Assembly: GCF_001645125.1 (NCBI RefSeq)
Contig: NZ_LXKA01000336.1
Coordinates: forward strand, 1 to 56,563
DNA from: Paraburkholderia ginsengiterrae
GTDB taxonomy: Bacteria; Pseudomonadota; Gammaproteobacteria; Burkholderiales; Burkholderiaceae
Direction of reading: 5' to 3'
Length of the DNA stretch: 56,563 nucleotides
This document shows positions 1 to 56,563 of this stretch, piece after piece. The notes under the pieces are model-generated. The model saw only the letters and a list, made by a program, of their open reading frames with translations. It ran no database searches and had not been told where the DNA came from. Position 1 is the stretch's first letter. The number at the start of each line of letters is the position of its first letter. The position numbers and the translations under genes were made by a program.

Positions 1-1126
1 CGGCGCGTGAGTCGTGCTGAGCGCGTGCCGGGCGGCACGATCGGTCGCTGTACGTTGCTGTCCGGGGTTTGACGGGGCTGGTCTGGCCACGGTCGGCGGG
101 GACTCGTTCGCCTTGGAAACGGGGTGGTGCGCGGTCGCTACGCGGACCGCGCTCGCCGCCGCGGGGTTGTGGCGGAGCGCCACGGTCGCTGCTAACACGC
201 GGGCGATCAGCGGCGTCGCGCTCAGGGCGTGCCGGACGCTCGCCACGCGCGCCACCTTCCGATGCACGGCCGGCGCCGGCGCGCGGACCGCTGAACGGGC
301 GACGTTCACCGTCATCGCGGCGTGGGGGGCGGTCGCCGAAGCTGCGCGGGGCGCGTTCGCCGCGATCCGCGCTACCTTCGAAACGGCGGGGGGCACGTTC
401 GGCACGCTCGCCACCGGTCTCGCGACGCGGCGCGCGGTCACCGCGATCGGCTCCGCCTTCGAACTTGCGCGGCGCTCGTTCGCTTCGATCGGAACTGCCT
501 TCAAACCGGCGCGGGGCGCGCTCGGTGCGGTCACCACTGCCTTCGAATTTGCGCGGGGCGCGCTCGGTGCGGTCGCCGCTGCCTTCGAATCTGCGCGGGG
601 CACGCTCGGTGCGGTCACCGCTGCCTTCGAATTTGCGCGGGGCGCGCTCGGTGCGGTCACCGCTGCCTTCAAACCGGCGCGGGGCGCGTTCGGTGCGATC
701 GCCGCTGCCTTCGAATTTGCGCGGGGCGCGCTCAGTGCGGTCGCCGCTGCCCTCAAACCGGCGCGGAGCACGCTCGGTGCGGTCGCCACCGCCCTCAAAC
801 CTGCGCGGCGCATCACCGGCACCCTCACGGCGCGGCGGCCGATCCGAAGGCGCGCGACGCGCACCACCCGCATCGCGCTCACGGGAAAACGACCCTTCGG
901 CGCGTGGTGCGCGCGCGCCAGCGCCCGCCGGCTTGCCGCCGGCCGGCCGCTTGCTGCTGCCAGCCGCGGTGCCGGCACCTTCGCCCCGCGTTCCCGGGGA
1001 ACCCGCCGTTGCCGGCTTGGGTCCTACCGGGCGCGTCGGCTTACGCGCCGACGGGCTGCCGGTACGGACAGGGGCGCGTTCGGACGAAGCCGGTCGCGGG
1101 TGCTTGGCAGTTAATTTGACTCGCAT
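1..1126 (-). CDS. Basic repeat-rich N-terminal region of a protein cut by the left edge (possibly an RsuA/RluB-type pseudouridine synthase)
   Basis: The leftward frame is open from an ATG at 1126 to base 1, so about 375 N-terminal residues are present and the C-terminus lies outside the window. It begins MRVKLTAKHPRP and is low complexity throughout, rich in Arg, Ala, Pro, Gly and acidic residues, with a central run of 14-residue repeats. No catalytic domain is visible. The start lies only 6 bases after the glnD stop, so map, glnD and this gene probably form one leftward operon. From memory of Burkholderia and Ralstonia gene order, the gene after glnD is an rRNA pseudouridine synthase with a disordered charged extension, which fits; an RNA helicase with such a tail is an alternative. 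The rightward open frames over this stretch are antisense artefacts of the same high-GC repeat. Confidence 0.7.
   Translation of the reverse strand, partial: MRVKLTAKHPRPASSERAPVRTGSPSARKPTRPVGPKPATAGSPGTRGEGAGTAAGSSKRPAGGKPAGAGARAPRAEGSFSRERDAGGARRAPSDRPPRREGAGDAPRRFEGGGDRTERAPRRFEGSGDRTERAPRKFEGSGDRTERAPRRFEGSGDRTERAPRKFEGSGDRTERAPRRFEGSGDRTERAPRKFEGSGDRTERAPRRFEGSSDRSERAPRKFEGGADRGDRAPRRETGGERAERAPRRFEGSADRGERAPRSFGDRPPRRDDGERRPFSGPRAGAGRASEGGARGERPARPERDAADRPRVSSDRGAPPQPRGGERGPRSDRAPPRFQGERVPADRGQTSPVKPRTATYSDRSCRPARAQHDSRA
332..813 (-). repeat. Tandem 42-bp repeats encoding a 14-residue RNA-binding-like unit
   Basis: About ten copies of a unit reading roughly APR(R/K)FEGSGDRTER, read leftward, with the outer copies degenerate. 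Position 4 alternates Arg (CGG or AGA) and Lys (AAA) across successive copies. This suggests that an 84-bp pair was the duplicating unit. Copies near 480-780 are almost identical at nucleotide level, as expected from recent slippage or unequal crossover. The composition is typical of disordered RNA-binding extensions. Confidence 0.9.
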
Positions 1127-1132
1127 GAAATC

Positions 1133-3712
1133 TCACACTGCGATCGCGCGCAGCAGCTCGGTCTCGACCTGAATTTGCAGGCGGTTGTCCGACAGGCCGT
1201 GTCCATCCAGCAGGAACACGTCTTCGACGCGTTCGCCGAGCGTATTGATCCGCGCCGAAGCGACGCCGACCCGATGCTCGGCCAGCACGCGCGCGATCGA
1301 ATAAAGAAGGCCTGGCCGGTCGTTGGCCGACACGGACAGGATGTAATATTGGCCGCGCTCGTCGGCCCGAAGATCGACGCGCGGCGTAACAGGGAAGGTT
1401 CGCGACAGCCGCGACAACCGGCCTTTCGACGGTCCCGGGAGCAAGGTGCCGTCGCCGGTGAGGCGGGCGGTCAGTTCCTGCTCGACGAGATTGGCAATAT
1501 CGCGATAATGCACGTCTTCTTCGGTATGCGCGACGAGGAAATTGTCGAGCGCGTACCCATGACGGGTCGTGCTGACCCGCGCATCGAGCACCGACAGGCC
1601 GTTGCGGTCGAAATACGCACAAATGCCGGCAAACAGATCGGGTTGGTCCTTCACATACACCAGCACCTGGAGCGCCTCGCCGATCGGCGACGGACGGGCC
1701 CGCACGATCGGCACCGGCGTCTGGACATGGCGATACAGCACTCGCGTTTGCCACGCGATATCCGCCGCGTCATGACGCAGGAAATAGCCGATGTCGAGCT
1801 TCTCCCACAGCGCTTTCTGCGCGCCTTCCGGCACGGTTTCGAGGCGCAGCAGCGCGAGCGCTTCTTCCTGGCGCGACTTCAGCTCGGAATGCGCATCCGG
1901 CCGCGCGCCGCCGAGCACGGCCAGCGTGGCGCGGTACAGGTCCTCGAGCAGCTTGCCCTTCCAGGTGTTCCAGACTTTCGGGCTGGTGCCGCGAATGTCG
2001 GCCACGGTCAGCAGGTAGAGGGCGGTGAGGCGGCGCTCGGTGCCGACCAGTTCGGCGAAGCGTTTGATGACTTCCGGGTCGCTCGTGTCCTGTTTCTGGG
2101 CCACCTGGCTCATTGTCAGATGCTGCTGAACCAGCCAGACGACCAGTTGCGCGTCCTCGCCCTCGATGCCGTGCTGGCGGCAGAAGCGTCGCGCGTCGGC
2201 CATGCCGAGCGTGGAGTGGTCGCCGCCGCGGCCTTTGGCGATATCGTGAAACAGTGCCGCCACGTAAAGCATCCACGGCCGGTCGAAGTTGGCGATCAAC
2301 TGGCTGCAGAACGGATATTCATGCGAGTGCTCAGCCACCGCGAAGCGGCGCAGATTGCGCAACACCATCAGGATGTGCTGGTCGACCGTGTAGACGTGAT
2401 ACAGATCGTGCTGCATCTGGCCGACGATGCGCCGGAAATTCAGCAGATAGCGCCCGAGCACGCTGGTCTGGTTCATCAGACGCAGCGCATGGGTGATGCC
2501 GGCCGGCTGCTTCAGGATCTCCATGAAGAGGCGGCGGTTTTCCGGATCGCGGCGCCAGTGCTGGTCCATCGCGTCGCGAGCGTTGTAAATCGCGCGCAGC
2601 GTGCGCGCCGACAGGCCCTTCACGCCGGGCGTCTGCTCATATAGCAGGAAGGCCTCGAGAATCGCGTTCGGCTCGCGCAGGAACACGTCGTCGGCGGCGA
2701 TTTCCAGCATGCCCTGTTTTTCGACGAAGCGCTCCGACAGCACGCGCGTAATGCCGCTGGTGCTGGGAAAGAGTTGCGCTTCGACGTTCTGGATCAGGAT
2801 CGTGGCGAGCTGCGTGACGGCCTTCGCGGACCAGTAGTAGCGGCGCATCAGCTGTTCGCTCGCGCGCTTGGTCGCGGTAGGTTTGTAGCCGAAGCTCTCG
2901 GCCACCGGCGTTTGCAGGTCGAACACCAGGATGTCCTGACGACGGCCGGCAATGACGTGCTGCCGCGCGCGCAGCGCTTCCAGGAAACCTTCGTTACGGC
3001 GCAGTTCGCGCGCTTCACGCTCGGTGATCAGGCCCCGTGCTTCGAGTTCGCGCCAGCTGCTGCCAAATCCCGCCGCCTGAGCGATCCAGAGAATGAGTTG
3101 CAGATCGCGCAGGCCGCCCGGGCTTTCCTTGATATTGGGTTCGAGCGCGTAGGGCGTGTCCTGAAACTTGGCGTGGCGTTGGCGCATTTCCAGCACTTTC
3201 GCCGTGAAGAACGCCTTCGGGTCGAGCACCTCGCGGTAGCGTTTGGCGAAGTCGTCGAACAGCGCCGCGCTGCCCGTGATGCGCCGCGCTTCGAGAAGCG
3301 AGGTGCGCACGGTCACGTCGTTGGCGGCTTCTTCGAGACATTGCGAGACGCTGCGCACGCTGCTGCCGAGTTCCAGGCCCAGATCCCACGCGAGGCTGAT
3401 AAAGCGTTCGATGCGCGCTTCCAGATGCTCGACCGGCGTATCCGGCAGCAGGACCAGAATGTCGATGTCCGAGTGGGGCGCCAGTTCGCCACGCCCGTAG
3501 CCGCCGACCGCCACGAGAGCCAGCTCGGCAGGCAGTTCGCAGGTGTTCCAGGCGGCGCGCAGGGACTCGTCGGTCGCGCGCGCCAGCGAGGCCATCAGCG
3601 CGTCGACGTTGGTGGCCGTCCTGAAGCGTTCCAGCAGTTGGGTTTTGGCCACTTTGTAGTCTGCCTTGAGCGACGTGGCGTGGAATTGGGCGACGGCGGG
3701 AACACTACTCAT
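1133..3712 (-). CDS. glnD: Bifunctional PII uridylyltransferase/uridylyl-removing enzyme GlnD
   Basis: Sensor of nitrogen status: uridylylates PII (GlnB/GlnK) when glutamine is low and deuridylylates it when glutamine is high. The 859-residue length is normal for the family. The nucleotidyltransferase motif [15 protein letters not shown] spans residues 70-84 with the metal-binding Asp pair. An HD phosphohydrolase motif ([12 protein letters not shown]) starts near residue 489 and supplies the uridylyl-removing activity. Two C-terminal ACT repeats (one around [16 protein letters not shown], the last around [17 protein letters not shown]) bind glutamine. The gene follows map by 30 bp on the same strand. 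The ATG at 3712 gives the expected N-terminus. Confidence 0.97.
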
Positions 3713-3742
3713 TGGCAGGCATGCGCAAAGGTCGGAAGTCGG

Positions 3743-4552
3743 TCAGGCCGTGGCCGCGACCGCGGGCGGACGAGCGGGCGTGCCGGCGGAAACGGTCAGC
3801 ACGTCATAGCCGGTTTCCGTGACCAGGATGGTGTGTTCCCACTGCGCCGACAGGCTGCGGTCCTTGGTCTTGACGGTCCACTGGTCCGGCATGGTGCGGA
3901 TGTCGCGGCGGCCGGCGTTGATCATCGGCTCGATGGTGAAAATCATGCCGGTCTGCAGTTCGAGCCCGGTGCCGGGGCGGCCGTAGTGCAGAATCTGCGG
4001 GTCTTCGTGGAACACGGTGCCGATGCCGTGGCCGCAATATTCACGCACCACGCTGTAGCCCTGGCCTTCGGCGTGCTTCTGGATCGCATAGCCGATGTCG
4101 CCGAGATGCGCACCCGGGCGCACCTGGTCGATGCCGAGCCACATGCACTCGAAGGTGGTCTGGACGAGCCGCTTGGCCATGATCGAGCCTTCGCCGACGA
4201 TGAACATGCGGCTGGTGTCGCCGAAATAACCTTCCTTGATGACCGTGACGTCGATATTCAGCGCGTCGCCGTTCTTCAGCGTCTTGTCGCCCGGAATGCC
4301 GTGGCAGATCACGTCGTTCACGGAAATGCAGGTGGCTTTCGGGTAGGGCGGATAGCCAGGCGGCTGATAATTCAGCGGCGCCGGAATCGTGCCCTGTTCC
4401 TTCAGCATGTATTCGTGGCACAGGCGGTCGAGTTCGCCGGTTGTGATGCCGGCCGTGACGAACGGCGTGATGTAGTCGAGCACTTCGCTCGCCAGCCTGC
4501 AGGCGACGCGCATCTGCGCGATATCGTGTTCGTTTTTGAGTGTAATAGCCAT
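3743..4552 (-). CDS. map: Methionine aminopeptidase, type I
   Basis: Removes the initiator methionine from nascent proteins in the cytosol. The start is the ATG at 4552 (MAITLKNEHDIAQMR), giving 269 residues, close to the E. coli enzyme (264); an upstream in-frame extension has no family-like sequence. The di-metal ligands of the family are recognisable: Asp in NIDVTVI and GDTSRMF, His in GHGIGTVFHEDP, Glu in GMIFTIEPM and Glu in QWEHTILVT. It is transcribed divergently from rpsB, the usual arrangement in beta- and gammaproteobacteria, and leads into glnD. Confidence 0.96.
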   Translation of the reverse strand: MAITLKNEHDIAQMRVACRLASEVLDYITPFVTAGITTGELDRLCHEYMLKEQGTIPAPLNYQPPGYPPYPKATCISVNDVICHGIPGDKTLKNGDALNIDVTVIKEGYFGDTSRMFIVGEGSIMAKRLVQTTFECMWLGIDQVRPGAHLGDIGYAIQKHAEGQGYSVVREYCGHGIGTVFHEDPQILHYGRPGTGLELQTGMIFTIEPMINAGRRDIRTMPDQWTVKTKDRSLSAQWEHTILVTETGYDVLTVSAGTPARPPAVAATA

Positions 4553-4685
4553 GAGTCGGGCCTGAAATACGATTATCACAAGATTATCGCACCATATTCC
4601 CCCCACCGCAGGCTTTTGCGACCGGGCTGGGCAGGCGCCGGACGCCCGGTGCAACCCGGCCCGCAAATGGGAGCTACCGGGCAGG

Positions 4686-4715
4686 TTGAGTCGCGCAATC
4701 GTCGCGTGCTATAAT
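4686..4715 (+). promoter_or_regulatory. Sigma-70-type promoter for rpsB-tsf
   Basis: TTGAGT at 4686-4691 and a perfect TATAAT at 4710-4715 are separated by 18 bp. This places the start of transcription near 4722 and a leader of about 260 nt ahead of rpsB. It is the only strong consensus promoter in the map-rpsB gap. Confidence 0.7.
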
Positions 4716-4982
4716 CATTGGCTAAGTCGGTATCTGTCTTGTTTTATTGCCACCTTATTATCCTACGGCGCACGAAAGTCGCTGCGGAGAGAGAGGGGGG
4801 CGGGGCGTAGCGGAAACGGCTTCTCATCGCACTGGTTGCCTGCGCGATGAGGATTGAGCGGTACCAGGCAGCAGACTCGCAAGCCGGCGCACCTAGGGTG
4901 TCCGTCGCGTTCCAGCCAAAGAGAAGGGCGGGCGCGGCCGATACGGCAGCCGGCTTAAGACCCAACCCTCGCGGAGATTTTC
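4716..4982 (+). promoter_or_regulatory. Long 5' leader of rpsB with a hairpin (candidate S2 autoregulatory leader)
   Basis: Between the predicted promoter and the rpsB start lie about 265 untranslated bases. An 8-bp perfect stem CTCATCGC/GCGATGAG occurs at 4823-4830/4844-4851 with a 13-nt loop. A GGAG Shine-Dalgarno sequence lies just ahead of the ATG. E. coli rpsB is autoregulated by S2 through its leader, so a similar role is possible here. I cannot match the structure to the E. coli one by eye. Confidence 0.45.
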
Positions 4983-5735
4983 ATGGCAGTTACCATGCGT
5001 CAAATGCTGGAAGCCGGTGTCCACTTCGGTCACCAAACGCGCTTCTGGAACCCGAAGATGGCCCCCTTCATTTTCGGTCATCGCAACAAGATTCACATCA
5101 TCAACCTCGAAAAGACGCTGCCGATGTACAACGACGCGCTGAAGTACGCGCGTCAACTGGCAGCGAACCGCGGCACGATCCTGTTCGTCGGCACGAAGCG
5201 TCAATCGCGCGACACGATCGCTGAAGAGGCACAACGCGCTGGCATGCCGTTCGTCAACGCACGCTGGCTCGGCGGCATGCTGACCAACTTCAAGACGCTG
5301 AAGGTTTCGATCAAGCGCCTGAAGGACATGGAAGCGGCGCTGGAAGCAGGCGAAACCGAGCGCATGAGCAAGAAGGAAGCGCTGCTGTTCGAACGCGAAA
5401 TGGCCAAGCTGCAGAAGTCGATCGGCGGCGTGAAGGACATGGGCGGCATTCCGGACGCGATTTTCGTGATCGACGTCGGCTACCACAAGATTGCCGTCAC
5501 GGAAGCGAACAAGCTGGGCATTCCGGTCATCGCAGTGGTCGATACGAACCACTCGCCGGAAGGCATCGACTATGTGATCCCGGGTAACGACGACGCCAGC
5601 AAGGCTGTCGCTCTGTACACGGCTGGCGTGGCTGACGCGATCCTCGAAGGTCGTGCGAACGCGGTCAACGAAGTGGTGCAGGCTGCACGTGGCGACGACG
5701 GCGACGAGTTCGTCGAGGTCAACTCGGAAGCGTAA
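4983..5735 (+). CDS. rpsB: 30S ribosomal protein S2
   Basis: Structural protein of the small ribosomal subunit, needed for S1 binding. It has 250 residues. The S2 signatures are clear: [20 protein letters not shown] at the N-terminus, a central coiled-coil hairpin rich in Lys/Glu (around residues 105-150), and [19 protein letters not shown] near the C-terminus. It is preceded by CGGAGATTTTC as ribosome binding site and followed directly by a strong terminator. It pairs with tsf as in most bacteria, although the terminator implies attenuation or a second promoter for tsf. Confidence 0.98.
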
Positions 5736-5753
5736 AGCTGCCCCGTGTCCGGC

Positions 5754-5787
5754 AAAAAAGGGGGCTTTCTACAGGCCCCCTTTTTTT
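5754..5787 (+). terminator. Rho-independent terminator after rpsB
   Basis: Six A, the stem GGGGGC...GCCCCC with a 9-nt loop, then seven T. The A/T flanks extend the stem and make it usable in either direction. It lies 18 bp after the rpsB stop. Confidence 0.9.
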
Positions 5788-5940
5788 AAGCCGTGACGTT
5801 GTAGTGGGGCGCTGCCGGCAGTGTCCAAGGCGGTGCCCGAAGCGTTGTTTGTAAAAATTGCGCGCAACGCTGAAACGAATTCTTGCCGCTGGTATCGAAA
5901 TCCGGGCGGCGTGTGACAGACGGAACTCAAGGAGCAAATG

Positions 5941-6822
5941 ATGGCGGCAATTACCGCAGGCATGGTTGCAGAACTGCGTGGCAAGACTGACGCGCCGATG
6001 ATGGAATGCAAGAAGGCGCTGACGGAAGCCGACGGCGACATGGCACGCGCTGAAGAACTGCTGCGCGTCAAGCTGGGCAACAAGGCCAGCAAGGCAGCGT
6101 CGCGCGTGACGGCTGAAGGCGTGGTCGCATCGTTCATCGGCGGCAACGCGGGTTCGCTGGTCGAGCTGAACTGCGAAACCGACTTCGTTTCGAAGAACGA
6201 CGACTTCCTGGCTTTCTCGAAGCAGATCGCTGAACTCGTCGCCACGCAAAACCCGGCTGACGTCGCTGCGCTGTCGGCACTGCCGCTGGAAGGCTCGACG
6301 GTCGACGCAGTGCGTCTGGCGCTGGTCGGCAAGATCGGTGAAAACCTGTCGATCCGCCGTTTCGAGCGTTTCGAGACCGCCAACAAGCTGGCAGCGTACC
6401 TGCACGGCACGCGCATTGGCGTGCTGGTCGAGTACACCGGCGCGGACGGGCAGGTCGGCAAGGACGTGGCAATGCACATCGCTGCCATGAAGCCGGTCTC
6501 GCTGTCGTCGGACGACGTGCCGGCGGACCTGATCGCCAAGGAGCGCAGCATCGCTGAACAGAAGGCGGCCGAATCGGGCAAGCCGGCTGAAATCGTCGCC
6601 AAGATGGTCGACGGCAGCGTGCAGAAGTACCTGAAGGAAGTGTCGCTGCTGAACCAGACGTTCGTTAAGAACGACAAGCAGACGATCGAACAGATGCTGA
6701 AGGCGGGCAACTCGAGCGTGCAGAAGTTCGCGCTGTTCGTGGTCGGCGAAGGCATCGAGAAGAAGCAGGACGACTTCGCAGCTGAAGTGGCCGCTCAAGT
6801 CGCTGCTGCAAAGCAACAATAA
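5941..6822 (+). CDS. tsf: Translation elongation factor Ts
   Basis: Guanine nucleotide exchange factor for EF-Tu. The N-terminal UBA-like region and the core motif are intact ([20 protein letters not shown], then [13 protein letters not shown]). Two ATG codons sit in tandem at 5938 and 5941. AAGGAG at 5929-5934 is only 3 nt from the first and 6 nt from the second, so 5941 (MAAITAGM, 293 residues) is preferred and matches the usual family start. Codon use is strongly biased, as for a highly expressed gene. Confidence 0.97.
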
Positions 6823-6855
6823 GCTTCACCTAAGTATTACGTAGTACCGTTGGAC

Positions 6856-6882
6856 CCGCGGCGGGGCAAGACTTCGCCGCGG
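6856..6882 (+). terminator. GC-rich hairpin between tsf and pyrH
   Basis: Perfect 8-bp inverted repeat CCGCGGCG/CGCCGCGG around an 11-nt loop, 33 bp after the tsf stop. There is no T-run, so it may be a transcript-stabilising hairpin or a weak terminator. Confidence 0.4.
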
Positions 6883-6914
6883 TCGGCAGCGCCGCAAGGA
6901 CGCGCCCGGGTTGA

Positions 6915-7757
<843 letters not shown>

Positions 7758-7857
7758 ACTCTCGTTCACATGACGTGGGCTTTAGCGCGAGCCCGGGCCG
7801 CCGCATATCGCGCGCATTGGCCGGCTCGCACCGTTTTGAAGGTTCGGAGGTTTAAAA

Positions 7858-8418
7858 ATGTCTGTGGCTGATATCAGGAAGGGCGCTGAACAAAAGATGC
7901 AGCGTTCCATCGACGCGTTCAAGAACGACCTGTCGAAGATCCGCACGGGCCGTGCTCACACGGGCCTGCTCGATCACATCCAGTGCGACTACTACGGCTC
8001 GCCGGTGCCGATTTCGCAGGTCGCGAACCTCACGCTGATCGACGCGCGCACGATCGGCGTGCAGCCGTGGGAAAAGAAGATGGTGCAGGTCGTCGAAAAG
8101 GCGATCCGCGAGTCGGACCTCGGCCTGAACCCGGCCACGCAAGGCGACGTGATCCGCGTGCCGATGCCCGCGCTGACCGAAGAGCGCCGCCGCGAACTGA
8201 CCAAAGTGGTCAAGAGCGAAGCGGAAACGGCCAAGGTCGCCGTGCGCAACCTGCGCCGCGACGCCAACGAGCAACTCAAGAAGCTCGTTAAAGACAAGGA
8301 AATTTCGGAAGACGACGAGCGCCGTGCCGGTGACGACGTTCAGAAGCTGACGGACAAGTTCGTCGCCGAAATCGACAAGCTCGTCGTGACGAAAGAAGCC
8401 GAGATCATGACGGTCTGA
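7858..8418 (+). CDS. frr: Ribosome recycling factor
   Basis: Splits post-termination ribosomes together with EF-G. The 186-residue length matches the family. Typical segments are [20 protein letters not shown] near the N-terminus, [16 protein letters not shown] in the middle, and a three-helix-bundle C-terminus. Start ATG is 7858 with GGAGG upstream (GTTCGGAGGTTTAAAA). Confidence 0.97.
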
Positions 8419-8482
8419 GGCCGGTTGGCTCAGCCCGTACACGATTTCCACTTCTTTACTTGTAGTCACTGTCCCGACGGCC

Positions 8483-9265
8483 ATGACCTATACCAGCTCA
8501 ACCGTGCGCGTGCCTGATGTCGCCGCGGTGCCGCGACATATCGCGATCATCATGGACGGCAACGGCCGTTGGGCCACCCAGCGGCGTCTGCCACGCGTGG
8601 CGGGGCATACGCGCGGCGTCGACGCGGTGCGTGCGGCGGTCGAGGCGTGCGCTCGCCAGGGCGTCGAATATCTGACGCTGTTCGCCTTCAGCTCGGAAAA
8701 CTGGCGCCGTCCGAACGACGAAGTGTCGTTCCTGATGCGTCTGTTCGTGACCGCGCTGGAGCGCGAAATCGGCAAGCTGCACGCGAACGGCATCCGCCTG
8801 CGGGTGGTGGGCGATCTGTCCCGTTTCGACGCGAAGATTCGCGACCTGATCAAGCGCGCGGAAACCAAGACCGCGCGCAATACCCGTCTTACGCTCACGA
8901 TCGCCGCGAATTACGGCGGGCGCTGGGACATCATGCAGGCCACCCGCAAGCTCGCCGAGCAGTCGGCGCTGGCCGGCAAGGCGGTCGAGGTGAACGAGGA
9001 TTCGTTCGCCGAGCACCTGTCCATGGCTTATGCGCCGGAGCCGGACCTCTTCATCCGCACCGGCGGCGAGCGCCGCGTCAGCAACTTCCTGCTGTGGCAG
9101 CTCGCGTACACCGAGTTCTACTTCACCGACACGTTCTGGCCGGATTTCGACGCCGACGCGCTCGGGCACGCCATTGCTTCCTACGCGGAGCGTGAACGCC
9201 GCTTCGGCCGCACCAGTGCTCAACTCGAGCCGCAATCGCAAAACGTCGATTCGCTTCCATGCTAA
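8483..9265 (+). CDS. uppS: Undecaprenyl diphosphate synthase (cis-prenyltransferase)
   Basis: Condenses isopentenyl diphosphate onto farnesyl diphosphate to make the C55 carrier lipid for peptidoglycan and O-antigen. It has 260 residues. The catalytic Asp is residue 25 in [13 protein letters not shown]; the other signatures are [14 protein letters not shown] and the IPP-binding [15 protein letters not shown]. Its stop overlaps the cdsA start by 7 bases, implying translational coupling. Confidence 0.97.
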
Positions 9266-10080
9266 AAACCCGTGTCATCACGGCGATCGTCCTGCTGGCA
9301 GTGCTTCTGCCGGTCACGCTGTTCGCGCCGGTGGGCGCGTTCGGCGCGCTGATCGCGTTCGTCGTCGTGTTCGCCGCATGGGAGTGGGCACGCCTGCTCA
9401 AGCTGGGCGGCGCGGGTCCGGTGATCTACGCGCTGGTGGCCGCCGTGGCGCTGGTCGCCAGCACGCGCCTTGGCACCGGCATCGAGCAGGCGCGGCCGCT
9501 CTTTCAGGCGGCTGCTATCTTCTGGGTGATCGCCGGGCCGTTCGTGCTGTTGCGTAAGCCGACGCTCGCGCAGGGCGCCTGGCGTTCCTTTCTGTTTCTT
9601 GCCGGCATTGTGGGATTCGTTGCGTGCTGGCATGCTCTCGTCGCCGCGCGCATGCAAGGTGTGCCGTTCGTCCTGTCGCTGCTGCTGTTGGTCTGGCTGG
9701 CCGATATCGGCGCATACTTCTCGGGAAAGGCATTCGGAAAGCATAAGCTGGCGCCTGCCATCAGTCCGGGCAAGACCTGGGAGGGCGCGATCGGCGGCTG
9801 GCTGGTGGTGATGATCGCCGCGGCGGCGGCGGTCTTTTTGCATGCGTTCGAGCCGACCCTGTATTCTGCGCTGCTGGCGCATTGGGGGGCTGTGCGCACG
9901 CTGCTCGCGCTGACCTTGCTGGTCGCATTCAGCGTGGTGGGCGACCTGTTCGAATCCATGATGAAACGCCAGGCCGGTGTGAAAGACTCAAGCGGTCTGT
10001 TGCCGGGGCACGGTGGGGTGCTCGACCGCATCGACGCATTATTGCCGGTGCTGCCGCTTGCCATGCTGCTGCTCGGCTAG
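9259..10080 (+). CDS. cdsA: Phosphatidate cytidylyltransferase (CDP-diacylglycerol synthase)
   Basis: Makes CDP-diacylglycerol from phosphatidate and CTP at the inner membrane, the branch point of phospholipid synthesis. The 273-residue protein is almost wholly hydrophobic, with about seven or eight membrane segments. The family signature at the C-terminus is present ([20 protein letters not shown], then [10 protein letters not shown] with metal-binding Asp). The ATG lies inside the end of uppS. Confidence 0.95.
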
Positions 10081-10090
10081 AGAAAGAGAT

Positions 10091-11296
10091 ATGCAAAAAC
10101 GTCTGACATTGCTCGGTTCCACGGGCTCGATTGGAGACAGCACGCTCGACGTCGTCGCGCGGCATCCCGAGCGTTTTTCGGTTTATGCGCTCACCGCGCA
10201 TCGCAACGGCGACAAGCTCGTTGAGCAATGCCTGCGCTTCAAACCCGAGGTCGCGGTGGTGGGCGACGCCGACACGGCCGGACAAGTCGCCGCGAAACTG
10301 CGTGAAGCAGGCTGCAAGACCGAGGTCATGCACGGGCCGCAGGCGCTCGTCGACGTATCGAAAAGCGACGGCTGCGATACGGTCGTGGCAGCGATCGTCG
10401 GCGCGCCCGGTCTCGCGCCGAGCCTTGCCGCCGCGCGCGCCGGCAAGCGCATCCTGCTCGCCAACAAGGAAGCGCTGGTCATGTCCGGCGCGATCTTCAT
10501 GGACGCGGTGCGCGACAACGATGCCGTGCTGCTGCCAGTCGACAGCGAACACAATGCGATTTTCCAATGCCTGCCGCGCGACGGCGCGCAGCATGGCGGC
10601 GTCTCCAAGATCATCCTGACCGCTTCGGGCGGCCCGTTCCGCACCCGCGAACCGGCCACGCTCGTCGATGTCACGCCGGACGAGGCCTGCAAGCATCCGA
10701 ACTGGGTCATGGGCCGCAAGATTTCGGTGGACTCGGCCACGATGATGAACAAGGGTCTCGAAGTAATCGAGGCTCATTGGCTGTTCGGTTTGCCGGGCGA
10801 GCGGATCGACGTGCTGATCCACCCGCAAAGCGTGATTCATTCGATGGTCTCGTATGCCGACGGTTCGGTGCTCGCGCAACTCGGCAACCCCGACATGCGC
10901 ACGCCGATCGCGCACGCGCTGGCGTTTCCGGAGCGTGTCGATTCGGGCGTCGCGCAACTCGATCTGCTGCAGGTCGCGTCGCTGTCGTTCGAAAAGCCGG
11001 ACTACGCGCGCTTCCCATGCCTCGCGCTTGCCATGAAGGCGCTGGCCGAAGGCGGCATTGCGAGCGCGGCCCTGAACGCTGCCAACGAGATCGCGGTGGA
11101 GGCGTTCCTGTCGCGCCAGATTGGTTTCATGGCGATTGCCCAGGTGGTCGACGCGGTGCTCAACGCGTTGCCGAATCGCAGCGCGCATGCGCTCGAAGAC
11201 GTGATCGAAGCGGATGCCGCCGCGCGTCGCGCCGCTGCCGAATTCATCGCGCGTCTGCCCGACGGCGCTCGTCGCACGGAACGCGCCGTCCAGTGA
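10091..11296 (+). CDS. dxr: 1-deoxy-D-xylulose 5-phosphate reductoisomerase
   Basis: First committed step of the MEP isoprenoid pathway: rearranges and reduces DXP to MEP with NADPH and a divalent metal. The start at 10091 ([18 protein letters not shown]) gives 401 residues, the family length. NADPH loop [17 protein letters not shown], metal and substrate residues in [10 protein letters not shown], and [20 protein letters not shown] are all present. It supplies precursors to uppS two genes upstream. Confidence 0.97.
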
Positions 11297-11303
11297 GGCG
11301 CAT

Positions 11304-12698
11304 ATGAACCTGCTGATCGAACTGCTTGCCTTCGCGGTCGCGATTGGCGTGCTCGTGGTGGTCCACGAATACGGGCATTACAGCGTGGCGCGCCTGTGCG
11401 GCGTCAAGGTGCTGCGCTTTTCGATCGGCTTCGGCAAGCCGCTGTTCCAATGGGTGAGCCCGAAGACGGGCACCGAATGGACGATTGCCGCGCTGCCGCT
11501 CGGCGGCTATGTGAAGATGCTCGACGAGCGCGAAACCGGCGGCGAGGCCATTGACGCCGAAGCGTTGCCGCATGCGTTCAACCGCCAGTCGGTGTGGCGC
11601 CGTTTCGCGATTGTCTCGGCTGGTCCGGTTGCGAACTTCCTGCTGGCTATCGTGCTCTTCGCGTTGGTGTTCGCCACGGGTGTCACCGAGCCGGCGGCCA
11701 TAGTCGCGGCGCCCGCGGCGAATACGCCGGCGGCCGTGGCCGGCTTCGACGGCGGCGAAACAATCGTGGCCGTGCGCACCGGAAACGCCGGCGAATCCGA
11801 GCCGGTGCGTTCATGGTCGGACCTGCGCTGGAAGCTGTTGGGCGCGGCATTCGATCACAAGCGCGTGGTGCTGAGCGCCAAAGATGCGCATGGCACGTCG
11901 GATTTTCAGCTCGATTTGCGCGGCATCAAGGAAAAAGACGTCGACGACGACTTCATGTCGCGTCTTGGTTTCGAGCCGGGCGGCGGCAAGCTGACGGTCG
12001 CGGGCGTGCAGCCGGGGAGCGCGGCACAGGCGGCTGGACTGGCCGCGGGTGATCGCCTGCTTGCCGTCGACGGCGTGCCGACCGACAACGCCACAGCCTT
12101 CATCGCCTTCGTGAAATCGCACGCGGGCAAGGCGGTGACGCTGCAAGTGGAGCGTGGCGGCCAGCAGGGCCGGGTAGCAGGCCCGCTCGAGAACATCAGC
12201 ATCGTGCCGCAGTTGCAGCGCGATGACGCGACGGGTCAGCAGATCGGCCGTATCGGCGCAGAACTGGCTACCCAGGTGCCGTCGATCAACGTGCGCTACG
12301 GGCCGCTCGAAAGCCTGCAACTGGGCGCGCGCCGCACCTGGGATCTCGCGGTGTATTCGGTGCGTATGTTCGGCCGGATGGTGGTCGGCGAGGCTTCGCT
12401 GAAAAATCTTTCCGGCCCGGTGACGATCGCCGATTACGCAGGAAAGAGCGCACGTCTAGGTCCTTCTGCATTCCTGTCGTTCCTGGCCCTTGTCAGTATT
12501 AGCCTCGGTGTACTGAACCTGTTACCAATTCCGGTATTGGACGGGGGTCATCTGTTATATTATTTGGTTGAAGCTGTGACCGGTAAAGTTGTCTCCGATC
12601 GCTGGCAACTCGTTTTTCAGAGGGCGGGTCTCGCCTGCATCGTCGCATTGTCGGCGATCGCGCTGTTCAACGATCTGGCTCGTTTAATCCATTTTTAA
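11304..12698 (+). CDS. rseP: RIP zinc metalloprotease RseP
   Basis: Site-2 protease of the inner membrane that cleaves anti-sigma factor RseA during the envelope stress response. The start at 11304 (MNLLIELLAFAVAIG) gives 464 residues. The zinc site HEYGH is at residues 21-25 in the first membrane helix, and the third ligand is in LLPIPVLDGGHL near residue 413. A PDZ-like module lies between them (around VAGVQPGSAAQAAGLAAGD); the first of the usual two PDZ modules is more diverged. It directly precedes bamA. Confidence 0.96.
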   Translation: MNLLIELLAFAVAIGVLVVVHEYGHYSVARLCGVKVLRFSIGFGKPLFQWVSPKTGTEWTIAALPLGGYVKMLDERETGGEAIDAEALPHAFNRQSVWRRFAIVSAGPVANFLLAIVLFALVFATGVTEPAAIVAAPAANTPAAVAGFDGGETIVAVRTGNAGESEPVRSWSDLRWKLLGAAFDHKRVVLSAKDAHGTSDFQLDLRGIKEKDVDDDFMSRLGFEPGGGKLTVAGVQPGSAAQAAGLAAGDRLLAVDGVPTDNATAFIAFVKSHAGKAVTLQVERGGQQGRVAGPLENISIVPQLQRDDATGQQIGRIGAELATQVPSINVRYGPLESLQLGARRTWDLAVYSVRMFGRMVVGEASLKNLSGPVTIADYAGKSARLGPSAFLSFLALVSISLGVLNLLPIPVLDGGHLLYYLVEAVTGKVVSDRWQLVFQRAGLACIVALSAIALFNDLARLIHF

Positions 12699-12765
12699 AG
12701 TGTCTGGCGGCGTTCACGATGGCGACCGTCTGACCTGATGCAGCTATACACACTGGGGAAGCACG

Positions 12766-15078
12766 TTGTTTAAACCTCATCGCTCTGTTCCAAAGACGGT
12801 TATAGCCGCGGCATTCGCCGCGCATGGGCTGGTTGCTCACGCAACGACGCCCTTCGTGGTGCAAGACATCCGGATCGAGGGATTGCAACGCGTCGAACCT
12901 GGTACCGTGTTCGCGTACCTGCCCATCAAGCAAGGCGACACCTTCAGCGACGACAAGGCCTCCGAAGCCATCCGCGCGCTGTACGCCACGGGCTTCTTCA
13001 ACGACGTCAAGATCGCCACCGAAGGCAATGTCGTCATCGTTCAGGTGCTGGAACGTCCGGCTATCGGCACGATCGACTTCTCCGGCATTCATGAATTCGA
13101 CAAGGAAAACCTGACCAAGGCGCTGCGCGCCGTGGGTCTGTCGCAAGGTCGCTACTACGACAAGGCGCTGGTCGACAAGGCCGAGCAGGAACTGAAGCGC
13201 CAGTATCTGACGCGCGGCTACTACGCCGCCGAAGTCACCACCACGATCACGCCGATCGACCGCAACCGCGTGGCGGTGCTGTTCTCGGTGGCCGAAGGTC
13301 CGAGCGCGAAGATCCGCCAGATCAACTTTATCGGCAACAAGGCCTTCAGCACGGGCACGCTGCGCGATGAAATGCAGTTGTCCACGCCGAACTGGTTCTC
13401 GTGGTACACGAAGAACGACCTGTACGCGAAAGACAAGCTCACCGGCGACCTCGAAAATGTCCGCTCGTATTATCTGAATCGCGGCTACCTCGAGTTCAAC
13501 ATCGAGTCGACCCAGGTGTCGATCTCGCCGGACAAGAAGGACATGTACCTGACGGTCGCGCTGCATGAAGGCGAGCCGTACACGATTTCGAGCATCAAGT
13601 TGGCCGGTAATCTGCTCGATCGCGAGCCGGAGCTGGCCAAGCTCATCAAGATCAAACCGGGTGACCGCTTCTCGGCAGAGAAGCTGCAGGCCACCACCAA
13701 GGCGATTGTCGACAAGCTAGGCGAGTACGGTTACGCGTTCGCCACCGTCAATGCACAGCCGCAGATCGATCAGGAACACCACAAGGTCGACCTGACGCTG
13801 CAAGTGGATCCGAGCCGCCGCGTCTACGTGCGCCGCATCAACGTGGTCGGCAATACGCGCACGCGCGACGAAGTGGTGCGCCGCGAAATGCGTCAGCTCG
13901 AAAGCTCGTGGTTCGACTCGAACCGCCTCGCGCTGTCGAAGGACCGTATCAACCGTCTGGGCTACTTCACCGACGTCGACGTGACCACGATTCCGGTTGA
14001 GGGTACACCGGACCAGGTGGATATCGACGTCAAGGTGGCCGAGAAGCCGACCGGCGCGATCACGCTGGGTGCAGGTTTCTCGTCGACCGACAAGGTGGTG
14101 CTCTCGGCCGGTGTCTCGCAAGACAACGTGTTCGGTTCCGGCACGAGCCTCTCGGTGAACATCAACACCGCGAAGACGTACCGCACGCTGACCGTCACGC
14201 AGGTCGACCCGTACTTCACGGTCGACGGCATCAAGCGTATTACCGACGTCTACTACCGCACGTACCAGCCGTTGTACTACTCGACGGATTCGAGCTTCAA
14301 GATCGTCACGGTGGGTGGCGACCTCAAGTTCGGCATTCCGTTCTCGGAAGTGGACACGGTGTACTTCGGCGCCGGCCTCGAGCAGAACCAGCTGGACATC
14401 GACGCGAATACGCCGGCGTCCTATAAGCAATACGTTGCCGACTTCGGGCGCGTCTCGAACAACGTGCCGATTACCATCGGCTGGTCACGCGACGCGCGTG
14501 ACAGTGCTCTGGTGCCGAGCCGCGGTTACTTCACGCAGGCCAATGCCGAATACGGCACGCCAATTGGCGGGACGCAGTACTACAAGGCCGACATCAACGC
14601 GCAGTACTATTATTCGTTTGCGCGCGGCTTCGTGCTGGGCTTCAACTTCCAGGGCGGCTACGGTAACGGCCTTGGCGGCAAGCCTTACCCGATTTTCAAG
14701 AACTACTACGCCGGCGGTATCGGCTCGGTGCGGGGCTACGAGCCGAGCTCGCTGGGTCCGCGCGACGCAACCACCAACGATCCGATCGGCGGCTCGAAGC
14801 TGCTGGTGGGCAATATCGAGTTGACGTTCCCGTTGCCTGGCACGGGCTACGACCGAACCCTGCGTGTCTTTACGTTCCTGGACGCGGGTAACGTCTGGGC
14901 GGATGCGAGCACGGCCGCGACCTCGACCGGCGCGAACGGCCTGCGTTACGGCTACGGTGTCGGTCTGGCGTGGATCTCGCCGATCGGCCCGCTCAAGCTC
15001 AGCCTGGGCTTCCCGCTTGTCAAGCATACGGGCGACCAGTATCAGAAGTTCCAGTTCCAGATCGGGACGGCATTCTGA
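12766..15078 (+). CDS. bamA: Outer membrane protein assembly factor BamA
   Basis: Central component of the BAM complex that folds and inserts beta-barrel proteins. It has 770 residues: signal peptide ending about AAHGLVAHA, five POTRA repeats (roughly residues 25-425), then a 16-strand Omp85 barrel with VRGYEPSSLGPRD in the L6 loop and a terminal Phe (FQFQIGTAF). The start codon is TTG at 12766, after CTGGGGAAGCACG; no in-frame ATG gives a signal peptide. Confidence 0.97.
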   Translation: MFKPHRSVPKTVIAAAFAAHGLVAHATTPFVVQDIRIEGLQRVEPGTVFAYLPIKQGDTFSDDKASEAIRALYATGFFNDVKIATEGNVVIVQVLERPAIGTIDFSGIHEFDKENLTKALRAVGLSQGRYYDKALVDKAEQELKRQYLTRGYYAAEVTTTITPIDRNRVAVLFSVAEGPSAKIRQINFIGNKAFSTGTLRDEMQLSTPNWFSWYTKNDLYAKDKLTGDLENVRSYYLNRGYLEFNIESTQVSISPDKKDMYLTVALHEGEPYTISSIKLAGNLLDREPELAKLIKIKPGDRFSAEKLQATTKAIVDKLGEYGYAFATVNAQPQIDQEHHKVDLTLQVDPSRRVYVRRINVVGNTRTRDEVVRREMRQLESSWFDSNRLALSKDRINRLGYFTDVDVTTIPVEGTPDQVDIDVKVAEKPTGAITLGAGFSSTDKVVLSAGVSQDNVFGSGTSLSVNINTAKTYRTLTVTQVDPYFTVDGIKRITDVYYRTYQPLYYSTDSSFKIVTVGGDLKFGIPFSEVDTVYFGAGLEQNQLDIDANTPASYKQYVADFGRVSNNVPITIGWSRDARDSALVPSRGYFTQANAEYGTPIGGTQYYKADINAQYYYSFARGFVLGFNFQGGYGNGLGGKPYPIFKNYYAGGIGSVRGYEPSSLGPRDATTNDPIGGSKLLVGNIELTFPLPGTGYDRTLRVFTFLDAGNVWADASTAATSTGANGLRYGYGVGLAWISPIGPLKLSLGFPLVKHTGDQYQKFQFQIGTAF

Positions 15079-15116
15079 TCCGGCGGCGGGCCAGGCCAAA
15101 CTACACTATCGAGAGG

Positions 15117-15644
15117 ATGACTTTGCTAACCGGTATGTTTTCGAAACGTGTGGCGTGCGCGTTCGCGCTGGCAATGACCTTGGGCGTCGGGGTAGCGCAG
15201 GCGCAGGAGGCCCGCATCGCTGCGGTGAATTCCGACCGTATCCTGCGCGAGTCCGCGGCCGCGAAGGTCGCGCAGGTCAAGCTCGAGGCTGAATTCGCCA
15301 AGCGTGACAAGGACCTTGCCGACATGGCGCAGAAACTGAAGTCGATGTCCGATTCGCTCGACAAGAACGGTCCGTCGATGTCGCCGGGCGACCGGGCGCA
15401 GAAGCAGCGCGACCTGTCGCAACTGGACACCGACTTTCAGCGTAAGCAACGCGAGTTTCGTGAAGATCTGAACCAGCGTCGCAATGAGGAACTGGCGGCG
15501 GTGCTCGACCGCGCCAACAAAGTGATCAAGCAGATCGCCGAGCAGCAGCATTACGACCTGATCGTTCAGGAAGCGGTTTATGTGAGCCCGCGTATCGATA
15601 TTACGGATCAGGTGCTCAAGGCATTGGCGGCGTCGGGCAACTAA
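15117..15644 (+). CDS. skp: Periplasmic chaperone Skp/OmpH
   Basis: Holds unfolded outer membrane proteins in transit to BamA. It is 175 residues from the ATG at 15117 (MTLLTGMFSKRV); the ATG at 15135 (MFSKRV) is an equally sensible signal-peptide start. The hydrophobic leader ends VAQAQEA, with cleavage probably after AQA. The mature part is a long charged helical hairpin (residues about 50-140) typical of the jellyfish-like Skp trimer. It sits between bamA and lpxD as in most Gram-negatives. Confidence 0.93.
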   Translation: MTLLTGMFSKRVACAFALAMTLGVGVAQAQEARIAAVNSDRILRESAAAKVAQVKLEAEFAKRDKDLADMAQKLKSMSDSLDKNGPSMSPGDRAQKQRDLSQLDTDFQRKQREFREDLNQRRNEELAAVLDRANKVIKQIAEQQHYDLIVQEAVYVSPRIDITDQVLKALAASGN

Positions 15645-15683
15645 GCCCGCCGGCGGGGCTGGTGTGGCGGCTCATCGACAGCG

Positions 15684-15826
15684 TTGCATGGGACCGGAGT
15701 AAGTGCTTTGCATGGGACCGGAGTAAGCGCTAAAGCGCCAACTCCGGTCGGCAGCTAAAGCGCCAACTCGGGCCGACGGCGTTGCATGGGACCAGAGTAA
15801 GCGCTAAAGCGCTAACTCCGGTCGAC
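15684..15826 (+). repeat. Cluster of REP-like palindromes between skp and lpxD
   Basis: Four related copies or partial copies of a unit with the left arm GACCGGAGTAAGCGCT and a right arm AGCGC(C/T)AACTCCGGTC, which are near-perfect inverted complements. Two complete palindromes lie at about 15709-15753 and 15781-15826, each preceded by TTGCATGG. A left-arm-only copy is at 15684-15707 and a right-arm-only copy at 15754-15780. The block fills most of the skp-lpxD gap. It would form stable hairpins in the transcript. Confidence 0.85.
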
Positions 15827-15844
15827 AAAAAAGAAGGAACAGGC

Positions 15845-16969
15845 ATGGGATTTACGCTCGAGGACATCGTCAAGCAGTTCGGCGGTGAAGTAGTGGGAGA
15901 CGGTTCGCAGCGCGTCGGCAGTCTGGCGCCGCTCGACCAGGCAGGTCCGGACCAGCTCGCGTTCCTTGCCAATCCGAAATACCTGTCGCAGGTCGAGACG
16001 ACGCGCGCAGGCGCGGTGCTGATTAACGCCGGCGACCTCGCGAAGCTCGCGTCCCGCGAGAATCGTAATTTCATCGTCACGCCGAATCCGTACGCTTACT
16101 TCGCGCGCATCGCGCAAACCTTCATCGACCTCGCTACGCCGAAGGCATCGCCCGGCGTGCATCCGAGTGCAACCATCGATCCCTCGGCCCAGGTGGCCGC
16201 AAGCGCGGTGATCGGCCCGCACGTCACGGTGGAAGCCGGCGTGGTGATCGGCGAAAACGTGCGGCTCGACGCCAATGTCGTGATCGGCCGCGGCACGCGC
16301 ATCGGTGCGAACTCGCATCTTTATCCGAATGTCGCGGTGTACCACGGCTGCAAGCTCGGCGAGCGCGTGATCGTGCACGCGGGCGCGGTGATCGGCTCGG
16401 ACGGCTTCGGCTTCGCGCCGGATTTCGTCGGCGAGGGCGATGCGCGCACCGGCAGCTGGGTGAAGATTCCGCAGGTCGGAGGGGTGTCAATTGCGGATGA
16501 CGTCGAAATCGGTGCGAACACCACGATCGACCGTGGCGCGATGGCCGACACGACCATCGAAGAGTGCGTGAAGATCGACAATCTCGTGCAGATCGGCCAT
16601 AACTGCAAGGTGGGCGCCTATACGGTGATCGCCGGCTGTGCGGGCATTGCGGGCAGCACGACGATTGGCCGCCACTGCATGATCGGCGGCGCGGTCGGGA
16701 TTGCCGGCCACGTCACGCTGGGTGATTACGTGATTATCACGGCGCAGTCGGGTGTCTCCAAGTCGCTGCTCAAGCCTGGTATGTACACCAGTGCCTTCCC
16801 GGCGGTGAACCATGCAGACTGGAACCGGAGTGCGGCGTTGCTGCGCAATATCGACAAGCTTCGCGACCGTATCAGGGCGCTCGAAAGCGCCGCGGCTGGA
16901 AAGCCCGGTGATTCGGCGGCTGACGTCGCAAGCCAGGCGACAGGCCATGCCCCAGGCGACAAATCCTGA
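15845..16969 (+). CDS. lpxD: UDP-3-O-(3-hydroxyacyl)glucosamine N-acyltransferase
   Basis: Third step of lipid A synthesis: N-acylates the UDP-glucosamine intermediate from acyl-ACP. The start is ATG 15845 ([14 protein letters not shown]) with AAGGAAC just upstream, giving 374 residues. The N-terminal uridine-binding domain contains [11 protein letters not shown] left-handed beta-helix of hexapeptide repeats follows, with the catalytic His region [13 protein letters not shown]. The C-terminal helix is extended by an Ala/Gly-rich tail. An in-frame TTG inside the upstream palindrome repeat is an unlikely start. Confidence 0.96.
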
Positions 16970-17189
16970 GGTATCGGCGAAACTCGCAGAGCAATTCGCA
17001 AGGCAACCCGCCGGTACCGCGTAAAATACCGGCTGGGATCAGGAATCAAACTCAGGAAGCAAACGCGGTTGCCGTGACCGGGTGGCATGGCCGCCGGGAC
17101 ACGGCGAGCGCCGGCAGCATGCGTTATCAACCCACCTGCACCAGCATCCGCAGTCATCATCGCGCAGTCAATGCGTGAGTAGAAACACC

Positions 17190-17654
17190 ATGAGCACCGA
17201 AAAAATCAATCTCGACATTCATAAGATTCTCACGCTGCTGCCGCATCGATATCCGATCCTGCTGGTCGACCGGGTGCTCGAACTTGAGCCGCACAAGAGC
17301 ATCAAAGCGTTGAAGAACGTGTCGATCAACGAGCCGTATTTTCAGGGCCACTTTCCGACCCGTCCGGTGATGCCGGGCGTGCTGATTCTCGAAGCACTCG
17401 CACAAACGGCGGCTCTGCTGACGTTTTCGGAAGAGCCGAGCGACCCGTCGAACACCCTGTATCTGTTCGTCGGCATCGACAATGCACGCTTCAAGCGCGT
17501 GGTGGAACCGGGCGACCAGTTGATCCTGAACTGCACGTTCGAGCGGCATATGCGCGGCATCTGGAAGTTCAAGGCGCGCGCCGAAGTGGATGGCGTGGTG
17601 GCGGCGGAAGCCGACCTGATGTGCGCGGTGCGGCACACGGATAAGGACGCTTAA
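17190..17654 (+). CDS. fabZ: (3R)-hydroxyacyl-ACP dehydratase FabZ
   Basis: Dehydrates 3-hydroxyacyl-ACP in fatty acid elongation. The start at 17190 ([14 protein letters not shown]) gives 154 residues. Catalytic His54 lies in [13 protein letters not shown] and Glu68 in [11 protein letters not shown], both intact. It lies between lpxD and lpxA, where it competes with them for hydroxyacyl-ACP. The 220 bp upstream of it hold no gene. Confidence 0.97.
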
Positions 17655-17762
17655 GGGACGCCTATAAGCCGGCGTCCGGGCGGTCAGCGACCCAAGGCGG
17701 GCGCTGCCGGCCCCCGCAAGATGCCCATCCAGACAACGCAACAGAATCAGAAGCGAGGACGC

Positions 17763-18551
17763 ATGAGCAGGATTCATCCCACTGCGATCATCGAACCGGG
17801 CGCACAACTCGACGAATCCGTCGAAATCGGCCCGTATGCCGTCATCGGCGCGCATGTCACGATCGGCGCACGGACCACGGTCGGTTCGCACAGCGTGATC
17901 GAAGGCCACACCACGATCGGCGAAGACAACCGCATCGGCCACTATGCATCGGTCGGCGGCCGTCCGCAGGACATGAAGTACAAGGACGAGCCGACCCGGC
18001 TCGTGATCGGCAACCGCAACACCATCCGCGAGTTCACCACGATCCACACCGGCACGGTGCAGGACGCGGGCGTCACCACGCTGGGCGACGACAACTGGAT
18101 CATGGCCTACGTGCACATCGGGCACGACTGCCACGTCGGCAGCAACGTCATTCTGTCGAGCAACGCGCAGATGGCCGGCCACGTCACGATCGGCGACCAT
18201 GCGATCGTCGGCGGCATGTCGGGCGTGCATCAGTTCGTGCGCATCGGCGAGCATTCCATGCTGGGCGGGGCTTCGGCGCTGGTGCAGGATATCCCGCCGT
18301 TCGTGATCGCCGCCGGCAACAAGGCCGAACCGCATGGCATCAACGTCGAAGGGTTGCGCCGCCGCGGTTTCTCGGCAGACGCGATCTCGGCGCTGCGCGC
18401 GGCGTATCGCGTGTTGTACAAGAACGGCCTGTCGCTGGAAGAGGCGAAGGTGCAACTGCGCGAGCTCGCGTCCGCGGGCGGCGACGGCGACGCCCCGGTG
18501 GAGACGCTGCTCGCGTTTGTCGAAGCGTCGCAACGCGGCATTATCCGCTAA
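17763..18551 (+). CDS. lpxA: UDP-N-acetylglucosamine acyltransferase
   Basis: First step of lipid A synthesis, transferring a 3-hydroxyacyl chain from ACP to UDP-GlcNAc. The start at 17763 ([15 protein letters not shown]) gives 262 residues, the same length as the E. coli enzyme. Left-handed beta-helix hexapeptides run through residue ~190. The catalytic His is residue 121 in [14 protein letters not shown]-terminal helical domain follows. It is preceded by a GCGAGGACGC ribosome binding region. Confidence 0.97.
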
Positions 18552-18554
18552 CCG

Positions 18555-19724
18555 ATGGCCTTGCAACCCAGTCCGCTACGCGTCGCGATGGTGGCCGGCG
18601 AGCCGTCCGGCGACCTGCTGGCGTCGTCGCTGCTCGACGGCCTCGTGAACCGTCTGCCCGCCGGCACCCAGTACTACGGAATCGGCGGCCCGCGCATGAT
18701 CGCCACGGGCTTCGACGCACACTTTCCGATGGAAAAGCTCACGGTGCGCGGCTATGTCGAAGCGCTGAAGCACATTCCCGGCATTCTCGGCATTCGCAAC
18801 GAACTCAAGCGCCAGCTGCTGGCTGAGCCGCCGTCAGTGTTCGTCGGCGTGGATGCGCCCGATTTCAACTTCGGACTCGAGCATCCGTTGCGGGAAGCGG
18901 GGATTCCAACGGTTCACTTCGTGTGTCCGTCCATCTGGGCGTGGCGCGGCGGCCGCATCAAGAAGATCGCCAAGGCGGTCGACCACATGCTGTGCGTGTT
19001 CCCGTTCGAAACGGCGCTGCTGGAAAAAGCGGGCGTCGCGGCGTCTTACGTGGGCCATCCGCTTGCCGACGAGATTCCGCTCGTGCCGGACACGCTCGGT
19101 GCGCGCCGCACGCTGGGACTCGCGCAAGACGGACCGATCATCGCGGTGCTGCCGGGCAGCCGGCGCTCGGAGATCGATCTGATCGGCCCGACGTTCTTTG
19201 CCGCGATGGAGATGATGCAGCATCAGGAGCCGAGTGTGCGGTTCGTGATGCCGGCGGCCACGCCGGCACTGCGCGAGATGCTGCAGCCGCTGGTCGAATC
19301 CCACCCGGGTCTCGCCCTGACGATTACGGACGGCCAGTCGCAGCTCGCCATGACGGCAGCCGACGCGATTCTGGTCAAGAGTGGCACGGTCACGCTCGAA
19401 GCGGCGCTGCTCAAGAAGCCGATGGTGATCTCGTACAAGGTGCCCTGGCTGACCGGCCAGATCATGCGCCGTCAGGGCTATCTGCCGTACGTCGGCCTGC
19501 CTAACATTCTGGCGGGACGCTTCGTGGTGCCGGAAATTCTGCAGCATTTCGCCACGCCGCAGGCGCTGGCCGAAGCCACGCTGAAACAGTTGCGCGACGA
19601 GGCCAACCGGCGCACGCTGACGGAAATCTTCACGGAGATGCATCACGTGCTGAAGCAGAACACCGCGCAGCGTGCCGCGGAAGTCGTGGCGAGCGTCATC
19701 GAGAAGCGGAAGGCGCGGCCGTGA
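18555..19724 (+). CDS. lpxB: Lipid-A-disaccharide synthase
   Basis: Joins UDP-2,3-diacylglucosamine and lipid X into the disaccharide core of lipid A at the inner membrane face. It has 389 residues. GT19 family signatures are present: [18 protein letters not shown] near the N-terminus, the acidic site [26 protein letters not shown], and LPGSRRSEI in the second Rossmann domain. It starts 3 bp after lpxA and its end overlaps rnhB by 4 bp (GTGA). Confidence 0.97.
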
Positions 19725-20392
19725 CCGGTGCACGCGCACCCCGTCGCAAGACCGCTGCCGGAATGACAGCGCAGCAGGCGGGCCTGAGCTTCGAAACGCC
19801 GGACGACATTGTCTGCGGCGTCGACGAAGCAGGGCGCGGGCCGCTGGCCGGCCCCGTGGTGGCCGCGGCGGTGATTTTCGATCCGACGAAACCGCTGATT
19901 CGCGGCCTCGACGATTCCAAAGCATTGACGGCGAAAAAGCGCGACGAGCTGTACGACAAGATCGTCGAGCGGGCTCTGGCTTATTGCATCGCATCAGCGT
20001 CGGTCGAAGAAATCGATTCGTTGAACATCCTGCACGCCACCATGCTGGCGATGAAGCGCGCCGTGGAAGGTCTGTCGGTCGTGCCGACGCTCGTGAAAGT
20101 CGACGGCAACCGCTGCCCGACGCTGAGCGTTCGCAGTGAAGCGGTGATCGGTGGCGATGCGCTCGTCAAAAGCATTTCAGCGGCGTCGATTCTTGCCAAG
20201 GTGACGCGCGACCGGATGCTGCTCGAATTGCATCAGGCCTATCCTGTCTATGGCTTTGACGCACATGCCGGTTACGGTACGCCGCAGCATCTCGCCGCAT
20301 TGCGCGAGCATGGACCGTGCGAGCACCATAGGCGCTCGTTCGCGCCGGTGCGCGAGGCGTATCTGCGTTTCGGCAAGAGTGCGTGGGCATAG
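19721..20392 (+). CDS. rnhB: Ribonuclease HII
   Basis: Removes single ribonucleotides and RNA from DNA duplexes. It is 223 residues from GTG 19721, which overlaps the lpxB stop. An ATG at 19763 ([10 protein letters not shown]) is a possible shorter start, because the first 14 residues are basic and unlike the family. The catalytic acidic set begins with Asp-Glu in [20 protein letters not shown], followed by [15 protein letters not shown] and the later Asp in VKVDGNRCP. The lpxB-rnhB order is widely conserved. Confidence 0.95.
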
Positions 20393-20454
20393 CGGGCCGT
20401 CGCCGCATTCCATTCCTCGCATTCCATTTCTTATTCTCACTGTCTTCGCTGCCT

Positions 20455-21240
20455 GTGAAAGCCATCACCTCGCGGGACAATCCGCTCTACAAGCGCCTGA
20501 AAGCATTGGCCGGTTCGACGCATCAGCAGCGTCGCAGCGGCCACGCGCTGCTCGAAGGCTTCCATCTGGCCAGCGCGTATCTCGACGTCGCCGGGCAGCC
20601 GGAAATGTGCGTCGTGACCGAAGGCGCGCTTCGTCCCGAGGAAGCGCAGGCGATCGTGTCGCGGATCGAAGATCATCGCCTCGTGACGCGGCCGGATGCG
20701 TTGTTCGGGCAATTGTCGAATGTGGTGCACGGTGTTGGCCTGCTGCTGCTGGTCGAGAAGCTCGATACGCCGCTGCCCGGGAAGGTCGCGCAAACTTGCC
20801 TCGTGCTCGATGGCGTGCAGGACGCGGGCAACGTCGGCTCGATTCTGCGCAGCGCGGCCGCGGCGGGGATTCAGCAGGTGTTCTGCGCGCCAGGAACAGC
20901 GTACGCGTGGTCGTCGAAAGTCTTGCGCTCGGGTATGGGTGCGCACTTCCTGCTGCAGATTCACGAAGATGTGGATGCACAAACCTTGATCGAGCGTCTT
21001 GCCGTGCCGGTCGTCATTACGGATTCGCACGGCGCCGAGGCGATCTATGACAGCGATCTGAGCGGGCCGCTCGCGTGGGTGTTCGGCAACGAAGGGGCGG
21101 GCGTCTCGCAGATCTGGCGTGACGCGGACGCGTTGCGGGTGACGATTCCCCAGCCGGGCGGCATGGAGTCGCTGAATGTGGCGGCGGCAGCGGCCGTTTG
21201 CGTATTCGAGCAGTGCCGCCAGCAGCGCAGGCGTGGTTAA
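20455..21240 (+). CDS. SpoU/TrmH-family RNA 2'-O-ribose methyltransferase
   Basis: SAM-dependent methyltransferase of the SPOUT superfamily acting on rRNA or tRNA; the target cannot be told from sequence. The start GTG 20455 (MKAITSRDNPLYKRLKAL) gives 261 residues: an N-terminal substrate-binding domain of about 100 residues, then a knotted catalytic domain. The three motifs are present: QDAGNVGSILRSAAAAG with the catalytic Arg, VFGNEGAGVS, and IPQPGGMESLNVAAAAAV. It follows rnhB on the same strand. Confidence 0.92.
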   Translation: MKAITSRDNPLYKRLKALAGSTHQQRRSGHALLEGFHLASAYLDVAGQPEMCVVTEGALRPEEAQAIVSRIEDHRLVTRPDALFGQLSNVVHGVGLLLLVEKLDTPLPGKVAQTCLVLDGVQDAGNVGSILRSAAAAGIQQVFCAPGTAYAWSSKVLRSGMGAHFLLQIHEDVDAQTLIERLAVPVVITDSHGAEAIYDSDLSGPLAWVFGNEGAGVSQIWRDADALRVTIPQPGGMESLNVAAAAAVCVFEQCRQQRRRG

Positions 21241-21260
21241 CTAACGCCCTGGACAGCAGA

Positions 21261-21284
21261 GGCACGCGCGGTGCCGCGCGTGCC
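21261..21284 (+). terminator. Perfect palindrome between convergent genes
   Basis: GGCACGCGCGG/CCGCGCGTGCC, 11 bp on each side of a 2-nt centre, lies between the ends of the methyltransferase gene and ppsR. Only a weak T-rich stretch follows (ACCTTTACCTTT). It is probably a shared bidirectional terminator. Confidence 0.6.
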
Positions 21285-21313
21285 ATACCTTTACCTTTAC
21301 GACGGGGCCGCCT

Positions 21314-22129
21314 TCAATAGGACGGCCGGTCCAGCTTGATTTCCTGCAGGATCGTCGTCGCGATCTCTTCGATCGACTTGTGCGTCGACGACAGCCACTT
21401 GATCCCTTCACGCCGCATCATCGCTTCCGCTTCGTTGATCTCGTAGCGGCAATTCTCCGGCGCGGCGTACTTGCTGCCGGGCCGGCGCTCATTGCGGATC
21501 TCCGAGAGCCGCTGCGGATCGATCGACAAACCGAACATCTTCTGCCGATGCGCCAATAGCGGGGTCGGCAATTTGCCTCGCTCGAAATCTTCCGGAATCA
21601 GTGGATAGTTGGCGGCCTTCACGCCGTACTGCATGGCCAGATACAGGCTCGTCGGCGTCTTGCCGCTGCGCGACACGCCCACCAGAATCACGTCGGCATC
21701 CGCAAGATTGCGGTTCGACTGGCCGTCGTCGTGGGCGAGCGAGAAATTGATCGCCTCGATCCGGTTCTTGTATTCCTCGGTGTCGGCGTTCTGGTGCCCG
21801 CGACCCATCGCGTGGGTCGATTTCAGCTCCAGTTCCTGTTCGAGCGGCTCGACGAAGGTCTGAAACATGTCCAGCACGAGCGCATTCGAGCCTTTGACGA
21901 TCTGATTCGACGCGCTGTCCACCAGCGTCGTGAACACGATCGCGCGGCGGCCGTCCTGCTCAACCGCTTCATTGATTTTTTCGAGCGTGGCGTAGGCTTT
22001 GTCCGTCGAGTCGACGAAGGGCACGCGAACCAGGCGGAATTTCTGGTCGAACTGGGAGAGGATCGAATGCGCGAAGGTTTCGGCAGTGATCCCGGTACCG
22101 TCGGAGACGATGAATACGGTGGGCGGCAT
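21314..22129 (-). CDS. ppsR: Phosphoenolpyruvate synthase regulatory protein (DUF299 kinase/pyrophosphorylase)
   Basis: Bifunctional regulator that inactivates PEP synthase by ADP-dependent phosphorylation of a Thr next to the catalytic His, and reactivates it by phosphate-dependent dephosphorylation. The start ATG 22129 ([18 protein letters not shown]) gives 271 residues. The P-loop [15 protein letters not shown] lies near residue 150. Its target gene ppsA is immediately divergent, which supports the assignment. Confidence 0.95.
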
Positions 22130-22643
22130 CAATGGAGCTGGGGAACGTGAGCGGCAATAAGCGCTCGAATGAAACATCGCTGTGTCGACGCCGCTGCACG
22201 GTGGCTAACCGTAAGACTGCAGCAGCGTGCAACCAGCGCGCCGTGGGCAGCGCAATCGTGCCCGACTGGCGGCTAGGCCTCGCAAAAGCCCGCCGGCCGG
22301 TTCGGGGCGCGATTCGAGGCGCAATTCTCGTCCGACAGACACATTTCCAGAGTCGGCACGGTAGAATAGCGGCAACCTGTTGGATAAGCAATTGCAGGCG
22401 ATTGGCGTTTAAATCACCGCGAACGGTCGCTCAACGCCTCGCTTTCAGCCTGTAACTTGCGTTGAACGTGATGAATTGGCCGGCAAATTCGTCCATTCGC
22501 CTTCTTCGTCCCGCATCTGGCAATTTTTGCTGCGATTGCTTCTCCAACAGGTTGTGCAAGACGCGAGGTCACGCTTCCAATGGGCGTCTCGCGTCCGAGC
22601 CCACTTGCACAGCCGTGAATTTCTTTCACACTTAGGGGCTTGT
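22130..22643. other. Divergent ppsR-ppsA intergenic region
   Basis: A 514-bp gap that must carry both promoters. Short reading frames here lack coding character. AGGGG at 22634-22638 is the likely ppsA ribosome binding site. I see no confident -35/-10 pair and no palindromic operator. Confidence 0.5.
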
Positions 22644-25049
22644 ATGACTAACGCAGTTACCGTCGCAAAGGATAAGGCGTATGTAGTTCCGTTCGAGCAG
22701 TTGCGGATGACCGATGTGGAGATTGTCGGCGGCAAGAACGCGTCGCTTGGCGAGATGATCAGTCAGCTCGCCGAAGCCGGCGTGCGCGTGCCGACCGGTT
22801 TCGCCACGACGGCGCTGGCTTTCCGTGACTTCCTGCAGCACAACAATCTGACCGAACGCATCGCCAAACGTCTCGAAACGCTCGACGTCGACGACGTGAA
22901 GGCGCTCGCCGAAGCCGGCAAGGAAATCCGTCAATGGATCGTCGAGGCGCCGCTGCAGTCGCAACTCGAGGCTGACATTCGCGCGGGTTTCGAGACCCTG
23001 AAAAGCAGCTCGCCTGAAGAACTGTCGTTTGCCGTGCGCTCCTCGGCCACGGCGGAAGACTTGCCGGACGCGTCGTTCGCGGGCCAGCAGGAAAGCTACC
23101 TCAACGTGGTCGGCATCGACGACGTGCTCGATCGCATGAAGCACGTGTTCGCGTCGCTGTACAACGACCGCGCTATCTCCTATCGCGTCCACAAGGGCTT
23201 CACGCACGCTGAAGTCGCGTTGTCGGCCGGTGTGCAGCGCATGGTGCGCTCGGACGTCGGCGCGGCCGGCGTGATGTTCACGCTGGACACCGAGTCGGGC
23301 TTCAAGGACGCCGTGTTCATCACGTCGAGCTACGGCCTGGGCGAAACGGTCGTGCAGGGCGCCGTGAATCCGGACGAGTTCTACGTCTTCAAGACCACGC
23401 TCGCGCAAGGCAAGTACCCGATCATTCGCCGCTCGATCGGCTCGAAGCTGATCAAGATGGAATTCACCAAGGCGGGTGAGGAAGGCCGTGTGAAGACGGT
23501 CGACGTCGCGCACGAGCAGCGCAACCGCTTCTCGATCACGGACGAAGACGTGATCGAACTGGCCAAATACGCCGTCATTATCGAAAAGCACTACGAGCGT
23601 CCGATGGACATCGAGTGGGGCAAGGACGGCCGAGACGGCAAGATCTTCATTCTGCAGGCGCGTCCGGAAACGGTGAAGAGCCAGGCCACGGGCAAGGCCG
23701 AGCAGCGCTTCAAGCTGAAGGGCCAGTCGAACGTGATGGCTACCGGCCGTGCGATCGGTCAGAAGATCGGCGCGGGTCCGGTGCGCGTGATTCATGACCC
23801 TTCGGAAATGGACCGCGTGCAGCCCGGCGACGTGCTGGTCGCCGACATGACCGACCCGAACTGGGAGCCGGTCATGAAGCGTGCGTCGGCCATCGTCACG
23901 AATCGTGGCGGCCGTACCTGCCACGCGGCGATCATCGCGCGTGAGCTGGGCGTGCCCGCCGTGGTGGGCTGCGGCGACGCGACCGACGTGCTGAAGGAAG
24001 GCGCGCTCGTGACCGTGTCGTGTGCCGAAGGCGACGAAGGCAAGATTTACGACGGCCTGCTCGAAACCGAAGTCACCGAGGTGCAGCGCGGCGAACTGCC
24101 GCCGGTTCCGGTGAAGATCATGATGAACGTCGGCAACCCGCAACTGGCCTTCGACTTCTCGCAACTGCCGAACGCAGGCGTGGGTCTGGCGCGGCTGGAA
24201 TTCATCATCAACAACAACATCGGCGTTCACCCGAAGGCGATCCTCGAGTACCCGAACATCGACCAGGACCTGAAGAAGGCCGTGGAAAGCGTCGCTCGCG
24301 GTCACGCATCGCCGCGCGCGTTCTACGTCGACAAGCTGACCGAAGGTATCGCCACCATCGCCGCGGCGTTCTATCCGAAGCCCGTGATCGTGCGCATGTC
24401 CGACTTCAAGTCGAACGAGTACAAGAAGCTGATCGGTGGTTCGCGCTACGAGCCGGATGAAGAAAACCCGATGCTGGGTTTCCGTGGCGCCTCGCGCTAC
24501 ATCGCCGACGAGTTCGCGGAAGCGTTCCAGATGGAATGCGTCGCGCTGAAGAAGGTGCGTGAGGAAATGGGCCTCGACAACGTCGAGATCATGGTGCCGT
24601 TCGTGCGTACGCTGAAGCAGGCGGAGCGCGTGGTCGGACTGCTCGAGAAGTTCGGCCTGAAGCGTGGCGAAAAGGGTCTGCGCCTGATCATGATGTGCGA
24701 AGTGCCGTCGAACGCGATTCTGGCCGAGGAATTCCTGCAATTCTTCGACGGTTTCTCGATCGGCTCGAACGACCTGACCCAGCTCACGCTCGGCCTCGAC
24801 CGCGACTCCGGCATGGAACTGCTGGCGGTCGATTTCGACGAACGCGATCCGGCGGTCAAGTTCCTGCTCAAACGCGCGATTGAAACCTGCCTGCGTCTGG
24901 ACAAGTACGTCGGGATTTGCGGGCAGGGTCCGTCGGATCATCCGGACTTCGCTCAGTGGCTGACCGACGAAGGCATCAAGTCGATCTCGCTGAACCCGGA
25001 TTCGATCATCGATACGTGGCAGCAACTGGCGCAATCGTCGAAGAAGTAA
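22644..25049 (+). CDS. ppsA: Phosphoenolpyruvate synthase
   Basis: Converts pyruvate, ATP and water to PEP, AMP and phosphate for gluconeogenesis. The start ATG 22644 ([17 protein letters not shown]) gives 801 residues. The ATP-grasp domain is N-terminal ([34 protein letters not shown]). The phosphohistidine domain carries the catalytic His at residue 427 in [14 protein letters not shown], with the regulatory Thr just before it. The C-terminal TIM barrel ends with [16 protein letters not shown] and the catalytic Cys in [11 protein letters not shown]. Its activity should be controlled by the divergent ppsR product. Confidence 0.97.
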
Positions 25050-25057
25050 TGCGACGG

Positions 25058-25082
25058 GCATGCCGCTTCCCAGGCGGCATGC
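25058..25082 (+). terminator. Hairpin just after ppsA
   Basis: Perfect 9-bp stem GCATGCCGC/GCGGCATGC around a 7-nt loop, 9 bp after the ppsA stop. It has no T-run and may act with the second hairpin at 25174. Confidence 0.45.
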
Positions 25083-25146
25083 ATCACGCGCGGTGCGGTA
25101 GGTCAAACGCACGTTAAATGCACGTCAAAGCGTGCTGTACCGCCCG

Positions 25147-25174
25147 TTGCAATGCCCCCGCTTCGTGCTATAAA
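25147..25174 (+). promoter_or_regulatory. Candidate promoter for nfeD-SPFH pair
   Basis: TTGCAA at 25147-25152 and TATAAA at 25169-25174 are 16 bp apart, about 40 bp ahead of the nfeD start. It overlaps the left arm of the following hairpin. Confidence 0.5.
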
Positions 25175-25200
25175 CACCTCGGTAGATCCGGGGTGTTTTG
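25174..25200 (+). terminator. Probable ppsA terminator ahead of nfeD
   Basis: Stem ACACCTCGG/CCGGGGTGT (one G-T pair) with a 5-nt loop, followed by TTTGCTTT. It ends about 7 bp before the nfeD Shine-Dalgarno sequence. Confidence 0.6.
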
Positions 25201-25216
25201 CTTTGTGGAGGTCGAC

Positions 25217-25648
25217 GTGGCGCCAGGTGGATTGTTCTGGTGGATCGGGGCGGGGGTGCTGATCGTGCTGGAGTTGATCAGCGGCAGTTTCTATTTGCTG
25301 ATGATCGCGTTTGGCTTTGTGGCGGCCGCGCTGGCGCACCTCGCGGGGGCCGCTGCCGACGTGCAGTTCGTTGTCGCCGCGGCGGTGGCGCTAGTGGCGG
25401 TTCTGCTGCTCAGGCGCTCGCGATTTGGCCGCCGGGTGCGCAAGGAGGCGTCGAGCAACCCGGACGTCAATCTCGACATCGGTCAGAAGGTGGCCGTCCC
25501 CGCATGGCGCGAGCGCCGGGCGCGAGCCGACTATCGCGGCGCCGCGTGGGACGTGGAGCTGGCGGCAGGCGAGCCGGAAGATGCGCGGATATACGAAATC
25601 ACGGAGTTGCGCGGCAGTTGCCTCGTTGTGGTGGCGGCGCGCCAATAA
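25217..25648 (+). CDS. NfeD-like membrane protein
   Basis: Short NfeD-family protein of the kind encoded next to SPFH/stomatin genes. The preferred start is GTG 25217 (MAPGGLFWWIGAGV), with GGAGG 5 nt upstream, giving 143 residues; the longer frame begins upstream of the terminator and is unlikely. Two hydrophobic stretches (residues about 5-30 and 40-65) precede a basic linker. A C-terminal OB-like beta domain of about 75 residues follows. Family members are thought to partner the SPFH protein encoded 72 bp downstream; the exact role is unknown. Confidence 0.85.
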   Translation: MAPGGLFWWIGAGVLIVLELISGSFYLLMIAFGFVAAALAHLAGAAADVQFVVAAAVALVAVLLLRRSRFGRRVRKEASSNPDVNLDIGQKVAVPAWRERRARADYRGAAWDVELAAGEPEDARIYEITELRGSCLVVVAARQ

Positions 25649-25720
25649 AAGACCTGGGCGATCCCGCACCGGGTGCCCGGGCACTGCATAGAACTATTCA
25701 AACAAGGACCGGAGGGCAGT

Positions 25721-26653
25721 ATGGATTCGACCATCGTCGGGGCGGTGTTTCTGCTTATCGTGATCGTGCTGGCCGCGCAGACCATCAAGATCGTGCCGCA
25801 GCAACATGCGTGGGTGCTGGAGCGGCTCGGCCGTTATCACCGCACGCTCACACCAGGTTTGAGCTTCGCGTTTCCGTTCGTCGACCGGATCGCCTACAAG
25901 CATATCCTCAAGGAAATTCCGCTCGAAGTGCCGAGCCAGGTGTGTATTACGCGCGACAACACGCAGTTGCAGGTGGACGGCGTGCTGTACTTTCAGGTCA
26001 CCGATCCCATGAAGGCCTCGTATGGGTCGAGCAATTTCGTGTTCGCGATTACGCAGTTGTCGCAGACCACGCTGCGCTCGGTGATCGGCAAGCTGGAGCT
26101 CGACAAGACCTTCGAGGAGCGCGATTTCATCAATCACAGCATCGTCTCGTCGCTCGACGAAGCAGCATCGAACTGGGGTGTGAAGGTTCTGCGCTACGAG
26201 ATCAAGGATCTGACGCCGCCCAAGGAAATTCTGCACGCCATGCAGGCGCAGATCACCGCCGAACGGGAGAAGCGCGCGCTGATCGCGGCATCGGAAGGAC
26301 GCAAGCAGGAGCAGATCAATATCGCGTCCGGTGGCCGTGAGGCGGCGATCCAGAAGTCTGAAGGCGAGCGGCAGGCGGCTATCAACCAGGCGCAGGGTCA
26401 GGCGGCGGCGATTCTTGCCGTGGCCGAAGCCAACTCGCAGGCGATTCAGAAGATCGCCGCCGCGATTCAGTCGAACGGCGGGATGGAAGCGGTGAATCTC
26501 AAGGTGGCCGAACAATATGTGAACGCATTCGGCAATCTGGCGAAGCAGGGCACGACGCTGATCGTGCCGGGCAACCTGGCGGATATGAGTTCGATGATCG
26601 CTTCGGCGCTGACCATTGTGAACAAAGGGAAGGGCACAGCCGAGGCGCGGTAA
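25721..26653 (+). CDS. SPFH/Band 7 (stomatin-like, QmcA-type) membrane protein
   Basis: Membrane-anchored scaffold protein of the prohibitin/stomatin superfamily, linked to membrane microdomains and quality control. The start is ATG 25721 (MDSTIVGAVFLLIVIVLAA) with GGAGGGCAG upstream, giving 310 residues. One N-terminal membrane helix is followed by the band 7 domain (VPQQHAWVLERLGRYHRTLTPG onward) and a long Ala/Glu/Gln-rich coiled coil (residues about 180-265). It pairs with nfeD upstream. Confidence 0.93.
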   Translation: MDSTIVGAVFLLIVIVLAAQTIKIVPQQHAWVLERLGRYHRTLTPGLSFAFPFVDRIAYKHILKEIPLEVPSQVCITRDNTQLQVDGVLYFQVTDPMKASYGSSNFVFAITQLSQTTLRSVIGKLELDKTFEERDFINHSIVSSLDEAASNWGVKVLRYEIKDLTPPKEILHAMQAQITAEREKRALIAASEGRKQEQINIASGGREAAIQKSEGERQAAINQAQGQAAAILAVAEANSQAIQKIAAAIQSNGGMEAVNLKVAEQYVNAFGNLAKQGTTLIVPGNLADMSSMIASALTIVNKGKGTAEAR

Positions 26654-26676
26654 GCGCGTTTCGCCTGCTGAAAACG

Positions 26677-26710
26677 AAATGGCCCGCGGACTTTGCGGGC
26701 CATTTTTTTT
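26677..26710 (+). terminator. Rho-independent terminator after the SPFH gene
   Basis: AAATGGCCCGC/GCGGGCCATTT stem with a 7-nt loop running into eight T. Strong, and usable in both directions, between the SPFH gene and smpB, which converge. Confidence 0.93.
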
Positions 26711-26812
26711 GCGGGGTGGCGGGTCGGTTGGCAGTGGGTTGTGACGCGCTGGCGCAGCGCAAGGCGCGTCATAACCGCGCGGCGCCCGGCGTGGATCAGT
26801 TCAGGACGCCGC

Positions 26813-27259
26813 TCAGCCCGGCGAACGCATCAGGCGCGCTTTCTCGCGTTCCCAATCGCGCTTCTTCTCGCTCTCGCGTTTGTCGTGCTGCTTCTTGCCC
26901 TTGGCGAGGCCGATCTCGCATTTAACGCGACCGCCCTTGTAGTGGAAGTTCAGCGGCACGAGCGTATAGCCGCGCTGCTCGACCTTGCCGATCAGCTTGC
27001 TGATCTGCTCTGCGTGCAGAAGCAGCTTGCGCGTGCGCACCGGGTCGGGATTGATATGGGTCGAGGCCTCGGGCAACGGGCTGATGTGCGTGCCGATCAG
27101 GAACAGTTCGTTGTTTTTGATCACAACGTAGCCTTCCTTGATCTGGCCGCGCCCGGCGCGCAGCGCCTTGACCTCCCATCCTTCGAGCACGAGCCCTGCT
27201 TCATAGCGTTCTTCGACCGAGTAGTCGTAGAAGGCTTTTCTGTTGTCGATAATGCTCAT
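26813..27259 (-). CDS. smpB: SsrA-binding protein SmpB
   Basis: Binds tmRNA and guides it into stalled ribosomes for trans-translation. It has 148 residues. The OB-fold core is typical ([20 protein letters not shown], then LIGTHISP). The basic C-terminal tail that enters the mRNA channel is present ([20 protein letters not shown]). It diverges from ratA, an arrangement shared with E. coli and many proteobacteria. Confidence 0.97.
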
Positions 27260-27282
27260 GAATGGAAAGTGCCCAACTCGTT

Positions 27283-27298
27283 TAAAATCACGATTTTA
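27283..27298. promoter_or_regulatory. Palindromic overlapping -10 elements between smpB and ratA
   Basis: TAAAATC-AC-GATTTTA is a perfect 16-bp inverted repeat in the 100-bp gap between the divergent genes. Each half reads TAAAAT toward its own gene, so the two promoters may share this site. No strong -35 is visible on either side, so this is tentative. Confidence 0.4.
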
Positions 27299-27359
27299 GC
27301 AAAGCGGGGCAAGGAAAGCCCGCCGCGCTCGTCCACCCTTGCCGCGCGCTGTTCAATTT

Positions 27360-27797
27360 ATGGCAGATGTCCAGAAAACCGTGTTGATCCGTCATTCGGC
27401 GGAACAGATGTTCGACCTCGTCACCGACGTCGCCGATTACCCCAACTTCCTGCCCTGGTGCGGCGGCGTCGAAATCCGCAGCCGGGACGAGACTAGCATG
27501 GAAGCCAAGATCGATATCAACTTCAAGGGCATCAAGCAGCACTTTGCCACGCATAACAGCATGGAGCGGCCCACGCGCATCGATATGGAGTTCGCGGACG
27601 GCCCGTTTCGCAAGTTCACCGGGTTCTGGCGCTTCACGCCGCTGCGCGCGGACGCCTGCAAGATCGAATTCGCGCTGCACTACGAATTCACCAACATCAT
27701 TCTCGAGAAGATCATTGGGCCGGTGTTCAGCCACATCGCCAATACCTTCGTCGAATCGTTCGTGAAGCGCGCCGATGCGCGCTACGGCAAGGCATGA
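27360..27797 (+). CDS. ratA: RatA/Coq10-family START-domain protein
   Basis: Member of the polyketide cyclase/START family. E. coli RatA blocks 70S assembly as a proposed toxin, whereas the eukaryotic relative Coq10 binds ubiquinone, so the physiological role is disputed. The start ATG 27360 ([19 protein letters not shown]) gives 145 residues. Family landmarks are [14 protein letters not shown] and [12 protein letters not shown]. It overlaps the next gene by 4 bp (ATGA) and diverges from smpB. Confidence 0.92.
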
Positions 27798-28126
27798 GCG
27801 CGCGCCTGTCGATTGAAGTCTGCTACGCCTCGGCCAAAGAGCAGACCGTGATTGCCGTGGAAATGCCTGAAGGCGCCACGCTGCAGCAGGCGCTCGAGGC
27901 GAGCGGCATCCTGCGGCGTTATCCGCAGATCGATCTGGGTACGCAGAGGGTGGGGGTGTACGGCAAGCTCAAACCGCTCGACACCGTGCTGGCCGACCAC
28001 GACCGTGTGGAGATTTACCGGCCGCTGCTGGTCGACCCGAAGGTCTCGCGGCAGCGCCGCGTCGAGAAGACCCGCAAGGCGGGCTCGATCGAAGGGCGCC
28101 GCTGGCTGAACAAGGATTCGCGGTAA
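27794..28126 (+). CDS. rnfH: RnfH-family ubiquitin-fold protein (RatB)
   Basis: Small beta-grasp protein of the RnfH/RatB family, found directly after ratA in many proteobacteria; function unresolved. It has 110 residues. Recognisable segments are [21 protein letters not shown] at the start and [20 protein letters not shown] with [11 protein letters not shown] near the end. The basic tail ([19 protein letters not shown]) is usual. Confidence 0.9.
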
Positions 28127-28144
28127 GCGCGGTTCCTTGAAAGG

Positions 28145-28163
28145 GGGCTGCTGAGCGCAGCCC
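28145..28163. terminator. Hairpin between convergent rnfH and EamA genes
   Basis: GGGCTGC/GCAGCCC with a 5-nt loop, between the two stop codons. No clear T-run on either strand, so a weak candidate. Confidence 0.4.
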
Positions 28164-28170
28164 GTCGGCT

Positions 28171-29148
28171 TCAATGCGCCGAAACAGGCGTCTTTTCCTT
28201 GATCGCGGCGCCGCCTGACGAATCGTCGTCCGCATGCTGGCGCACCGACCAGCACACACCCGCCACCAGCAGCAGAATGGCCGCCAGTTCCAGCGGGCGG
28301 GGCAGGCGCTGGTCGTAGATGAACGCGTAGAGCAGCGCGAAAAGAGTTTCGAACACGATCATCTGACCGGAGAGCGTCAGCGGCAGCCGCTTCGAAGCAG
28401 CGTTCCACAGCCCGTTGCCGAGCCACGATGCGCCGATCGCGAGCACCAGATTGAGCATCCAGAAGGTGTGCCAGCGCCCGTCCGCCAGCTCGCCTTGCGG
28501 ACCGCCCGGCGGCAGCGCGGCGATCACGAGCCACATGGCCGCGCCGAGCGCGCCCGTCACCACGCCCCACAGCACCGACCATTCGTTGCCGCTGAAATGC
28601 GTCTGCCGCTGCAGGTAACGGGTGTTTTCGACCGCGAACCACGTCCAGCATGCGAGCGCGCCGACTGCGCAGGCAAGACCGATCAGCTTGGTGGCGATGC
28701 TGACCGGCGTGCTGCCGGCCGCCGTAAACACGTCGATATTGATGCAGGCGATGCCCGCCATCACCGTCGCCAGCGGCCACGCGAGTCGGGCGAGCGGCAC
28801 CGCGCCGTGATCGCGCCGGCCCATCAGCGTCACGGTGACGGGCAGCACGCCGACGATCAGCGATGCCGGCGCGATGCCGATCAGATGGACGGCCGCCGTC
28901 AGCAGAAGGTAGTAGAGGAGGTTGCCGGCCAGCGCCAGCTTCACGAGAGCGGCCAGATCCTCGCGGCTCAGGCGTTTTGCGAGCGAGCGCGCCGTCGGCA
29001 GCGCCGCGGCAAGCGAGACGATGCCGTACATCGTATAGCGGCCGGCGCTCAGGAGCAGCGGCGAAAAGTCCGGCAGCACCCGCGGCACCAGAAAAACCAT
29101 GCCCCACAGGGCCCCGGCCATTACTCCATATGCCACACCGCGCTGCAT
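28171..29148 (-). CDS. EamA/DMT-family transporter
   Basis: Drug/metabolite transporter superfamily protein, probably an inner membrane metabolite exporter; the substrate cannot be predicted. The start ATG 29148 ([17 protein letters not shown]), with AGGGG upstream, gives 325 residues. There are about ten membrane helices in two repeated EamA halves, the first opening [16 protein letters not shown]. The C-terminal tail is short and polar. It lies between rnfH and guaB and is transcribed away from guaB. Confidence 0.88.
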
Positions 29149-29374
29149 CGACTGCCCCTGCAAGAAAACTGGAATGGTCGGGAGAATAGCGGCTCGGCCG
29201 GCTGGCTGTCTTGTTCGATTCTGCATTTTGGCGCGGCACCTGCCGGCGGAGCCCGTCCGTGCCCGAACGCGCAAACGAAACCCGATCGAACCCGAGGCGA
29301 ACAGCCAAGCGAAATCCAGGGGCCGGATGACGCGAAAAAAACCGCCCGAAAATCGCTAAGCTGCTGTTCGTGCA

Positions 29375-30890
<1,516 letters not shown>

Positions 30891-30896
30891 TCGCCA

Positions 30897-31595
30897 ATGA
30901 AGCCATTGCTGCGCGCTGTACTGATCCTCGATGCCTTGCTGCTGCTTGCGTTCGGCCTGCTGTTTCTGCTGACGCCCTGGACTTCGTTGTACAACGCGCT
31001 GCTGCTGGTGCAAACCCAGCCGGCTCTGGCCGGCCAGGGGTTTGGCGTGGCTTTGATCGGGCTCGCGTGGCTGGCCATGCACGCGTCGATCGACGGGGCA
31101 CTCACCTCCACGGTCGCCAAGGTCGTCGGTCACGTGAACTGGCTGACCGGTGTGCTGATGCTGGTCTGGCTGGTTGGTCTGCATACGCCGGCGCTCACCG
31201 GCTTCGGCCAGATCGCTGGAGTGCTGACCGGGGTGGTGTTGCTGGTGGTTGGCCTTGGCGGCGTGCGTTTGTCCGGTGCGGTAAGGCGGCGTGAAAAGGC
31301 GAAGCTGGCCGAGACCGCCGCGGCGGAACGTGCCGAAAAGCAGGCTGCCAAAGACGCCGCGAAAAACGCCGCCAACCGGCGCGAGCCGGTCCGTGTGACA
31401 GCCGAGTCAGTTGACTACCGCACGCAGCCTCTCGTCGAACCCGTTATGCCGGACTCGCGGCCTGTCAGCGCTGCGACTCCCGGTTCGACGGCACCGCTGC
31501 GTTCGGTAGGCGACGAAGCCGCGGTCGCGCGTGAGAGCACCAGCAGCGCTACCAGCGAAGCAGCCGGCGCGCCCCGGCCGCCGCTTCATGGCTGA
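30897..31595 (+). CDS. Small membrane protein of unknown function between guaB and guaA
   Basis: Starts 7 bp after the guaB stop and has 232 residues. Four hydrophobic segments fill residues 1-125: LLLLAFGLLFLL, then GFGVALIGLAWL, a third around LTGVLMLVWLVGL, and VVLLVVGLGGV. A charged Ala/Lys/Glu segment (about 130-160, likely helical) and a disordered Pro/Ser/Thr/Ala-rich tail follow. I do not recognise the family with confidence. The position inside the guaB-guaA unit suggests co-transcription rather than a purine role. Confidence 0.75.
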   Translation: MKPLLRAVLILDALLLLAFGLLFLLTPWTSLYNALLLVQTQPALAGQGFGVALIGLAWLAMHASIDGALTSTVAKVVGHVNWLTGVLMLVWLVGLHTPALTGFGQIAGVLTGVVLLVVGLGGVRLSGAVRRREKAKLAETAAAERAEKQAAKDAAKNAANRREPVRVTAESVDYRTQPLVEPVMPDSRPVSAATPGSTAPLRSVGDEAAVARESTSSATSEAAGAPRPPLHG

Positions 31596-31796
31596 GGCGC
31601 TGCGCGCCGCGCCGTCCGCAGAGACTACCGGATTTCGCTCGCGCGCCGCAGGCAGGTGGCTGCCGCGCCAGATGCGCCAGCACGCTTCATCGTTGCATTT
31701 GCTGCTCGATCGTCCCCACCTGGACCGCTTTGAATTCAACGCCGCGCCCCGTGCGCGGCATTCCGTATCCGTTCACTTTTGACTCCGTCCGCTGCC

Positions 31797-33380
31797 ATGC
31801 ACGACAAGATCCTGATCCTCGACTTCGGTTCGCAAGTCACCCAACTGATTGCACGTCGCGTTCGCGAGGCGCACGTGCTGTCGGAAATCCATCCGCACGA
31901 CGTTAGCGACGAGTTCATCCGCGAATTCAAGCCGAAGGGCATCATCCTGTCCGGCGGCCCGAGCTCCGTCACCGAAAGCGACACGCCGCGCGCGCCGCAA
32001 GCGGTGTTCGAAGCCGGCGTGCCCGTGCTGGGCATTTGCTACGGCATGCAGACGATGGCCGAACAACTCGGCGGCAAGGTCGACAATGGCCACCTGCGCG
32101 AATTCGGCTACGCGGAAGTGCGCGCGCGCAACCATACGAGCTTCCTTGACGGCATCCAGGACTTCGCGACGCCGGAAGGTCACGGCATGCTGAAGGTGTG
32201 GATGAGCCACGGCGACAAGGTGCTGGAAATGCCGTCGGGCTTCCAGCTGATGGCCTCGACCGAATCGTGCCCGATCGCCGCGATGGCCGATGAGACGCGC
32301 CACTATTACGGCGTGCAATGGCATCCGGAAGTCACCCACACGGTCCAGGGCCGCGCGATGCTCGAACGCTTCGTGCTGAAGATTTGCGGCGCGAAGCCGG
32401 ACTGGGAAATGGGCAACTACATCGACGAGGCCGTCGAGAACATCCGCAAGCAGGTCGGCAACGAACAGGTGATTCTCGGTCTGTCGGGCGGCGTGGATTC
32501 GTCGGTGGCGGCGGCGCTGCTGCATCGTGCGATCGGCGATCAGCTGACCTGCGTGTTCGTCGATCACGGTCTGCTGCGCCTGAACGAAGCCGAGCAGGTG
32601 ATGGCGATGTTCGCCGACAATCTCGGCGTGAAGGTGATCCACGTCGACGCGAGCGAGGCATTCATGTCCAAGCTCAAGGGCGTGACGGATCCGGAGGCCA
32701 AGCGCAAGATCATCGGCGCGGAGTTCGTCGAGGTGTTCCAGACCGAAGCGGGCAAACTGACGGACGCGAAGTGGCTCGCGCAGGGCACGATCTATCCTGA
32801 CGTGATCGAATCGGCAGGCAAGGGCAAGAAGGCCGCGCATACGATCAAGAGCCACCACAACGTCGGCGGTTTGCCGGAAACGCTGAACCTGAAGCTGCTT
32901 GAGCCGCTGCGCGAACTGTTCAAGGACGAAGTGCGTGAGTTGGGCGTGAAGCTGGGCCTGCCGCCGTCGATGGTGTATCGCCACCCGTTCCCGGGCCCGG
33001 GCCTGGGCGTGCGGATTCTCGGCGAAGTGAAGCGCGATTTCGCGGACCTGCTGCGCCGCGCGGACGCGATTTTCATCGAGACGCTGCGCACCTTCGTCGA
33101 CAAGGAAACCGGCAAGTCCTGGTACGACCTGACGAGCCAGGCGTTCGCGGTGTTCCTGCCGGTGAAGAGCGTCGGCGTGATGGGCGACGGGCGGACCTAT
33201 GAGTACGTTGTCGCGCTGCGCGCCGTGCAGACGCTGGACTTCATGACCGCGCACTGGGCCCATTTGCCGCATGAGCTGCTGGGCCATGTGTCGAACCGGA
33301 TCATCAATGAAGTGCGGGGGATTAACCGGGTGGTGTATGACATCTCGGGGAAGCCGCCGGCGACGATTGAGTGGGAGTGA
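31797..33380 (+). CDS. guaA: GMP synthase (glutamine-hydrolysing)
   Basis: Aminates XMP to GMP with glutamine and ATP. The start ATG 31797 ([17 protein letters not shown]) gives 527 residues; a TTG 18 bp upstream in frame is less likely. The class I amidotransferase triad is visible: Cys81 in GICYGMQ and His/Glu in [11 protein letters not shown]. The ATP pyrophosphatase P-loop is [13 protein letters not shown], and the C-terminal dimerisation domain ends [17 protein letters not shown]. It ends at a strong terminator that closes the conserved core region. Confidence 0.98.
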
Positions 33381-33387
33381 TTGGACG

Positions 33388-34206
33388 TCAAGCACGTGCC
33401 GGCACGACTTGGCAGTAAAGCACACCTAAGCCCGCGTAATTGCGGGCTTTTTTCGTTTTTAACCTGGCATGGCCTTGCAGTACGAGATGCCTCGCCATAT
33501 CCACGCGCCGTTGGACCAGATAGGCATGGGGGGCGACGCCGATTGCTTTCTTGAAGGCCCTGAGCAGATGAAAGGAGCTCATTCCCGCAGCCTGCGCGAT
33601 GATGTCGAGGGACGGGTTGGCGGCGACATGCGCGTCGATATAGTCCCGGGCACGTTTGACTGCACCCGGCATTGATGGTGTCGCGCTTCGTAGCGGGCGG
33701 GAAAGCTGTCCGTGGCGCTGTACCAACTGAAATATGGCTGCCGTCAGGCGCGAAGTCTTTTCGAGTTGTGTCGCATCACGTAGTTCTGATGAGACGTGCG
33801 CTTCATGTAACAGTTGCATAGTCTGCGGGTCATCGATGACCGTCTGCGGGAAATGCAAGGTCGCCCCGACATCCTCGCTTTCTTTGGCAAGCAGGCTTGT
33901 GAGGCCAGCGACGGGCAAGTAGATCATCCTGTAGTCCCATCCGTCTCCGGATACGGGGCGACCTTCGTGTAAGGTGTGAGGATTGATCGCGCAGATTGTG
34001 CCTTCCGGCATGATCACCCGACGCCCGCGGCCATCCAGCCAGGCCTGCGCACCGCGTTCGATTACGCCGAGTGCAAATTCATCATGCGCATGGGGAGGAA
34101 AGCGGTGTGTACGGTACGTCGCTTTCAGCAGTTCCGCGCCCGCGAACGCCGGTTCGCACCAGAACTTCACCTGATTCGGACGCGAGGAAGTGCGGGAGGA
34201 GCTCAT
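33388..34206 (-). pseudogene. AraC-family regulator lacking its second helix-turn-helix
   Basis: From ATG 34206 (MSSSRTSSRPNQVKFW) the frame gives 272 residues. The N-terminal cupin-like effector domain is intact (THRFPPHAHDEFALGVIERG). The first helix-turn-helix is present (SLDIIAQAAGMSSFHLLRAFKKAIG, in part). AraC proteins continue with a linker helix and a second helix-turn-helix. Here homology stops after ARHLVLQGHA and the last ~25 codons are simply the antisense of the guaA terminator and flank. The protein therefore probably cannot bind DNA normally. It lies 60 bp downstream of the EamA gene, which it may once have regulated. Confidence 0.72.
33428..33453 (+). terminator. Rho-independent terminator after guaA
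   Basis: AAGCCCGC/GCGGGCTT stem with a 6-nt loop and a T6 tail, 47 bp after the guaA stop. The truncated AraC-type gene on the other strand reads straight through it. Confidence 0.93.
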
Positions 34207-34266
34207 GTATGACGATTTCCAAACGACCCGAACGCGGTCGAATTGATCCGACAAACGCCGCGGTAC

Positions 34267-35184
34267 TCAGTTGAGCGCCGCACGCGTCCGCGACGCGCCG
34301 GCAACCCTTGCGCGCGGCCGGCTCTGAAGCAGGTAGACGCCCGCAAGAATGGCCGCCATCGCAAGCAGATGGAGTGGTCGCATAGGTTCGTGGCCGATCG
34401 ACAATCCCAGCAGCAATGCAATGACCGGCGGGATATACGTCACGCTGGAAGCCGCGACCGCGCCGAGCCGCCCGACGATGAAGTAATACAGAATGTAGGC
34501 GGCTCCGGTTCCGGTCAGACCGAGTCCCAGGACAAGCCCAAGCGCTGCACGCGGGTCACCCGTTACTCGCGCCATACCATGGAAGTCGGTGACGCAGCTG
34601 ACCACAACGAGCGCGAAGCCGATTTGCCACGTAGCCAGCGCGAGCGGTGAAAGGTCGAGGTTGGAGAGAAAGCGGCGCGCGTAGACGAACGAGCACCCGA
34701 CGCTCAGCGAGCCGGCGACCATGTAGGACACGCCGAGCAGATTGACGCCCGCCCCATGCGCATTCCACGGCTGCGCGATCAGCAGCACGCCGACGAAGCC
34801 ACTCGCGATGCCGATGATCATCCGCGGGGTCGGGCGTTCCTGCCGCAGTAACGCCCATGCGACGACGAAGGAAAACAGCGGGATCGCGCCGCTCAGCATG
34901 CCGGCCACGCTAGAAAGAAGCAGGGCTGCACCCTTCGCGAACGCGTAGTAGTAGACCACCGTGGCAAGCAAGGACATCACGATGAAATGATGCGCGTGGC
35001 GCAGATGGCGCCATTTCAGTTCCCCTCTGAACAGCGCCAGGGCGAGGATTGGCAGGAAACCGAGCAGCGTGCGTAGAAACACGATCTGGGAAGCCGATAT
35101 GTCAACGCTAGCCCATTTCATGAACATGAAGTTGGTGCCCCAGATGAGGCCGAGCGCAGCGAAGGCGAGGTAGGCGGGGTTCAT
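34267..35184 (-). CDS. EamA/DMT-family transporter (second copy)
   Basis: Probable inner membrane exporter of an unidentified small metabolite. It has 305 residues with ten predicted helices in two EamA halves, starting MNPAYLAFAALGLIWGTNFM. The second half opens GVSYMVAGSLSVGCSFVYARR. It is unlike the EamA protein at 28-29 kb beyond family level. A LysR-type gene diverges 100 bp away and an AraC-type remnant follows, so it is probably under LysR control. Confidence 0.88.
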   Translation of the reverse strand: MNPAYLAFAALGLIWGTNFMFMKWASVDISASQIVFLRTLLGFLPILALALFRGELKWRHLRHAHHFIVMSLLATVVYYYAFAKGAALLLSSVAGMLSGAIPLFSFVVAWALLRQERPTPRMIIGIASGFVGVLLIAQPWNAHGAGVNLLGVSYMVAGSLSVGCSFVYARRFLSNLDLSPLALATWQIGFALVVVSCVTDFHGMARVTGDPRAALGLVLGLGLTGTGAAYILYYFIVGRLGAVAASSVTYIPPVIALLLGLSIGHEPMRPLHLLAMAAILAGVYLLQSRPRARVAGASRTRAALN

Positions 35185-35259
35185 GGCGATGATCTCGATG
35201 GAGAGTTTCGAGTCTTGATTGTCTTCACGCCATCCATGCGCTACAACTGATTTAATTTC

Positions 35260-35274
35260 TTCTATGCAATAGAA
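35260..35274. promoter_or_regulatory. Palindromic candidate operator for the LysR regulator
   Basis: TTCTAT-GCA-ATAGAA, a perfect 15-bp inverted repeat in the short EamA-lysR gap. Its right end is 10 bp from the lysR ATG, where a Shine-Dalgarno would be expected; none is visible. Binding here would repress the regulator and could affect the divergent transporter. Confidence 0.5.
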
Positions 35275-35284
35275 AAACTACGCC

Positions 35285-36208
35285 ATGCAACCCATTCCTC
35301 CAATGAAAGCCTTGGTAGCTCTGGAAGCTGCGATGCGACTTGGCAGTTTTACTCTGGCTGCGCAGGAGCTGAGCGTGACGCCCGGCGCGGTAGGCCAGCA
35401 GATCCAGAAGCTCGAAGACTGGCTCGGTGTCGCCCTGTTCGTACGGCAGATACGGCAGGTAACGCCGACTGCCGCTGGTCGTGCGTATTTCGCCCGCATC
35501 CAGCCGGCGCTGCGGGAAATCATCCATGCCAGTCGCCTCCTGCGGGAACGGCACAGCAAGGGCGTTCGGCTATCGATGCCGCCGAGCTTCGCCGCGAAGT
35601 GGTTCGCCCCTCGAATGGCCGACTTTCTGCAGGTTCACCCGGGTATCGCGTTGAGCTTGAGTACGACCACCACGCTTGTTGATTTCGAATATGACGCGGT
35701 CGATCTCGCGGTCCGATATTTCGATGGCATCGATCCACACCTCGCGGTGCAGCTGCTTTGCACCGACGAAGTGCGCGCATACTGCAGCCCGGCTTACGCG
35801 AAGAAGCGGAAATTGAAACGGCCCGAAGATCTTCAGTCTGCGACGCTGCTTCACAATACGCTGCATCCTCACTGGAGGTCGTGGCTTACGCGCTTCAGCA
35901 GTCTTGCCGATGCGCAGATCGAGGCGATCAACGGGATTCAATTCGATCAGTCCTTGATGGCAATCGAGGCAGCCGTGCGTGCGCAAGGGATGGTCCTGAC
36001 AAGTCCCATCCTGGTGGAGGCGGAGCTGGCCGAAGGGGCGCTTGTCGAACTGTTCGGCAAGGCGCTGCAGTTGGCGAACGGATACTATCTGGTACACCCC
36101 GATACTGACGAGCTTCAACCGGCGATGAAATCGCTGAAAGCGTGGATGGCCGAGAGAATGACTGGCAGAAGCGCACCCTTGGATTCCAGCCGAGGAACAC
36201 ATCGATGA
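35285..36208 (+). CDS. LysR-type regulator, GcvA-like
   Basis: Transcription factor of 307 residues. The winged helix-turn-helix covers residues 5-65 (LVALEAAMRLGSFTLAAQEL, then SVTPGAVGQQIQKLEDWLG). The effector domain has the GcvA-type features LSMPPSFAAKWFAPRMADFL and DLAVRYFDG. It diverges from the EamA gene, the common regulator-exporter layout. The C-terminal effector lobe is complete, ending about LKAWMAERM. Confidence 0.9.
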   Translation: MQPIPPMKALVALEAAMRLGSFTLAAQELSVTPGAVGQQIQKLEDWLGVALFVRQIRQVTPTAAGRAYFARIQPALREIIHASRLLRERHSKGVRLSMPPSFAAKWFAPRMADFLQVHPGIALSLSTTTTLVDFEYDAVDLAVRYFDGIDPHLAVQLLCTDEVRAYCSPAYAKKRKLKRPEDLQSATLLHNTLHPHWRSWLTRFSSLADAQIEAINGIQFDQSLMAIEAAVRAQGMVLTSPILVEAELAEGALVELFGKALQLANGYYLVHPDTDELQPAMKSLKAWMAERMTGRSAPLDSSRGTHR

Positions 36209-37033
36209 ATCGAAGACCTGTCGGGCGGGCGAGTGCGCATTCTCACGCAGGAAACGCTAAAGGTTAAGCCCGCCGATGACCTCGCCAAGGCACGTCCGAA
36301 TCCGATGATCAATGGTTATCGGGAGTGCCTGGGTTGCCTTGTCGACGCTGCGTGCAAAGCCAGCCAGTAGTCGGCGCAACGCGCACGCCACCTTCCTATT
36401 GAGGGACCTGACATGCGAAATCTGTCTGGAAGCGACTGTCGGATATCAAGATGCGCCTTGCCTCATGCAACGAGGAAGCTGCCGCGCTCAGTCGGCGTTC
36501 CCCTGCTGTCCGTCGTAGTCGGCCGCCAGCGGTCGAGACTTTGCAGCTGTTTTCGTCAGCTCCGCTCACGCGTGATTGAACGTCGTCTGGGAAAGAGCGG
36601 ATCACGGACAAGTGGTGCGGATCGCCGCTAACGGCACGGTATAGCTTGCGCATGAAGTCATCGGTAGCCGCATCGTGCTCACGTGAGGGCACAGTAATCT
36701 TCAGGGTTTGGCTATATTGCGCACGACGAGTTGCGCGAACGGTAGCTTCAAGGGCCATCGCGTCGTCGTTCGTCATGAACCGGGAATCCTCGCCGCGCCG
36801 CTTCTTGGCGCTCAAATCGACCCCCTAACCTTCGCACGTTCTCCTCTACGGTTGCGTCCTGAAACAGGTCACACTAATCTGCCATATCCGATTGCAGTAT
36901 TCGTGGGCCTATAGCGCTTCAAGCTGCCGTCCACCTATGTTGGTTGGAAGGACACTGGTTCTCTGACCGCGCGTCCAAATACACCTGAACATTTCGCGGT
37001 ACAAAACAATACGAAATCGTACGCGTGCCGTGC
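36209..37033. other. Gene-poor region after the LysR gene
   Basis: About 825 bp with no convincing gene. The longest frame is leftward at 36396-36815 (139 codons, or 126 from an internal ATG at 36776). Its first half (MTNDDAMALEATVRATRR) has some protein-like character but its second half does not, and I recognise no domain. Base composition is lower in GC than the flanking genes. It looks like decayed or transferred DNA. Confidence 0.5.
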
Positions 37034-37267
37034 CTATGTTTGACCGCCAGTAGCCTTGCGCCCCTTCCTTTGTAATTTGCGGCAAACATCCGTTAGCAGC
37101 CAGCGCGCAACGACGTCGGGTAGGTTCATCCCGTGCGACGCGAACTTGATCTCATCCTTGTAGTACACGATGACCGAGCCACCGATGACGCGGAACATCC
37201 CCGTGTACTTCACACCGTCAAGCTCGACTTCGACGGGTTTCGTTGTTTCGTAGTCTTCTGCTGGCAC
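37034..37267 (-). CDS. Small hypothetical protein
   Basis: A 77-residue frame from GTG 37267. The sequence looks like a real small beta-rich protein: VEVELDGVKYTGMFRVIGGS, then VIVYYKDEIKFASHGM, an amphipathic helix LPDVVARWLLTDVCRKLQR, and a basic tail. No Shine-Dalgarno sequence is evident and the start is uncertain. I do not recognise the family. It is the only plausible gene in the 2-kb gap between the LysR gene and the chemoreceptor. Confidence 0.45.
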   Translation of the reverse strand: MPAEDYETTKPVEVELDGVKYTGMFRVIGGSVIVYYKDEIKFASHGMNLPDVVARWLLTDVCRKLQRKGRKATGGQT

Positions 37268-38213
37268 GTTTGGTGAAATGAAGTCAAAAGGAAAACTTAG
37301 CCCGTAAGCACTCGAACGTCAATGCGATATGCACTCATGCGGCAACATTGGGCAAATCGTGTCGCGCTTGGTATGCAACCACATTCGCGCCCACTCGCGA
37401 ACAGGATGCGTTATTTGTGAGAAGACAGTGGGTTTCCACGACGGAGGGTCCGCAAGCGGGGTGGGTGCAGCCGATCATGGACAGGCAGTGACTGCGTGCA
37501 TGAAAACGCATGCTGATTGCAGCGTTCTAAAAAACAACGATTCAGATCGCGGCGTATCGGCTTGGCAGTGTTTCGGGCGATATCTATTTCCATCCCGGTC
37601 GACTTGAGCCGATCATCGTCGAACCGGGATGGGCTATTAGAATTCGCCTCCCGGATTCCCGAGAATCAGTCGATGGGTGCGATGTCAGACCGAGGCGAGC
37701 ATTGCCTCTCGAAGTGTTACCGGAGCGCAAGGTTCGACCTTGCTCGGATCGGACTAGGCGCTGATTGGATTCCTACAACAATTTCAGGGAATCCCTACAC
37801 AATCCTCACTGCAGAGATAGCAGCACAGTGCCGTATACCGATGTAGCAGCCGTGATTATTTGCGTGCTACCTCTGACATTGCGATATCTCCAGGGCGTGA
37901 CTCGAATACTATGGGCGCAACGAGGACAACGTTGCGCAAACAATAACATTCGAGATCATCCGCGCGCCTGCACCGAAATCTTGCTGGAAAAATTGAGTGA
38001 ATCTGGTCCCGAGATGAACTGACTTGCTGAATATTCATTTCGAATAGGATTGCTTATTATATTACGAATATGCTTGATAAGCTGCCGCTATCTTCGGATG
38101 AATCTGGGTAACGGGGTGCCGATTTTTCTTTCCTGGAACTGCGCACAAAATTGTGCGTATCCAGAGCAATGACCTGCAAAGGCAAAGGTTCTTCGACTTC
38201 ACGGGGTGGCAGT
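37268..38213. other. Gene-poor, AT-richer region before the chemoreceptor
   Basis: About 945 bp without a supported gene; frames on both strands are short and have poor codon use. It contains one long inverted repeat (37591-37631) and an AT-rich stretch near 38040-38070 (GCTTATTATATTACG) that may hold the chemoreceptor promoter. I could not find a sigma-28 motif. Confidence 0.5.
37591..37631. repeat. Inverted repeat in the gene-poor region
   Basis: CATCCCGGTCGAC at 37591-37603 pairs with GTCGAACCGGGATG at 37618-37631 with one bulged base and a 14-nt loop. There is no T-run. It could be an old terminator or the edge of a mobile element. Confidence 0.6.
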
Positions 38214-39899
38214 ATGAAATTCGGCAACATGAGACTTGGCACTAAACTGATCAGTGCTTTTGTACTGGTTTGCCTGATCGGTGCAGTTGTAAGCGGAATC
38301 GGAATCCGCAATATGGCCAGGATCAACGATGCGGGCGACCGAATATACCGGCTTGACCTGATTGGGTTGTCTCTGGCACAGAAGGGAGACGTCGGACTGC
38401 TCGAGGCGGCACGCTCGCTGCGCAACGCCATTCTGTCTTCCGCCTCCGAACAGCGAGCCGGGTTCCTCGGCCAAAGCGAGCAAAGCCTTGCTGCGGCGCG
38501 CGAATCGCTCGACAAAGCCAGGCCGCTATTTCAAAGCGAGGAAGGTAAGGCGGTGTTCGCCAATCTCGATCAGGCCTGGCATGACTACGACCAGGCCTTC
38601 AAGGAGATGGCAAAGAAAATCAGCGCTGCCCCTTTACAGGATCGCACGGAACTCGCCGAGCACCTGTTCGGAGATTTCCGTGAGAAGGCCAACAAGATTG
38701 ACGAGTTGGTGAACACCCTGGTGAGCAGGAAGCAGGAGAACGCAAAGGTTGCCGCCGCATCCAATCAGGACCTGTACGTGGAAAGTCGGAATTTGATGAT
38801 CGCCCTGGTGATCTTCTCTACGTTGGCGGGAATCGGAATCGGCATGTGGCTCACGCATAGCCTGACGCGGCAACTCGGAACGGAGCCCGCGATTGCTGCT
38901 GACCTGGCGAAAAGCGTCGCGCAAGGCGATCTCAGCGTGAACATCGACTTGCGGCCTGGCGACACGAGTAGCCTGATGGCCTCGCTGAAGAACATGCGCG
39001 ACAGCCTGTTGCGGGTTGTGTCGAATGTACGTCAGAACGCCGACGGTGTCGCTACCGCAAGCGCACAGATCGCCCAGGGCAATCTGGATCTGTCAAGTCG
39101 CACCGAGGAGCAGGCGAGTGCGCTGGAAGAAACCGCTGCTTCAATGGAGCAACTCACCGCTACCGTCAAACAGAATGCAGAAAATGCCGCTGTGGCCAGC
39201 GAGCTGTCGCGCACCGCGAGTAGGATCGCAGTAAAAGGCGGGGAGGTTGTCGATGAGGTCGTCGAAACGATGACTGGGATCAACGACAGCTCGAAGAAGA
39301 TTGCCGAGATTATCAGCGTGATCGACGGTATCGCGTTCCAGACCAATATCCTGGCGCTGAACGCTGCGGTGGAAGCGGCGCGTGCCGGTGATCAGGGGCG
39401 TGGCTTCGCTGTAGTCGCTGGGGAAGTGCGCAATCTGGCACAGCGCAGCGCTGCTGCGGCGAAGGAAATCAAGACCCTGATCTCGACCAGCGTCGAGCGT
39501 GTACACCAGGGCACTGCCCTGGTAAATCAAGCTGGCACGACGATGTCCGAGATCGTGGTCGCGATCAAACGTGTGACCGATGTCGTCGGTGAGATCAGTG
39601 TTGCCAGCAACGAGCAGAGCGTCGGCGTGGGGCAAGTGGGGGAGGCAGTAAGCCAGATGGACCAGGTTACGCAGCAGAACGCTGCGTTGGTAGAAGAGAG
39701 CGCTGCGGCGGCAGAAAGCCTGAAATCGCAGGCCCAGCAACTGGTGCATGCGGTAGCGGTGTTCAAACTGTCGGACGGGGCCACATCTGCCATTGATGGC
39801 ACGACAGCATCGGTGAGAATTCCAGCCAAAGTACCCGGCGGTAGGAATCGGGTTGAAAGTTTGGGTGCTTCCGCAATCCAGGGGCAGTTTCAAGGTTAA
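38214..39899 (+). CDS. Methyl-accepting chemotaxis protein
   Basis: Inner membrane chemoreceptor that signals through CheA/CheW to the flagellar motor. The start ATG 38214 (MKFGNMRLGTKLISAF), with GGGGTGG upstream, gives 561 residues. TM1 is about residues 10-32, followed by a four-helix periplasmic sensor domain of about 150 residues and TM2 around ALVIFSTLAGIGIGMWL. HAMP and the methylated coiled coil follow. The hairpin tip has the conserved GIAFQTNILALNAAVEAARA and GFAVVAGEVRNLAQRS. There is no CheR-docking pentapeptide at the C-terminus. Confidence 0.95.
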   Translation: MKFGNMRLGTKLISAFVLVCLIGAVVSGIGIRNMARINDAGDRIYRLDLIGLSLAQKGDVGLLEAARSLRNAILSSASEQRAGFLGQSEQSLAAARESLDKARPLFQSEEGKAVFANLDQAWHDYDQAFKEMAKKISAAPLQDRTELAEHLFGDFREKANKIDELVNTLVSRKQENAKVAAASNQDLYVESRNLMIALVIFSTLAGIGIGMWLTHSLTRQLGTEPAIAADLAKSVAQGDLSVNIDLRPGDTSSLMASLKNMRDSLLRVVSNVRQNADGVATASAQIAQGNLDLSSRTEEQASALEETAASMEQLTATVKQNAENAAVASELSRTASRIAVKGGEVVDEVVETMTGINDSSKKIAEIISVIDGIAFQTNILALNAAVEAARAGDQGRGFAVVAGEVRNLAQRSAAAAKEIKTLISTSVERVHQGTALVNQAGTTMSEIVVAIKRVTDVVGEISVASNEQSVGVGQVGEAVSQMDQVTQQNAALVEESAAAAESLKSQAQQLVHAVAVFKLSDGATSAIDGTTASVRIPAKVPGGRNRVESLGASAIQGQFQG

Positions 39900-39943
39900 C
39901 GCGGAGCGGCTTCTATGTAGTGAAATCAGGAATCTGCAGGACG

Positions 39944-40022
39944 GTCGGCCATGAGGCATCATTCGCCCGACTTGCGGTTCGGACATTCAGACTTCGGTGC
40001 CACTCAGAAACCGGCCATTCGA
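39944..40022. repeat. Degenerate dispersed repeat, copy A
   Basis: A noncoding ~80-bp stretch between the chemoreceptor and kinase genes that resembles 55636-55716 at roughly 70% identity by eye. Shared blocks include TCGGCCATGA, TCATTCGC, CAGAC and CGGCC. Confidence 0.5.
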
Positions 40023-40096
40023 TTGATGAGGACAAACGATGCCCCGGCGGGAGGCAACCGGTTTCGATGGCTCGCATGCGGGTTCTGCGCTCCCAA

Positions 40097-42948
<2,852 letters not shown>

Positions 42949-42952
<4 letters not shown>

Positions 42953-44082
42953 GGGCGTTGCCAGATGCGGCGATAGATGTCGCGATAGCCGTCGGCCGGG
43001 TCGTAGAGTAGACGATCGCCGCCGTCTGCGGCGATGTTCTCCGCTGTCACGAGATGCACCGGAACCATGTAATCCGTGACGCCTCTCCCGGCGAAGAGCC
43101 GGTTCATCTCGTCGACCAACTGCCAGCCGTGCAGATTCAGGGGTTCGGCCACGGTGCCCGTCTGGAAGGTGCCCGCCCGGATACGCAGGAAGGCGGACTC
43201 GCTGCCGTCACCAGCCGACAGCATGGCCATGGCGGCGCTCGGCATTCCGGCCTGGGTCAGCACCGGGGCGGCGTAGTCGAAGTAGATGTCGTTGACGGCC
43301 AGCGCATGCGTCCAGCGCTTGCCATACCGTGCGAGCAAGGTGCGTGTCGCGCCCGGCATCAGTTCCTGGCTGCGTGAGATCGCCACGTCGTGCACTTCGA
43401 GCAAGGTGCAGCCGCTGCACTCGCGTACGACCGCAGCCATTTCATCCGCCTTGGTTTGCGCAATCCGGAAATTGGAGTCGGTAAAGATGACGACTCCCGC
43501 ATGCCCGCCGGACTGCACGATAGCCGCCAGCGCGGTCACGCGCGCGACCTCAAGCGGATCTGTCTCCACGTTCATCGCCACGGGCGTGCCAGGTACCGGT
43601 CCGGGTTGGGCCGCGACATGCCAGCCGACGATGGGAATGCTCCGCTCGGCAAACGGCCGCAGCCCGGGCAACAGGGCGCGCGCATCGCCACCGACGATGA
43701 TCAGACCGTCTGGATGACTTGCCAGTGCATTCGCAAGCATCTTCAGCCGCAGGTCCGGCGTGCCGCCAGAATCGAATATCCTTACGCTCCAGCCGATGAC
43801 TTTGGCCGCCTCCAGCACACCGTCGACAACGCCGACGATGCCGCCATTGCGCAAATCCTCGGCGACGATAGCGACGCGTTTCCCGGGTTGTGCGCGCGGC
43901 CCATTGCGCGGGCCGTTCCAGGGTGCAGCGGGTTGCGCCGCGACATCGACGACACGCTTCGCTTCGGCCAGATAGTCCTTCGCCGCGACTGTGGTCCCGG
44001 GCAGCGGGGCAGTCGGCATACCCTGCGCCGCGGCAACCGAAAGCACGCACACGCAACTCCATGCCAGAAGCAAGCCCCTCAT
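42949..44082 (-). CDS. Periplasmic binding protein, sugar-binding type, paired with the sensor kinase
   Basis: Type I periplasmic binding fold (Peripla_BP_4 / LacI-like) of 377 residues from the ATG near 44082 (MRGLLLAWSCVCVLSV), preceded by TTGGGGAACAGC. A signal peptide ends about SVAAAQG. The two-lobed core is visible: KRVAIVAEDLRNGGIVGVVDG, then DGLIIVGGDARAL, MNVETDPLEVARVTALAAI, and ALAVNDIYFDY. No ABC permease or ATPase gene is nearby, and the gene overlaps the kinase start by 4 bp. It probably delivers ligand status to the kinase sensor domain, as TorT does for TorS and LuxP for LuxQ. The ligand is unknown. Confidence 0.9.
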
Positions 44083-44528
44083 GCTGTTCCCCAAGGGCCC
44101 CATCGGGGTTAAATGACCGCATTGACGACGCACCTGAATGCCTCGCGCTGGGTGACCCTGCGAATAAAGATAGTACACCCCGATGGCAGCGAGTTATCGG
44201 TCATGCGCTGCCGCCGCGCGCGAGCAGAGCGATGACCGTTCGCTAGTTCGTCGAGAGGTGTGGTCCGCCGAGCGCAACGTGCGAAGTCTGATTGGTGTCC
44301 GGCGGTGCTGTGTTCCGCTATCTGTCATCGCGCGACGCGATGGCAAGCTCGTGAAACGATGATTCGCAAGCGTCGACCGTCGGAGGATTATTGTCTGGGC
44401 GCGACAGGCGTGAAGCTGTTGAGGCACGTCTGGGAAGGGCAGGGACGCCCGTTGAATGGCGTCTTGGCGAGCGCGCTTAAGGATCGCATCGAAAGCCATC
44501 CGGACATACCTATTTTCACGGAGACAGC
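44083..44528. other. Intergenic region between the binding protein and symporter genes
   Basis: About 445 bp separating divergent genes. Short frames on both strands (for example rightward 44260-44604) run into the symporter gene in another frame and have no domain. It must contain the promoters of both units; no consensus -35/-10 pair is convincing. ACGGAGACAGC just before 44529 is the symporter ribosome binding site. Confidence 0.5.
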
Positions 44529-46229
44529 ATGCAACCCCTCATCGCGGGAAACCTTGACTCGCGCGCTTCCGCCCGTGGCATCACGCGCGCAGAGAGGCGT
44601 GTGATCATCGCCGCTTCGCTCGGAACGGTACTCGAACTGTACGATTTCTTTGTCGTCGGGCTTCTGGCGAACGAGCTGGCAAAGGCCTTCTTTTCGGGAA
44701 TCAATCCCGCAGCCGCCTACATTTTCACGTTACTCGGCTTTGCCGCCGGCTTCGTGCTGAGACCGTTCGGCGCATTGGCGTTCGGACGCATCGGAGACCT
44801 CTTCGGCCGAAAGCGAACCTTTCTCGTGACGATCGTCATGATGGGCGCATGCACGTTCGGAATAGGCCTGATACCGGGCTACCCGATCGTCGGCATTGCG
44901 GCTCCGATGCTGTTCATCGGCATGCGTCTGCTGCAGGGGCTGGCGCTAGGTGGCGAGTTCAGCGGTGCGGTGATTTATGTCGCGGAGCACGCGCCCGCCC
45001 GCGCTCGCGGCGCGTGGACATCGTGGATCATTCTGACTGCGGCGCTCGGTCTGCTGCTATCGTTTGCCGTCGTGCTTCCGCTGCGCGTCCTCGTCGGCAA
45101 GGACGCGTTCGTGGACTGGGGCTGGCGTATCCCGTTTCTCGTTTCGAGCATCCTGCTTGCGATCTCGGTCTGGGTTCGACTGAAGCTGGATGAGTCGCCA
45201 GAGTTTGCGCGGATGAAAGCGGCGGGGACGTTGTCGAAGGCGCCGATCGCGGAAACGTTCGGCCAGTGGAAACATCTGAAGCTGGTGCTGATCGCTTTCT
45301 TTGGCATGGTGGCCGGCCAGGCAGTGGTCTGGTACACGGGCCAGTTCTACACGATGTTCTTCCTGACGAAGGTACTGAAGGTGGATGACGCGAGCGCCAA
45401 CCTGCTTGTCATTGGCGCGACAGTGGCGACTGCTCCGCTGTACTTCTTCTTCGGATGGCTGTCCGACCGCATCGGGCGCAAGCCGGTCTTTCTCTCGGGC
45501 TTGCTGCTCGCCGCGCTCTGTTTCCTTCCGCTTTTCCGGATGATGAGCCATTACGCCAATCCCGCGCTGGAACGGGCGCAGCAGCAGGCGCCGGTTGTCG
45601 TGGTGGCGGACATCAGCCAATGCGCGCTGCAATTCAATCCCACCGGGACCGCGACCTACAGCAGCAGTTGCGACGTGGTGAAGGCAACCCTCGGGAAGGC
45701 AGGCCTCAGCTACACGACGGTGCCTGGTCCGTCGGGTGCGGTGGCGCAGGTCAGGATCGGTGCGGACCGGATCATCGGGTACGACGCACGTGTGTCCGAC
45801 GCACACGTGCAATCCCGTCTCTTCGATAACGCGCTACGCGCGGCGTTGTCGCGCAACGGCTACCCGGAGGGGACAGCGGACCTTGCTGCGATGAACATGC
45901 CCATGCTGTTCCTGCTGCTCGTCATCAGCTTGAGCTTCGGGACGATGACGTTCGCACCGTCGTCCGCGATGCTGGTCGAGCATTTTCCGTCGCGCATTCG
46001 CTACACAGCGATGTCGTTTCCGTATCACCTCGGGTCCGCCATTTTCGGTGGATTCCTGCCTGCCGCCGCATTTGCAATCGTTGCTGCCACAGGCGACATA
46101 TTTTCCGGTCTGCGATATCCCGTCACGGTGGCGAGCATGGCCTTCGTCGTCACGTTGTTTCTCGCGAAGGAGTCGCGGGGCAAACCCATTGCGGACGCTT
46201 CGCCAGTCCAGGCATCCCAGTCGAGGTAA
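44529..46229 (+). CDS. MFS transporter of the metabolite:H+ symporter (MHS) family with a large inserted loop
   Basis: Probable proton-coupled uptake of a carboxylate or related metabolite. It has 566 residues, longer than the usual ~430-450 of the family. The MHS signatures are VLELYDFFVVGLLANELAKA in TM1, GRIGDLFGRKRTFL in loop 2-3, and GWLSDRIGRKPVFL in loop 8-9. An extra ~115 residues (about 340-455) with two Cys lie between TM9 and TM10, on the periplasmic side; this segment is hydrophilic and looks like a small folded domain. It heads the catabolic region and is opposite a LysR gene. Confidence 0.92.
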   Translation: MQPLIAGNLDSRASARGITRAERRVIIAASLGTVLELYDFFVVGLLANELAKAFFSGINPAAAYIFTLLGFAAGFVLRPFGALAFGRIGDLFGRKRTFLVTIVMMGACTFGIGLIPGYPIVGIAAPMLFIGMRLLQGLALGGEFSGAVIYVAEHAPARARGAWTSWIILTAALGLLLSFAVVLPLRVLVGKDAFVDWGWRIPFLVSSILLAISVWVRLKLDESPEFARMKAAGTLSKAPIAETFGQWKHLKLVLIAFFGMVAGQAVVWYTGQFYTMFFLTKVLKVDDASANLLVIGATVATAPLYFFFGWLSDRIGRKPVFLSGLLLAALCFLPLFRMMSHYANPALERAQQQAPVVVVADISQCALQFNPTGTATYSSSCDVVKATLGKAGLSYTTVPGPSGAVAQVRIGADRIIGYDARVSDAHVQSRLFDNALRAALSRNGYPEGTADLAAMNMPMLFLLLVISLSFGTMTFAPSSAMLVEHFPSRIRYTAMSFPYHLGSAIFGGFLPAAAFAIVAATGDIFSGLRYPVTVASMAFVVTLFLAKESRGKPIADASPVQASQSR

Positions 46230-46245
46230 ACGACTTGCACAATAA

Positions 46246-46374
46246 GTTGCTGACGCACTGGGCGTGCGCGGGGCCGCGTCGTTGGCGGACAGCGATACGA
46301 CAATCGTCTGCCCGGCGCCGCGCAAGATGAGCGTGCGGGACGCCGAAGGCATTCACGCCGCGTGTCTAGCCTGA
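46246..46374 (+). pseudogene. C-terminal-like coding remnant after the symporter gene
   Basis: After a stop at 46243, 42 codons read ALGVRGAASLADSDTTIVC and PAPRKMSVRDAEGIHAACLA, with good codon use, then stop at 46372. There is no start codon. It overlaps the 3' end of the convergent LysR gene by 9 bp. It may be the tail of a lost gene, or chance coding bias on the strand. I do not recognise it. Confidence 0.25.
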
Positions 46375-47295
46375 TCGCTTGCGATCTGTGCCGTCGTTCT
46401 CCGCTTCACCCGTCTGCTGTAAATGATCGACCAGCAGACGGGCCGCCACCGGCAAGCTGTCATACGAACGAATGCAGATATTCAGTTTGCGCGTGGTCCA
46501 CGACGCGTGCAGCGGAATGAGCCGGATGCCGAAGGTTTTCGCATAGCGTTGGGCCAGCCTTCTCGGCATGATTCCCAACCCCATGTTCGCTTCCACCATC
46601 AGGCAAACGGCATCGAAGCTGTTCACCTGCATCCGGAACTTCACCGGAAGGCCCAGTTCGCTGCTCGCCTTGATCAATTGCAGGTTGATAAAGCTGCCTG
46701 TCTGAAGGCCGACCAGGTGGTGTTCGAGCAGGTCCGCGGTTGTGAGCGATGCGCGACGGCCCAGCGTATGCCGCTGGGGTGCAACGACGACCAGATGATC
46801 CTCCCGGTATGGCAGGACCGTCACGCCCTCGGGCTGACTGCCGAGGTCGGCGTAAAAGCCTATATCGGCGGCATTCTGGGCCACGCCGCGCAGCGTCACC
46901 GTGCTGATCTGCTCTTCGAGTTGCAGTTGCACCAGCGGATACTTCTCGATGAAGGTTTGCAGATCGTGCGGGAGGAACTGCGCGATAGTCGACACGTTGG
47001 CGAAGATGCGAACGAGGCCACGCGTGCCGCTCGAATAGTCGCGCATCGACGCGTACACGTTGTCGAGATTGTTGATCACGCCGCGCGCCAGGTTCTGCAA
47101 CGCGGCGCCGGCGATGGTCAGCTCGATGCCCTTGTTGCTCCGGGCAAAAAGCTCAGTCGCAAGAATGGCCTCGAGATCGGAGATCCGCTTGCTGATTGCG
47201 GAGGCGGCAATGTGCTCCCGTTCGGCCGCCGCCGCGATCGTGCCCAGTTCGGCAACCGTCAGAAAAAGTTTCAGCGATACCGGATCGATTCGCAT
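46366..47295 (-). CDS. LysR-type regulator of the catabolic cluster
   Basis: Transcription factor of 309 residues from ATG 47295 (MRIDPVSLKLFLTVAEL). A helix-turn-helix covers residues 5-65 (GTIAAAAEREHIAASAIS, then KRISDLEAILATELFARS). The effector domain holds VRIFANVSTIAQFLP and DIGFYADLG. The much longer open frame upstream runs antisense through the aldehyde dehydrogenase gene and is not used. It lies between the symporter and dehydrogenase genes and is the obvious candidate regulator of both. Confidence 0.92.
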   Translation of the reverse strand: MRIDPVSLKLFLTVAELGTIAAAAEREHIAASAISKRISDLEAILATELFARSNKGIELTIAGAALQNLARGVINNLDNVYASMRDYSSGTRGLVRIFANVSTIAQFLPHDLQTFIEKYPLVQLQLEEQISTVTLRGVAQNAADIGFYADLGSQPEGVTVLPYREDHLVVVAPQRHTLGRRASLTTADLLEHHLVGLQTGSFINLQLIKASSELGLPVKFRMQVNSFDAVCLMVEANMGLGIMPRRLAQRYAKTFGIRLIPLHASWTTRKLNICIRSYDSLPVAARLLVDHLQQTGEAENDGTDRKRSG

Positions 47296-47341
47296 CGATA
47301 GCCCCCGCGTTCTCCGTATGAGAGCCCCGATTGAAGCATAT

Positions 47342-48800
47342 TTACCTGGACAACACGAATGGGTTCGCAATCCCCGGAACAGGATTGATGAACACGCTCC
47401 TGGCTTCGAGGTATTCGTGGATGGCACGCACCCCGTTCTCACGACCCATCCCGGACGCCTTGACACCGCCGAAAGGTGCCATATAGCTGACCACGCGATA
47501 TGCGTTGACCCATACGGTACCCACGTGCAATCGACGTGGAAGGGTGATCGCTCGTTGCAGGTTCTGTGTCCAGACGCCTGCTGCGAGGCCATAAGGACTG
47601 TCGTTGGCGATCGCAACGGCTTCGTCCTCGGTGTCGAACGGAATGACTGCCAGCACGGGACCGAACACCTCTTCGCGCGCTATGCGCATGTCGTTGCGCA
47701 CGCCGGTAAAGATGGTTGGCTCGACAAAAAGTCCCTGTTCGCAACCTGGGCGACGCGAGCGCTCGCCGCCCAGAACGCAACGTGCGCCTTCGGCTTTCGC
47801 GATGGCGATATAGCTGAGGGTCTTGTCGAGTTGAGGCAGCGTCGACACGGGGCCGATGTGGGTCGCCGGATCGCTGGGATCGCCGAGGCGCGCCGTCTTC
47901 ACGAATTGCGTGAATCGAGGACTGCACAAGGAGCCGCGAGCCGGCCATGCAGGTCTGTCCCGTCGCCGCGAAGATGCCTGAAACCACGCCCTTGACCGCA
48001 TCGTCAAGGTGTGCGTCTTCGAAAACGACGTTGGCCGATTTGCCACCCAGTTCCAGCGACACACGCTTGAACGTTTCCGCTGCGCTCAACGCCACCGCGC
48101 GCCCGCCGCTGTCACTGCCGGTAAAGGCGACGCGCGCCACCAGCGGATGAACGACCAGCGGTTGACCGACCTCGCTGCCGAATCCCGTGACGACATTGAC
48201 GACGCCAGGCGGAAAACCCACTTCCTCGCAGAGCCTGGCGAACTCGAGCGTCGACGCCGACGAGAACTCCGACGGTTTGATCACAACGGTGTTGCCGGCT
48301 GCAAGGGCCGGCGCTATCTTCCACGCAGCGAGCAGCAGCGGCGAGTTCCACGGCGCGATGGCCGCGACCACGCCTAACGGCTCATAGGTCACGTAATGCA
48401 TCATGCCGGGCCGGTCGATCGGCGTGACAGCGCCTTCGACCTTGTCGGCGAGGCCGGCGTAGTAATAGAACCACTGCGGCAGATACTCCATCTGCGCGAG
48501 CATCTCCGCTTTCAGCTTGCCGTTGTCCTTGACCTCCATATCGGCGAGATGCGCGGCGTTGGCCGCGATTGCGTCGCCGAGACGGTGCAGCAGCAGGCCA
48601 CGCGCGCTTGCTGTCGTGCGCGCCCATGGGCCGCTCTCGAAGGCCGCGTGCGCGGCCTTGACCGCGGCGTCGACGTCTTGCGCGGTCCCACGCGGGAAGC
48701 GGGCCCACGGCTGGGCGGTGTAGGGATCCGTGCTCTCGAAGGTCTCGCCGTTCGACGCGCCGCGCCATGTGGCGCCGATGCGCATTTCAAATGACTTCAT
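47342..48800 (-). pseudogene. Aldehyde dehydrogenase, broken by a short frameshifting deletion
   Basis: NAD(P)-dependent aldehyde dehydrogenase superfamily. The start ATG 48800 (MKSFEMRIGATWRG) has AGGA 8 nt upstream. The N-terminal ~290 residues are normal: IAPWNSPLLLAAWKIAPALA, the catalytic Glu in LELGGKSAN and the catalytic Cys in GQTCMAG. After SRLLVQSSIH the frame turns to nonsense (AIREDGAPRR). The family sequence resumes in another frame as QFVKTARLGDPSDPATHIG and runs to the proper end (ARSVFINPVPG). Comparison with typical members suggests about 23 nt are missing near 47,920. Confidence 0.85.
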
Positions 48801-49049
48801 CTGTCTCATCCTGTCGGTTTATGGACTATGCCCCGCGACACGCGCCGCGTCAGGTGCCGAGTGTGCGCGGGGCGCTCGACAGCGCAAAGTGTCCTTTTGC
48901 GAACGCGCCATCGCCATCCGCGATGGCGGGGAAACGATCGGATCGTGCGCCCGATTCCGACGCCGGATAAGGTGCGATACGGATAACTAACCGCTGATTG
49001 CGGGTGTCATTCGAGCCGTCGTTTTTGGAGATGGCAGACTCGCAAAGCA
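48801..49049. promoter_or_regulatory. Divergent control region of the catabolic genes
   Basis: A 249-bp gap between the broken aldehyde dehydrogenase gene (leftward) and the alcohol dehydrogenase operon (rightward). No gene is visible. It should contain the operon promoter and perhaps a LysR site, but I see no clean palindrome. Confidence 0.4.
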
Positions 49050-50321
49050 ATGGTTTTCAGCCGATCGCGACGCAGACATGATTCGAACTCACCACCTGTC
49101 GAACCCTGTGTCAGCACCGGACGAATCCAATTGGAAAACTTCACCCTTCGAGAACCGCGCTATCGCTTCACCGGACACGAACGTGTCCTGCACGACGTAT
49201 CTGCAGCGAATGCGCTTCCCGGCCTCCTGTCCCTGTTCGGCTACGAACGCGTATTCCTGGTTTGCTCCAGATCGATCAACACAAAGACGACGATCGTCGA
49301 GGAACTCAGCGCATGTCTTGGCAGCCGGCTGGTGGGTTTGACCGATGAGGTCGGCGAGCATTCTCCGTTGTCGAATGTGCTGAAGGCCGCACGTCATGCG
49401 CGGGACGTCCGCGCGGATGTCATCGTGGCGGTGGGAGGCGGTTCGGTCATGGACATGTGCAAGGCGATGCAGCTTTGCATATCAGAGGACGCATACGACC
49501 GGGACGCACTGCTCAAGCTGCAGTTCGTGCTCTCAGAAGACGGAACCGAGATGCTGACCACGTCGCGAGCCGCGCCGCGCATCCGGCAGATTGCCATTCC
49601 GACCACGCTGGCAACTTCCGAGTGGACGCCGGTCAGTACCCCGATCGATGACGAGACGCGTCTGAAGGCGCGCTTCGTCGTTCCAGACGGCTCGCCGCGC
49701 GCTGTCATTTACGACCCTGCGATTCTCGGTCAAACGCCGTCCCGTCTGCTGCTGTCGACGGGGATCCGGGGTCTCGATCATGCGATCAACACCGCGTGTT
49801 CTTCGTCCCCGCACCCGTTTGCAAGCCTGCTCGCCGAAAAGGCCATTCAGCTTTACATGGAGAACCTGCCGCTCCTGAGGGGCAGGGCGAGCCGCGAAGC
49901 ATTGATGAACTGCCAGCTCGCCACCTGGTACACGGGAATGGGACAGATGTCGGTGCCGCATGGTTTCAGCCACTGGATGGTTCACATCGTCGGCCCCTAT
50001 GGCGGGATCGCGCACAGCGACGCAGCGTGTGTGCTGATGCTCGCGCAAGCCAGGTGGCTCGACGGGTGGGCCGAGCCCCAGCACAGCCGGCTTCGCGCTG
50101 CGCTGGGCCAGCCAGACCGGCCGTTTCATGAAATCCTGCGCGAACTTCTGATACGGCTGGAGATGCCGATGACCCTAGACGACCTCGGACTGAGCCGCCA
50201 GCGGGTGGAAGCGATGATGCGTCCGGCGCTGGAGCATCCGATGGTCACGCTCAACAACCTTCGGCCAATCCGCACGGAGGAGGACCTGCGCGCCATTCTG
50301 GAGCTCGCGTGGAAAGCGTGA
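49050..50321 (+). CDS. Iron-type alcohol dehydrogenase / maleylacetate reductase family protein
   Basis: NAD(P)-dependent oxidoreductase of the Fe-ADH superfamily. It is 423 residues from ATG 49050; the first ~30 residues look unlike the family, and TTG 49131 (LENFTLREPRYRFTGH) is an alternative start. The dinucleotide motif VAVGGGSVMDMCKAM lies near residue 125. The metal-ligand region has GIRGLDHAIN and VPHGFSHWMVHIVGPYGGIAH, which suits the maleylacetate-reductase-like branch. It is the first gene of a five-gene rightward operon, probably acting on an alcohol or keto intermediate. Confidence 0.85.
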   Translation: MVFSRSRRRHDSNSPPVEPCVSTGRIQLENFTLREPRYRFTGHERVLHDVSAANALPGLLSLFGYERVFLVCSRSINTKTTIVEELSACLGSRLVGLTDEVGEHSPLSNVLKAARHARDVRADVIVAVGGGSVMDMCKAMQLCISEDAYDRDALLKLQFVLSEDGTEMLTTSRAAPRIRQIAIPTTLATSEWTPVSTPIDDETRLKARFVVPDGSPRAVIYDPAILGQTPSRLLLSTGIRGLDHAINTACSSSPHPFASLLAEKAIQLYMENLPLLRGRASREALMNCQLATWYTGMGQMSVPHGFSHWMVHIVGPYGGIAHSDAACVLMLAQARWLDGWAEPQHSRLRAALGQPDRPFHEILRELLIRLEMPMTLDDLGLSRQRVEAMMRPALEHPMVTLNNLRPIRTEEDLRAILELAWKA

Positions 50322-50381
50322 CGTCGCGCGGATCGATTCCCCCAATCCTTGAATCCCGTTTTGAACGCAGTGGAGATATAA

Positions 50382-51554
50382 ATGCGTAACGTCCTGATAG
50401 GCGGCATCGGAATGACGCCGTTTGGCAAGTTTCTCGACCGCAGCCTGAAGTCGCTTTCGGAAGAGGCCGTGGGTCACGCGCTGCGCGACGCGCGCGTGAC
50501 AGCGGACGACGTCGAACGCGTTTTCTTCGCGAATGCAGCAGCTGGCGTTGTTACCGGACAGGAGATGATTCGTGGTCAATCGTCGCTGCGCAACACGGGC
50601 CTGGACGGCAAGCCGATTTACAACATCGAGAATGCTTGCGCATCCGGTAGTTCGGCCTTGAACCTCGCGTGGCTATCGGTGGCATCGGGGCAGGCCGAGA
50701 CCGCGCTAGTGGTCGGGGTTGAAAAACTCTCGCATGAGGACAAGGCGGTCTCGTTCGGCGCGTTTGCGAAAGCAGTGGATATCGACGAACCGCTGGCGGG
50801 CGACGTCAAGGCTGGCAGCGGCTCGCTCTTCATGGACCTCTACGCAGCCAAGGCCCGCAAGTGGATGGTCAAGACCGGCGCCGACGCGAGCGATTTCGCG
50901 AGAGTGGTAGTCAAGAGCCGACGCGCGGGCTCCCTGAACGTCGCCGCCCAGTTCCGGAAAGAGACCACGATCGATGAAGTGCTGATGAGCCGCATGATCA
51001 GCGATCCGTTGACGCTCTTCATGTGCTCGTCGATTGGAGATGGCGCGGCCGCGGTGTTCGTCTGCTCCGAAGCGTACGCGGCGAAGCGCGATATCCGTCC
51101 GGTGTTCATCCGCGCGAGCGCGATCGTGTCCGCGAAGGCCGATGGCAGCGGGGATCTGGTTGCCGTCAGGGCTGCCCATGTGGCCTACGAAGAAGCGGGC
51201 ATTGGACCGTCGGATGTGCATGTCGTCGAACTCCATGACGCGTCGGCCCCGGCCGAGCTGATTCACTACGAAAATCTGGGTCTTTGCGCGCCCGGTGAAG
51301 GTCCCGCGCTGATCCGCTCGGGCGACACGGACATCGGCGGGCGCATCTCGGTGAACCCGAGTGGCGGGCTGCTCTCGCGCGGTCATCCGCTCGGCGCCAC
51401 GGGCGTCGCCCAGATCGTCGAGCTGACGCAACAGCTGCGGGGCACAGCGGGCGCGCGCCAGCGTCCGGGTGCAAAGGTCGCGCTCGCCGAAAACAACGGT
51501 GGTCAACTGGCGGGCGACTCCGCCGTGGCAGTGGTCACCATTCTCTCGACCTGA
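50382..51554 (+). CDS. Thiolase-family acyl-CoA C-acyltransferase
   Basis: Thiolase-fold protein of 390 residues, closest in pattern to SCP-x/lipid-transfer-type thiolases. The nucleophile Cys86 lies in NIENACASGSSA. HDASAPAEL and GHPLGATGVAQIVEL provide the conserved His regions. The canonical second Cys motif (CxGGGxG) is replaced by ENNGGQLAGDSA, as in the SCP-x subgroup, so cleavage of branched or unusual 3-ketoacyl-CoA is likely. It is preceded by GTGGAGATATAA. Confidence 0.88.
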   Translation: MRNVLIGGIGMTPFGKFLDRSLKSLSEEAVGHALRDARVTADDVERVFFANAAAGVVTGQEMIRGQSSLRNTGLDGKPIYNIENACASGSSALNLAWLSVASGQAETALVVGVEKLSHEDKAVSFGAFAKAVDIDEPLAGDVKAGSGSLFMDLYAAKARKWMVKTGADASDFARVVVKSRRAGSLNVAAQFRKETTIDEVLMSRMISDPLTLFMCSSIGDGAAAVFVCSEAYAAKRDIRPVFIRASAIVSAKADGSGDLVAVRAAHVAYEEAGIGPSDVHVVELHDASAPAELIHYENLGLCAPGEGPALIRSGDTDIGGRISVNPSGGLLSRGHPLGATGVAQIVELTQQLRGTAGARQRPGAKVALAENNGGQLAGDSAVAVVTILST

Positions 51555-51624
51555 CGCCGTCCACGGGCCGTTCAGCCGGTCGCGCATGACAAAGCGGATC
51601 CACCATTTCCACACGGACAGCACC

Positions 51625-52392
51625 ATGAATTCTGCAGAGAGAAGCAGCGACGCCGAAGTCGCAATCGTCACCGGTGGCGCCAGGGGCATTGGGCTCGGCA
51701 TCGCCACCGTCCTCGCGCGTTACGGCCGTCGCGTGGTCCTCTTCGATCGCGATCGCGACAGCCTGAATGAGGCGACGGCGTCGCTGTTGGCTGCGGGGGC
51801 CGACGTGTGCGGCATGGCCGTCGATGTAACGAGCAGCGAATCCGTCAATCACGCGATCGATGAAGTCGCGCAACGTTTCGGCGCGATCCACGTTCTGGTG
51901 AACAACGCCGGTATCGTGCGCGACAAGCGCATCACCAGAATGAGCGACGACGACTGGGACACGGTGGTCGACGTGAACCTGAAGTCCCAGTTTCTCTGCT
52001 GCCGCGCGGTGTTGCAGCATATGGCGCGGGCGGGCTACGGACGCATCGTCAATATGTCCTCGCGGGCGTGGCTGGGCGGTGTCGGGCAGGCGAACTACGC
52101 CGCGGCAAAAGGCGGCGTGGTGAGCCTGACCCGCAGTCTGGCGCTGGAGTGGGCGAGCGCTGGCGTGACGGTGAATGCGATTGCGCCGGGTATCGTCGAC
52201 ACACCGCTTTTCCGGGGATACGACGTGGATTTGCAGGAGAGGCTGCAACGATCCGTCCCGGTTCAACGGATCGGAACGCCCGAGGATATTGCGCAGGCAG
52301 TGCTCTTCTTTACGCAGAAGGAAGCCTCTTATGTCACGGGGCAGGTCCTCTATGTGTGCGGCGGCCGGTCGCTTTCGTCGCCGGGCGTGTGA
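51625..52392 (+). CDS. Short-chain dehydrogenase/reductase (FabG-like)
   Basis: NAD(P)-dependent oxidoreductase, 255 residues from ATG 51625 (MNSAERSSDAEVAIV); an ATG at 51586 is a possible longer start. The cofactor loop TGGARGIG is at residues 16-23 and NNAG at 93-96. The catalytic Ser (145/146), Tyr158 and Lys162 are in VNMSSRAWLGGVGQANYAAAK. In context it probably oxidises the 3-hydroxyacyl-CoA to the ketoacyl-CoA that the thiolase cleaves. Confidence 0.9.
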   Translation: MNSAERSSDAEVAIVTGGARGIGLGIATVLARYGRRVVLFDRDRDSLNEATASLLAAGADVCGMAVDVTSSESVNHAIDEVAQRFGAIHVLVNNAGIVRDKRITRMSDDDWDTVVDVNLKSQFLCCRAVLQHMARAGYGRIVNMSSRAWLGGVGQANYAAAKGGVVSLTRSLALEWASAGVTVNAIAPGIVDTPLFRGYDVDLQERLQRSVPVQRIGTPEDIAQAVLFFTQKEASYVTGQVLYVCGGRSLSSPGV

Positions 52393-52403
52393 GGGGAACG
52401 ACC

Positions 52404-53207
52404 ATGGCGATTCACTACGCAGTAAGGGACCATATCGCAACGGTGACCCTTGACCGTCCGGATGCGCTCAACGCGCTCGACCTCGCAAGCCTGGGCGACC
52501 TGAGAGATGCACTCAGTCGCGCGCGTGATGATGACGCTGTGCGCGTGATTGTTCTTACGGGTGCCGGCCAGAAATCGTTTTGTGTGGGTGCGGATCTGAA
52601 AAAGACACTTCCGCCTTCGACCGGCTTCGGTACGTCGTTCGTTAAATCGATCGATCGCTCGGCGGCCGAAGGCGTCTATGTCCGCCTGATGGACTTGACC
52701 TCGTTACGGATCTTCAAGCCGATCATCGCGGCTATCAACGGCTATTGCCTGGGCGGCGGCCTCGAGCTCGCGCTTCAGTGTGACCTGCGCGTCGCGTCGA
52801 CCCATGCTGTTTTCGGTTTGCCGGAAGCCGTTGTTGGCAGCATCCCCGCAGTCTGCGGCATTCAGTTGCTCCAGAAAGCGGTGCCGCCTGCCGTCGCGAT
52901 GAAGATGCTGCTCACCGGATGCAGGATCGATGCGTCGTACGCAGAGCGAATCGGCCTGGTGTCCGACCTCACGGCTCCTGAGTCGCTGATGGACACGGTG
53001 CGGGAACTCGCCAGGGCAATCGCGGACAACGGTCCGCTCGCGCTCCAGATGATCAAGAAGGTGGCGGAAACCAGCAGCAATGTGCCGCTGACTCAGGCTA
53101 TCGAATTCACCGAACTGGCATGGGGCGTGATCCGGGATTCGGAGGATCGGATCGAAGGGCGAAAGGCGTTCGCCGAAAGAAGAAAACCCCGGTTTCGTGG
53201 CCGGTAA
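52404..53207 (+). CDS. Enoyl-CoA hydratase/isomerase family protein
   Basis: Crotonase-fold enzyme of 267 residues from ATG 52404, with GAGGGGAACG upstream. The oxyanion-hole segments SFCVGADL (58-65) and INGYCLGGGLELAL are present. Both catalytic glutamates of true hydratases are kept: Glu121 in GGGLE and Glu141 in GLPE. It should hydrate a 2-enoyl-CoA. It is 11 bp after the SDR gene, in the same operon. Confidence 0.92.
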   Translation: MAIHYAVRDHIATVTLDRPDALNALDLASLGDLRDALSRARDDDAVRVIVLTGAGQKSFCVGADLKKTLPPSTGFGTSFVKSIDRSAAEGVYVRLMDLTSLRIFKPIIAAINGYCLGGGLELALQCDLRVASTHAVFGLPEAVVGSIPAVCGIQLLQKAVPPAVAMKMLLTGCRIDASYAERIGLVSDLTAPESLMDTVRELARAIADNGPLALQMIKKVAETSSNVPLTQAIEFTELAWGVIRDSEDRIEGRKAFAERRKPRFRGR

Positions 53208-53224
53208 AGAGCAAGGAGACAACC

Positions 53225-55309
53225 ATGCTGAACGGAGCAAGGATTCTCGCCTGCGGCTCACGGAGTGCGGTCCGCATGAGTGCGAGACTCCTGGAGAGTG
53301 CTGGGGCGTCGGTCGATGTCATCGATCCGGAGTGCGTTGCGGAAGAACAAGGCCTTCAGCAATTCCAGGCCTATGACGCGGTCATTGTCTCGACAGATAC
53401 GTGTGCGGCGACACTAAAGCGCGCAATCGGCGAGCTTCTGGCGTCCGGCTCCATTATTGTGTGCAACATCACCGCGACCGGTCCGCAAAGCGCCCGTCAG
53501 GGCATGCGCTGGTCGGATGGCCAGATTCAGGCGATAACCGGTTTGATGGATACAACTGGCTTTGCAGACGGCGAGCCTGTCAGGATCGGCATTCCGCTCA
53601 CGGAAGTCTCCGCGGCCATGTACGCTGCGTCGTCGATCTCAGCAGCACTTCGGGTCAGGCAACTTCGCGGGTTCGCACAGAACGTCGATGTCACGTTGTT
53701 CGGTTGCGCGGTCAGCGCGCTGACAACGTTCCTGCCGAACGCGTTCGTCGGTCGGATGGCTGGGCGCGTCGGCAATCGTCATCCCTCGTGCGCGCCGTGG
53801 AACGCCTACCGGACGAGGGACGGCTGGGTGCTCATCTGCACAAGCTCCGAAGACCAGTGGCACAAACTTAAGCATGCCGCGCGTATCGACGGATGCGACG
53901 ATGAGCGGTGCAGTTCGCTTGCGGCGCGGGTGAAGAACGCCGACTACCTCGACCGGATCATCGAAGCATGGACGACTACCTTGACGACCGATGAATGTTC
54001 GACGCTCTGCGAGCAAGCAGGCATAGCAGCCGGTCCGATCGTATCCATCGACGAGTTGGCGCACGAGGCCAACTTCGGCCTGCGCCATCCGGTAGCGTCG
54101 CAGCGGATGCAAAGCGCGGGCATTGATAGCGAAACGTATCGGGACGTGTCTGCGTTCCGTGCGACTTCGCTCGTTTCCAGCCGTCATCCAGTGCAAACGG
54201 TATGTCGCACCGAAGAACGAACGTCTGCTACGCCGCGCGAGCGCGATGCGGACCATCCGGCGCCGGAGAGCACAGGGCCGCTCGCTGGCATAAAGGTCAT
54301 AGAGATCGGTCAATACACGACCGCACCGCTGGTGGGCAAGCACCTTGCGGCCATGGGCGCGCAGGTGACCAAGGTCGAACCTCCCAACGGAGAGACCGCC
54401 CGGGAATGGGCGCCAGGTCAGGGCGGCACGAGTTACTTTTTTGCGTTGAACAACACGGACAAGCACACAATCTCAGCCGACCTCAAGCAGGCGGCCGGGC
54501 GCGACTATCTGGAACGGCTGCTCGCCACCGCCGATGTGCTGGTGGAGAACCTGCGGCCGGGCGCATTGGCGAAACTGGGTTTCGACAGGGACGCGCTTGC
54601 GAGGATCAACCCACGGCTGATCTACTGCTCGATTTCGGGGTTCGGAATCGAGTCGGCCTATCCTTCGCGACCGGCCTTCGACACCGTGATTCAGGCGACG
54701 GGCGGGCTAATGGATCTGAATCGTACCGGGGGCGCGCCTGTGAAAATGGGCGTTTCGGGTGCGGACATTCTGGGCGGCCAGGTGGCACTCTTCGCGGTGG
54801 TTTCCGCACTCGCCGACGAGAACCGGAAAGAGGGCGTGTTCCTGGAAATCGCCATGCAGGATGTCGCCGCATGGTGCTCGCTGTTTTCCGCTGGGAACCC
54901 CGTGCCGGATGGCATGGCTATTCGCTGCGCCGACGGCTACGTCTGGCTCGAAAGCAGTGGTCGCCATGATCTGGAGTCGCTTGAAATTTTCACTCGCCGT
55001 CTACAGTGGAGCAAAGCAACGCGAAAGCGCGCGGTCTCGGAAATAGAGGCGCTCGGGATTCATGCGGTATTCGTCACCCGAGTGGATGAGTTGATCGACG
55101 ACAGCGATTTTCTGTCCGACATGCTGACTGTTGGTCGCGATCCCGACGGTGCCTTCTGGCCAATACTCAAAGTGCCGTACCGGTTCTCGCGCACTCCGGC
55201 AAAGGTCCGGACTGTGCCGGGTCCGCCGGAGTCGGTCGCGGTCGACGACGCGTCGGGCATGAAATCTATCGCCGGCTTGCCGGTTTCGACGGACGGTCCT
55301 TCTTCCTGA
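53225..55309 (+). CDS. Tandem two-domain class III (CaiB/BaiF) CoA-transferase
   Basis: Formyl-CoA-transferase family protein of 694 residues from ATG 53225 (MLNGARILACGSRSAV), with AAGGAGA upstream; the usual length is about 400. The second half (from about residue 350) is a near-complete CaiB fold: GIKVIEIGQYTTAPLVGKHL, NNTDKHTISADLK, and the catalytic-Asp motif RPAFDTVIQATGGLMD. The first half has a diverged N-terminal Rossmann part but a second such motif, WSDGQIQAITGLMD, and the C-terminal lobe (PWNAYRTRDGWVLICTSSED). The second copy appears shortened at its C-terminus. Activates a carboxylate by CoA transfer from another acyl-CoA. Last gene of the operon. Confidence 0.88.
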   Translation: MLNGARILACGSRSAVRMSARLLESAGASVDVIDPECVAEEQGLQQFQAYDAVIVSTDTCAATLKRAIGELLASGSIIVCNITATGPQSARQGMRWSDGQIQAITGLMDTTGFADGEPVRIGIPLTEVSAAMYAASSISAALRVRQLRGFAQNVDVTLFGCAVSALTTFLPNAFVGRMAGRVGNRHPSCAPWNAYRTRDGWVLICTSSEDQWHKLKHAARIDGCDDERCSSLAARVKNADYLDRIIEAWTTTLTTDECSTLCEQAGIAAGPIVSIDELAHEANFGLRHPVASQRMQSAGIDSETYRDVSAFRATSLVSSRHPVQTVCRTEERTSATPRERDADHPAPESTGPLAGIKVIEIGQYTTAPLVGKHLAAMGAQVTKVEPPNGETAREWAPGQGGTSYFFALNNTDKHTISADLKQAAGRDYLERLLATADVLVENLRPGALAKLGFDRDALARINPRLIYCSISGFGIESAYPSRPAFDTVIQATGGLMDLNRTGGAPVKMGVSGADILGGQVALFAVVSALADENRKEGVFLEIAMQDVAAWCSLFSAGNPVPDGMAIRCADGYVWLESSGRHDLESLEIFTRRLQWSKATRKRAVSEIEALGIHAVFVTRVDELIDDSDFLSDMLTVGRDPDGAFWPILKVPYRFSRTPAKVRTVPGPPESVAVDDASGMKSIAGLPVSTDGPSS

Positions 55310-55635
55310 ACGGATCGTCGGCCGTCGAGTAAAGATGTGTGAGGAGATCGGCTTCGGGCAGCGATCACGCGCTCGCACCGATGCGTCCGGCTGGCGGCGT
55401 ACCTGGCAGGCACTTCCTCGTTAGCCGCAAGGAACGCATTGCAGCTTGCGGCTGTGGGTTTGTTGGAGTCGTTCGAATCCTGCGTTCACGTTCGAGCAAA
55501 ACCTTCGCTATTGACGTCCGCGTTCGCATGAGGAGCGGACAGTCGAGCCTTTGCTTCAATCGGCGGCTCAGTGTCGACAAGGGAAATTCGCGGCGAGGCC
55601 GAGCGGGTGACTGACGGGCGCTGGCCGAACTTCCG

Positions 55636-55716
55636 GGTTCGGCCATGAAGCGTCATTCGCTCGCCGTGTCGCTCGGATGTCCAGACGTCGGCTCAGCACC
55701 CAATAACGGCCGTTGA
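55636..55716. repeat. Degenerate dispersed repeat, copy B
   Basis: Partner of the 39944-40022 stretch, in the same orientation. Shared blocks are TTCGGCCATGAAGCGTC, CATTCGC, CAGACGTCGG and ACGGCCGTTGA, with interspersed differences. Neither copy codes for anything I can identify. Confidence 0.5.
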
Positions 55717-55817
55717 GTTTCATCGCACATGTTTCTGGCGTTCACGCATCCTCGGTGACGCCGCGCGTAAGCGCCGGTTGACCCACTGGTGCAAAAGTCT
55801 CACGGACATACCAAGGC

Positions 55818-55988
55818 ATGACGACTACGTTGACGAGCCTTCTCGGCCCCGTCGAAGACTATTGTGAAATCGGACAACTTGATGATTTGCTGAGAGGTCG
55901 TGGTGCAGTCAATGCCGACATTGACGTCCTGCACCACATCCCCCCCTTGGTCGCGGCGGAAATGGCGGTGGTATTTCGGATCGGATGA
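55818..55988 (+). CDS. Short reading frame, possibly the start of a broken gene
   Basis: 56 codons from ATG 55818, reading MTTTLTSLLGPVEDYCEIGQ and LDDLLRGRGAVNADIDVLHH, then IPPLVAAEMAVVFRIG. The acidic, hydrophobic-patterned sequence looks like a real N-terminus but I do not recognise it, and it stops abruptly. A run of seven C at 55940-55946 and an apparent continuation in the next frame (GSDDPYIFGWLAALPAREKR) would fit a frameshift, natural or from sequencing. Confidence 0.3.
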   Translation: MTTTLTSLLGPVEDYCEIGQLDDLLRGRGAVNADIDVLHHIPPLVAAEMAVVFRIG

Positions 55989-56208
55989 CCCGTACATTTT
56001 CGGATGGCTTGCCGCGCTTCCTGCGCGTGAAAAACGCGGTGGCTTGTACCTGGCACGTTATCGTGGCAGCGGCAGGAAAGTGCGCGCGGCCGCTGACGGC
56101 TTCCCGGGACAGCCAAGGCGATCGTCGCACTTCGCAACAATCGCATCGAGTCGGTGCAGCACCAGGAATGAGGGGTGTCGGACGCCCCCGAACGATGCCA
56201 TGCGCGCA

Positions 56209-56257
56209 CGCGCCGCGCCTCATCCGAAAATCCGAAATGAGGCGCAGCGCGTTTTTT
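56209..56257 (+). terminator. Rho-independent terminator facing right
   Basis: Arms CGCGCCGCGCCTCAT and ATGAGGCGCAGCGCG pair with one mismatch across a 13-nt loop and are followed by T6. The T-run overlaps the stop codon of the leftward frame at the right end, as expected between convergent genes. Confidence 0.8.
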
Positions 56258-56434
56258 ATTCGAGCTGGTACTTCTCGCGCACCAGATGCCCGATCCCCGT
56301 GCGGTCGAGGATCGCGAGCGGGCAAAGGAAGGTCACGCGCACCGTGCCGGGCAGCCGACTGATATCGATCGAGCCCGTGATCGTCGCGCGGTTCAGGACC
56401 TCTTCGTACGCGAGCCCCGGCACGGCCGCGGCGC
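56256..56434 (-). CDS. C-terminal end of an unidentified protein, cut by the contig end
   Basis: A leftward frame with no start in the window, ending at the TAA at 56256-56258. The last residues read ATITGSIDISRLPGTVRV, then TFLCPLAILDRTGIGHLV and REKYQLE, with strong codon bias. Only about 59 residues are believable, because the sequence above about 56435 is a fold-back copy and adapter. The family is not recognised. Confidence 0.55.
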
Positions 56435-56464
56435 GCCGCAGGCCGTGACGGGGCTCGCGTACGA
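56404..56464. repeat. Fold-back inverted repeat at the contig end
   Basis: The 24-base arms at 56404-56427 and 56441-56464 are reverse complements with a single mismatch. The 13-base centre is itself almost palindromic (GCGGCGCGCCGC). It immediately precedes adapter sequence, so it is more likely a snap-back library or read artefact than a genomic hairpin. Confidence 0.8.
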
Positions 56465-56563
56465 AAACCGGCTCTTCTACACATCTCCGAGCCCACGAGA
56501 CAAGAGGGCAACTCGTAATCCGTCGGTGGTCAGAAAAAAAACAAAAAGAGAGAACGAGTACAA
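56465..56563 (+). other. Sequencing adapter contamination (Nextera/Illumina read-through) and poly-A
   Basis: Bases 56478-56501 match the Nextera transposase adapter read-through exactly over 24 bases, including CTCCGAGCCCACGAGAC. About 13 bases before this are an imperfect start of the same adapter. Next comes AAGAGGGCA, one base different from an 8-base Nextera index, then a garbled P7-like stretch, then A-runs. This is not genomic DNA. Confidence 0.95.

Follow-up and report, generated by a model that had tools for sequence, protein, structure and literature searches.

Adapter contamination at the ends of contigs has already been published. In the excerpt of Moeller et al. 2024 (PMC11536531) on which we draw, published microbial genome databases hold adapter sequence mainly where contigs end, and the reverse complement mainly where they begin, in isolate and metagenome assemblies alike. 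Fold-back chimeric reads, which arise at inverted repeats or palindromes during library preparation, are described in PMC10908179; in the part of that work used here, human DNA was fragmented by sonication or enzymatically, and the chimeric reads cross to the opposite strand where they meet a palindrome or inverted repeat.

We analyzed the right end of contig C337. The window, meaning the whole stretch of DNA analyzed (56,563 bases), is this contig in full, and the contig belongs to a draft assembly (G000) of 8,533,041 bases in 393 contigs. Since the window spans all of C337, base 56563 is a true contig end, as the earlier note had held. Near the opposite, left end of the contig lies a tandem array (455-808) with 8.4 copies of a 42-base unit.

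The right end invites comparison with both kinds of artefact. As in the contamination reported by Moeller et al. 2024, the adapter stands at a contig end, but it is a Nextera adapter, whereas the excerpt of that paper tests a TruSeq 12-mer. As in the chimeras of PMC10908179, the sequence continues on the opposite strand at an inverted repeat, but here the DNA is that of a bacterial draft and a Nextera adapter lies alongside. The end has the parts, order, orientation and terminal A-run that the Illumina Nextera/Tn5 read-through adapter shows at public contig ends. It differs from an intact Nextera adapter in three mosaic-end mismatches, one inserted index base and a degraded P7-like stretch.

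Parts of the adapter and their occurrence elsewhere

The last 96 bases of the contig (56468-56563) are leftover Nextera read-through adapter, which confirms the artefact. The earlier note had described a 24-base exact Nextera match, followed by an index-like sequence, an error-rich P7-like tail and A-runs in the order expected of read-through. The exact match is present at 56478-56501. Its 22-base core, with up to three mismatches allowed, has a single match in the window and none in 100 dinucleotide shuffles, and it occurs once in the whole 8.5-Mb genome. When 12 i7 indices were compared, the index-like sequence AAGAGGGCA aligned best with AAGAGGCA (score 53; runner-up 47), and two public contigs (L031 and L109) show this adapter with an unaltered AAGAGGCA behind it. 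The score of the index and P7-like part together was reached by none of 2000 shuffles, and that of the P7-like part alone by 18 of 2000. Taken by itself, the P7-like part is a weak match. The stretch 56523-56531 within it is also identical to nine bases at the P5-side end, and the consensus may therefore be a mixture of the two adapter ends.

The adapter is terminal in the contig and points outward, and it has company in the same assembly. A mosaic end with at most three mismatches occurs at four places in the genome (C337, C344, C365 and C348), against one for a reversed-pattern control. Three of these continue on the i5 side, a search whose control gave two. The i5 index S504 scored highest at C344 (88; next 84) and at C348 (70; next 64). 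C365 has a poor i5-side continuation and an uninformative index, where 53 is the best score and belongs to an index other than S504, with three others at 52. The candidate index pair of the library is i7 AAGAGGCA with i5 AGAGTAGA. No fewer than four of the assembly's contig ends contain Nextera adapter.

Within the genus, the 24-mer matched 21 times at up to three mismatches, in 6 of 145 genomes including its own. Public genome contigs gave at least 129 matches on at least 120 stretches, and IMG/VR at least 123 matches on at least 120 stretches; of those listed, 128 of 129 and 122 of 123, respectively, are no more than 250 bases from the outward end, with one internal match in each set. Among the matches listed, those at stretch ends point outward and many go on as index, P7 and A-run. 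The search pattern demanded that 9 of the 19 mosaic-end bases be exact; the mosaic end was free of mismatches in 124 of the 129 and 122 of the 123 matches listed, and had at most two in the remainder. The part order, outward orientation, terminal position, three further ends of the same assembly and unrelated public contigs all support the reading of the right end as Illumina/Nextera adapter.

A blastn search with bases 56468-56545 (E up to 1) returned matches, not necessarily all adapters, in 75 phage and 16 plasmid records. In phage record MK327946.1, titled complete genome, a Nextera adapter lies intact (near 76682-76755), together with its index, P7 and A-runs; it is flanked by CDSs with the annotations baseplate hub subunit and tail lysozyme, one of which crosses the adapter. 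Phage record KX130861.1, also titled complete genome, starts with a degraded Nextera adapter and A-run (bases 4-77), and a CDS called thioredoxin begins inside the adapter-matching stretch. In JAOAJQ010000047.1 (3943-3966), adapter and index are followed by a run of N in mid-contig; here a scaffold was joined across an adapter-bearing end.

Table 1 Features at the right end of C337 and adapter-bearing ends elsewhere in the assembly.
Feature	Location	Strand	Basis
3' end of acetamidase/formamidase-like gene copy, cut by contig end; last reliable genome	56256..56446	-	tblastn
Genomic arm of fold-back	56403..56427	+	inverted repeat I1
GGCCGT, common to genomic order and inverted arm	56441..56446	+	alignments to C211 and relatives stop here; part of I1
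Fold-back, reverse complement of 56403-56421	56447..56465	+	18/19 to local copy, 19/19 to C211
AA between fold-back arm and adapter	56466..56467	+	sequence
Tn5/Nextera mosaic end, 19 bases (C337 right end)	56468..56486	+	3/19 mismatches
Nextera i7-side sequence CCGAGCCCACGAGAC, 15 bases	56487..56501	+	exact, directly after mosaic end
i7 index, AAGAGGGCA	56502..56510	+	one inserted G relative to AAGAGGCA; best of 12 indices
P7-like sequence, error-rich	56511..56533	+	alignment; alone weakly above shuffles
A-rich end of read beyond adapter	56534..56563	+	sequence; A-runs also after intact adapters in public contigs
i5-side adapter, C344 right end (L260)	G000:C344 42556-42706		mosaic end 2 mismatches; i5-side continuation 0 mismatches
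i5-side adapter, C348 left end (L262)	G000:C348 1-63		mosaic end 3 mismatches; i5-side continuation 1 mismatch
i5-side adapter, C365 left end (L259)	G000:C365 1-43		mosaic end 0 mismatches; i5-side continuation 3 mismatches

Loss of genomic order before the adapter

The earlier note had started the artefact at 56465. That boundary moves: the adapter proper begins at 56468, genomic order is already lost after 56446, and the trim begins at 56447. The window ends in a copy of an acetamidase/formamidase-like gene, of which it keeps the last 60-odd residues. Residues 224-287 of a paralog encoded on C211 matched the window at 89% identity by tblastn. The full C211 protein matches Pfam FmdA_AmdA (E 1.4e-28), and the 62-residue window piece searched alone gave no family match. 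We sought the missing 5' part of the C337 copy across the assembly and found it absent, the only matches being the full-length C211 gene and the C337 piece. An Rfam search of 55000-56563 gave no match.

The C211 paralog is collinear with the window over 55830-56446. Relatives L012, L013 and L014 are collinear up to 56446 and L015 up to 56444, and the C211 gene continues past GCCGT, where the window departs. The homolog in the four relatives covers nearly the full 287-residue query at 66-87% identity. The tblastn match of the C211 protein extends to 56450, which we read as chance extension slightly beyond the junction. A local match at L016, in genome G013, runs over the junction (56418-56458, E 8e-7) and speaks against a complete loss of alignment after 56446; because it is gapped and formamidase similarity at the L016 locus falls short of significance (best E 0.064), we attribute it to chance resemblance between GC-rich palindromic sequences. 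The duplication between the window (55830-56446) and C211 amounts to about 600 bases, comprising intergenic sequence and the 3' end of the formamidase-like gene, and the window duplicate lacks more than 60 intergenic bases found in C211.

Where collinearity with the relatives ends, we found an inverted copy of the adjoining sequence, which the earlier note, sound on the adapter, had missed. The 25-nt arm of inverted repeat I1 is 96% complementary to 56441-56465, with one mismatch and a 13-nt loop. The sole mismatch between the fold-back arm and the local forward copy is at 56420, which is G in the forward copy and T in C211, L012, L015 and the arm itself; this G is a possible consensus error close to the contig end. 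The arm and the two bases that follow it (56447-56467) are best read as part of a chimeric insert formed by fold-back; the loss of collinearity and the position next to the adapter suggest that the chimera arose in the library.

Within 60 bases of the insert end, the longest exact inverted match in the window is 17 bases. Inverted matches reaching 10, 12 and 15 bases occurred at 10, 4 and 0 of 248 public adapter ends (252 matches minus 4 with fewer than 1000 bases before the adapter) and at 3, 0 and 0 of 248 internal controls. The other three adapter ends of the assembly reach at most 8 bases and 500 internal points at most 12. Forty other contig starts, taken from the 393 contigs and partly picked because their numbers stood in an earlier listing, reach at most 14 (4 of 40 have at least 10, none at least 15). 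We considered fold-backs as a general companion of adapter-bearing ends and as a feature of many ends in this assembly; neither is supported, with no match of 15 bases or more at the 248 public ends or the 40 contig starts. The C337 fold-back is unusual and no usual companion of adapters.

Origin of the contig end

We are nearly certain that the end is Nextera read-through of a short insert, itself a fold-back chimera, that was kept as a contig end. One or a few Nextera reads from short inserts would underlie the consensus here, having passed through the insert into the i7-side adapter and its index, then into the P7 end and the A-rich signal after it. In the insert, the strand ending in GGCCGT would have paired, inside a palindromic and GC-rich stretch, with an ACGGCC located 13 bases upstream, or alternatively with the paralogous strand, the GGCCGT at 56441-56446 being the likely priming microhomology, and backward extension would then have added about 20 bases ahead of the adapter. 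The chimeric end would have been retained by the assembler because the true continuation was missing, and sequence errors probably let the adapter escape trimming. Several observations count against this explanation: the three mosaic-end mismatches exceed the maximum of two among the public matches listed, the P7-like part alone is weakly above shuffles, public and other own adapter ends lack a comparable fold-back, and C365 shows a poor i5-side continuation with an index other than S504 scoring best.

In one rival account the tail is genuine genome that resembles an adapter by chance or is a mosaic end derived from Tn5, the transposon whose ends gave rise to mosaic ends. We regard this as next to impossible: the i7-side 15-mer, the index and the A-tail are synthetic parts, the tail is terminal and outward-pointing, and on the single match in the genome, the shuffles and the contig-end pattern of the public matches listed we reject a natural origin. 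A different account leaves the adapter artefactual and takes the inverted repeat at 56403-56465 as real, a decayed duplicate gene ending in a natural hairpin. The window copy is indeed a second copy whose remainder is absent from the assembly, and the gene may truly be broken there; the arm, with its 17-base exact match, also exceeds anything at the 40 contig starts or the 500 internal points. The repeat, however, lies right beside the adapter; the gene is uninterrupted and free of such a repeat in the paralog and relatives; and the arm matches the paralog exactly but not the local copy, which is compatible with a chimera. We therefore consider a natural hairpin very unlikely, and slightly less likely still in the form in which the 25-base repeat both terminates a second, decayed copy of the formamidase gene and halted the assembly.

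The fold-back reading itself leaves two possible templates. The source of the arm at 56447-56465 could be the C211 paralog, reached by an intermolecular template switch, and not the local strand. Its identity of 19/19 to C211, against 18/19 to the local forward copy, speaks for this, but the G at 56420 may be an error in the forward-copy consensus, C211, L012 and L015 all having T. Copying from C211 is possible, and we hold it to be somewhat improbable.

Trimming and gene calls

The correct trim is 56447-56563, 117 bases, which is more than the adapter alone, and trimming is needed at least at C344, C348 and C365 as well. A small warning follows for screening: an adapter screen by itself can leave a chimeric stub in place. 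The earlier note had called any gene over the last 100 bases invalid, and frames running into the end are indeed spurious: the frame at 56286-56561 (+) has an artefactual end, and that at 56256-56561 (-) an artefactual start. This is an ordinary artefact whose boundary lies slightly earlier than first stated, and the last ~117 bases of C337, fold-back stretch and adapter together, are a product of the laboratory, without biology.
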